DNA of 45,952 bases from Caryophanales bacterium (GTDB lineage: Bacteria > Bacillota_I > Bacilli_A > Izemoplasmatales > UBA1188). Each line of letters starts with the position of its first letter. Within the stretch, counting starts at the first letter, position 1. The notes beneath the pieces are model-generated. The model saw only the letters and a program-made list of their open reading frames with translations, ran no database searches and was not told where the DNA came from. Position numbers and translations under genes: made by a program. Of this stretch, positions 1 to 45,952 are shown piece after piece. The stretch is from NCBI GenBank assembly GCA_016287865.1, contig JAEEXP010000007.1, forward strand, positions 1-45,952, read 5' to 3'.

Positions 1-11
1 CAGAGTTAAAA

Positions 12-1448
12 TTATCTGCCATAAGCTCCTCCCATCTTTAAATCACTGTCACCTCTGACATAACGTTCTTTCTTGTAACCTCCATAGAATAAACCTTCCA
101 TGAATCTTACACCAAGTTCTTTCATAACTTGTTCTTCTGCTTTTGTTGTTATACCATTTGCAACAATGTCTAGTTTAAGTTTCTTTGCAAGGTCAACAAT
201 TGATCTTACAATTTCTCTCATTTGTGGATCGTATACTACTTGAGATGCGAAATCACGTGCTAAAACTATTTCAGTCACATGGAAGTCAGATAGCTTTGTT
301 AATGTTGAATATTCGCTACCAAAGTCATAAAGAGCAATGCCAATTCCTCTTTGTCTTAGGATTTGAATATTATCAAGCATCTTAATACGGATATCTGCGA
401 GTAATGATTCAGTTATTTCAAACACAATCTTAGTTGGGTTTACACCATATTTATCTAGGATTGCAAGCAAACTTTCTGCGGAATACTTTTTACTTAAATA
501 TTTAGCTGATACGTCAACGTAAATCTTTTCAAAGGCAACGCCTCTTTTTTGGAAGTTTTGATAAGCTTTACCTATTTCAGTAAATTCTTGTTCCATAATT
601 TCACGAGATAAATCATACTTTTCTTCAATAGGTCTATAAACGGCACTATACATATTTCCGTATGTTTTATCAAAAAGTTTCAAAGTAACTTTGTATGAGC
701 TGATTTGTCTTGTTAAAGTATTGAAAATAGGTCTAAACATTAATTCCATTGGTTTATTTTTATCAATTTCATCAATTTGAACATCTGATAATGAACCATT
801 TTCAAGTAAATACAATTTATCTTCGATATTTTCTTTAGCGAAGATTAATGCGTTAACTACCATAGGGTCAAATCTTGTTAGTTTATGAGTTACGATTCTA
901 TCAATCGCAAACTCTAGTTGAACTCTTTCTTTATCTCTTGTTTTCATGAGGTAATTATCAAGTGCATCTGCGACGGCTGTAACTCTACCAGTCAAAGATA
1001 TTTCCTCACCTTCAAGCTTATTAGGGAATCCAAGTCCATCCCATCTTTCATGATGTTCTAGGATTGCGAAGTTAATCATAGACATCTCTTCAATATCTTT
1101 ATCATTCATTTCAAGTAAGTCTACAGTTTCATCGAAGATTCTAAAACCTTCATCTACGTGAGTTCTATAAACATCTTTACCGGCCTCATTTCGAATATCT
1201 TGGATATGATAATAGTCTCTTGGGATAGCTGATTTACCAATATCATGGAAATATGCAGCTTGTGGGATGAGGTTTAATTCTTTTTTCTTCTTATCAACAT
1301 CAGCGATTAATTCTTTTTCAATAATCTGATCACAAATAAGCTGTGAGAAAAGCTTAACTCTTTTAGCATGAGTTATTTCTTCATTTCCCATATTTGAGAT
1401 GATTTTCTTTAGTTTATTTAGCGAATCTCTTTTAATTGATTTGGCCAT
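12..1448 (-). CDS. HD-GYP domain protein with degenerate EAL domain
   Basis: A 478-residue soluble protein likely to act in cyclic-di-nucleotide signalling. The N-terminal half is an HD-GYP phosphodiesterase domain (about residues 20-210) with the expected metal ligands: H27, HD at 68-69, GK at 71-72, H97, HH at 132-133, DGLGFP at 137-142 and D161. The C-terminal half (about 230-460) has the EAL fold pattern but has lost its catalytic motifs: the EAL triplet reads ELM (235-237), the DDFG motif reads YDFG (374-377), the lysine of the K-x-D motif is missing in VLARDF, and the AEG motif reads VANG. Only E-I-T-E (344-347) remains. Inference: the HD-GYP half hydrolyses c-di-GMP or a relative and the EAL half is a sensor or partner-binding module. 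A GGAGG ribosome site lies just upstream of the ATG, and a TATAAT hexamer sits at 1481-1486. The stop codon is 11 bases from the window edge, so its terminator is not visible. Confidence 0.85.
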   Translation of the reverse strand: MAKSIKRDSLNKLKKIISNMGNEEITHAKRVKLFSQLICDQIIEKELIADVDKKKKELNLIPQAAYFHDIGKSAIPRDYYHIQDIRNEAGKDVYRTHVDEGFRIFDETVDLLEMNDKDIEEMSMINFAILEHHERWDGLGFPNKLEGEEISLTGRVTAVADALDNYLMKTRDKERVQLEFAIDRIVTHKLTRFDPMVVNALIFAKENIEDKLYLLENGSLSDVQIDEIDKNKPMELMFRPIFNTLTRQISSYKVTLKLFDKTYGNMYSAVYRPIEEKYDLSREIMEQEFTEIGKAYQNFQKRGVAFEKIYVDVSAKYLSKKYSAESLLAILDKYGVNPTKIVFEITESLLADIRIKMLDNIQILRQRGIGIALYDFGSEYSTLTKLSDFHVTEIVLARDFASQVVYDPQMREIVRSIVDLAKKLKLDIVANGITTKAEEQVMKELGVRFMEGLFYGGYKKERYVRGDSDLKMGGAYGR

Positions 1449-1538
1449 AATAATCCTCCACTATCCCACTTTGTAGTTTAATTATAAATTAATGAGTATT
1501 TCAAATTCATAAACAAAACATAACATTTTCATAACAAC

Positions 1539-1566
1539 AAAAAAAGACGCATAATGCGTCCTTTTT
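1539..1566 (-). terminator. Intrinsic terminator of the permease gene
   Basis: A perfect 7-bp stem (GACGCAT / ATGCGTC, 1546-1560, one-base loop at the symmetric centre) is followed on the minus strand by an uninterrupted U run (1538-1545). It lies 12 bases past the permease stop codon. Confidence 0.8.
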
Positions 1567-1578
1567 AGTTTATAGCTA

Positions 1579-2832
1579 TTAATAAACGATTGAACCAATG
1601 GTTGCGATTAGACTTGAAAGTATGACAATAATGCAGAATGCGATAGAACCAAAATGCCAAGTAATTGTCTCTTTAATATCAAATCCTTCAAGATCTTTTT
1701 GTTTCTTTCTTGATATTGCAAATGATATTACAATTGCGGCACTTGTAAGTACTTGAATGCCACCAGCAAGTGTCGATAATTTTGACAGAGTGAATAGGTT
1801 AAATATACCAATAATTATAGCTAGAATAAGTGATGGAAGTGATGATACTAACCAAGAGAGTTTCTTATTCATATGAGTTTGTTCTGAAACCATATCTCTT
1901 AAATCTAGTGTATTAGCCCAGAGCGATGTAGAATATGCGAATAAGCTAAATACATAACCAAAGATTTGAACAGTCTTACCGAACCACTCTTTAGTCATTA
2001 CTCTATTCAAATAATCGCCTAAATCTAGCGATGCAGGTTTATTATCGTGAAGATTTTGGCTACCTGCTCCAATTACAGTTGCAATAGTTAAAATTACAAT
2101 TAATAATGAGTTAATAATTTCAGATAAGATAATTGACCATCTGATCTTCTTCTTATCACCTTCAAGGCCTTTTACGATTGTTGGGACACTCATTACAGCA
2201 CTCATAGCAAATGAAACTATTGAATATAATCCAAGGACAACTCTGTATCCAGCCACATCACCAATTTGACGACTTAAGCCACCTTCTGATGGAGCTGCAA
2301 TCATAATGATTCCAAATAGTAAAATTACACCAATTAATACATAACTTGAGATCTTTTCTGATACTCCAACAACCTTCATTCCAAATAGAACAATAAATCC
2401 AGCTACTGCATAATATATAAGCATCGCAGCCCATCCTGGAAGATTAAACCAAGATTCAAGAACTGAGGCTGCGCCTGTGATATACGCAGTACAATTTATG
2501 ACTACTGATAGACCTAAAAATCCAAATATAATCCATGTAACAATTTTTGTTACTTTATTATCCTTTCCACCAAATAATTCATTTTTCATACACTCAACAA
2601 ACTGTTTTCCTTTGTTATTAAGCGATAATTCTGCAATCATCAAATGTAGGAGTGTATTGATTAAAAATGTAACTAAAAGAATCCAGATAAAGTCCCACCA
2701 GTTATTACGTGATGCTAGATAAGGAATTGAAAGAATTCCAGCACCAACCTCATGTCCTAAAAGGACTCCGGTTGATTCTAAAAACGTTAACTTAGATTCA
2801 GTTTTAATTTCGTTTGTTACTACGTTCTCCAT
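1579..2832 (-). CDS. APC-superfamily amino-acid permease (aromatic/HAAAP-like)
   Basis: A 417-residue integral membrane protein with about 11 hydrophobic segments. The first carries the unwound-helix signature typical of APC transporters: GHEVGAGILSIPY near residues 27-39, matching the G-x-G-[IV]-L-x-[IL]-P pattern of the aromatic amino-acid / HAAAP and related families. It probably imports an amino acid by ion symport; the substrate cannot be read from sequence. The ribosome site GGAG precedes the ATG by 8 bases. It starts 34 bases after the stop of the response-regulator gene, and the gap is filled by a terminator-like hairpin, leaving little room for its own promoter. This suggests partial read-through from the sensor kinase-regulator operon, or a promoter inside the regulator gene. 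A strong terminator follows the stop codon. Confidence 0.8.
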   Translation of the reverse strand: MENVVTNEIKTESKLTFLESTGVLLGHEVGAGILSIPYLASRNNWWDFIWILLVTFLINTLLHLMIAELSLNNKGKQFVECMKNELFGGKDNKVTKIVTWIIFGFLGLSVVINCTAYITGAASVLESWFNLPGWAAMLIYYAVAGFIVLFGMKVVGVSEKISSYVLIGVILLFGIIMIAAPSEGGLSRQIGDVAGYRVVLGLYSIVSFAMSAVMSVPTIVKGLEGDKKKIRWSIILSEIINSLLIVILTIATVIGAGSQNLHDNKPASLDLGDYLNRVMTKEWFGKTVQIFGYVFSLFAYSTSLWANTLDLRDMVSEQTHMNKKLSWLVSSLPSLILAIIIGIFNLFTLSKLSTLAGGIQVLTSAAIVISFAISRKKQKDLEGFDIKETITWHFGSIAFCIIVILSSLIATIGSIVY

Positions 2833-2846
2833 ATATTTCTCCAGTT

Positions 2847-2868
2847 AAAAAGGCTCAAATTTGAGCCT
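2847..2868 (-). terminator. Hairpin plus U-run between response regulator and permease (terminator or attenuator)
   Basis: The 18-base palindrome AGGCTCAAATTTGAGCCT (2851-2868) is followed on the minus strand by TTTTT. It overlaps the TAG stop of the response-regulator gene and lies only about 14 bases before the permease start. It has all parts of an intrinsic terminator; given the tight spacing it may act as an attenuator that lowers permease expression relative to the two-component genes. Confidence 0.7.
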
Positions 2869-3715
2869 ACATGTTGTTTTGAGAGTTAGGGTCAGTAATT
2901 CTAAAAAGAATACTAACAGTATCTTCTGCCCATGAATATTCATTCATGTATTCACCAACGAATTGTTCCATAGCTCTCTTATCGCCTCTTAAAATATCAT
3001 AATAATCGCATGAAACAATATTAGTGTTTAAAGAATATTGATTCTTAGAGTGTACTACTAAGTCTTCAATGTCTTTTTCTTTTAAAACATTATTAAGTCT
3101 TTGGAATACCACTCTAAAGAGTGCCTTACCAGACATTTCATCTTTATCTTCCCAAAGAATATTAACTACTTGATCAAGAGTTAGTGATGAACCCTTTCTA
3201 TCAACGAGTAGAGCTAAGAATTCTTTACTCTTAGCACTTGGGATAGATACAATCTTTCCATCAACAAACATGTCAAATGAAGGAATGGTTTTAAATCTAA
3301 TTCTCTTATTTGCTTGATTAGAATCACCAAATGTAGTTAATTGATCAACTTGAGCATTAACGAACTTATTAAACGCTATATCAATCTCATTATTTACGCT
3401 TTCAGCATCATATGGTTTTAGTAGATATCCATTAGCTTTAATTTCGAAAGCTGCGATAGCATAATCATAACCAGAGGTGAATACTATATATGCATTTTGA
3501 GTCTTAGCTCTTATTGCTTTAGCAATATCAAAACCAGATACTTGACCCATTTCAATATCTAAGAATGCAATATCAATTGGATTTTCATTAACAAAAGCTA
3601 ATGCTTTACTTGAATTAGAAAAAGCATTAACTTCAGTTATATGTTCATTATTTTGAACGATACTTTTTATATTACCGAGAGATAATAATTCATCATCACA
3701 TACTAGAGCTATCAT
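2867..3715 (-). CDS. Response regulator, receiver plus winged-helix/BTAD-like output
   Basis: A 282-residue two-component response regulator. Receiver domain, residues 1-115: acidic pair D7-D8, phospho-acceptor D53 in FLDIEMG, T80 in VFTSG, and K100-P101. Residues about 135-230 look like an OmpR-type winged helix (LTLDQVVNILW, then a recognition-helix region around FRVVFQRLNNVLK), and the tail GEYMNEYSWAEDTV (254-267) resembles the start of a BTAD segment as in SARP-type regulators. The output domain is therefore not LytTR, which is the usual partner of LytS-type kinases. It follows the kinase gene by 5 bases and is surely co-transcribed with it. Its likely targets include the downstream permease or its own operon; this is inference. 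The output-domain family should be confirmed with a profile search. Confidence 0.85.
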   Translation of the reverse strand: MIALVCDDELLSLGNIKSIVQNNEHITEVNAFSNSSKALAFVNENPIDIAFLDIEMGQVSGFDIAKAIRAKTQNAYIVFTSGYDYAIAAFEIKANGYLLKPYDAESVNNEIDIAFNKFVNAQVDQLTTFGDSNQANKRIRFKTIPSFDMFVDGKIVSIPSAKSKEFLALLVDRKGSSLTLDQVVNILWEDKDEMSGKALFRVVFQRLNNVLKEKDIEDLVVHSKNQYSLNTNIVSCDYYDILRGDKRAMEQFVGEYMNEYSWAEDTVSILFRITDPNSQNNM

Positions 3716-3720
3716 TTATC

Positions 3721-5784
3721 CTATGCACCTCCGTCCATAATTCCTTGTGGTCCATTAAACTTCTTTGGTAGAGTTACTACTACTTTTGTTCCAACATTAA
3801 GTGTAGATGAAATAGTTAATTCACCACCAACCATTGTCTTAAGTCTTCCTCTAACGTTTTGAAGACCAATTGATTGACCTGACTTAGATTTTTCTTCAAT
3901 AATCTTAGGATCGAATCCTACACCATCATCTTCAATTTGGATATAGTAATTATATTTATCGTCAAATGTTGTTACTGTTAATGTACCAACCGTAGGTTTC
4001 TTCGCAATACCGTGCTTAACCGCATTTTCACAAAGAGGTTGAATAGTAAGAACTGGAATATAGAAATCAGTAACGTGAATATTTTCAATTACTTTAAGCT
4101 TATTAGAGAATCTAATCTTTTCGATTTCAAGATAGTTTCTTAATATTTCTAGTGCTTGAGTAAATGGTACTGGATATTCATATGAAAGTGAATTCATATT
4201 ATTTCTTAAATACTTAGCAAACCTAATTGTTAAATCTCTTGCTTGTTTAGGATTTGATTCACATAAAATAGCAATAGAGTTTAATGTGTTATATAAAAAG
4301 TGAGGTTTGATCTGAGCTAACATGATAGACATCTTAGCGTCAGATTCAGCCTTTTGGTTTTCAATAATATTCTTTGATTTAATAAAGTTTTTATTAAACT
4401 CAAACGATAGAGCAAGTGTAACAAACGTTGTAATACCCATTAAGTCAATAAATTCAGCTAAAACTCCAGTCTTAACGTTGAACTCAAGAAGCACAAACAT
4501 TAAGTCTATTACCAATAAAACGATATTAAGAATTAAGAATGTTACATTAGACTTATTAATTTTAATTGCTCTAACAGCATTAATAATACCTGCCACCGCT
4601 AAAGAATAGAATGCAGTATAAGATATGAAGTCAACTAAGAGTAAGTCGATGAAGTTTGTGAATGATGCAAATAATACAAGTCCAGTCATCAATGCCTCAA
4701 ATACCATCATGCTCTTACAGAAGTTCACCATTCTATTAGAATGAGCTTTTAAATAATAGTAGTGTGTTAATACCCATGTCGCTATTTGGAATAATATTCT
4801 TGCCGCAAGCCTATATGTATATAAGTTTCCTGTATTAATTTGGTAATATCCCGCGGTAAATACAGAATATGTAGAATATACAATTCCAAACAATGATATA
4901 ACAAAGAATTGAGGGATATTATTTCTAATAAATTTATTAAAGAATGATAAAACAAATAGAACAGTAGTGAATGTAAATAAAGCTATCGCAATAAAAAGCT
5001 GTCTTGACACAGTTCTATATTGTTTAGAGAATGCAGCATCTAATGTTCCAAAATTCATAAATGAAAAACTGCCACGACCAAAACCATTACTATAAAGTGT
5101 GATATATATTCTTCTTTTAGAACAACCTTGATTTAGTTGAATATAATCCCAGTAAGATGAAAGTCTTGGACATGCAGAATCATTTTCACCTTGGTAATAG
5201 TGCTCTTCTTGATAATAATCATATCCTTCAGTGAATTGACCATCATCGTTGCAGTCAACCCAAGCTGTATAGTGTCCATTACCTACGATAAATGAAAGAA
5301 CATAATGTGGACTTTGAATATCAGGTAATAATTTAGAAATTGTAATACCTCTAGTAAGATCTCCTTTTTTAACGAAAGGATTTCCTCCACCTTTTATTTT
5401 TGTATTATACATTGAATATCTGTCGTAAACAGAATTAGCTACATCAACATTACTTCTAACTTCACCAGTTACATTATCGTGATAATCCCAATCTTTTGAA
5501 AAATCAACGTTGTGTAATTCTGATTTAACTTCATATGCAGGAATTAATGTGCCAACATTTCTTTTAATTTGAACAAGAGATAAAATAACGGTTACGATAA
5601 AACCGATTAAAAGAATGATTAATGAAACTAATTGAAATATTAAATATTTTTTTGAATCACTGTATTTGTTTGATTGAAATTCTTCGGCAGATACTGGAGT
5701 AAAGAATCTAACAAATGATGATACTTTTTTATTTTCAGTATTTTCTGCCATTTCTTCGTCTTTAGTTTTTTCCTTATCTTTCAT
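3721..5784 (-). CDS. 7TMR-DISM-like sensor histidine kinase (LytS/His_kinase type)
   Basis: A 687-residue membrane sensor kinase. Order: cytosolic N-terminus; TM helix (48-71); extracellular domain (about 75-258) with an acidic loop DCNDDGQF at 177-184 and four aromatic-rich stretches; seven hydrophobic segments (about 262-465), the arrangement of 7TMR-DISM receptors; then a short linker and a His_kinase domain with phospho-acceptor H495 in QIKPHFLYNTLN, and an HATPase domain with N587 (CENAVKHG), DDGVGF (619-624) and SIGLQNVRGRL (638-648). It should autophosphorylate and pass the phosphate to the regulator encoded 5 bases downstream. The ligand is unknown; extracellular domains in this receptor class often bind small molecules or sugars (family knowledge). 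A good promoter lies upstream (5816-5844) and an AGGTG ribosome site precedes the ATG. Confidence 0.88.
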   Translation of the reverse strand: MKDKEKTKDEEMAENTENKKVSSFVRFFTPVSAEEFQSNKYSDSKKYLIFQLVSLIILLIGFIVTVILSLVQIKRNVGTLIPAYEVKSELHNVDFSKDWDYHDNVTGEVRSNVDVANSVYDRYSMYNTKIKGGGNPFVKKGDLTRGITISKLLPDIQSPHYVLSFIVGNGHYTAWVDCNDDGQFTEGYDYYQEEHYYQGENDSACPRLSSYWDYIQLNQGCSKRRIYITLYSNGFGRGSFSFMNFGTLDAAFSKQYRTVSRQLFIAIALFTFTTVLFVLSFFNKFIRNNIPQFFVISLFGIVYSTYSVFTAGYYQINTGNLYTYRLAARILFQIATWVLTHYYYLKAHSNRMVNFCKSMMVFEALMTGLVLFASFTNFIDLLLVDFISYTAFYSLAVAGIINAVRAIKINKSNVTFLILNIVLLVIDLMFVLLEFNVKTGVLAEFIDLMGITTFVTLALSFEFNKNFIKSKNIIENQKAESDAKMSIMLAQIKPHFLYNTLNSIAILCESNPKQARDLTIRFAKYLRNNMNSLSYEYPVPFTQALEILRNYLEIEKIRFSNKLKVIENIHVTDFYIPVLTIQPLCENAVKHGIAKKPTVGTLTVTTFDDKYNYYIQIEDDGVGFDPKIIEEKSKSGQSIGLQNVRGRLKTMVGGELTISSTLNVGTKVVVTLPKKFNGPQGIMDGGA

Positions 5785-5815
5785 AAGACACCTATAAAAA
5801 TATAATTATAAAATT

Positions 5816-5844
5816 ATATTAATCTTAAACTAGAAATTTGTCAA
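5816..5844 (-). promoter_or_regulatory. Sigma-A-type promoter of the kinase-regulator operon
   Basis: Minus strand: -35 TTGACA (5844-5839), a 17-base spacer, -10 TAATAT (5821-5816). Expected transcript start is near 5809, about 25 bases before the kinase ATG. Confidence 0.7.
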
Positions 5845-5857
5845 TATTTGACTCTTT

Positions 5858-5896
5858 TTTATAAAGAAAAAAGAGAAGATTGTTATCTCTTCTCTT
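5858..5896 (-). terminator. Intrinsic terminator of the lepA operon
   Basis: A 9-bp stem AAGAGAAGA (5871-5879) / TCTTCTCTT (5888-5896) around an 8-base loop, followed on the minus strand by a U-rich tail. The stem includes the last codons and stop of lepA. Confidence 0.8.
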
Positions 5897-7706
5897 CATC
5901 ATCTAACTTAAGCACTGCAAGGAAAGCTTCTTGTGGAACTTCAACAGAACCAATAGCTTTCATCTTTTTCTTTCCTTCTTTTTGTTTCTCTAAAAGTTTC
6001 TTTTTTCTTGAGATATCTCCACCATAACATTTAGCAATAACGTCTTTTCTCAATTGCTTAACTGTGGTTCTAGCGATAATCTTTGTTCCAATTGCAGCTT
6101 GAATTGGAATATCAAATAATTGACGAGGAATAATATCTTGAAGTTTTTCACAAATAAGTCTTCCTCTGTTATAAGCAAAATCTTTATGAACGATTGAAGC
6201 TAAAGCGTCAATAGTTTCACCATTAAGTAATATATCAAGTTTAACAAGTTGTGCAGGTAGATACTTTTCAAATTCATAATCTAGAGATGCATAACCTTTT
6301 GTTGAAGATTTTAATTTGTCAAAGAAATCATAAACGATTTCAAGTAGAGGCATTGAGTAGTGAAGTATTACTCTAGATTTTGACACATATTCCATATCTT
6401 TGAATATGCCTCTTTTATCCTGACAGACCTTCATTACAGCACCTACATATTCTTCAGGTGTCATAATAGTAGTCTTCATAAATGGTTCTTCGATTCGATC
6501 AAATGTTCCTGGATCTGGGAACTCTTGAGGATTCTCTATTTCATGAAGTTCACCACGTTTATCATAAAGGTGGAACACTACAGATGGAGCTGTTGCAATT
6601 AGAGGAATTCCAAATTCTCTTTCAATTCTTTCAGTAGCAACTTCCATATGAAGAAGTCCTAAGAAACCTAATCTAAAGCCGAAACCTAGCGCTTTTGAAG
6701 ATTCTTTTTCATAAACTAATGAAGCATCATTTAATGCGAGTTTATCAAGGGCATCTCCTAAATCAACATAGTCACTATTATCAACAGGATATAGTCCAGT
6801 ATATACCATTGGGTTTAATCTCTTATAACCAGGAAGCGGTGTTAGAGATGGAGAATCCTTTAAAGTAATAGTATCACCAACATGAACTGTCTTGATATCT
6901 TTAATAGATGCGCATAAATATCCAACATCACCAACAGTTAAATAATCTACTTCTTTTTCAAGCGGGTCTTTGACAAAAAGTGAATCAACATGATAAGTAA
7001 CATTTGAACCCATTAAGTAGATATCATCACCCTTTTTAATCATTCCATCAACAACTCTAAACGCAGGAATAACTCCTCTATATGCATCAAAGATAGAATC
7101 AAATATTAAACATCTAAGCGGCTTATTAACATCTCCCATAGGTGGAAGAATATTCTTTACAACTGCCTCAAGTACATCATGTACACCATAACCAGTCTTC
7201 GCACTTGTGTTAACGGCGTTTTCGCAAGATAAACCAATGAATTCTTCTATTTCTTCTTTTACAGATTCAGGATCAGCTGATGGGAGATCACATTTATTTA
7301 CAACTGGGATTATTTCAAGGTTATTATCGATTGCAAGATAACAGTTCGCAAGTGTTTGAGCTTCTACACCTTGTGTTGCATCTACTACAAGTAGTGCACC
7401 TTCACAAGCTGCGAGAGAACGAGAAACTTCATAAGAAAAATCGACATGTCCCGGGGTATCTATTATATTTAAATAATAGGTATTTCCATCGTCTGCCTTA
7501 TATTCTAAGTGAACTGTATTAAGTTTAATTGTAATTCCTCTTTCTCTTTCAATATCCATTGAATCAAGGAATTGAGAACGTGCTTTTCTTTCATCAAGCG
7601 CATTACATTCTTCCATAAGTCTATCAGCGAGTGTAGATTTTCCGTGGTCGATATGAGCGATAATAGAAAAGTTTCTGGTTCTTTCTATTTTCTCTTTTAA
7701 ATCCAT
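5883..7706 (-). CDS. lepA: Elongation factor 4 (LepA GTPase)
   Basis: A 607-residue translational GTPase of normal LepA length that acts on the ribosome, remodelling pre- and post-translocation complexes or helping subunit biogenesis. The G domain starts with [14 protein letters not shown] (17-30), with DTPGHVDF and NKCD further on. The LepA-specific C-terminal domain ends in a basic stretch starting [14 protein letters not shown], where the family has its conserved signature. It begins 1 base after the stop of the Nudix gene, so it is translationally linked to it; only a weak AGG-like ribosome site is visible. A strong terminator overlaps its stop codon. Identification is secure. Confidence 0.97.
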
Positions 7707-7707
7707 A

Positions 7708-8253
7708 TTACTTCAATAACCTTTCTTTAAGTTTAGATAGTAGGATAACTGTCTTCGCATCCGCAATTTCACCTTTATCAAGCAATTCGTATGCTTCTTT
7801 CACAGTTAACTTAACTATTTCAATTAATTCGTCTTCATCTGGATGAGTATCTCCAAGTTCATTATCACTTGAGAAATACAAACGAATAATCTCATTAGTA
7901 TAGCCTACTGAAGGATAAAAATATCCAATATATTCCATATTTTTAGAAGTGAAACCAATTTCTTCCTTTAATTCTCTTTTTGCGGCTTCTAGAGGATCTT
8001 CATTAAGCTCTAATTTACCCGCAGGAAGTTCTAACACTTCAGTGTGATATGGATATCTAAATTGTTTCTCAAAATATATGTATCCGTCTTTTATAGCAAG
8101 AATACATACACCACCATTATGTTTAATATATTCTCTATATGACTTATTTCCGTTAGGACATAATACTTCATCGTTATAGACCTTAATGATTCTTCCATCA
8201 TATATTAAATTTTCTTTGAGAGTTTTTTCTTCTTTATTCATATTTTTACCCAT
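7708..8253 (-). CDS. nudF: Nudix hydrolase, ADP-ribose pyrophosphatase type
   Basis: A 181-residue Nudix enzyme. The Nudix box is complete: G79, then E85 and the RELKEEIG core (93-100), which supplies the Mg2+-binding glutamates. The upstream strand pattern ([17 protein letters not shown], residues 14-30) and the LELPAG segment before the box are typical of the ADP-ribose pyrophosphatase branch (YqkG/NudF), which cleaves ADP-ribose to AMP and ribose-5-phosphate. The substrate is inferred from family resemblance. No ribosome site precedes the first ATG, but TATAAT (8261-8266) ends 7 bases before it, suggesting a leaderless transcript in addition to read-through from the J-domain gene. A second ATG four codons in (8241) is an alternative start. 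Confidence 0.88.
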
Positions 8254-8260
8254 TAAATAT

Positions 8261-8266
8261 ATTATA
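8261..8266 (-). promoter_or_regulatory. Possible -10 element for a leaderless nudF transcript
   Basis: Minus-strand TATAAT ending 7 bases before the ATG, with no Shine-Dalgarno sequence between. No convincing -35 box is visible, so this is tentative. Confidence 0.35.
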
Positions 8267-8274
8267 AATTATTT

Positions 8275-9105
8275 TTATATTTTTATATATAAAAAAGAGT
8301 GAGACATTTCATGAATGCCTCCTCTATCTTTAATAATTATAGTGTTTTGATTTATATAATCTTTAATAATTTGATTACCATCTTCAATCACAACTCTTTG
8401 AACCCAAGTTTCATAATCAGCCTTAGTACCTTCAAAATAAATTCTAGCGATACTAGCTCCATTAAATGCGTCAGTATCAATTTTCTTAATGCTTGAAGAG
8501 ATAGTAAGTGTTGTAATACTTACATTTTTAAATAGATTTTTTGAAATAGTTTCAACTCTATAATTCTTATATCTAAAGTTTATAGATTGAGGAATATAGA
8601 CTGTCTCAAAGTTTCCATAATAATCAATTATTTGAGCTGTCGTTCCTGAGATTCGATATTTAAATGTATCATCTCTTACATCTTTTGTATTAGAAAAGAA
8701 ACTAGAACCAACAGATATTAATCTCATAAGCGCAAATGACACAGCGCCTAAAAATAAAACTGCGATTATAAACCTAATAAAATGGAATGGGCTTCTAACA
8801 TATGTATAACCATTTGAATATTCATAGTTTTGATTAGGGTTATAGTTATAGTAATATTGGTAAGTTGTATTACCGTTTGTATTAGGCTCTTCATTCATTG
8901 GACCATATTGATCATAATTAGCTCTTTTTTGTGGGTCTTTCAAAGTATCATAAGCCTCGTTAATAAGAGCCATTTTTTCAGTGGCTTTAGGGTCAGTAGA
9001 AACATCTGGATGATATTTACTCGCAAGAGTTCTATATGCTTTTTTTATTTCATCTTGAGAAGCGTTTCTTGAAACGCCTAATACATCATAATAATCGGCT
9101 CTCAT
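8275..9105 (-). CDS. Membrane-anchored J-domain protein with LRR_5-like outer domain
   Basis: A 276-residue protein from the chosen start. Residues 4-68 are a J domain with HPD at 32-34, the motif that stimulates DnaK ATPase. A Tyr/Asn-rich linker (72-103) leads to a single TM helix (108-131). The remaining 145 residues are predicted outside and contain BspA/LRR_5-like units ([38 protein letters not shown]). It lacks the Gly/Phe, zinc-finger and C-terminal domains of true DnaJ, so it is not the main chaperone partner; it may recruit DnaK to the membrane. The start at 9105 is chosen because GAGG lies 5 bases upstream and the J domain begins there; an in-frame ATG at 9138 has no ribosome site. 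It heads a likely operon with the Nudix gene and lepA. Confidence 0.8.
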
Positions 9106-9199
9106 ACATACCTCAAAAGTATTATATATTAATTTCATAATATATAAACAATAAACACAAAAAAATCATATTACTATAACAATTAATTTGACAAATTAA

Positions 9200-9232
9200 G
9201 TAAAACAAAAAGGTGACACCTAAGTCACCTTT
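9200..9232 (-). terminator. Intrinsic terminator of fakB-fakA
   Basis: A 9-bp perfect stem AAAGGTGAC (9209-9217) / GTCACCTTT (9224-9232) with a 6-base loop, followed on the minus strand by TTGTTTTA. It lies 26 bases past the fakA stop. Confidence 0.85.
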
Positions 9233-9258
9233 AATGTTTTGCGTTGTTTATTTAAATA

Positions 9259-10968
9259 CTAGAAGATTGCGACATTGAAGAAGTATACATCTTGTCCGCC
9301 ATCTATCTCAGACACTTCTAGAGATGGATAAGCCTTTTTGACAGATTCAAAAGCTTCTTTCTTGAGTTCTTCTGTAGTATTTGCGCCATAGATTAAGAGA
9401 ACATTTTCTTTGTCAGATAAATCTTCATCTTTACCAATAGTTTCAACGAGTGCATCGACTAATTCTTTATTATCTACAACAAGTTGATGGTTAATAATAC
9501 CAATATAATGTCCTTTAGTTACCTTAACTCCAGATACAGTTGTGTTTCTTGTAGCTGTAGTAATTTCAACAGATGATACGCCTTCGATTGATTGATAGAT
9601 ATCTCTTTCAATAGTTTCTAAAGATTCACTATCAAATACAAACATATTAGCAGCAATGAAACCTTGAGCAACACTCTTAGTCTTAATAACTATAATATTA
9701 ACTTCTGGTTTCTTTTCTTTATATAAATCACGAGCTTGTTCTGCTGCCATGATTATATTAGAGTTATTTGGAAGAACGATGATGTTATCAGCATCCATCT
9801 TATCAAAGCATTTTACGAAATCTTCTGAAGATGGGTTCATTGTTTGATTACCATCAACAATCTTATCTACACCAACTTCTAAGAATGCATTCTTAATGCC
9901 TTCACCTTGGCATACTGCTACTGATGCATACTTTTTATGTTTCATCTTTTCATCAAGTTCTTTCTTTTCTTTAGCAACAACATTATTATGTTGAAGTGAC
10001 ATATTTTCAATCTTAACAGTTAAGAATTCACCCCAACGTCTAACATATGATAATACTGCACCTGGGTCTTTTGTATGAACGTGAGTTTTAACAATAGATC
10101 CATCTTTGAAACATACAATTGAATCACCTTGAGTTGTAAGGTAATCAATTACTTCTTGTTCATTGAATTCAGATACATTTCCAACTTTAGTTGTTTGGAG
10201 TTGTAGAATGAATTCTGTACAGTATCCATAGTCTAATACTGAATCTTCATTAAAGAGTGAGAAATCAAGAGTTGTAGCTTGTTCATGAGGTTTAGCTTCA
10301 TCATAAGCACTAATGTTTGAAGTAGTATCTGTAACAGTCTTACCTTCAAAGAACATTAAGAAACCTTCAACGATATAGTAATATCCAGCTCCTCCAGAGT
10401 CAATAACTCCAGCCTCTTTTAATACATCCATCATATTGATAGTATCATCAAGAGTGATCTTAGCTTGTTTAACTAAAGCTTTTAAGTATTGAAGAACTGT
10501 ACCAGCAGTTTGTTTAGCAGCAGCCTTAACAGATTCTCTTAATACAGTAAGGATTGTTCCTTCTACTGGATTATTAACAGCTCCATAAGCTTGTTTAACT
10601 GCGGCTTTAAATGCTGTATGAAGACCATATACACTTAAAGTCTTTTTAGTTCCAACGCCGTTAGCAAATCCTCTAAATATTTGAGATAAGATAACACCAC
10701 TGTTCCCTCTTGCACCAAGAAGTGCACCTTTAGCCATAGCTTGTGCAGCATCAGCAATAGAACCTTCAGTAATATCTTTAATAGCATCGAAACCAGTTTC
10801 GATTGTTCTTCTCATGTTGATTCCAGTATCACCATCTGGTACTGGGAATACGTTTAAATCATTTACTTCTTGGTAGTGTTTCTTAAGGTTTTTAACGCCC
10901 ATGTCAACCATACCAACAAATAATTTTGCATCAACAGTTTTTACTGTAGATAATTGTTGTTTAGTCAT
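9259..10968 (-). CDS. fakA: Fatty acid kinase, ATP-binding subunit FakA (DhaL/DAK2 family)
   Basis: A 569-residue protein. The N-terminal DhaL nucleotide-binding domain (about 10-205) carries DLNVFPVPDGDTGINM, whose aspartates (D45, D47) bind Mg-ATP, and GARGNSGVILSQIFRG. A middle domain and a C-terminal FakA_C-like domain follow, matching the full FakA (YloV) layout and length. FakA phosphorylates fatty acids held by a FakB partner, giving acyl-phosphate for phospholipid synthesis by PlsX/PlsY. It starts 18 bases after the stop of the fakB (DegV) gene, so both subunits come from one mRNA. Often annotated as DAK2-domain phosphatase-like protein in older records. Confidence 0.93.
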   Translation of the reverse strand: MTKQQLSTVKTVDAKLFVGMVDMGVKNLKKHYQEVNDLNVFPVPDGDTGINMRRTIETGFDAIKDITEGSIADAAQAMAKGALLGARGNSGVILSQIFRGFANGVGTKKTLSVYGLHTAFKAAVKQAYGAVNNPVEGTILTVLRESVKAAAKQTAGTVLQYLKALVKQAKITLDDTINMMDVLKEAGVIDSGGAGYYYIVEGFLMFFEGKTVTDTTSNISAYDEAKPHEQATTLDFSLFNEDSVLDYGYCTEFILQLQTTKVGNVSEFNEQEVIDYLTTQGDSIVCFKDGSIVKTHVHTKDPGAVLSYVRRWGEFLTVKIENMSLQHNNVVAKEKKELDEKMKHKKYASVAVCQGEGIKNAFLEVGVDKIVDGNQTMNPSSEDFVKCFDKMDADNIIVLPNNSNIIMAAEQARDLYKEKKPEVNIIVIKTKSVAQGFIAANMFVFDSESLETIERDIYQSIEGVSSVEITTATRNTTVSGVKVTKGHYIGIINHQLVVDNKELVDALVETIGKDEDLSDKENVLLIYGANTTEELKKEAFESVKKAYPSLEVSEIDGGQDVYFFNVAIF

Positions 10969-10986
10969 AATTACTCCTAAAGTATC

Positions 10987-11892
10987 TTATTCAGACACTT
11001 CTTCTACAAATTTTCCTTTAAATCCTACAATTAATGTATCAGGTCCACAACTAGCTCCTACGATTGGATCAAGTTCTGTAACTTCGATTTCTTTTAATTC
11101 TGGGATTAATTCCATAATTTTATTTTTTAGTTCATTAGCATCGTCTAAGCAATCGCCATGAACGATATAGATCTTTTCTTGTTTTTCAGGATTAGTAATA
11201 TACTTCTTAATTTCTTGAGCTAATGCTTCGATAGAACCTTTTCTACCTTTAGCTTTTGAATAAGAAACATTTTCACCAGCTCTATTATTATATAGTAATG
11301 GTTTAACACTGAATAAATTTCCAAAGAATGCTTTAGCAGCTTTAACTCTACCAGCTCTTGCGAGGTAAGTTAAAGTACCAACTGTTGCATAGTTTTGGTA
11401 ATCATATTTATTTTCTTCAACCCATTTATATACTTCTTCAACTGATTTGCCTTCGTTTCTTAATTTAGCAGCATCGATTACTAAGTATTTTTGAGCAGCA
11501 TTAGATGTTAATGCATCAACTACATAAATCTTTCTTCCAGGGAATTCTTTTTCGATTTCTGGAGCTAATTTCTTAGCAAGTTCAACTGAACCAGATAATT
11601 TAGAAGAACAACCAATATATAAAACATCCATACCTTGTTTTAAATATTTAGAGAATACTTCTTTATATTCTTGTGCAGTTACCATATCAGTGTAAACTCT
11701 AACACCACCTCTCATGATATTAAAGTATTCACTAAATGATGGATTTTCATAATCTAGTGTTGCATACTTTTCTTCGTTATTTTCTCCATAAGATAATAAC
11801 ATTCTTGCGTAATCTAATTCATACTTTTCTCTTGTAGCTTTATCTAAAGAGCTAGTAGAATCTGAAATAATTTGATAACTATATTTACTCAT
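10987..11892 (-). CDS. fakB: DegV family fatty-acid-binding protein (FakB)
   Basis: A 301-residue DegV-fold protein that binds a fatty acid and presents its carboxylate to FakA. Visible signatures: ISDSTSSL at 9-16, the ligand-carboxylate loop SSKLSGSVELA (96-106), DALTSNAAQ (126-134), the segment LARAGRVKAAKAFFGNLFSVKPLL before the C-terminal domain, and a conserved HG at VHGDC. Genomes usually carry several fakB copies of different fatty-acid preference; this one is linked to fakA. AAGGAG lies 6 bases before the ATG, and a near-consensus promoter (11926-11954) sits just upstream. Confidence 0.92.
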   Translation of the reverse strand: MSKYSYQIISDSTSSLDKATREKYELDYARMLLSYGENNEEKYATLDYENPSFSEYFNIMRGGVRVYTDMVTAQEYKEVFSKYLKQGMDVLYIGCSSKLSGSVELAKKLAPEIEKEFPGRKIYVVDALTSNAAQKYLVIDAAKLRNEGKSVEEVYKWVEENKYDYQNYATVGTLTYLARAGRVKAAKAFFGNLFSVKPLLYNNRAGENVSYSKAKGRKGSIEALAQEIKKYITNPEKQEKIYIVHGDCLDDANELKNKIMELIPELKEIEVTELDPIVGASCGPDTLIVGFKGKFVEEVSE

Positions 11893-11925
11893 TTAAAACT
11901 CCTTCTTTTCAAAATAGTACTATTA

Positions 11926-11954
11926 ATTATATATAATTAAAGTCATTTTGTCTA
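11926..11954 (-). promoter_or_regulatory. Promoter of fakB-fakA
   Basis: Minus strand: -35 TAGACA (11954-11949), 17-base spacer, -10 TATAAT (11931-11926). Expected transcript start near 11919, with AAGGAG and the fakB ATG 27 bases further. The -10 region lies inside an AT-only palindrome (about 11921-11940). Confidence 0.7.
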
Positions 11955-11958
11955 TTTT

Positions 11959-14709
11959 TTATTTAGTTAGTTGTTTCTTAGAAAATATCTTTTGGCCTAA
12001 TAAAACAAGTTCATGAACTACAAGTGGAAGCACTGACATTGCAGCAGTAATTAGCCATTCTTGCCAGTCAAGATTAGATGTAGAGAAGAGTTTTCTCATA
12101 CCAGGAACTTCGATAACTAAAAGTTGTAGTCCAACACCGAATAAGAATGCGAAGAGCATCATCCAGTTCTTATTCTTAAATACTTGAATAAATGATTTTC
12201 TATGATTACTCATTCCAACCATATGGAATAATTCACTAAATGCAAGGGCACAGAATGCCATAGTTTGAGCGTGGTGTAAGTTTTCTTCAATAGAGTAGAA
12301 TTCTTTAATTCCACTATATGTGAATATACCATTAAGCCATGCATGTGATAAATATGCGACGAGCACAGCAATACTAATAACAATACCATAGAAAACAGTT
12401 CTTCTCATTCCGCCATGAGCGAAGATTCCTTCATTTGGATCTCTTGGTTTATCTTTCATATTATTAGGATCTTTAGGGTCCATTCCAAGAGCAATAGCTG
12501 GGAGTGAGTCAGTTACAAGGTTAATCCAAAGTAAATGGATAGCTAGAAGCGGAGTTTGAAGTCCGACAAGTACTATTAAGAACATAGCAGCAACTTCTGC
12601 GATATTAGAAGATAATAAGAATATTACTGTCTTCTTAATATTAGCGTAGATACCTCTACCTTCTTCTGTAGCTTTTTCAATTGATGCGAAGTTATCATCA
12701 GTTAATACCATATCAGCTGCTTCTTTTGATACATCAGTACCAGTGATACCCATAGCAATACCAATATCAGCATTTCTTAAAGATGGAGCATCATTAACAC
12801 CATCACCTGTCATAGCACAAATGTTTCCAGCCTTTTGGAAAGCTTTAACGATTTGAACTTTATTTTCAGGACTAACTCTTGAGAATACTCTAATAGTCTT
12901 AGTAGCCTCAACGAGTTCATCTTCAGTAAGTTTATCAACTTCTGAACCTAGCATACATTGTTCCTTAGTTTCAGCAATACCAAGTTCTCTTGCGATTGCG
13001 AAAGCTGTATCTTTATGGTCACCAGTAATCATTACTGTAGTGATACCAGCTTCTTTAAACTTTTCAACAGCAGGTTTAGCTTCAGGTCTTGCTGGGTCAA
13101 TCATTGCTACAAGTCCAACAAATATTAAGTTTTCTTCTGTAATTTTATCTGATTCAGAATATGCTAAAGCAAGTACTCTTAATGCTTTATCTGCATATTC
13201 CATATTAATATCATTAATCTTAGTAATATCTGCTTTTGTAATCTTACGTGGAGTTTCTCCATCAAGGATCATAGTAGTTCTAGCCATAATTGAATCTAGA
13301 GCACCTTTAGTAAATACTACAGTCTTACCATCGAATTCATGTTTAGTAGACATCATCTTTCTAACTGAATCGAATGGAAGTTCATCTACTCTTGGACAAA
13401 CTGTTTCAAGAACAGATTTATGCATATTGAATTCATTAGCCATTACAACGAGTGCGATTTCAGTAGGATCACCATATAATCCTTCATCAACTGATGCGTT
13501 AGAGCATAAGCTCATTCCTTTAGCTAATAATTTTAAGTTTTCATCTTTTTGTTTTTCAAAGAAATCTTTTTGTGTGAATTTATTGTTTAAAGTATAAGCT
13601 TCAACAACTGTCATCTTGTTTTGAGTGAGTGTTCCAGTCTTATCGCTACATACAACTGATACAGCACCTAAAGTTTCAACAGATGCAAGTTTTCTAACGA
13701 TAGTGTTAGCTTTAACCATTCTTTGTACACCAATAGATAATACTATTGTAACAACAGCAGGAAGACCTTCTGGGATAGCTGCAACAGCTAGAGCAATTGA
13801 TGATAATACTGCATCAATCCAGTGGTCAATTGAAGCGCCAAAGCCACCAACGAGTAACCAAACGATTTGAACTAAGAGTACTGCAATAACAATACCTAAT
13901 GTTAAAAGTCCTAAAGATTTAGATAACTTAGCTAAAACTTGTTGAAGTGGAGTTAATTGTTCTTCAGTATCAAGAGCTGAGGCAATTTTACCAATTTCAG
14001 TATTCATACCAGTCTTAACTACTACGCCAAGTCCTCTACCATATACTACTGGTGTAGACATATAAAGCATATTAACTCTATCACCTAGTGGAACTTCACC
14101 ACTAAATACATATTCACTATCTTTTTCAACTGGGAGAGATTCACCAGTTAAAGAAGATTCATTTGTTTTTAAGTTATAAGATTCAATTAATCTAATATCA
14201 GCACCAATTGTATTACCTTCTTCTAGTACTACAATATCACCAGGTACAAGTTCAGAAGACTTAATAGTAACTCTCTTTGAATCTCTAATTACTACAGTTT
14301 CAGGAGATGCCATCTTCTTTAATGCTTCAAGAGAAGCTTGAGCTTTAACTTCTTGGATAGTTCCAATAAATGCATTCATTAATATAACTGCAAGAATAAT
14401 GATTACATCAGGCCAGTCACCAACGTTAAAGAAATCAAATCCTTGTTTTACTGTTTCATAAATAGAAACACCAATAGTAACAAGAATAGCTGCGAACAAT
14501 ACAAAGATCATTGAATCGTTCATTTGTGAGAAGAAAATTTTAATTATAGAATCTTTCTTCTGTTCTTTTAATTTGTTCTCACCAAACTTTTCAAGTCTTG
14601 CCTTTGCTTCCTCAGTTGATAAGCCTGTCTCCTTATTAGTTTCTAAGACTTTTAAGGTCTCATTTTTGTTTAAGGTTTCAAAAGAATAACTACTAACTTT
14701 ATCTTCCAT
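11959..14709 (-). CDS. P-type Ca2+-transporting ATPase (type IIA, SERCA/LMCA-like)
   Basis: A 916-residue P-type ATPase that likely exports Ca2+. Motifs: TGES (188-191), phosphorylation D356 in DKTGTLT, KGA (468-470), TGDGVNDAP (634-642). The ion-binding residues match SERCA: AVAAIPEGLP in TM4 (308-317), N702 and E705 in TM5 (SSNIAEV), N730, T733 and D734 in TM6 (LWINLVTDSLP). The TM8 helix has a glutamate in AFSELFHMVG, so both Ca2+ sites may be formed. Cation_ATPase_N, E1-E2, hydrolase and C-terminal domains are all present. It is a single-gene unit with its own promoter (14753-14781), divergent from the DUF3320-like gene. Other cations cannot be fully excluded. Confidence 0.93.
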   Translation of the reverse strand: MEDKVSSYSFETLNKNETLKVLETNKETGLSTEEAKARLEKFGENKLKEQKKDSIIKIFFSQMNDSMIFVLFAAILVTIGVSIYETVKQGFDFFNVGDWPDVIIILAVILMNAFIGTIQEVKAQASLEALKKMASPETVVIRDSKRVTIKSSELVPGDIVVLEEGNTIGADIRLIESYNLKTNESSLTGESLPVEKDSEYVFSGEVPLGDRVNMLYMSTPVVYGRGLGVVVKTGMNTEIGKIASALDTEEQLTPLQQVLAKLSKSLGLLTLGIVIAVLLVQIVWLLVGGFGASIDHWIDAVLSSIALAVAAIPEGLPAVVTIVLSIGVQRMVKANTIVRKLASVETLGAVSVVCSDKTGTLTQNKMTVVEAYTLNNKFTQKDFFEKQKDENLKLLAKGMSLCSNASVDEGLYGDPTEIALVVMANEFNMHKSVLETVCPRVDELPFDSVRKMMSTKHEFDGKTVVFTKGALDSIMARTTMILDGETPRKITKADITKINDINMEYADKALRVLALAYSESDKITEENLIFVGLVAMIDPARPEAKPAVEKFKEAGITTVMITGDHKDTAFAIARELGIAETKEQCMLGSEVDKLTEDELVEATKTIRVFSRVSPENKVQIVKAFQKAGNICAMTGDGVNDAPSLRNADIGIAMGITGTDVSKEAADMVLTDDNFASIEKATEEGRGIYANIKKTVIFLLSSNIAEVAAMFLIVLVGLQTPLLAIHLLWINLVTDSLPAIALGMDPKDPNNMKDKPRDPNEGIFAHGGMRRTVFYGIVISIAVLVAYLSHAWLNGIFTYSGIKEFYSIEENLHHAQTMAFCALAFSELFHMVGMSNHRKSFIQVFKNKNWMMLFAFLFGVGLQLLVIEVPGMRKLFSTSNLDWQEWLITAAMSVLPLVVHELVLLGQKIFSKKQLTK

Positions 14710-14752
14710 ATATAACTCCTATATTTATTATTTTTAAATATCACACTACTCT

Positions 14753-14781
14753 ATTCTATATTAAAGACTCCATTATTTCAA
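14753..14781 (-). promoter_or_regulatory. Promoter of the Ca2+-ATPase gene
   Basis: Minus strand: -35 TTGAAA (14781-14776), 17-base spacer, -10 TAGAAT (14758-14753). Expected transcript start is near 14746, with an AGGAG ribosome site just before the ATG at 14709. Confidence 0.55.
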
Positions 14782-14797
14782 CCTTCAATATTTTTAA

Positions 14798-14819
14798 TAT
14801 TGACATTAAAGTGTCAATA
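14798..14819. promoter_or_regulatory. 8-bp inverted repeat in the divergent promoter region (candidate operator)
   Basis: Perfect arms TATTGACA (14798-14805) and TGTCAATA (14812-14819) with a 6-base centre. The left arm contains the -35 hexamer of the plus-strand promoter, and the repeat lies just upstream of the minus-strand ATPase promoter, so a bound dimer could affect both genes. Confidence 0.45.
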
Positions 14820-14828
14820 AATTAAAAT
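14800..14828 (+). promoter_or_regulatory. Promoter of the DUF3320-like gene
   Basis: -35 TTGACA (14800-14805), 17-base spacer, -10 TAAAAT (14823-14828). Start of transcription expected near 14835, just before the AGAGG ribosome site of the gene at 14849. Confidence 0.65.
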
Positions 14829-14848
14829 CATTTTATAAGAGGTAACAT

Positions 14849-15352
14849 ATGAAAATTGATAACTATAGAGCCACAAAATTAAAAGAATTACATCTCGTTA
14901 CAGAGGACTTACCAAATAACCTAGAAGTGTTAAAAGAAAGATTTATTGCAGTGCTATATCAAGAGGCTCCAATCTCAGAAGGATTACTTGAAAGAAGAGT
15001 TATAAAATCTGTTGGAATGCAAAAGATTGGAAGGATAATTCAAGAACTTTTAGATAAGTTTCTACCTACTCTTAACTTCAAATATACAATTTATAATGGA
15101 GTTAAATTCTATTGGAAGGATGAAGACAATCCAAAGAATTGTAATATAATCAGAAAAACAGTTGAAGGTGAAAATAGAAGAGATGCCAAAGACGTTCCAA
15201 TCGAGGAAGCTATAAATGCTATCAAATATGTATCAAATGATTCTTTATCTAAAGATGATACAATCAGAGCTGCGGCTAACCTCATGGGTTATACTAGACT
15301 TGGAAGTGTAGTATTACCACTATTCACTGATGCATACAATAAAGCAAAATAA
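14849..15352 (+). CDS. Stand-alone DUF3320-like protein
   Basis: A 167-residue soluble protein. Residues about 28-70 (RFIAVLYQEAPISEGLLERRV followed by a G-x-x-K-I-G-R-I-I-Q segment) resemble DUF3320, a small winged-helix-like module usually found at the C-terminus of large DUF4011/UvrD-like helicases. Here it stands alone, with a basic middle and a C-terminal helix-rich part (195-bp tail, residues 100-167) of no known family. The role is unknown; a nucleic-acid-binding or protein-docking function is inference from the module's usual context. It is one of two plus-strand genes, has its own promoter and ribosome site, and shares a bidirectional terminator with addA. Confidence 0.75.
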   Translation: MKIDNYRATKLKELHLVTEDLPNNLEVLKERFIAVLYQEAPISEGLLERRVIKSVGMQKIGRIIQELLDKFLPTLNFKYTIYNGVKFYWKDEDNPKNCNIIRKTVEGENRRDAKDVPIEEAINAIKYVSNDSLSKDDTIRAAANLMGYTRLGSVVLPLFTDAYNKAK

Positions 15353-15377
15353 AAGAGCGAAATCAATCGCTCTTTTT
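15351..15377. terminator. Bidirectional terminator between the DUF3320-like gene and addA
   Basis: Perfect 10-bp stem AAAAGAGCGA (15351-15360) / TCGCTCTTTT (15367-15376) with a 6-base loop and U runs in both directions. It overlaps the stop codons of both convergent genes. Confidence 0.88.
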
Positions 15378-18300
15378 AATTGTCTTCAATCTTCTTAAAA
15401 ATATCTTTAAGTATTGAATATAAATACATCTTTATAGGCTTATCAGTCTTAGTTTTAAGATAGTCTTTATACGTATTAAGTTGATTTACGTATGCAGGAT
15501 TATCAATATTAGATGTCTTAAAGTCTACAATGATATATTCATTCTCTTTTTCAAGTAAATAGTCAATTACGCCAGATTCATTATCACCAAAATAAGGTAA
15601 TTCATGGAGCTCTCTTAAAGATGGTGTATTAAATAAGAACGTATCTTTGAATTGTTTTAAATACTTGATATAGTGAGTCGCAATCTTCTTCTTTTCGATT
15701 TCTTTATCGAAATCATCTGCTAAAAAGTTAGTAACTTCAAAGAATGAATGGAGTAATGTACCTTTATCAAGAATATCAGTTACTTCCTTTGATACTTCAA
15801 ATTCAACATCATGAGAAGCTTTCTTTCTTTCAATCTTCTCTTTATCTTTGAGTTTTAACTTATCATAAGTAATTGCGTTTGACTTAATATTAGGTAGTTT
15901 CTTATCACCATTTTCAGGTACTATCGGTTCAAACCTTTTATAAACGCTATTATCAAATTCAATCGCATAATTTAGCATATCCATAAGTGAACCAAAGCTA
16001 TAAATATCATTCTTACATTCTCTAAATCCTTCTTGATTGAATAGAGTCAAAGATTCTCTTGGTCTAGTTATCGCAACATAGAGTAATCTATACAATTCAA
16101 TATTTGTTTCTTTTATCTCTTTCTTTAAGAAGAGTTTATGTTTTAAAGTATCGTCAAAACAAATTCCTAAATCTCTAGAATAGTAGCCTAGATGTTGCCA
16201 TGGAGCAAACTTTCCATTAAGTCCAATTATATATACAAGTGGAGCTTCAAGACCTTTAGATTTATGCATAGTCATAATCTTAACGCATTTAAGATCATCA
16301 AACGTGCCAAGACGTTGCATAGTCTCAGTTCTATTAACCTTTAAGTAATCAAAGTAATCAATAATATACTTGAGTGACATTCCACTCTTTACATATACTT
16401 TTATTTGATCAATTAAGATACTAATCTTTATTTCTCTTGATTCTTTCTTATTCAAAGATTGGATTTCTTTATAAATATTAAATCTATTAACGATTTCATT
16501 AAATAAGAATGAAGTTCCATATTGATTATAGATATTTAATAAATCGTTTAAATTATCGTATAAATTCTTAAAATAGAACTCAAACTTTTCAAGCATTCCT
16601 CTAGAATCAGCAATGAATTCAATTATCTTATTGTCATCTTCTTTGATTACAAAACTTCTAAGTAAAGATAATAATGTCTTAACAAAGTTCTCAGTATCAA
16701 CTTCATTTATAGATAATAAATAAACTATTTTTAAAGCATTCTTTAAGAAGATTATTTCTTCACTTGATGAATATTCTTCATCGGCAATTACTACTGATGG
16801 AATGCCATAATCTTCAAATACTTTTTTAAGTTGTTCGAACTTGCCTTGAGTACGACATAAAACCATTATATCTGAGAATTCAATCTCACGATATAGACCA
16901 GGTACATCCTCACCTTTTTCGTTTTTTCTAAATTTATCCTTATCGTATACTAGTTGTTTAGAATTAACTCTGTTTAAGATGTCGGTTGCGAGAAGTTCAT
17001 ATTCATTTGACTTCTTAGTTTTTTCATCTTTTTGGTATTCGATAATCTTGAACTTGTTTTCTATTGGTTCTTCTAGCTCGTAATCTTTATTGCCACATTC
17101 CATTAAATCTTTAAAGAAATCAGATTCAACTTCTGGGTCATGAGATAATTTTCCAAAGATATTATTTGAAATATCTAGAACTTCTTCCTTTCTACTTCTA
17201 AAGTTCATAGCTAGTTCTATCTTTTTGCCAGCTTCATTATTATCATCGCCATATTGATTTAGTTTTTCATTAAATAATGAAGGATTAGCATTTCTAAATC
17301 TATAAATAGATTGTTTGATATCACCAACAACTACAACGTTATTATTAGAAATTAAAGAAATTAATTCTTCTTGAATATCATTTGTATCTTGATACTCATC
17401 AATTAAGAATTCTTTAATCTTAGATTTATATCTATTTCTTATTTCTTCATGTTTAGAAAGAATATTTATACATTCTATTTCAATATCTTGGAATGAGTAT
17501 AAAGAGTATTCTTTCTTAAATTCATTCATCTTAACAATAAGTTCTCTAACAAAACTCATGATTAATGTTTCAACATTAAAATCATTTTGTAGTGATTCTG
17601 TTAACTCATTAAAATCAGCAAACTGGTCTGCAATTTCTTTGCATTCTTTAAAGGTATTTTTAATCTTATCAATACGATCTTCTAAATCTTCTTTTTCGCT
17701 ATCAGTAGCTCCTGTTTTTCTACAAACCAAATGCTTACCATTTTCTTGTCTCGGAATATCTCTTAAGAATACTTGAATAAGTTCCTTAAATCCTTGAGCA
17801 TCTAATATTTCATTAAAATATTCAATATATCGATCAAATACTACTTTAGTTCCTTCTACGCAATCTATGTCGCAAAGTTTTATTAGCGTTTTAATCTTAG
17901 TTCTTAAGAATGGGTCTGTAATATCAATAAGTTTATGTATTTCTTCTTCAGGATAAAAGTTATTAATATAATCATCAGCAACTTGAAGTGGGTCTTTATA
18001 GTTAAGTAAAACATCATAAACATTTAAGATGATATCTTTTATATCGTTCTTATTATCAGCCTCGGTAATTTTGATGACATTTTTAAACTCTTCTTTGTTG
18101 TCTTTAATATAATTATCAAGCATTTCATCAATGAATTTATTAGCCATCATATCGAATATTGCAGGATCACCAATATTAAACTCTTTCGAGAAGCTTGAAT
18201 ATACTATATTTTCGATTAAAAATTTATGACAGAAAGAGTCAAAAGTTGAGATATTCGCCTCATCTATATGTGATAATTCTTCTTTAAGTCTAGGGTCATC

Positions 18301-18546
18301 GAAAGCCTTTAAAGCTTTGATAATTCTATCCTTCATTTCTTTAGCTGCAAGATCAGTGAATGTTAGAATAACCATATTATCTAAAGAGTATCCTTCATCC
18401 TTTAAAAGATGCATAACTCTTCTAGTTAATACAAAAGTTTTACCACTACCAGCAGCGGCACTTACAAGGATATTTTTTGATTCAGTTGTTACAACATTTT
18501 GTTGATCAGGAGTTAAATACTTTAGGAATTCTTTACTTGTCGCCAT
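15376..18546 (-). CDS. addA: ATP-dependent helicase/nuclease subunit AddA
   Basis: A 1056-residue UvrD-type helicase with a C-terminal RecB-like nuclease. Motifs: LTPDQQNVV (Q motif, 11-19), Walker A AAGSGKT (31-37), DEYQDTND (motif II), GDIKQSIYRFRNA (motif III), VTRPRE-like AITRPRESL (motif VI), and in the nuclease domain GVIDYLLEKENEYIIVDFKTS with the catalytic D and D-x-K. AddA with AddB resects double-strand breaks and loads RecA. It is somewhat shorter than the roughly 1230 residues of Bacillus AddA. The start at 18546 is chosen for its GGAGG 9 bases upstream; an in-frame ATG at 18579 has no such site. It overlaps the addB 3' end by 14 bases. Confidence 0.94.
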   Translation of the reverse strand: MATSKEFLKYLTPDQQNVVTTESKNILVSAAAGSGKTFVLTRRVMHLLKDEGYSLDNMVILTFTDLAAKEMKDRIIKALKAFDDPRLKEELSHIDEANISTFDSFCHKFLIENIVYSSFSKEFNIGDPAIFDMMANKFIDEMLDNYIKDNKEEFKNVIKITEADNKNDIKDIILNVYDVLLNYKDPLQVADDYINNFYPEEEIHKLIDITDPFLRTKIKTLIKLCDIDCVEGTKVVFDRYIEYFNEILDAQGFKELIQVFLRDIPRQENGKHLVCRKTGATDSEKEDLEDRIDKIKNTFKECKEIADQFADFNELTESLQNDFNVETLIMSFVRELIVKMNEFKKEYSLYSFQDIEIECINILSKHEEIRNRYKSKIKEFLIDEYQDTNDIQEELISLISNNNVVVVGDIKQSIYRFRNANPSLFNEKLNQYGDDNNEAGKKIELAMNFRSRKEEVLDISNNIFGKLSHDPEVESDFFKDLMECGNKDYELEEPIENKFKIIEYQKDEKTKKSNEYELLATDILNRVNSKQLVYDKDKFRKNEKGEDVPGLYREIEFSDIMVLCRTQGKFEQLKKVFEDYGIPSVVIADEEYSSSEEIIFLKNALKIVYLLSINEVDTENFVKTLLSLLRSFVIKEDDNKIIEFIADSRGMLEKFEFYFKNLYDNLNDLLNIYNQYGTSFLFNEIVNRFNIYKEIQSLNKKESREIKISILIDQIKVYVKSGMSLKYIIDYFDYLKVNRTETMQRLGTFDDLKCVKIMTMHKSKGLEAPLVYIIGLNGKFAPWQHLGYYSRDLGICFDDTLKHKLFLKKEIKETNIELYRLLYVAITRPRESLTLFNQEGFRECKNDIYSFGSLMDMLNYAIEFDNSVYKRFEPIVPENGDKKLPNIKSNAITYDKLKLKDKEKIERKKASHDVEFEVSKEVTDILDKGTLLHSFFEVTNFLADDFDKEIEKKKIATHYIKYLKQFKDTFLFNTPSLRELHELPYFGDNESGVIDYLLEKENEYIIVDFKTSNIDNPAYVNQLNTYKDYLKTKTDKPIKMYLYSILKDIFKKIEDN

Positions 18547-20839
18547 TAGTTTTTTCCTCCTTTTCATCATCTTCTCCATATGTGTTTACTTTCTTACTGT
18601 AACAGAATTCATTAAAGTTACAGTACTTACAAGCATCCTCAGAAGGAGTTTGAATAAACTTTTGATTAATTATATCGTTCTTTATTTCTTCAACAATCTT
18701 ATTAGTATCTTCAATTCTAATTCTTAAATCATCAGAACAGCATATTGTATACTTTCTTTTTTGGTTGACTATATTATTGAATATTTCCATTGATTTATCT
18801 TTCTTTAAAATTGAATATCCACTGAATTTTATGTTAGAATCTGGGTCAAATTCCGATGGTTTATGGTTTATATCAATATAGATTATACCTGCTGGATTAT
18901 CATTCTTATATCCATCATTTAATAAGGCATCCATATATATTAAGAGTTGAAGTCCTTCTCTTTTTTCTAGGTCAATATCTGGGATTTTACCTGTCTTATA
19001 ATCAAAGACAAATAAAGAATTATCGTCTTTGTTTTCAGCAACTAAATCTATATATCCTTTTACATAGACAGTTAATTTATCAGATTTAAGATCTTTATGG
19101 AATGGTTTTTCTCTTTCAAGTTTTAAATTATCTCTATCAAAATAAGATCTTAGCTTTTCATGAATAATCGGAAGTGTATCATAGAATATTTCAAAGAATA
19201 CTTTTTCGGTATCTGATGGTTCATATTTAGAATCTTCTTTAACCTTTTTAATATGGTCTTCAAGCATCAATTGAACATCAGTTTGATCAAAATCAATATT
19301 TATATATTTTTTAATAAACTTATGGAAGAAATCACCTAAAAAGTTTGCATACTTAACATCAAATTCTTCCAATTTAAGTGTGTTCTTAAATAGATATTTA
19401 AATGGACAAGATGCATAGTCAGATATAGTTGAATAAGATAATTTTAATTCTTTATTAATGATTTTTGAAAATAGTTCAAAATTGTCAAATTTGAAATTTG
19501 ATTCATATTTGTTTTCTTCCATTTCATCTTTTAAAAAATTATACTTTTTTAAGTTATCTGATTCGTGATGATATAAGAAATATGTGTCTTTAGCTTTTAA
19601 GTATTTTAAGAAATCTCTTTTCTTAGAATACCCCTTAATTAAAGAATGATTAAGTGCATCTTCTTTTTTAAGTCCAAGCTTTTCAATAAACGAAGATGGA
19701 GATAACTCTTTAGCCATATTTTTCTTACAAGTTGAAATATATACAGTTTCAATAGAGTTTATCTTATTTTTAATATGGTCTTCATTATATTCATTTAATA
19801 CTTTACTTGTAGGAAGGTTCTTCTTTTGAATTATCTCATCAGTAATTAATCCATTATATCTAATTGTTGATGGGAATAGGCCTTGGTTAATGCCACACAT
19901 AAATAGAACCTTATTTGGTTCAATATATTTATCAAAGTTAGATGTGATCTTTAATACATTTTTATATGTATCAACTTTAATGTGTGCGTTAAGTAAGAAT
20001 TCTCTTAAATAATCAATAGATGAATATTCTATGCCTGAGAAAAACGAAACTAATGTATTATAAGTATTTAAATTAATATTAGGATATTTTTCTTTATATA
20101 GTTTTAATACTTCTATATCAAGTTTATTATTTGATTCTGAATATACTTTAGCGAAGTTAAAGAAAGTGAGACCATCTACTGTTTCGAATAGAGATACTTT
20201 TCTTTCAATTTGATATGGAATATCAGTATAAGATAAAACATCTTCAAAAACTGAATAGTATTCTTCATTTGATACATAAACAATAATGTCGTTAATATCT
20301 TTGCCTTTATATAGTAGATCAGAAACTAAATCCACTGTATTTTCTACTTCTTCAATAATATTTCCATTATTAACAAGTATTAATTCTTTATTATATTGCT
20401 CAGGTTTATATAATTTAGCTTCAATACCATTCTTTTTTAGCTCATTTAAAGCTAAATGAAAATGAAGATTGCTCAAACAATAATCTATATAAACAATATT
20501 CATTTCCTTAAGACATTCTATATATCCTTCATTTTTAACGAAGTATTTTATATGTTTATCTTTAAAATCTTTATCATCCAAGAATGGTGCAATACCAATA
20601 AGTTCTTTTGCGCCACTCACATTAAGTGGGCCAAAGTCTTTATCTTCTCCTTCTTCTAGTTTCATTACTAAATTATCTAAGTAAGAACCTAAAACTTCAG
20701 TAACAAAGTTTTCAGGTGTTTCAAATGTTAGATTGTATAAGAATTCATCTTTTAGAGACTTAAAAATCCCTTCATTGTAACTTGAAGGGCATATAATCAT
20801 ATTCTTTTTATCTTTTACTAATAATTCTTTTACATTCAT
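18533..20839 (-). CDS. addB: AddB-like nuclease subunit, no P-loop
   Basis: A 768-residue protein whose C-terminal third is a PD-(D/E)XK nuclease with the AddB iron-sulfur layout: C478 (DYASCPF), then C737, C740 and C746 (ACKYCNFNEFC), plus GYIDLV (D598) and DYKTG (D613, K615). The N-terminal two-thirds corresponds to the inactivated helicase fold but has no Walker A motif: the first 30 residues contain MIICPSSYNEGI where Bacillus AddB has a P-loop. Bacillus AddB is about 1160 residues, so roughly 400 are missing here. The gene lies directly before addA (14-base overlap) and after the DAC-like gene (TAATG junction), which strongly supports the AddB assignment. Expected to cut the strand complementary to that cut by AddA. 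Confidence 0.85.
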   Translation of the reverse strand: MNVKELLVKDKKNMIICPSSYNEGIFKSLKDEFLYNLTFETPENFVTEVLGSYLDNLVMKLEEGEDKDFGPLNVSGAKELIGIAPFLDDKDFKDKHIKYFVKNEGYIECLKEMNIVYIDYCLSNLHFHLALNELKKNGIEAKLYKPEQYNKELILVNNGNIIEEVENTVDLVSDLLYKGKDINDIIVYVSNEEYYSVFEDVLSYTDIPYQIERKVSLFETVDGLTFFNFAKVYSESNNKLDIEVLKLYKEKYPNINLNTYNTLVSFFSGIEYSSIDYLREFLLNAHIKVDTYKNVLKITSNFDKYIEPNKVLFMCGINQGLFPSTIRYNGLITDEIIQKKNLPTSKVLNEYNEDHIKNKINSIETVYISTCKKNMAKELSPSSFIEKLGLKKEDALNHSLIKGYSKKRDFLKYLKAKDTYFLYHHESDNLKKYNFLKDEMEENKYESNFKFDNFELFSKIINKELKLSYSTISDYASCPFKYLFKNTLKLEEFDVKYANFLGDFFHKFIKKYINIDFDQTDVQLMLEDHIKKVKEDSKYEPSDTEKVFFEIFYDTLPIIHEKLRSYFDRDNLKLEREKPFHKDLKSDKLTVYVKGYIDLVAENKDDNSLFVFDYKTGKIPDIDLEKREGLQLLIYMDALLNDGYKNDNPAGIIYIDINHKPSEFDPDSNIKFSGYSILKKDKSMEIFNNIVNQKRKYTICCSDDLRIRIEDTNKIVEEIKNDIINQKFIQTPSEDACKYCNFNEFCYSKKVNTYGEDDEKEEKTNGDK

Positions 20840-22197
20840 TATTCGTTTCTTAATGTTGAGAAATCAGCAATAGTAAAGATTTGTTCTGGAAGGTTATCTT
20901 GGCCAAGAGCGAAACCTTTGATCGATGAGTCACTAGATATTTCAATCGCAATACCATAGTTAGATAAAGTTCTTGCAGCAGCAATTCTACCTCCACCTTT
21001 ACTACCTGCATCAATCTTAATGATGGCACCAACCGCAACCAAATCACCATTATAGTCAACAACTGTTGCACCATCAATTGCGACAATTTCTTGTCGTAGT
21101 TTTCTATATAATTGGAAGAATTTTCTGTTTCCGATAACTTTATTTAATACACATGCTTTTTCATTTTCTTTTTGTTTTAAGAATTCATCAAAAGCTAAAT
21201 CCTTAACTGCTTCATATTGTGGGTCATTAGCTTCTTTTAGCATGTTCTTCTTAATCTCATAATATGTTGCGTTAACGATATCGTGAATATTGATATGTTG
21301 AAGAGCTCTATTAACTTCGTTTTCATCAAGGAATGAAATAATACCACCAGATGTTCCAAATGATAAGTCTAGAGCTGTAAGATATACTGATTTAGCGAAT
21401 AATAAATTATCGTTCTCAGATCTACTATGGATGATTCTAATAACTTCTTTGTGGTTATATGGATTCCATCTACCACCACGTTTAGTATATTTAAGTTCAT
21501 TATCATGGAAGATAAGGATTTCACCTTGTTCTGATAAAACGATACCAACTACTTCATGTCCACAATATTCAAGAATTCTTGTGTAATCATAAGGAGCTAG
21601 ACCTAAATCACTCTTTTCAGAGTTTAATTGAAGATATCTTAGAATGAAACCATTTTTATCTATTTCAATAAATGATTCAGTACCATCAGTTAATACGGCT
21701 GAATAGTTTTCTTGCATGAATTCATTAAATCCAATATTGTTTGATGTATTGTCAGCTTTAAGTATTGTGTTTACAAAAATACCATATTGGATTTTAGAAC
21801 CTTCATATGTTCTTTCACTTAATCTAGTTAAAGCATTAATAACTTTAAGAATTACTGTTGCAGCACCAGGGAATAATGCATCTGCAATAGCTTTATTTAA
21901 CGCAGTAGTTCTTAATGCATCAACATATTCAGGACTCATATTAGGTAAAGATTCAATTGTGTTATTTTCTTGGATATATGTAGTTAAAAGTTCAACGTCA
22001 GTTGGAAGGAATGGTTGATCTCTTGAAATTCTAAATCCACTAACCGCGTGAATATCACCTTTAACATCTAATGTTCCATCATAATTAAGCTTAACTAAGA
22101 ATTGACCATCTAAGTCAATTTCAGCACTTATTTCAATGTTTGGATATAGATATTTAACACTATTTTGTAATACTTCTTTTAATCTTGTTACGTTCAT
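20839..22197 (-). CDS. Diadenylate-cyclase-like (DAC / DisA_N) domain protein
   Basis: A 452-residue protein from the chosen ATG (AGGAG 8 bases upstream; the longer in-frame ATG at 22266 has none). The N-terminal 250 residues are of a type I do not recognise, possibly a DACNV-like sensor domain. The C-terminal part (about 265-430) has the DAC fold pattern: VYLTALDLSFGTSGGIISF, then AIDGATVV with the Mg-binding DGA (375-377), then GGGRIAAARTLSNYGIAIEISSD. The RHR motif that contacts ATP in c-di-AMP synthases here reads R-I-A (404-406), so the chemistry or activity may differ. There is no DisA DNA-binding HhH domain and no TM segment. It is the first gene of a set with addB (overlap of 1 base) and addA. 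Identification as a DAC relative is moderately firm; function is not. Confidence 0.7.
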   Translation of the reverse strand: MNVTRLKEVLQNSVKYLYPNIEISAEIDLDGQFLVKLNYDGTLDVKGDIHAVSGFRISRDQPFLPTDVELLTTYIQENNTIESLPNMSPEYVDALRTTALNKAIADALFPGAATVILKVINALTRLSERTYEGSKIQYGIFVNTILKADNTSNNIGFNEFMQENYSAVLTDGTESFIEIDKNGFILRYLQLNSEKSDLGLAPYDYTRILEYCGHEVVGIVLSEQGEILIFHDNELKYTKRGGRWNPYNHKEVIRIIHSRSENDNLLFAKSVYLTALDLSFGTSGGIISFLDENEVNRALQHINIHDIVNATYYEIKKNMLKEANDPQYEAVKDLAFDEFLKQKENEKACVLNKVIGNRKFFQLYRKLRQEIVAIDGATVVDYNGDLVAVGAIIKIDAGSKGGGRIAAARTLSNYGIAIEISSDSSIKGFALGQDNLPEQIFTIADFSTLRNE

Positions 22198-22290
22198 AAT
22201 ATGCTCCTGTTTCTTTATTTTATTATAGATTATATCTATGAGAAAATAAAGGAAAAATTCAAACAATTATATAACTCTAATGTATAAGTA

Positions 22291-22317
22291 AGGCAGGATT
22301 TACTCCTGCCTTTTAAT
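22291..22317 (-). terminator. Intrinsic terminator of rmuC
   Basis: Perfect 9-bp stem AAGGCAGGA (22291-22299) / TCCTGCCTT (22305-22313), 4 bases past the rmuC stop. The U tail on the minus strand is weak. Confidence 0.65.
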
Positions 22318-23654
22318 TATTCTTCTGTTTCGATTTCTTCTTCGTCATCATCTAAATCAATCTTACGTAATTGAACATTGAGTTTATTAGTTCTTGTAGT
22401 GATTAACTTAGTGATAGTTTCTCCTGCTTTATTAACTTGTTTTTGAGCATCAAGGAGAACTTCTTCGAAGTTTCCGAATTCTTTCTTAACATTCTTAAGA
22501 AGATCAACTATTTCTTTAGTCTTCTTTTGAATAGTTAGAGTCTTAAATCCCATTTGAAGAGATGTTACAAATGCTGTAAATGTAGTTGGACCAACAATAT
22601 TAATCTTGTATTCTTTTTGTACTTCTTCAAATAGACCCATGTTAATTGCTTCTAGATATAATCCTTCAGTTGGAAGGAAAATAATACCAAATTCTGTTGT
22701 ATTAGGAACATCGATATATTTTGTCTTAACATCTTTAGCATATTTAAGTAAATTGTTTCTGAAATCTTTTCTTGCTTGTGTGATTTCATTAGGTGTCGAT
22801 TGAGGATCGGCTATCTTAGCATATGGTTCATAAGGGAACTTAGAATCTACTGGAAGATAGATGGTTTCATCTTTAGCACCAGGAAGCTTAATAGCAAATT
22901 CTACTCTTTCTGTTGAACCTGGCACTGTCGCAACATTTTCTTCATATTGGTTAACTGTTAAGAATTCTTTAATTATGTTACCTAAGATAACTTCACCTAA
23001 GATACCTTTAGTCTTAACATTAGTTAATACATTCTTAAGGCTTCCAACATCATTAGCAAGACCCTTAATTTCACCTACAGTTTCATTAACAGCGCCAATT
23101 TGTTTAATGATGTTATCGAATGAAGATTTAAGTTTTTCTTCAAGAGCTTTTTCTAACTTTTCATTTACTGAATCTTTAATCTTATCAAGTTTTTCACTAT
23201 TATCTTTTCTAATATCATCAAGATTCTTATTTAAAGTTTCTTTTAAATCTTTGATAGTTTCTTTAGTTTCAGTCTTGAATTCTTCTACCTTTTCTTTAAC
23301 TGACTTTAAGAGTTCTTCTTTTTGTTTCTTGTTTTCTTCAAAGAATTGAAGTTTAAACTCTGTATTTTCAGTCTTGAATGTCTTGAATGAGTTAGATAAA
23401 GAATCCATTGCTTCATTTAATTTCTTAATATCAGACTTTAATGATTCTAATAACGAATTATTCTTTTCAGCTATGAGTTCAGCTGTGGATTTTGATAATG
23501 TATTTACTGAATTAGTTACTGCATCAGTAATTTCTTTAATATCTCCTTTAGACAAAGCGTTTGTCTTTTGATTATTGTTTTTAAGAAGGATAATCAAAAT
23601 AACAATAACGCCAATAAAAGATAATGCACTTAAAATGATTGCTGCTATTTCCAT
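22317..23654 (-). CDS. rmuC: RmuC family DNA recombination protein
   Basis: A 445-residue protein with a TM helix at about residues 5-24, a long Lys/Glu-rich coiled coil (50-190) and the RmuC domain (about 205-400): GEVILGNIIKEFL, VPGSTERVEFAIKLPG, YLPVDSKFPYEPY and IFLPTEGLYLEAI are typical. RmuC limits recombination at inverted repeats and is proposed to be a PD-(D/E)XK-like nuclease or nuclease partner (family knowledge). An acidic tail follows the domain. It lies next to the DAC-addB-addA set, but the terminator and spacing suggest it is a separate unit. An extended -10 (TGATATAAT, 23698-23706) is upstream, and AGGAG precedes the ATG. Confidence 0.92.
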   Translation of the reverse strand: MEIAAIILSALSFIGVIVILIILLKNNNQKTNALSKGDIKEITDAVTNSVNTLSKSTAELIAEKNNSLLESLKSDIKKLNEAMDSLSNSFKTFKTENTEFKLQFFEENKKQKEELLKSVKEKVEEFKTETKETIKDLKETLNKNLDDIRKDNSEKLDKIKDSVNEKLEKALEEKLKSSFDNIIKQIGAVNETVGEIKGLANDVGSLKNVLTNVKTKGILGEVILGNIIKEFLTVNQYEENVATVPGSTERVEFAIKLPGAKDETIYLPVDSKFPYEPYAKIADPQSTPNEITQARKDFRNNLLKYAKDVKTKYIDVPNTTEFGIIFLPTEGLYLEAINMGLFEEVQKEYKINIVGPTTFTAFVTSLQMGFKTLTIQKKTKEIVDLLKNVKKEFGNFEEVLLDAQKQVNKAGETITKLITTRTNKLNVQLRKIDLDDDEEEIETEE

Positions 23655-23697
23655 ACTATCTCCTATATAAATAATTATGCATTTATATTATAGTAAA

Positions 23698-23706
23698 ATT
23701 ATATCA
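23698..23706 (-). promoter_or_regulatory. Extended -10 element upstream of rmuC
   Basis: TGATATAAT on the minus strand, 43 bases before the ATG. No -35 at the expected distance is convincing; extended -10 promoters often do without one. Confidence 0.4.
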
Positions 23707-23732
23707 TTTTATTGTCCAAAAAATCGGACATT

Positions 23733-25538
23733 CTATTTCTTATCCATAAAATCATTTAAGATTTTATAAAGTTCTGTATATTTATCAGTAAACATACCTA
23801 CATTAGAACCTAATTCCATTACCTTTTTATCTACACCATTATATGTAGACCAAGTAGGTAATCCTCCACCATTAGGGTTTCCTGTCTTAATGAAATTAGT
23901 CCAATATTTAACCATCATTTGTGAGAGTAATCTATCTTCATCTTTATAAGCAAATTGTTTATTTGATTTAGAAATATTTCCATATGCATATACCACTTCT
24001 CCAAAGTGATATGTTCCATAGAAACCATTTTCTTTAGTGAATTGATATCTATAAACAGTATCACCGGCAGCAAGAGCCATATTACTCCACGATTCATGTG
24101 GGAAGATAAACCAATATACTGAGTAGATTTCATTAAATGCCTTAGCTGCATTCTTATTGATTGCGTCTTTATATAGGTCATAGACTTGTTTACCATATAC
24201 TGAACCAAATGCATCTTTAAGTCTTTGTTCAATATTTTTCTTAGTAACTGGGCTAGTTAATGTAGTAAGAATTACAAATGGATCTGCTTCTTTTACGTTA
24301 TATCCATTAAGAAGTGCTTCTTCATTATTCTCATGAGCTTCGTACACTTCATAAGGATTCTTAGTCAATGCATATCCATCAAGAGTCATTCCTGAATTTT
24401 CGAATTTAGTTTGAACTAGTTTTTCAGCTGGTATATTTCTTAATTCTTCAATTGATGAACAACCGAATTCTTCCATAATACTCTTGCCAGTCTTTAAAGC
24501 GTTATTTAAAGATCTATAAGTATGAGGTGGAGTTTTAACTACTAGACTTGATGATTCACCAATTGCACGTTTAAATAAGCCGCTCGCAAGTGGGCTTGAA
24601 CAAATTGCAGAAATTGATGATGAACCAGCTGATTCACCAGCGATAGTAATATTATTTTTATCACCACCAAAATATGCCGCATTATCATTAACCCATTTTA
24701 AAGCTTTGATTTGGTCTAAGAGTCCATAGTTACCTGTAGTATTATTAGGAGATTCGCTTATTAAATCTTCATGAGCGAAATAACCAAATACACCAAGTCT
24801 ATAGGCTACTGTGATCATAATTACATCGTTTAATGCAAACGTTTCACCGTTAATATTGAAATCAGATGCAGAACCAGATGTTAAAGATCCGCCATGAATA
24901 TAAACTAAAATAGGTAAATTTGTCTTGCCTGCCGGTCTCCAAATATTTAAGTATAAAGAGTCTTCACTAGCTTCTTCTAATGGATACATATTAAAGTCTG
25001 GATGCCATCCACCTTCAGCATAAATATCCTTAATTGTATTAAATACGCCACTCTCTTTTGCTTGCATTGACTTAGGAGCAAAAGTTGAGCAATCTCTAAC
25101 ACCTTCCCAGTTTTCAACATCTTGTGGTTCTTTCCATCTAAGTTCTCCTACCGGAGCTTTCGCATAAGGAATTCCTGCGTAAACTTCTACTGTTTTATTA
25201 GAATTATATACACCTTGAACTTTACCATTAGCTAAAGTTAATACTTCAGTCTTTTCAGGGTTTTTATCATTAACTGCTTTAGTTCTTTCAACAGTTGGTT
25301 TTGCAAGAATAAACATAACTGCTGTTACAGCTATAAATCCTAGTACCGATGCAAATCTTACGAGTTTTAGCTTCTTTGGGATTAATATAGATAATACTAA
25401 TAAAGTAACTATTGCGGCTAATTCAATAAATAGAATCCACATAGGTCCATTAGCTAAATCTAGATAAAATATAATTAAAAGTGATAATAGAGAAAATAAA
25501 ACTGCGAATAATATCCACTTAACAATTTTCTTGACCAT
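23733..25538 (-). CDS. Membrane-anchored type-B carboxylesterase
   Basis: A 601-residue alpha/beta-hydrolase from the chosen start (GAGGAGG 5 bases upstream). The first 80 residues form three hydrophobic segments (about 5-27, 32-53, 61-79), an unusual anchor for this family. The esterase domain follows: SEDSLYLNIW (191-200), oxyanion-hole HGGS (215-218), nucleophile S303 in GESAGSS, and the likely catalytic histidine in YHFGEVVYAYGN. It should hydrolyse carboxyl esters; the true substrate is unknown (candidates: plant cell-wall esters, lipids, xenobiotics). With three TM segments the catalytic domain is predicted outside the membrane. It has no visible terminator and is followed by rmuC, which has its own -10 element. 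Confidence 0.88.
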   Translation of the reverse strand: MVKKIVKWILFAVLFSLLSLLIIFYLDLANGPMWILFIELAAIVTLLVLSILIPKKLKLVRFASVLGFIAVTAVMFILAKPTVERTKAVNDKNPEKTEVLTLANGKVQGVYNSNKTVEVYAGIPYAKAPVGELRWKEPQDVENWEGVRDCSTFAPKSMQAKESGVFNTIKDIYAEGGWHPDFNMYPLEEASEDSLYLNIWRPAGKTNLPILVYIHGGSLTSGSASDFNINGETFALNDVIMITVAYRLGVFGYFAHEDLISESPNNTTGNYGLLDQIKALKWVNDNAAYFGGDKNNITIAGESAGSSSISAICSSPLASGLFKRAIGESSSLVVKTPPHTYRSLNNALKTGKSIMEEFGCSSIEELRNIPAEKLVQTKFENSGMTLDGYALTKNPYEVYEAHENNEEALLNGYNVKEADPFVILTTLTSPVTKKNIEQRLKDAFGSVYGKQVYDLYKDAINKNAAKAFNEIYSVYWFIFPHESWSNMALAAGDTVYRYQFTKENGFYGTYHFGEVVYAYGNISKSNKQFAYKDEDRLLSQMMVKYWTNFIKTGNPNGGGLPTWSTYNGVDKKVMELGSNVGMFTDKYTELYKILNDFMDKK

Positions 25539-25605
25539 ATTTTCCTCCTCATAAATAATTGTTATTATATTTATATAATACAATAAAAATTATTTAAATA
25601 ATATA

Positions 25606-25637
25606 AAAACGCTCTAAATTCGTTTTTAGAGCGTTTT
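25606..25637 (-). terminator. Strong intrinsic terminator of lon
   Basis: Perfect 13-bp stem AAAACGCTCTAAA (25606-25618) / TTTAGAGCGTTTT (25625-25637), 12 bases past the lon stop, with an AT-rich tail. Confidence 0.88.
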
Positions 25638-25649
25638 ATAATTGTTTTG

Positions 25650-27965
25650 TTAGATTAATGCTTTAGATAAAACATCTTCAAGCTTAGTTGCTGTAACGAT
25701 TTGTAAAGTATCTTTTACTTCTTTTGGAATATCATCTAAGTCTCTAATATTATCTTGAGGGATAATAATTGTCTTAAGACCAGATCTTACAGCAGCAATA
25801 CTCTTTTCTCTAAGACCTCCAATTGGAAGAACTCTACCTCTTAGAGTGATTTCACCTGTCATACCAATGTCATGACGAGCAGGTCTGTGAGTAAAGGCAC
25901 TTGCGATAGCAGTAGCCATTGTTACACCGGCAGATGGTCCATCTTTAGGTACTGCACCTTCAGGTACGTGAATATGAGTATCAAGGTTTTGGAAATCATC
26001 TTCAGTGATGTTTAATTCGTTAGCATGAGCTTTAACCCAAGTAAAGGCAGCTTGAGCAGATTCCTTCATAACATCACCAAGTTTACCAGTGAGTTGAAGT
26101 CCGCCTTTTCCTTTAAATGTAGTGACTTCAATTTGAAGAGTATCTCCACCAAATTGAGTCCAAGCAAGACCAGTTACTACACCAACCATATCTTCTTTTT
26201 CAGCTTGGTTATTAGAGAAGATTGGTTTACCTAAGAAATCTTTAAGGTTTTCAACTGTAACAGTTACCTTATCAGATTCCTTATTTAAAATCTTTCTAAT
26301 AGCTTTTCTCATAAGAGTACCGATATGACGTTCAAGTTGTCTTACGCCAGCTTCTCTTGTGTAATCCTTAATAATTAATCTTAATGCATCATCAGTTAAA
26401 TCAAACTTTTCAGCTTCAAGACCATTCTTCTTAAGCTCTCTATCAATTAGATGAGTTTTAGCGATATTGAACTTTTCAATTTCTGTATAACTTGAAAGTT
26501 CAATAACTTCCATTCTATCCATTAAAGGAGCTGGGATATTTTCTAAGTAATTAGCTGTGCAGATGAACATTACTTTAGAAAGGTCATATTGTTCTTCTAC
26601 ATAGTTATCACTAAACATTTTATTTTGTTCTGGATCTAATACTTCAAGGAGTGCAGCTTCAGGATCACCCTTATAATCAGCTCCTACCTTATCAATTTCA
26701 TCAAGTAAGAATACAGGATTTGTAACACCTGCAGCTCTCATACCATTGATGATACGACCAGGAAGTGAACCGATATATGTACGTCTGTGACCTCTAATTT
26801 CTGATTCATCCTTAACACCACCAAGTGATTGTTTAACAAACTTACGGCCTAAAGCTTCAGCGATAGATGCAGCGAGAGTTGTTTTACCTACACCAGGAGG
26901 ACCTACGAAACATAGAATTGTTTGTGGGTTTTTAGAAGTATAAAGTTTAACAGATAAGTATTCAAGAATTCTATCTTTAACCTTATCTAGGCCAAAGTGA
27001 GTTTCATCTAACTTAGCTTTAGCTTTTTCGATATCCATTTCATCAACAGTTTCTTTATACCAAGGGATATCGATTAATACATCAAGATAATTTCTTATCA
27101 TTGATGATTCAGGAGATGCACTTGATACTGATTGATAACGAGTTAATTCTTTTAATGCGTGTTCTTCAACAGTCTTAGGCATTCTGGCTTCTTTAATAGC
27201 TTTTCTTAACTTATCAATATCAGTAGTGTTGTTATCAACATCACCTAATTCTTTTTGGATGGCTCTAATCTTTTCTCTTAAATAATATTCTTTTTGACTT
27301 TCTTCCATAGAACGTCTAACTTCAGCGTCAATTTTATCATCAAGTTCTTTATGATAGAATACGCTATTGATATCATTTAAGATCTTTTCAAGTCTAGAAT
27401 TTACATCTAAATCTTCAAGATATTTATAGAGTTCAGATCCATCAATAGATAATTCTTGGGCAATTACATCTGAGAGTGTTCCTGCATCTCTATTAGCATT
27501 GATTTCATCAATTACTAATTTTTGATTTCTTAAGAACATTGCGCCTTTTTCAAGGACTTGTGATGTAATCTTAGATACTAAGAATTTTTCTTTATCTACA
27601 TCACCAAATACATCATCAAGGATAGTGTATCTAGCCTTTAAGCAATCATTCTCATTATACATAGAAGTTATTTCAACTCTAGTAATAGGAACGAATCTAA
27701 TCTTAAAGTTTGAGTTTCCAAGTCTAACCTTATTAGTGAACTTAGCAAGAAGACCGATTGTATAGCATTCGCTTAATTCAGGAGCTTCTTGTTTATCAAG
27801 GTTATCTTTTTGGAAGATTAATAAAATTTCACTTTCATTCATTAGTTCAGATTGAACTACTGCATTTTTTGAAAATGATCTACCTACTTCAATTCTGAGT
27901 TCTACATGAGGTAGAGCTACAGGTACTTTAATAGGAATTACTGGTAAAATATCGTTTTGCGCCAT
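25650..27965 (-). CDS. lon: ATP-dependent protease LonA
   Basis: A 771-residue LonA protease: N-terminal substrate-recognition domain (1-300), AAA+ domain with Walker A GPPGVGKTTLAA and the LLDEIDKV Walker B, and the C-terminal serine-lysine protease domain with S678 (DGPSAGVTMA) and K721 (REK). Cytosolic; degrades misfolded and regulatory proteins. The length and all catalytic motifs are normal. It starts 37 bases after the trigger-factor gene and is probably co-transcribed with it, placing two protein-quality genes in one unit. GGGAGG precedes the ATG and a very strong terminator follows. Confidence 0.97.
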   Translation of the reverse strand: MAQNDILPVIPIKVPVALPHVELRIEVGRSFSKNAVVQSELMNESEILLIFQKDNLDKQEAPELSECYTIGLLAKFTNKVRLGNSNFKIRFVPITRVEITSMYNENDCLKARYTILDDVFGDVDKEKFLVSKITSQVLEKGAMFLRNQKLVIDEINANRDAGTLSDVIAQELSIDGSELYKYLEDLDVNSRLEKILNDINSVFYHKELDDKIDAEVRRSMEESQKEYYLREKIRAIQKELGDVDNNTTDIDKLRKAIKEARMPKTVEEHALKELTRYQSVSSASPESSMIRNYLDVLIDIPWYKETVDEMDIEKAKAKLDETHFGLDKVKDRILEYLSVKLYTSKNPQTILCFVGPPGVGKTTLAASIAEALGRKFVKQSLGGVKDESEIRGHRRTYIGSLPGRIINGMRAAGVTNPVFLLDEIDKVGADYKGDPEAALLEVLDPEQNKMFSDNYVEEQYDLSKVMFICTANYLENIPAPLMDRMEVIELSSYTEIEKFNIAKTHLIDRELKKNGLEAEKFDLTDDALRLIIKDYTREAGVRQLERHIGTLMRKAIRKILNKESDKVTVTVENLKDFLGKPIFSNNQAEKEDMVGVVTGLAWTQFGGDTLQIEVTTFKGKGGLQLTGKLGDVMKESAQAAFTWVKAHANELNITEDDFQNLDTHIHVPEGAVPKDGPSAGVTMATAIASAFTHRPARHDIGMTGEITLRGRVLPIGGLREKSIAAVRSGLKTIIIPQDNIRDLDDIPKEVKDTLQIVTATKLEDVLSKALI

Positions 27966-28002
27966 AATTTACCTCCCTTTTTTGGCCTAAGCCAGATTTT
28001 CA

Positions 28003-29322
28003 TTACTTCTTTTGAGGAGCAACGAATGGATTTGCGTCTTCGATTAATTTATAAGCTTTTTGAGATTTAATCTCTTCTTTAATAGATTCAGCATCTACAG
28101 CTTGACGAACTTGTTCTTCAGTCATCTTGTAGTGTTCAGCTAAATCTTGATATTCTTTAGTGATTTCTTCTTCAGTTACTTCAAAGTTTTCTTTATCAGC
28201 AATAGCCTTAAGAACGAATCTTAAAGATAATCTTTGAGTAGCTTGTTTCTTTAAGTTTTCTTTAAATTGTTCTACAGTTCCTCCACCTGTATACATTAAA
28301 AGCATTTCAAGTGGCATATTGTATTGTTTAGCTTGAGCTTCAGCATTCTTGAATTCATTTTCAGCATCTTCTTCAACTAAATCTTCAGGAAGTTCGAATT
28401 TAGCATTAGCGATAACTGTTTCGAATAATTTGTTTTGAGCTTCAGCTTTAGCGTGTTCTTCTTTATGTTCTTTGATGTGTTCTTTGATATGGTTCTTATA
28501 ATCTTCAACAGTTTCGAACTTTAATTCTTTACCATCGTGATTATGTTTTTGTTCATTGCACCATTCAACTGTGAGTTCAGGAAGTTCTTTAACTTTAACT
28601 TCTTTAACAGATACTGTGAATACAGCAGCTTTACCCTTTAAGTTTTCTGCATGATAATCTTCAGGGAAAGTTACATTGATGTCTTTAGTTTCTCCAACCT
28701 TCATACCGATCATTTGATCTTCGAAGCCAGGAATGAATTGTCCAGAACCGATTTCAAGTTCATAGTCTTTAGCTGTTCCGCCTTCAAATGCTACACCATC
28801 AACTTTACCTTCGAAATCAAATTTAGCAGTGTTACCTTTTTCGATAACGCCGTCTTCTTTAGTTGCCATCATAGCGTCTCTTTCAAGAGCAGCCTTGATT
28901 TCATCTTCAACTTCTTTCTTAGAAACTTTAACTGTTTCTTTAACGATTTGAAGACCTTTGTATTCGCCAAGTGTTACTTCTGGAGTAACTGATACTGTTA
29001 CGAAATAATGGATTGGTTCTTCAGGATTAATCTTTCTTGTATCAACATCAATTTTAGGATAACCACATACATCAATCTTGTTATCTCTAACTGCTTCATA
29101 GTAAGTTTCAGAGATTGCACTATTTAATGCGTCATCATATAAAGATTCAACACCGTATTGAGCTTCATATACATTTCTTGGAGCTTGTCCTTTTCTAAAG
29201 CCCTTAACTTCTACGGTTTTGATTTTCTTTTCGAAAGCATCATCTACAGCTTTCTTGAATAGCTCTACTGGAATAACAACTTCAAATTGTACTTTAGAGC
29301 CAGGTAATTTGTTTACGTTCAT
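28003..29322 (-). CDS. tig: Trigger factor (ribosome-bound chaperone/PPIase)
   Basis: A 439-residue trigger factor. The ribosome-docking signature is GFRKGQAPR (41-49; consensus GFRxGKxP). The FKBP-type PPIase domain (about 150-245) contains GNTAKFDFEGKVDG, GSGQFIPGFEDQMIGM and DINVTFPEDYH; a helical C-terminal domain follows. It binds nascent chains at the exit tunnel. It has its own near-consensus promoter (29366-29394), AGGAG before the ATG, and lies directly before lon, a common arrangement in Firmicutes (tig-clpX-lon), here without clpX between them. Confidence 0.96.
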   Translation of the reverse strand: MNVNKLPGSKVQFEVVIPVELFKKAVDDAFEKKIKTVEVKGFRKGQAPRNVYEAQYGVESLYDDALNSAISETYYEAVRDNKIDVCGYPKIDVDTRKINPEEPIHYFVTVSVTPEVTLGEYKGLQIVKETVKVSKKEVEDEIKAALERDAMMATKEDGVIEKGNTAKFDFEGKVDGVAFEGGTAKDYELEIGSGQFIPGFEDQMIGMKVGETKDINVTFPEDYHAENLKGKAAVFTVSVKEVKVKELPELTVEWCNEQKHNHDGKELKFETVEDYKNHIKEHIKEHKEEHAKAEAQNKLFETVIANAKFELPEDLVEEDAENEFKNAEAQAKQYNMPLEMLLMYTGGGTVEQFKENLKKQATQRLSLRFVLKAIADKENFEVTEEEITKEYQDLAEHYKMTEEQVRQAVDAESIKEEIKSQKAYKLIEDANPFVAPQKK

Positions 29323-29365
29323 TTTTTATATCTCCTATTTCTAATTTTCTTAAAATTCCTAAATT

Positions 29366-29394
29366 ATTATATCAAATATATAATAAATATTCAA
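29366..29394 (-). promoter_or_regulatory. Promoter of tig-lon
   Basis: Minus strand: -35 TTGAAT (29394-29389), 17-base spacer, -10 TATAAT (29371-29366) with extended TGA before it. Expected transcript start near 29359, 37 bases before the tig ATG. Confidence 0.75.
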
Positions 29395-29396
29395 AG

Positions 29397-30194
29397 TTAT
29401 TTACTTGATGTTTTTGTGAAGATTAGTTCATGTACTTTTTTTGTCTCAAGCGAGTCAAGCTTATGTGAATCATCTAGATCTTTAATTAGAAGTACTGACT
29501 CGTCTTCAATATACTTTATTTTGGCGTTAATTATTACTTCCTTATTTTGTCCTTTTAGAACTATTTCATACTTACCATTTTTAGGTAGGAAGTAATCAGA
29601 CACTGATAAGGAATAGTTTTTATTTCTCTTATGAAGAACTCCCTTAATTGAATAATCTCTTTGAAGCATTACACGAGCTAGCCACAAATCACCTTCAGAT
29701 AAAGCTTTCTTAATGGCTTGAGAGCCAATCTTAAGTCCATCAACCATCATACAATCAACAGCAACTACTTTGTCACCATACTTTTCTTCAAGATACTCAA
29801 CATTTCCTTCAGCGTATTTACCAAAAGAAAAATCGAATCCACAAACTAAGAAGTCTGCATCATCAAAGAGTAGTTTACAACATTCTTCTTTAGTTACATC
29901 GCAGAATGCTTGATTAACCTCAATAAACACAATTTCATCAAATCCCAATGCCTTAGCGATTGAAATCTTATCATCATTAGATGTTAAGTATCTAAACTTA
30001 AGACCTCTAATAAATGATGCGACTGATGTATCAAAGGTAATCATTGCACTTTCAATATGATTATATTCAGCAATATCAATAGTTTGCTTTAATATCTTCA
30101 TATGAGCTTTATGAACTCCGTCAAAAAAGCCTAAAGCTAAGGCTTTATTTTTACTATCAAATTTAGTGTTGTTGTTCAAGTATGTTATCTTCAT
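29397..30194 (-). CDS. ribF: RibF-like FAD synthetase with decayed riboflavin kinase domain
   Basis: A 265-residue protein, shorter than the usual ~310. The N-terminal adenylyltransferase domain is intact: GFFDGVHKAH (22-31), CGFDFSFGKYAEG (near 118-130), and GLKIGSQAIKKALSEGDL replacing the ISST-x-IR motif. The C-terminal region (about 180-265) should be riboflavin kinase but has no G-x-P-T-A-N-I motif and no conserved Asn/Glu; only DYFLPKNGKYEI hints at the barrel. It may therefore make FAD from FMN only, or use another kinase. The start ATG overlaps the truB stop by 4 bases (ATGA), the usual truB-ribF pairing. Confidence 0.88.
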   Translation of the reverse strand: MKITYLNNNTKFDSKNKALALGFFDGVHKAHMKILKQTIDIAEYNHIESAMITFDTSVASFIRGLKFRYLTSNDDKISIAKALGFDEIVFIEVNQAFCDVTKEECCKLLFDDADFLVCGFDFSFGKYAEGNVEYLEEKYGDKVVAVDCMMVDGLKIGSQAIKKALSEGDLWLARVMLQRDYSIKGVLHKRNKNYSLSVSDYFLPKNGKYEIVLKGQNKEVIINAKIKYIEDESVLLIKDLDDSHKLDSLETKKVHELIFTKTSSK

Positions 30195-31063
30195 AATTCA
30201 AGCATTGTATCTATCCTATAAGCATTTACTTTAGTATCTAGTTTAGAGATTGCTATAGGAGTTCCTAGTTTATCACAGAATATAATATATTCATGTTTTC
30301 CATATGTATTTTTCATCCATACACCGTTTTTAAGTGCGGTTATATCGTCAAGTTTAACTCTTTTAAAATTAAGATAATCAAGCGGATTAATCAGTTTATA
30401 ATTGCCTTCTTCAACATCTTTAAGAGTATAAGCATTATCTACATTAAACTCTCCAACTTTGACTCTATTAATTCTTGATGCAAGTGATGGAACATTTAGT
30501 TTATCCCCAAAATCTCGGGCTAAACTTCTAACATAATAACCTTTAGATGTGTGGCACAAACAAGTGAAATAAGAATTATTTTCTATAGTTTTTATATCAC
30601 TTATTCTTTTGGCATCTATTAATTCAACATCTCTTCCTTTTGGAGTATAGTCAATATTGGCTCTTTCAAGTTCATATAGCTTTTTACCATTTACTTTAAT
30701 CGCAGAAGCTAAAGGTGGAATTTGAGATTGTTTTCCTATAAATGATTTTAAAGTCTTATCAATTAACTTTTCTTGTCCCTCAAAATCAACATTCATAGAT
30801 TCTATTATTTCGCCTTCAAGATCTAAAGATTTAGTTCTTGCGCCTAGTCTAATTTCAAGCTCATAAACTTTATCTAAATTGTCAAAATACTTAGCAAGTT
30901 TAGTTGCTCTATCAACCATTACTATTAGAAGACCTTCCGCAAGTGGATCAAGGGTACCAAGGTGTCCAACTTTAGAAAAAGATAGAGCTTTTTTAACTCT
31001 ACTATCTAAACTATTAGATGAAATTTCTCTATCTTTCTTTATTAATAAAAATCCACCATTCAT
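30191..31063 (-). CDS. truB: tRNA pseudouridine-55 synthase TruB
   Basis: A 290-residue enzyme that converts U55 of tRNAs to pseudouridine. The catalytic aspartate D39 is in GHLGTLDPLAEGLL (33-46), and the family motif SKGYYVRSLARDFG is present later. A PUA-like C-terminal segment (about 230-290) follows. The stop codon is TGA and overlaps the ribF start. It starts in the TAATG junction of mutS2, so mutS2-truB-ribF form a translationally coupled operon. Confidence 0.96.
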   Translation of the reverse strand: MNGGFLLIKKDREISSNSLDSRVKKALSFSKVGHLGTLDPLAEGLLIVMVDRATKLAKYFDNLDKVYELEIRLGARTKSLDLEGEIIESMNVDFEGQEKLIDKTLKSFIGKQSQIPPLASAIKVNGKKLYELERANIDYTPKGRDVELIDAKRISDIKTIENNSYFTCLCHTSKGYYVRSLARDFGDKLNVPSLASRINRVKVGEFNVDNAYTLKDVEEGNYKLINPLDYLNFKRVKLDDITALKNGVWMKNTYGKHEYIIFCDKLGTPIAISKLDTKVNAYRIDTMLEL

Positions 31064-33384
31064 TACTTTAATACCATCACGGTTACACCGCGACCTCCCT
31101 CAAGTTCTTCTCCTGGTCTATATGATTTAATAAGTGGAGATTCTTCCGCAAACTTAATAACCATATTTCTTAATGCGAGTGTTCCATAACCATGAATAAT
31201 TTCAACTTGTTTAATATTTTCAAGAGTTACATCATCGATGAATTTCTCAAGTTCTGCTTGAGCCTCTTCATAACGTAAACCTCTTAAATCTAGTCTAGTC
31301 TTAACTGACTTAGCTTTAAACTGTTGCTTAGGCCCCATAATAATCTTATTCTTATCAAATTCACCTTCATATTCAATTTCATCAATAGAATAATTAAATA
31401 TGAGCGAACCAATTTGAACACTATAATTATTATTCTTAATCTTTATAACGGTACCTATCTTATTATATTCAAGGATTCTAACGTTATCTCCTTCCTTGAT
31501 TTCATGTTTATTAGCTTTCTTTGGAATTAACTTAGATTCATAAAGATTATCAGTCTTTTTCTTAATCTTAGATAAGGCTTCTTGACTTACTTCATCATTA
31601 GATTCAAGTTTCTTCTTAAGCACAGTAATTTCATTAATTAATCTATCTGCCTCATTTTGAGCTTTAAATAGAATTGAATTTCTCTTATTATTTAGGGTTT
31701 CATATTCTTTATTTAATTGATCTCTATCTTTCTTAATCTCAATTTCTGCGTTATGGAGTTTCTCAGTTAATTCTTGGTTTAGTGCTTCATACTTTTCTTT
31801 TTCAAGTCTAGCTTTTTCTTCTTCTTTTTCAAGAATTTCCATTAAGTTAGATGAACTATTACTAAAACCTTGAGATATTTCGTTGGCGTGATCAATTATG
31901 GCTTTTCTTAAACCTAAACGTTCACTGATTAAGAAAGCATTAGATTTACCACTAAATCCGATTAATAAACGATATGTAGGTTTTAAAGTATTCACATCAA
32001 ACTCTACTGATGCGTTTACGATATTTTCATCTAAGTATGCATAATTCTTAAGTTCAGGATAGTGAGTAGTAACTACTAAATAAACATTAAACTTACTTAA
32101 GTGATCAATAATCGCAATTGCGAGTGATGCACCTTCTTTAGGGTCAGTTCCGCTTCCAAGTTCATCAAGTAAGATTAATGAATCATTTGAGAATTCATCA
32201 ATGATTTCAACAATCTTATTCATATGTGATGAGAAAGTAGAAAGAGACTGTTCAATTGATTGTTCATCACCGATATCTGAATATATTCCATCAAATACTG
32301 GGATTTCTGAATCCTTTTCACAAGGAATTAGCATGCCGCATTCAGTCATTAATGCGAGTAAACCCAAAGTCTTAAGAACTACAGTTTTACCACCAGTATT
32401 AGGACCTGTGATAATCATAGTCTTATAAGCATTAAGTTTAATAGTATTTGCAACTACTTTTTCTTTATCAATTAAAGGATGTCTACCTTTAATAATATTG
32501 ATATTCTTTGAGAGTTTTGGCATTACCGCATCAATATCTACGGCATAATATGCCTTACTCATAATAAAGTCTAAATATATTAATGCGCTATAATCTTCTT
32601 CAATAGTTTCATAATTGTTTGCGATATTTACACTTAATTCATAAAGAATTCTTGATACTTCTCTTGCTTCTTCCTCTTTAAGTGATTCTATCTTATTCTC
32701 AATTTCTATTGTTTGAAATGGTTCAATAAATACTGTTTGACCTGAGGCTGATTCACCTTGGACAACACCTTGAACTTGGTTTTTATATTCTACTTTAATA
32801 GGGATTACTTTTCTTCCATTTCTAATAGTTACAATAGTATCACTTAGTTTAGATGCTAAAGATTCAAGTAATTGATTAATCTTAATATCAAGTTTTTGAT
32901 TTTCGAGTCTAATTCTATGTCTTATTTGATATAAAGCTAGTGATGCATTATCAAGAACATTGCCATCACTATCAATAACTTTATAAATCATATCCTTAAT
33001 ATTCTTTAAAGATACAAATCTATCAAAAGTCTTTTTAAGTTCACTATATTCAATTTGAATATTTTGAACTTTAGTAATATAAGTTAATACTCTTTGAACG
33101 TTATCACAGAGATTTAATACTTCAAATATTTCAGAAATAGATAAAGGTGCGGATACTCTTAATCTTTCGATAGTATCCTTTACATTCATTTCAAAAACAT
33201 CAAGACGACCAATCTTGATTACTGAAGCTCTCGCATGTTCAACTTCAAGGAGTAATCTTTCAACTTCTTTTTTATCTCTTGATGGTTCAACTAAATCAAT
33301 TAAATCTTTAGTTTCCTCAAATGTTGAATATGTTTTAACTATATTAATAATTTTGTCTAATTCTAAATTCTTTACTACATTCAT
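31063..33384 (-). CDS. mutS2: Endonuclease MutS2
   Basis: A 773-residue MutS2: core domain, ATPase with Walker A GPNTGGKT (327-334) and DELGSGTDP Walker B, a long coiled coil (about 520-640), a KOW-like segment, and a C-terminal Smr nuclease domain starting LDLRG (about 693) with HGYGT. Lacks the mismatch-binding domain of MutS1. MutS2 limits homologous recombination and splits collided ribosomes (family knowledge). No ribosome site precedes the ATG; instead TGTTATAAT (33392-33400) ends 7 bases upstream, pointing to a leaderless mRNA. Divergent from rnhC, 59 bases apart. Confidence 0.95.
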   Translation of the reverse strand: MNVVKNLELDKIINIVKTYSTFEETKDLIDLVEPSRDKKEVERLLLEVEHARASVIKIGRLDVFEMNVKDTIERLRVSAPLSISEIFEVLNLCDNVQRVLTYITKVQNIQIEYSELKKTFDRFVSLKNIKDMIYKVIDSDGNVLDNASLALYQIRHRIRLENQKLDIKINQLLESLASKLSDTIVTIRNGRKVIPIKVEYKNQVQGVVQGESASGQTVFIEPFQTIEIENKIESLKEEEAREVSRILYELSVNIANNYETIEEDYSALIYLDFIMSKAYYAVDIDAVMPKLSKNINIIKGRHPLIDKEKVVANTIKLNAYKTMIITGPNTGGKTVVLKTLGLLALMTECGMLIPCEKDSEIPVFDGIYSDIGDEQSIEQSLSTFSSHMNKIVEIIDEFSNDSLILLDELGSGTDPKEGASLAIAIIDHLSKFNVYLVVTTHYPELKNYAYLDENIVNASVEFDVNTLKPTYRLLIGFSGKSNAFLISERLGLRKAIIDHANEISQGFSNSSSNLMEILEKEEEKARLEKEKYEALNQELTEKLHNAEIEIKKDRDQLNKEYETLNNKRNSILFKAQNEADRLINEITVLKKKLESNDEVSQEALSKIKKKTDNLYESKLIPKKANKHEIKEGDNVRILEYNKIGTVIKIKNNNYSVQIGSLIFNYSIDEIEYEGEFDKNKIIMGPKQQFKAKSVKTRLDLRGLRYEEAQAELEKFIDDVTLENIKQVEIIHGYGTLALRNMVIKFAEESPLIKSYRPGEELEGGRGVTVMVLK

Positions 33385-33391
33385 CTAGATT

Positions 33392-33400
33392 ATTATAACA
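33392..33400 (-). promoter_or_regulatory. Extended -10 of a likely leaderless mutS2 transcript
   Basis: TGTTATAAT on the minus strand ends 7 bases before the mutS2 ATG, so transcription would start at or next to the start codon. No Shine-Dalgarno sequence is present. Confidence 0.5.
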
Positions 33401-33428
33401 CAATAGATTTTATATACTTATCATAATA

Positions 33429-33437
33429 TGATAAAAT
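33429..33437 (+). promoter_or_regulatory. Extended -10 of a likely leaderless rnhC transcript
   Basis: TGATAAAAT ends 6 bases before the rnhC ATG (33444), with no Shine-Dalgarno sequence, mirroring the divergent mutS2 promoter. Confidence 0.45.
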
Positions 33438-33443
33438 TAATAT

Positions 33444-34316
33444 ATGACTAAAGTAATTAAGATGACAGAATCTGAAATCAATACATTCGTTAAGACTTAT
33501 AAAGCATTCGAAACTATGCCTACTAACGAATATATAAGTCACTTCTTCCAAGGTGATGGTTTTAGCGTATCAATTTATAAAAGCGGTAAAGTAGTATTCC
33601 AAGGATCGAAACTAGATTATTTTAAGGAATACGTTAAAGAGGATAATAACGAAAGCGATGGTAATTATCCTTATAATCATATGGACACTATTGGAAGTGA
33701 TGAGGTTGGTACTGGAGATTTATTTGGGCCTATCGTTGTCGCAACATGTCTTGTAAAAGGAAAAGACACCAATGAACTATTAAAACTTGGCGTAAAAGAT
33801 AGTAAAAAGATTACCGACAAAGAAATAGTTAAAATAGGTAAAACCTTAGTTAAAAAAATAAAACATAAAGTAATCATCCTAAGAAATGAACAATACAATA
33901 ATAATACTTCTATTCATAATATAAATGAACTTAAGGCAGGTCTTCATAATTCTAATATTAGAGATTTGGCTAAAGTTTGTAAATATGATGTAGTATGTCT
34001 AGATGATTTCTGTGGTAAAACTAATTACTTTAAGTATTTAAACAATATTTCAAGCATTAAACCACAAGAAATATTTAAAGATATCAGTTTTGAAACTAAA
34101 GGTGAAACAAAATCTATTGCGGTCGCAGCCGCATCAATCATTGCGAGATGCTATTTCTTAACTGAAATGGAAAATCTTGAAAAGCTTTATGGATATAAAC
34201 TTCCAAAAGGCGCAGGTAAAGAAGCTGACGAATTATTAAAACAAATTAAAAAAGATGGTAAGAAAGATATCCTATACCATATTACAAAATTAAACTTTAA
34301 AAATTTAAAGAAGTAG
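33444..34316 (+). CDS. rnhC: Ribonuclease HIII
   Basis: A 290-residue type-2 RNase H that removes RNA from RNA/DNA hybrids. The N-terminal TBP-like substrate-binding domain (about 1-75) distinguishes HIII from HII. Catalytic residues: D86 and E87 in GSDEVGTGDLFGP, D119 in GVKDSKK, and the later LDDFCG segment. AVAAASIIAR is typical. One of only two plus-strand genes. No ribosome site is visible before the ATG and a -10 element lies 6 bases upstream, so translation is probably leaderless; a second ATG six codons in (33462) also has no site. RNase HIII beside mutS2 is common in Firmicutes. Confidence 0.95.
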   Translation: MTKVIKMTESEINTFVKTYKAFETMPTNEYISHFFQGDGFSVSIYKSGKVVFQGSKLDYFKEYVKEDNNESDGNYPYNHMDTIGSDEVGTGDLFGPIVVATCLVKGKDTNELLKLGVKDSKKITDKEIVKIGKTLVKKIKHKVIILRNEQYNNNTSIHNINELKAGLHNSNIRDLAKVCKYDVVCLDDFCGKTNYFKYLNNISSIKPQEIFKDISFETKGETKSIAVAAASIIARCYFLTEMENLEKLYGYKLPKGAGKEADELLKQIKKDGKKDILYHITKLNFKNLKK

Positions 34317-34340
34317 CGGTTATTTTTCCACTACTTCTTT
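34307..34340. terminator. Bidirectional terminator between rnhC and surE
   Basis: A 10-bp stem AAAGAAGTAG (34307-34316) / CTACTTCTTT (34331-34340), extended by two further pairs inside the loop, U-rich in both directions. It covers the stop codons of both convergent genes and closes the long minus-strand operon from ftsY. Confidence 0.8.
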
Positions 34341-35039
34341 TAATTTCTTATTTAGTTCTTCATCTAATAAAGATGGTTTTAAGGCGGTGATAGAGAAATA
34401 TCCGTGGTTAGTTAAATATCTATCAGTGCCTTCTTTTTCATTTCTAATATCTCTATATGTAGAAATATAGTTTTCACCAGTCAATCTAAACTTTTCATCA
34501 GATACTGTGTGATCAATTGAACCAACCTTAAATCCTTTGAATTCAACCTCAGGTATCGGATAGTTAACACTTAAGAGTGGGGCAATATCAAGCAATTTAT
34601 TCTTCAAGATATAATCTATAGCAAGAACAGTCTTTTCATAAACTGCATCACCATTATCTCTTTCAACTGTTGATAATGCAATAGCTTTTTTATGGAATAG
34701 TGCAGCTTGAACAACTCCTCCAACAGTACCGCTATATAAGTGATCATATGATTCATTTTTGCCACTATTTGTGCCTGATACAACAATATCAATTGTGTCA
34801 AAACCAAAGTGATATAAACCTACAAATGTACAGTCAGCAGGGCTTCCGTCAACGGTAATTGTTGTATCATCAATAATATGATATTTTGTGCCTTTATAAA
34901 TAGTAATTCCAATTGACGCTCCTGATCTTTCGCTAGATGGAGATGCAATATATACCTTTCCAAATTTCTCTAATGCTTTCTTTGTTAGCATTAAATTTCT
35001 ATGTTTAATTCCATCATCATTTACGAGTAGAAAGTTCAT
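34320..35039 (-). CDS. surE: 5'-nucleotidase SurE
   Basis: A 239-residue nucleoside 5'-monophosphatase of normal family length. Metal ligands are D8 and D9 (LLVNDDGI), the serine in SERSGASIG (about 37-45), and the asparagine of SGTNSGKN (about 93-100). VDGSPADC and YSGTVGGVVQAALF match the family. Cytosolic; hydrolyses nucleotides and possibly short polyphosphate. The ATG shares one base with the TAA of the preceding TPR/Sel1 gene (TAATG), so translation is coupled. Last gene of the long operon. Confidence 0.94.
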   Translation of the reverse strand: MNFLLVNDDGIKHRNLMLTKKALEKFGKVYIASPSSERSGASIGITIYKGTKYHIIDDTTITVDGSPADCTFVGLYHFGFDTIDIVVSGTNSGKNESYDHLYSGTVGGVVQAALFHKKAIALSTVERDNGDAVYEKTVLAIDYILKNKLLDIAPLLSVNYPIPEVEFKGFKVGSIDHTVSDEKFRLTGENYISTYRDIRNEKEGTDRYLTNHGYFSITALKPSLLDEELNKKLKEVVEK

Positions 35040-37048
35040 TACTTATTTCTCCTTTTTGAATCCTTTGATAAACCTAAGAAATACTTAGCGTCTTTACTAT
35101 TTGAGTTATCAATTAATTTTTGGTCATGTAATTTATAAAGAATCTCATAAGCCTCATCAGTCTTATTATCTGATAAAAGTAAATTCTTGTGAGCTTCATC
35201 ATACTTTTTAAGTCTATAAGCAACTATTCCAAGTTCTACTTGGCTCTTAGTATAACCAAGTGATAAAGACTCTTTGAATAGGTCATATGCCTTATAGTAA
35301 TTTCTATCAATTACTACGCCATTCTTATAGAACATTCCAAGGTAGTACATTGATTCTCTATCATTATGATCACGTCCGACTTTAAAGTATTTTACTGCCT
35401 TCTTATAACTCTTGTGAGCGTAATATAATTTCGCAAGAATAATCGCAGTCTTAAAGTCTTTATATTCTTTATAAATTCTCTTTAAATACTTGATTTGGCG
35501 TTTTAATTGATTAGGATATAAAATCTCATAAATATCGCCCTCTTGGTCTATATAACCAAGCGATAAAGCTTTATTTATTAATTCTCTTCCTTTAGTTTTA
35601 TTCACTACACAGCCTTCACCATAAAATAAGATTTTACCTAGATAATATGTTGAAACTTTAGAGTGTAGTTTATAGCCTTCAAGGAAGTAATCTGTGGCTT
35701 TTCTGATGTCTTTTTGGACATAATCACCATGGTAATAGAGTTCTCCCAGCTCTTTTGTACAAAGTGGAGATGAGATAGCAAATCCTTCTTCGAGATAGCT
35801 TATAGCTTCTTGATAATCATTCTGTTCCATAGTGAGTTTATATAGATGATAATAAGCATTTGGATTATAGATTGTGTAATACAAATAATACTTTTTAATA
35901 TTATTGATATCTTCCATCATCTCATAGTATTTAATGAGACATACTAATGCTTCTTTATTAGTACGTGCAACCTGGCTTAAAAGTGGGAGCATCTCATCAT
36001 ATTCTTTAAGTCTATAATACATTAATCCAAGTTCTAAAGCATTCTTGTTTCTGATTTCATCAGTAATAAATGTTTCAGCTTTTCTTAAAGATAATCTAGC
36101 ACTTGGAATTTCATTTAAGTTAAACATAATTCTCGCACGTTCCATATAGTAGAATAGTGGATATTGTTGTTTAACGTTATAATCTAAGAATCTTAATGCA
36201 CCAACATAAGAATCCTTATTAGTCTTTATGCTAATGTAATCTTTTAAGAATGGATATTTATCATAAACAGTTGGTTCGACATTATCTTTTTCAGGAATAA
36301 TTTCTTCAATCTTCTCAATGATTTCTTTATTGCTTTCTTCTTTGTCGTGTTTGCCAAAAAGAGATAAATATTTCTCATAATATTTTTGGCTTAGCTTATC
36401 ATCTCTATAAGTTTCTAAAGGTTTACCTTGATATACTTCGCTATATAAATAGTAAGCATATCTTGCACCATGATCACAAGCAAATCTTAAGATTCTAAAT
36501 AGTTCATCATTGTATTCACTATATAGATCATTTCTCTTCATAATAAGCTCAGCAAGCTTCACAGAAGCCATTACATGGCCTTCATTATAAAGGTCTAAGA
36601 AAATGTCAAAAGCTTCATCAATCTTTTGAGTTACTGAAAGATCTAACGAGAGAAGGCATGCATATAAATATTTAGCTTCTTTTAAATCATAATTATCAAT
36701 TAAAATCTTAAAAGCCGTAAGCATTGGAGCTACACTTTTATAGATTGAAATCTTATCTAAATATTCTTTATTATTGTCGACTACATTTCTAATTAAAAGC
36801 GAATCAATAAATAAGTTATTTTTACCAAGTTCAAGTAAATCTTTATCTTCGAAATCAATATTTTCATCATCATATCTAGTTTTTACCAAATAAGCATAAT
36901 AAAGGTATGTAAAAGTAGGCTCATTAGAACTAATAAGCCTATTGTACATTTTTGCGTTATCTTGTGGAATTTTAGAGAGTGATAATTTAGATTCTAACTC
37001 TTTAGCAAGTTCTAAATCGATGGAATCTACATATTGATTAATTTCCAA
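35039..37048 (-). CDS. TPR / Sel1-like repeat protein
   Basis: A 669-residue cytosolic protein built from helical repeats. Sel1-type units are clearest at about residues 435-510 (LGELYYHGDYVQKDIRKATDYF, LGKILFYGEGCVVNKTKGRELI) and 545-620 (YLGMFYKNGVVIDRNYYKAYDLF), while the N-terminal half has less regular TPR-like helices. No TM segment or enzyme motif. Such proteins act as scaffolds; its place between ftsZ and surE, co-transcribed with ftsZ, makes a division or envelope role possible but unproven. The start codon is TTG (GAGG 7 bases upstream), which may reduce its translation relative to ftsZ. Confidence 0.8.
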   Translation of the reverse strand: MEINQYVDSIDLELAKELESKLSLSKIPQDNAKMYNRLISSNEPTFTYLYYAYLVKTRYDDENIDFEDKDLLELGKNNLFIDSLLIRNVVDNNKEYLDKISIYKSVAPMLTAFKILIDNYDLKEAKYLYACLLSLDLSVTQKIDEAFDIFLDLYNEGHVMASVKLAELIMKRNDLYSEYNDELFRILRFACDHGARYAYYLYSEVYQGKPLETYRDDKLSQKYYEKYLSLFGKHDKEESNKEIIEKIEEIIPEKDNVEPTVYDKYPFLKDYISIKTNKDSYVGALRFLDYNVKQQYPLFYYMERARIMFNLNEIPSARLSLRKAETFITDEIRNKNALELGLMYYRLKEYDEMLPLLSQVARTNKEALVCLIKYYEMMEDINNIKKYYLYYTIYNPNAYYHLYKLTMEQNDYQEAISYLEEGFAISSPLCTKELGELYYHGDYVQKDIRKATDYFLEGYKLHSKVSTYYLGKILFYGEGCVVNKTKGRELINKALSLGYIDQEGDIYEILYPNQLKRQIKYLKRIYKEYKDFKTAIILAKLYYAHKSYKKAVKYFKVGRDHNDRESMYYLGMFYKNGVVIDRNYYKAYDLFKESLSLGYTKSQVELGIVAYRLKKYDEAHKNLLLSDNKTDEAYEILYKLHDQKLIDNSNSKDAKYFLGLSKDSKRRNK

Positions 37049-37063
37049 TTAAAATCCTCTTTT

Positions 37064-38218
37064 TTATTTTCTTTGTAGCCAAGATGGAATTTGTTCATCC
37101 TTGCTATCTTTTTTCTTATCTTTCTTTTCTTTTTTCTTCTTTCCGCCGAAAAGTCCTCTCCAACCTTTATCTTTTGGAGCATCATATTCTTCTTTTTCTT
37201 CTTCGATTTCAGTTTCAGAGAAATCTTCAGTTTGAGTATTAATCTTTAAGAATGGATCTTCTTTAAATCCAGTAGCGATAATAGTGACAATAACTTCATC
37301 ACCAAGTTCAGGGTTTACAACAAGTCCAGTTTTAACAGTGAGGTCTCCTCCGCCTGCGGCACTCTTAACTTCACGTACAACATCTTGTATTTCATAGAGT
37401 GAAAGGTTAATTGATGATGAAATATTAATAATTGCGGTAGTTGCACCTGAAATAGATGATTCTAGGAGTGGAGATTTAATAGCGAGCATTGCTGCATCTT
37501 TTGTTCTTTGTGAGCCAGTAGCTGCACCGATACCCATTAGTGCTGTACCGGCATTAGCGAGAAGTTTTCTAACGTCAGCAAAGTCAACGTTAATAACGCC
37601 AGGTACATGAACAATTTCAACGATACCTTGAACAGCTTGACGAATTACGTTATCAGCAAGTCTGAATGCTTCAAGATATGATGTGTCTCTTTGTGTAGTT
37701 TGAAGAAGTCTATCATTAGGAATAACAATTAATGCGTCTACATAAGGACGAAGTTTATTAATAGATTCATCTGCAACATTCATTCTTGGTACACCTTCAA
37801 AGCCAAATGGTTTTGTAACAATACCAATTGTTAGAATATTCATTTCTTCTTTAGCTACACGTGCGATGATTGGAGTAGCACCAGAACCAGTTCCACCACC
37901 CATACCAGTTGTGATGAATACCATATCAGTTCCTGATAATACTTCTCTAATTTCATCGATTTGTTCTTCTGCGGCTTTTTCACCAATTTTAGGGTCAGTT
38001 CCTGCTCCTAAACCTTTAGTTGTTTGTTTACCAATTAAAATTCTTTCATCAGCTTTTGATAATTGAAGAACACTAAAATCGGTGTTAATACTTACAAATT
38101 CAACACCTCTTACACCATTCTCAATCATTCTGTCGACAGCGTTTCCTCCGCCGCCTCCAACACCGATTACTTTGATAACGGCTTCTTTTTTTACAAATTG
38201 TTCATCATCATTAAACAT
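37064..38218 (-). CDS. ftsZ: Cell division protein FtsZ
   Basis: A 384-residue tubulin-like GTPase that forms the division ring. GTP-binding motif GMGGGTGSG (105-113), the T7-loop region VINVDFADVRKLL (about 205-217), and the C-terminal peptide DEQIPSWLQRK, which binds FtsA/SepF-type partners, after a Lys/Glu-rich linker. The gene is not in a division (dcw) cluster: it sits between tgt and the TPR/Sel1 gene, 2 bases after tgt, in the position that yajC usually has after tgt. Length is normal for Firmicutes. Confidence 0.97.
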   Translation of the reverse strand: MFNDDEQFVKKEAVIKVIGVGGGGGNAVDRMIENGVRGVEFVSINTDFSVLQLSKADERILIGKQTTKGLGAGTDPKIGEKAAEEQIDEIREVLSGTDMVFITTGMGGGTGSGATPIIARVAKEEMNILTIGIVTKPFGFEGVPRMNVADESINKLRPYVDALIVIPNDRLLQTTQRDTSYLEAFRLADNVIRQAVQGIVEIVHVPGVINVDFADVRKLLANAGTALMGIGAATGSQRTKDAAMLAIKSPLLESSISGATTAIINISSSINLSLYEIQDVVREVKSAAGGGDLTVKTGLVVNPELGDEVIVTIIATGFKEDPFLKINTQTEDFSETEIEEEKEEYDAPKDKGWRGLFGGKKKKEKKDKKKDSKDEQIPSWLQRK

Positions 38219-38220
38219 AT

Positions 38221-40368
<2,148 letters not shown>

Positions 40369-40379
<11 letters not shown>

Positions 40380-41394
40380 AACTAAAAAGTCCTGTGTTGT
40401 ATTTAATGTTTAAATGTTTATATGCCTTTTCAGTAGCTACTCTACCTCTAATTGTTCTTTGAACAAATCCTTCTTTAATTAAGTAAGGTTCATAAACATT
40501 TTCAATAGTAAGTCTATCTTCACTTAAGGCAGATGCGAGGTTATCAACACCAACAGGTCCACCTTTAAAGTTTTTAATAATAGTTAGTAAATATTGTCTA
40601 TCCTTATCGTCTAGACCTAATTCATCAATATTTAAGTTGTTTAAAGTTTTAAGAGTAATATCATATGTTACTTTTCCTTCATTAGTAACGTCTGCGTAAT
40701 CTCTAACTCTCTTAAATATTCTATTTACGATTCTTGGAGTACCTCTACTGCGCTTAGCGATTTCAATCGCCGAAGCTTCATCAATAGTATTTCCATAGAT
40801 TCTTGCGGTTCTTTCACAGATTTGTTTAAGTTCATCTACACTATAAAAATCAAGTTTAAATGTAGAACCAAATCTATCTCTTAAAGGTCCAGCAAGCATA
40901 CCATAAGTTGTGGTTGCACCGATTAATGTGAATGGAGGAAGATCTAGTCTAATAGTTCTTGCGTCAGTATCGCGGCCAATAACTATATCAATCACGAAAT
41001 CTTCCATTGCACTATACAAAGTTTCAGATACTACTTTTTGAAGTCTATGTATTTCATCAATGAATAAAACATCTCCAGCCTCTAAAGATGAAAGAATCGA
41101 TGCTAAATCACCAGATCTTGTAATAGATGGAGCACTAACTTGTCTAAAATTTGCACCCATTTCATTCGCAATAATATTTGCAAGGGTAGTTTTACCAAGT
41201 CCTGGTGGGCCATATAATAAAACATGGTCTAATGTTTCATTTCTAAGCTTTGCTGTTTGAATGAAGACATTCAGCATTTCTTTCAAATTAGTTTGGCCAA
41301 CATAATCACAAAGTCTCTTTGGTCTTAAGCTAGCTTCACTTTCTTCAAAAAGCATATCTTCATTATTAGCTTCTCTTTTTGTAATTTCATCCAT
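40369..41394 (-). CDS. ruvB: Holliday junction helicase motor RuvB
   Basis: A 341-residue AAA+ motor that with RuvA moves Holliday junctions. Walker [16 protein letters not shown] (64-78), Walker B LFIDEIHR, sensor 1 GATTTYGM, arginine finger in GPLRDRFG, and a C-terminal winged-helix domain. The leading [11 protein letters not shown] segment is typical. It starts 8 bases after ruvA and overlaps queA, the conserved ruvA-ruvB-queA-tgt order. Confidence 0.97.
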
Positions 41395-41402
41395 ATTATT
41401 AC

Positions 41403-41954
41403 CTACAACATTCTCTTTAAAGAAAGTTTAATTAATTCTTGAATTTCTAAATCAATATTTTCACTTAAGAATTTATCTAATTTCTTAAGCTCAGCACTTG
41501 AATAGCCAAGGCTCTTTAGTGCTTCCTTCACATTTTCAATTTTTGGATTAATTGGGGCATCACTTACTAATTTACCACGTAAATCTAATATAATTTGGCC
41601 AGATGCTTTAGGTCCAATGCCAGGATATTTCTGCAAGTACCTTGCATCTCCCTTTAATATCGCATTTTGAAGTTCTTCGATTTCACCTGATGCTAATATA
41701 GCAAGGGCACCCTTTGGTCCAATACCCTTAACAGAAATCAATTTAATGAATAAATCTCTTTCTTCAAGCTTCATAAAGCCATAAAGGTCATTAGTCTCTT
41801 CACGAATATAAGTATAGATATACACAATAACATCATCATTTAATTTATATGCATATGGATTAGCAACATGGACAATGTAGCCTATCCCATTATTTTCAAC
41901 AGTGATGTATTTGGCGTAAATATATGTAATTTTATCCTTGATATAATCAAACAT
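41403..41954 (-). CDS. ruvA: Holliday junction protein RuvA
   Basis: A 183-residue RuvA, slightly shorter than the usual ~200. Domain I (1-62) is the OB-fold ([27 protein letters not shown]), domain II (about 65-135) has two helix-hairpin-helix motifs ([13 protein letters not shown] and [19 protein letters not shown]), and domain III (about 140-183) that contacts RuvB is compact. Binds four-way junctions as a tetramer. It follows the coiled-coil gene by 9 bases. Confidence 0.95.
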
Positions 41955-41963
41955 AGCCTTCTC

Positions 41964-43793
41964 CTACTTCAATAATTTAATTGCTTCATTATAAGATGCT
42001 TCAATTTCTAAATCCATCTTTTCTTTTTCTTGTTTGATATTATTTACTTCTTCGTTATATTTATTTTCAAATTCTAATATCTTATCTTTCTTTTCTTGAT
42101 TGATAGCTGCAATTTCATCTTCATGCTCTTTATCAAAATTAGCACTTTCAGCATCTTTTTCTTGATGATATTTTTCTATTTCAGCATCAAGTTCTTTATC
42201 TAATTCTTCATGCTTCTTGCTAACTTCTTCATTTTCCTTATTCATTTCTTTTACTGTATTATCATAATCAGCAAGTTCACCTTCAATGAATGGGAAGGTA
42301 ACAAGCTCTTTATCATAAGCATCACTTTCAAATGTTTTTGTAGATGAAATAAAACTATTCAATTTTTCTTCTAAAGCCTTATGATAATTAATCACACAAT
42401 TTTCTTCACTAAGTGATTTCTTTAATTTTTCAATCATCTTATTAACATATTCATTTGTGTCATTAATCATTTCTTCAATTTCGCATCTGTGTTTATTTAA
42501 AGAATTATTAGCCTCTTCTTTAAATGAATTATATAAATTATCTAATTCAACTAGGAAATTTTCATATGGCATTTTATTCAATGTTTCATAATTATATTTC
42601 GCATTTATTAATAAATTTATATTTTCATATTCTAAATTAATCACATTATTGAAATACTCATTATGAAGCTCTACCAACATTTCCATCATGCCAGCAAGTA
42701 CCTTATGAAGATATTCGGTGAACTTATCAAGCTCATTTACATAATGATCATTTGTTAATTTAGAACCCATATTGATAGTATCAATATATGCTTTATAATT
42801 GTTTTCTTGGACTGTCATTAAATCATTAGTGATAGTTTGTTTGTACTTAATACGTTCAATTTGTGCTTCTTTTTCTTTTTCCACAAGGGCTTTTTTCTCA
42901 TCTTTATAAGATAAAACTAAGCTATTTTTCTTAGCAACCATCTTGTGATTTAAGTTATTAATTGCTCGTTTTGAACCAAAATCATATTTATCAAGTTCTA
43001 TTTGTAATCTTTGATTTATATGTTTTTTCTCAACTTCAATCTCTAATTTTTTAAGTCTATAAATAGTTTCAGTTTCTAATAAATCAATTAATAAATTCTT
43101 TTTATTCTCTTCATAATTTAATTTTTCAGTCTTAATTAATTCTTGATAATTTAATTTAATTTCTTTTTCAGTCTTTAAACCTTGCTTTTGAATAGATTGG
43201 ATTTGTTTGTTGATATCTTTGATTTCTTTACGATTATTAGTTTCTAATAATTTCTTTTGTAGATCCTCATAAGATGCTAAAGATGATGCTTTTTCCTTAT
43301 TAATTTCAATTCTGCATCGCTTTTCTAAATCAAAGATTCTCGCTTTCGCATTCTTTTCAAAATCATCAAAATTATCTTGTTTTTCTCTTAAGGTATCTTT
43401 TTCTTCCTTTAAGATACGATCATATTTAAAATTAGCATCATGAGTTTCTTTACGATAGATCATCATCTTAGGTTGTACACCCTTGTCTTTGCTATCTTGT
43501 AATTTCTTAGCTTCTCCATCAACATTATATTGATTATAATAAGCATCTAAGCCAATTTTTAAATTGTTTTCGATTTCTTTTACCTTAGCTTGTAAATCAT
43601 TAAAAGCAGTCTTTTCTAATTTCAATTCTTCTTGGAAGCTCTTTTCAATTTGACGCATTGCATCTACTGCTTCCTTATTACCTCTTTTTAGCTTTGTGAA
43701 TGCTTCATCAAAAAAGGCCATACGCTTTGATTCTGCTTTTTTCATATTTTCTACTAAGTCTTTTGATAAGATTTCTAAACTTATTTCACTCAT
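41964..43793 (-). CDS. Long coiled-coil protein of unknown function
   Basis: A 609-residue protein that is almost entirely Lys/Glu/Asn/Leu-rich predicted coiled coil, with no TM helix, signal peptide, nucleotide-binding loop or enzyme motif that I can recognise. Cysteines are few (three, in CRIEINKE, RCEIEEM and ENCVINY). The C-terminal third (about 520-605) is very acidic with repeated E-K-x-x-E patterns. Heptad phasing cannot be assigned with certainty by eye. It lies between ffh and ruvA, 21 bases after ffh, in one compact operon, so it is expressed with protein-targeting and recombination genes. It may be a lineage-specific structural or scaffold protein; that is a guess. Confidence 0.8.
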   Translation of the reverse strand: MSEISLEILSKDLVENMKKAESKRMAFFDEAFTKLKRGNKEAVDAMRQIEKSFQEELKLEKTAFNDLQAKVKEIENNLKIGLDAYYNQYNVDGEAKKLQDSKDKGVQPKMMIYRKETHDANFKYDRILKEEKDTLREKQDNFDDFEKNAKARIFDLEKRCRIEINKEKASSLASYEDLQKKLLETNNRKEIKDINKQIQSIQKQGLKTEKEIKLNYQELIKTEKLNYEENKKNLLIDLLETETIYRLKKLEIEVEKKHINQRLQIELDKYDFGSKRAINNLNHKMVAKKNSLVLSYKDEKKALVEKEKEAQIERIKYKQTITNDLMTVQENNYKAYIDTINMGSKLTNDHYVNELDKFTEYLHKVLAGMMEMLVELHNEYFNNVINLEYENINLLINAKYNYETLNKMPYENFLVELDNLYNSFKEEANNSLNKHRCEIEEMINDTNEYVNKMIEKLKKSLSEENCVINYHKALEEKLNSFISSTKTFESDAYDKELVTFPFIEGELADYDNTVKEMNKENEEVSKKHEELDKELDAEIEKYHQEKDAESANFDKEHEDEIAAINQEKKDKILEFENKYNEEVNNIKQEKEKMDLEIEASYNEAIKLLK

Positions 43794-43814
43794 GATTTCA
43801 CCTATTTAGAAAGG

Positions 43815-45215
43815 CTAGAATCTAAAATTACCTCTGCCTTTTCCTTTACCCTTCTTCACTTTTTGTTTAGGCATGCCTTGGCCAGTTTGCATACTTCTTT
43901 GCATGTCAGCCTCACTCATACCACTCATTGCTTTCATTTGTTTTTTCATGTCTTCAAAACGTTTAACAAGATTATTAACTTCTTGATAGCTTCTACCACT
44001 ACCCTTACTTACACGTTCACGTCTTGAAGGACTTGACGCAATTAAATCAGGTTTTCTTCTTTCTTCTTCAGTCATCGCAAGCACGATAGTATTGATGTAT
44101 AATAATTGTTTGTCATCAATATCCATGTTCTTAATTTGTGAACCAATGCCTGGAATCATACCTAATAATGATTTTAAAGAACCCATTCTTTTAATCCATT
44201 TTAGTTGTTTTAAGAAGTCATTATAATTGAAGATACCCTTTTGCATCTTTTCCATCATCTTCATTGCTTCATCTTCATCAATTGATTCTGTCGCTTTTTC
44301 AATGAAGGATACAACATCACCCATACCAAGGATACGTCCTGCCATACGGTCTGGATGGAATAATTCTAATTGGTCTAATTTTTCACCAAGACCAATATAT
44401 TTAATTGGTACATTTGTTAAATACCTAATTGATAGAGCAGCACCACCTCTTGTATCACCATCAAGTTTTGTTAAAATACAGCCTGTTAAAGGAAGCATCT
44501 CATTAAATGTAGTGATTACATTGATAGCATCTTGACCCATCATGGCATCGATTGTTAGTAAGATTTCATCTGGATGGCATAAATTATTGATATCTTGTAA
44601 CTCTTTCATTAAAGCATCATCAATATGTAGACGTCCAGCTGTATCGATAATTACTAAATCATAATTCATCTTCTTTGCGTATTTGATACCTTCAGCAACA
44701 ATTGTAGTTACTTTTTCTTTATTACCCATATCAAATACTTCAATGCCTAATTGTTTACCAACAGTTTTTAATTGGTCAATAGCAGCAGGACGATAAATAT
44801 CGCCTGCAATTAATAATGGTCTTTTCTTGTCCTTCTTTCTTAAATATGCAGCAAGCTTACCTACATGTGTTGTTTTACCAGCACCTTGAAGACCAACTAG
44901 CATAAAGATTGACATTCCTTTTTCGTTGTATTTTACTTCAACTGCTTCTTCACCCATCAATTTCTTTAGCTCATCATGAACTACTTTTACAACTTGATCA
45001 CCAGGTGTTAAAGATTTCATAATCTTTTCACCTAAGGCTTTTTCTTTTACATCAGCACAGAAGTTTTTAACAACTTTATAGTTTACATCGGCCTCTAATA
45101 ATGAAAGACGAACCTCTTTCATCATTTCATCGATATCATTTTCATTTAATCTTCCTCTTCCGGTAATCCGACGAAGAGACATTTGTAATCTTTCAGATAG
45201 ACTTTCAAATGGCAT
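43815..45215 (-). CDS. ffh: Signal recognition particle protein Ffh
   Basis: A 466-residue SRP54 GTPase. The N domain precedes a G domain with LQGAGKTTHVGKLA, DTAGRLHID, TKLDGDTRGGAALS and GLGEKLDQLELF. The M domain (about 300-440) is Met-rich (MMEKMQKGIFNYNDF, IPGIGSQIKNMD) and binds SRP RNA and signal peptides; the tail is basic. Ffh recruits translating ribosomes to FtsY. It starts 10 bases after ylxM. Confidence 0.97.
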   Translation of the reverse strand: MPFESLSERLQMSLRRITGRGRLNENDIDEMMKEVRLSLLEADVNYKVVKNFCADVKEKALGEKIMKSLTPGDQVVKVVHDELKKLMGEEAVEVKYNEKGMSIFMLVGLQGAGKTTHVGKLAAYLRKKDKKRPLLIAGDIYRPAAIDQLKTVGKQLGIEVFDMGNKEKVTTIVAEGIKYAKKMNYDLVIIDTAGRLHIDDALMKELQDINNLCHPDEILLTIDAMMGQDAINVITTFNEMLPLTGCILTKLDGDTRGGAALSIRYLTNVPIKYIGLGEKLDQLELFHPDRMAGRILGMGDVVSFIEKATESIDEDEAMKMMEKMQKGIFNYNDFLKQLKWIKRMGSLKSLLGMIPGIGSQIKNMDIDDKQLLYINTIVLAMTEEERRKPDLIASSPSRRERVSKGSGRSYQEVNNLVKRFEDMKKQMKAMSGMSEADMQRSMQTGQGMPKQKVKKGKGKGRGNFRF

Positions 45216-45225
45216 AAGTCACCTC

Positions 45226-45543
45226 TTATAATATATTTCTAATTTTGTCTTTAATTTCTTCTAAATTATTTGAACTTTCTAATATTTTATTGATATTTTC
45301 TTTTTTAGCTAAGATTTGCAATTTATCCTCATATTCTTCTAATTTTTCTTCAATACTTTTTAAAGCAGTAAAGACTGCATTTCTACTAACATTAGAATTA
45401 GACGCAATTTCTGCTAAAGATAAATCATCAAAGAAATATGATTCAAAATATTCTTGTTGTTTTAGAGTAAATAAGTCTTTATAAATATCATATAAAGAAT
45501 TTAAATATTCTTTTTTATTTAATAAATCATCAATATTATTCAT
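45226..45543 (-). CDS. ylxM: YlxM/p13-like SRP-associated helix-turn-helix protein
   Basis: A 105-residue UPF0122 protein from the chosen start. The sigma-70 region-4-like helix-turn-helix reads QQEYFESYFFDDLSLAEIASNSNVSRNAVFTAL. YlxM stimulates the SRP Ffh GTPase in streptococci and is almost always encoded between ftsY and ffh, as here. The start at 45543 is chosen because AAAGG lies 9 bases upstream; the ATG at 45552 touches that sequence. It overlaps the ftsY stop by 8 bases. Confidence 0.92.
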   Translation of the reverse strand: MNNIDDLLNKKEYLNSLYDIYKDLFTLKQQEYFESYFFDDLSLAEIASNSNVSRNAVFTALKSIEEKLEEYEDKLQILAKKENINKILESSNNLEEIKDKIRNIL

Positions 45544-45952
45544 TATCTTCATCCTTTATGATGTCACTAAATAAACCATAGATGTATCCTTCAATATCGA
45601 AATATTCGATATCATCAATCTTTTCACCCATACATACAAACTTAATTGGGATATTGTATTTGTCTCTAATAGCAAGCACAATACCACCTTTTGCAGTACC
45701 ATCAAGCTTTGTAAGAACGACACCTGATACATCTGTTGCTTCGATGAAGGCCTTAGCTTGGCTTAAGCCATTTTGACCAGTAGTAGCATCAATTACAAGT
45801 AGTGTATCTTGTGGAGCACCTTCTACTTCTCTTGATATTACTTTCTTCATCTTTTCTAATTCTTTCATTAGATTAACCTTAGTTTGAAGTCTTCCTGCTG
45901 TATCACAAAGAAGCACATCATAGCCCTTATTTTTCGCAACTTGAATAGCTTC
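45536..45952 (-). CDS. ftsY: Signal recognition particle receptor FtsY (partial, 5' end outside window)
   Basis: The C-terminal 138 residues of FtsY, the membrane receptor for SRP. The visible part starts at EAIQVAKNKGYDVLLCDTAGRLQ (the G3 region) and includes VLTKLDGTAKGG (G4) and FVCMGEKIDDIEYFD (G5). The reading frame is open to the window edge at 45952, so the N-terminal and P-loop parts lie beyond it. First visible gene of the ftsY-ylxM-ffh-ruvAB-queA-tgt-ftsZ-surE operon. Confidence 0.96.
   Translation of the reverse strand, partial: EAIQVAKNKGYDVLLCDTAGRLQTKVNLMKELEKMKKVISREVEGAPQDTLLVIDATTGQNGLSQAKAFIEATDVSGVVLTKLDGTAKGGIVLAIRDKYNIPIKFVCMGEKIDDIEYFDIEGYIYGLFSDIIKDEDNE

Follow-up and report, generated by a model that had tools for sequence, protein, structure and literature searches.

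Results

Organization of the locus

Three genes follow one another on the minus strand of the window (the whole stretch of 45,952 nucleotides analysed): a gene for a DAC-like protein, an addB-like gene and an addA-like gene. The features are as follows.

20842-22197, minus strand: DAC-like gene, 452 aa without the stop (stop codon at 20839-20841; 22197-20839 with the stop included)
20842-21426, minus strand: C-terminal DAC-like domain, residues 258-452, with DGA at 375-377, GGGR at 401-404 where the RHR loop would be, and an invariant D423
18533-20839, minus strand: addB-like gene, 768 aa, with a PDDEXK_1 nuclease domain, DYKTG, and the Cys motifs CPFKY and CKYCNFNEFC
15376-18546, minus strand: addA-like gene, 1056 aa, UvrD helicase with AAAGSGKT, DEYQD and the nuclease motif DFKTS
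20839-20842, minus strand: TAATG junction between the DAC-like gene and addB, bases shared by TAA and the addB ATG
18533-18546, minus strand: 14-base overlap of addB and addA, with AAGGAGG upstream of the addA ATG at 18546
22213-22251, minus strand: 39-bp dyad CTTTATTTT-N21-AAAATAAAG over the likely promoter, an operator candidate
22290-22312, strand not assigned: hairpin between rmuC and the DAC-like gene
15351-15376, strand not assigned: bidirectional terminator-like hairpin 3' of addA

The DAC-like ORF ends in GAATAATGAATG, where its TAA shares bases with the addB ATG; addB in turn terminates within addA, and AAGGAGG is positioned for the addA start codon. The three-gene coupling described in the initial annotation, by a TAATG junction and a 14-base overlap, is thus borne out at both joints by the window sequence. 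Hairpins flank the unit on the rmuC side and after addA, and the three genes are probably co-transcribed. Translation of the DAC-like gene starts at the ATG at 22197, which is preceded by ACAGGAG. A longer ORF opening with TTG (to 22266) has no support, because the homologues begin at the same Met.

The window and three congeners share an exact copy of the dyad; in the congeners it also lies over the promoter of the DAC-like gene (L018:2555-2593, L019:9433-9471 and L021:9247-9285). It has one change in a fourth congener and is degenerate in genome G089; the chance expectation is 0.01 matches, according to the shuffled window. Its position at the head of the unit suggests a common regulator.

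The products of addB and addA are divergent, yet nuclease and helicase domains and motifs are present as expected (Pfam PF00580, 2.6e-57, and PF12705, 4.1e-28), the helicase and nuclease subunits being encoded together. Both fall short of the NCBIfam equivalog cut-offs (334 of 708 bits for addA, 43 of 904 for addB). The window AddB (18533-20839), very divergent and short at 768 aa, keeps its nuclease and cysteine motifs. Convergent with addA, a stand-alone 167-aa protein is encoded at 14849-15352 on the plus strand; it matches only the C-terminal end of the anti-phage protein ProA (NF058533, 1.7e-21), and its match to DUF3320 lies below the cut-off.

The DAC-like protein is a distant relative of diadenylate cyclases

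No family was assigned to the window protein by Pfam, NCBIfam, PADLOC or PDB sequence searches, and our literature searches found no paper describing the DAC-like family. PF02457 had no match in the window protein in the Pfam scan; the best of its relatives, from a plasmid of Agrobacterium vitis, reached 19.5 bits, below the cut-off of 27. Profile comparison was more informative. When a profile of eight family members was set against a DAC profile for which archaeal DacZ was the anchor, the C-terminal ~190 aa aligned with an hhalign probability of 83% and a score of 39.8, against maxima of 21.5 for column shuffles (n=300) and 15.9 for tiles of seven unrelated protein families of the genus (n=54). 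With DacZ alone as target the score was 35.8 (null maximum 18.7), and with DACs other than DacZ it was 29.2 (null maximum 17.8); CdaA-anchored profiles gave weak scores. Pairwise comparison with DacZ gave z=5.9, a value reached by 0 of 200 shuffles.

The joint alignment keeps in register the strand with DGA and the one after it, the helix that follows the substrate loop, and the final two strands. D375-G376-A377 is invariant in all family members. The GTRHR of DACs aligns to GGGR-x, and all members with the region present carry GGGR-x or close variants instead of RHR (or RHH/RHL). In Mycobacterium tuberculosis DacA, an RHR-to-AAA change eliminated both ATP binding and activity (PMC3328451). 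Among members with the region present from Alphaproteobacteria, Clostridia and Bacilli, the D, G and A of this motif are invariant together with S399, G402, R404, A406, A407 and D423.

The initial annotation had called the protein a DAC relative. That relation stands at the profile-profile level, where 39.8 clears the nulls, and fails at the level of PF02457. Judged by sequence, the window protein is a divergent, soluble relative in the DAC-fold superfamily and not a canonical DAC; what we claim is homology to the superfamily, because of the profile match and the register, with the RHR feature replaced. By hydropathy the protein is cytosolic (maximum 19-residue Kyte-Doolittle mean of 1.46), and Pfam finds no DNA-binding domain in it. 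AlphaFold models of the full protein and of the domain, built from few diverse sequences, were too poor for use (mean pLDDT 45.6 and 49.8), and a Foldseek search of the PDB with the domain model returned no DAC, a result that is meaningless at a mean pLDDT below 50. Residues 105-256 show strand patterns recalling those of DACs. This N-terminal half was considered as a second, degenerate DAC and rejected, since its scores are barely over the null and its registers inconsistent.

The coupling to addAB is a trait of the genus

Six of the 7 genus genomes encode the DAC-like protein, and it was found in none of the 83 from elsewhere in the order. Gene order, as checked in relatives, is kept in each of the five other congeneric genomes with a readable locus (G084, G085, G086, G088 and G089): addB directly follows the DAC-like gene, and addA comes next where the contig is long enough. 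The contig of G087 stops inside addB and says nothing on gene order or on absence of the DAC-like gene there. The TAATG junction recurs in G089, and the two genes abut or lie a few bases apart in the other four. Directly upstream of the DAC-like gene is lon in three of these five congeners; in the window an esterase gene and rmuC separate the two. None of the four addAB loci read in sister families has a DAC-like gene: addB stands after rlmN, a name given by eye from the sequence, except in one locus, where it is preceded by a small neighbouring ORF. Since the order is kept across the genus and missing from the sister-family loci, the coupling of the DAC-like gene to addAB is a genus-level trait.

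Identity across the genus is 60-65% for the DAC-like protein, compared with 28-33% for AddB, 37-39% for AddA, 46-52% for MutS2, 46-62% for Tig and 69-74% for Lon. The DAC-like protein is thus conserved about as well as trigger factor, not far below Lon and well above AddA and AddB.

A c-di-AMP degrader is kept where the canonical synthase is missing

CdaA/DacA is the usual sole c-di-AMP synthase in this order. PF02457 is found in 0 of the 7 genus genomes and in 78 of the 83 others (Fisher p=1e-7, a value that is overstated because the genomes are not independent). The phosphodiesterase of c-di-AMP, GdpP, is present with DHH/DHHA1 at full length in five of the seven genus genomes, and half of it in a sixth. 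In the window genome it comprises PAS, a degenerate GGDEF, DHH and DHHA1, has intact DHH motifs and is fused to ribosomal protein L9. The contamination of that genome is 6.7%; the same pattern is repeated in G089 (97% complete, 0% contamination) and G086 (92%, 1%), the two cleanest genus genomes of at least 90% completeness. The L9-fused GdpP at G000:C47:3313-5754 (L048) is 95% identical to that of G087, whereas between these genomes identity falls to 57% for addA and 50% for addB, which reflects either a mixed-species MAG or an unusually variable addAB locus.

Neither PstA nor the ydaO riboswitch was found in the genus, an uninformative result because the CdaA-bearing family f3 also lacks PstA. 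YbbR is undetectable across the whole order and so says nothing on CdaA loss. The retention of GdpP in this genus of rumen Bacilli, where no known c-di-AMP maker is present, suggests that another, unrecognised synthase exists. We found a single candidate for it, the DAC-like protein; its catalysis is predicted from sequence, and this protein would be an obvious replacement.

Relatives outside the genus are solitary and lie in mobile or defence contexts

A single-protein query of the genome contigs gave no matches, the alignment-based scan recovered the genus only, and viral contigs, when scanned, yielded no relatives. Relatives with ~25-31% identity are located on plasmids of A. vitis, Vescimonas and Paracoccus, on a putative gut phage contig and in the Bacilli genome G516. 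Of ~390 Bacilli genomes sampled beyond the genus, two have relatives, and in one of these the match is short and partial. All these distant relatives are solitary genes and none is beside addAB. Two of them lie inside phage-defence islands: the A. vitis relative adjoins a type II CBASS operon, and that of G516 stands in island L045 (G516:C114:58500-78000) with two AbiLi-like ATPases, SoFic and AbiQ/ToxN. Others sit on plasmids that resemble conjugative elements or are rich in transposons. G516 carries both CdaA and a DAC-like relative; therefore the family cannot be viewed simply as a stand-in for CdaA, and beyond the genus, at any rate in G516, the gene is accessory. On the two island loci, a defence origin of the family is plausible.

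Discussion

We favour, with moderate confidence, the view that the DAC-like protein replaced CdaA as the c-di-AMP synthase of the genus, within one operon with AddAB. Our confidence stops there because the RHR loop is changed and catalysis is a prediction. CdaA, the usual membrane cyclase, would have been lost in the genus and the DAC-like protein would have taken over c-di-AMP synthesis. Two C-terminal DAC domains may pair face to face, with the DGA aspartate joining two ATP into c-di-AMP and the GGGR-x loop presumably taking the phosphate-binding role of GTRHR, and GdpP would remove the product. We infer the catalysis, its product and any functional tie to AddAB.

It is unlikely that the protein is instead a domesticated phage-defence protein, from a solitary, horizontally moving family, that gives a (cyclic) nucleotide alarm or acts otherwise on infection and was fixed beside AddAB, itself a destroyer of phage DNA. 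The neighbourhoods of the A. vitis and G516 relatives, the plasmids that carry the others and the scattered, rare occurrence of the family in Bacilli are consistent with such a past. However, the protein is core-like and not patchy in the genus, with a fixed neighbourhood and strong conservation, PADLOC models have no match to the family, and the defence-island cases are two.

Also doubtful is a non-catalytic dinucleotide-binding or regulatory protein, in which the DAC fold would be a ligand module, c-di-AMP synthesis would have been lost and GdpP would have another role. The family-wide replacement of RHR agrees with it, as would the missing PstA and ydaO if they were informative. Against it, the invariant residues around DGA and GGGR look like a kept active site, and GdpP retains its catalytic motifs.

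Rather improbable, in our opinion, is a new class of DAC-fold enzyme, marked by the GGGR-x phosphate loop: having spread as a solitary phage-defence gene whose product makes a dinucleotide (c-di-AMP or another), it would have been acquired next to AddAB and have taken on the role of essential c-di-AMP synthase in the genus. If true, it would place an essential messenger and a DNA-break nuclease under one promoter.

The DNA-end sensor put forward in the initial annotation, in which AddAB action at breaks would alter how much nucleotide the DAC-like protein makes, much as DisA output drops on DNA damage, is very improbable: it can call on the coupling of the genes in the genus and on the precedent of Bacillus subtilis DisA, while the relatives found outside the genus are not near addAB, the four sister-family addAB loci read have no DAC-like gene, Pfam finds no DNA-binding domain, and the DAC-like protein changes much more slowly than AddB and AddA, so there is no sign of a tightly co-evolving interface. 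The absence of CdaA with GdpP kept points instead to housekeeping c-di-AMP synthesis, and CdaA replacement accounts for more of the data than the sensor does.

This genus, with GdpP but no synthase that is recognised, suggests that c-di-AMP producers would escape profile-based surveys. Replacement of CdaA by a distant DAC relative, with kin in mobile and defence contexts, would be a clean and directly testable case.

Among known systems, the anti-phage protein DS2_3 (NF053872) gives weak matches (E ~0.01-0.02) to three family members over the DGA stretch, at ~13 bits against a cut-off of 630, so the DAC-like family is not a member. DisA offers a parallel as a DAC linked to recombination, which in B. 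subtilis involves RadA/RecA (PMC6547438, PMC8645862). However, its DAC domain is N-terminal, while the DAC-like domain is C-terminal and ends the protein, which has no Pfam match to the DisA linker or helix-hairpin-helix. CdaA/DacA (TIGR00159) shares the DAC topology; unlike it, the DAC-like protein has neither N-terminal transmembrane helices nor RHR and is undetected by PF02457. The closest system is DacZ (PF19294 and PF02457, NF041371), the essential single DAC of Haloferax volcanii (PMC6741144). The DAC-like protein has no DACZ_N (PF19294) match, whereas the DacZ control matches at 3e-40; the GTRHH loop of DacZ becomes GGGR-x, and a ~60-aa insertion precedes the DGA helix in a protein of 452 aa instead of 268. 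Nevertheless, both are soluble, with a C-terminal DAC domain that retains DGA, and DacZ is the best sequence match to the DAC-like protein among all the DACs tried.
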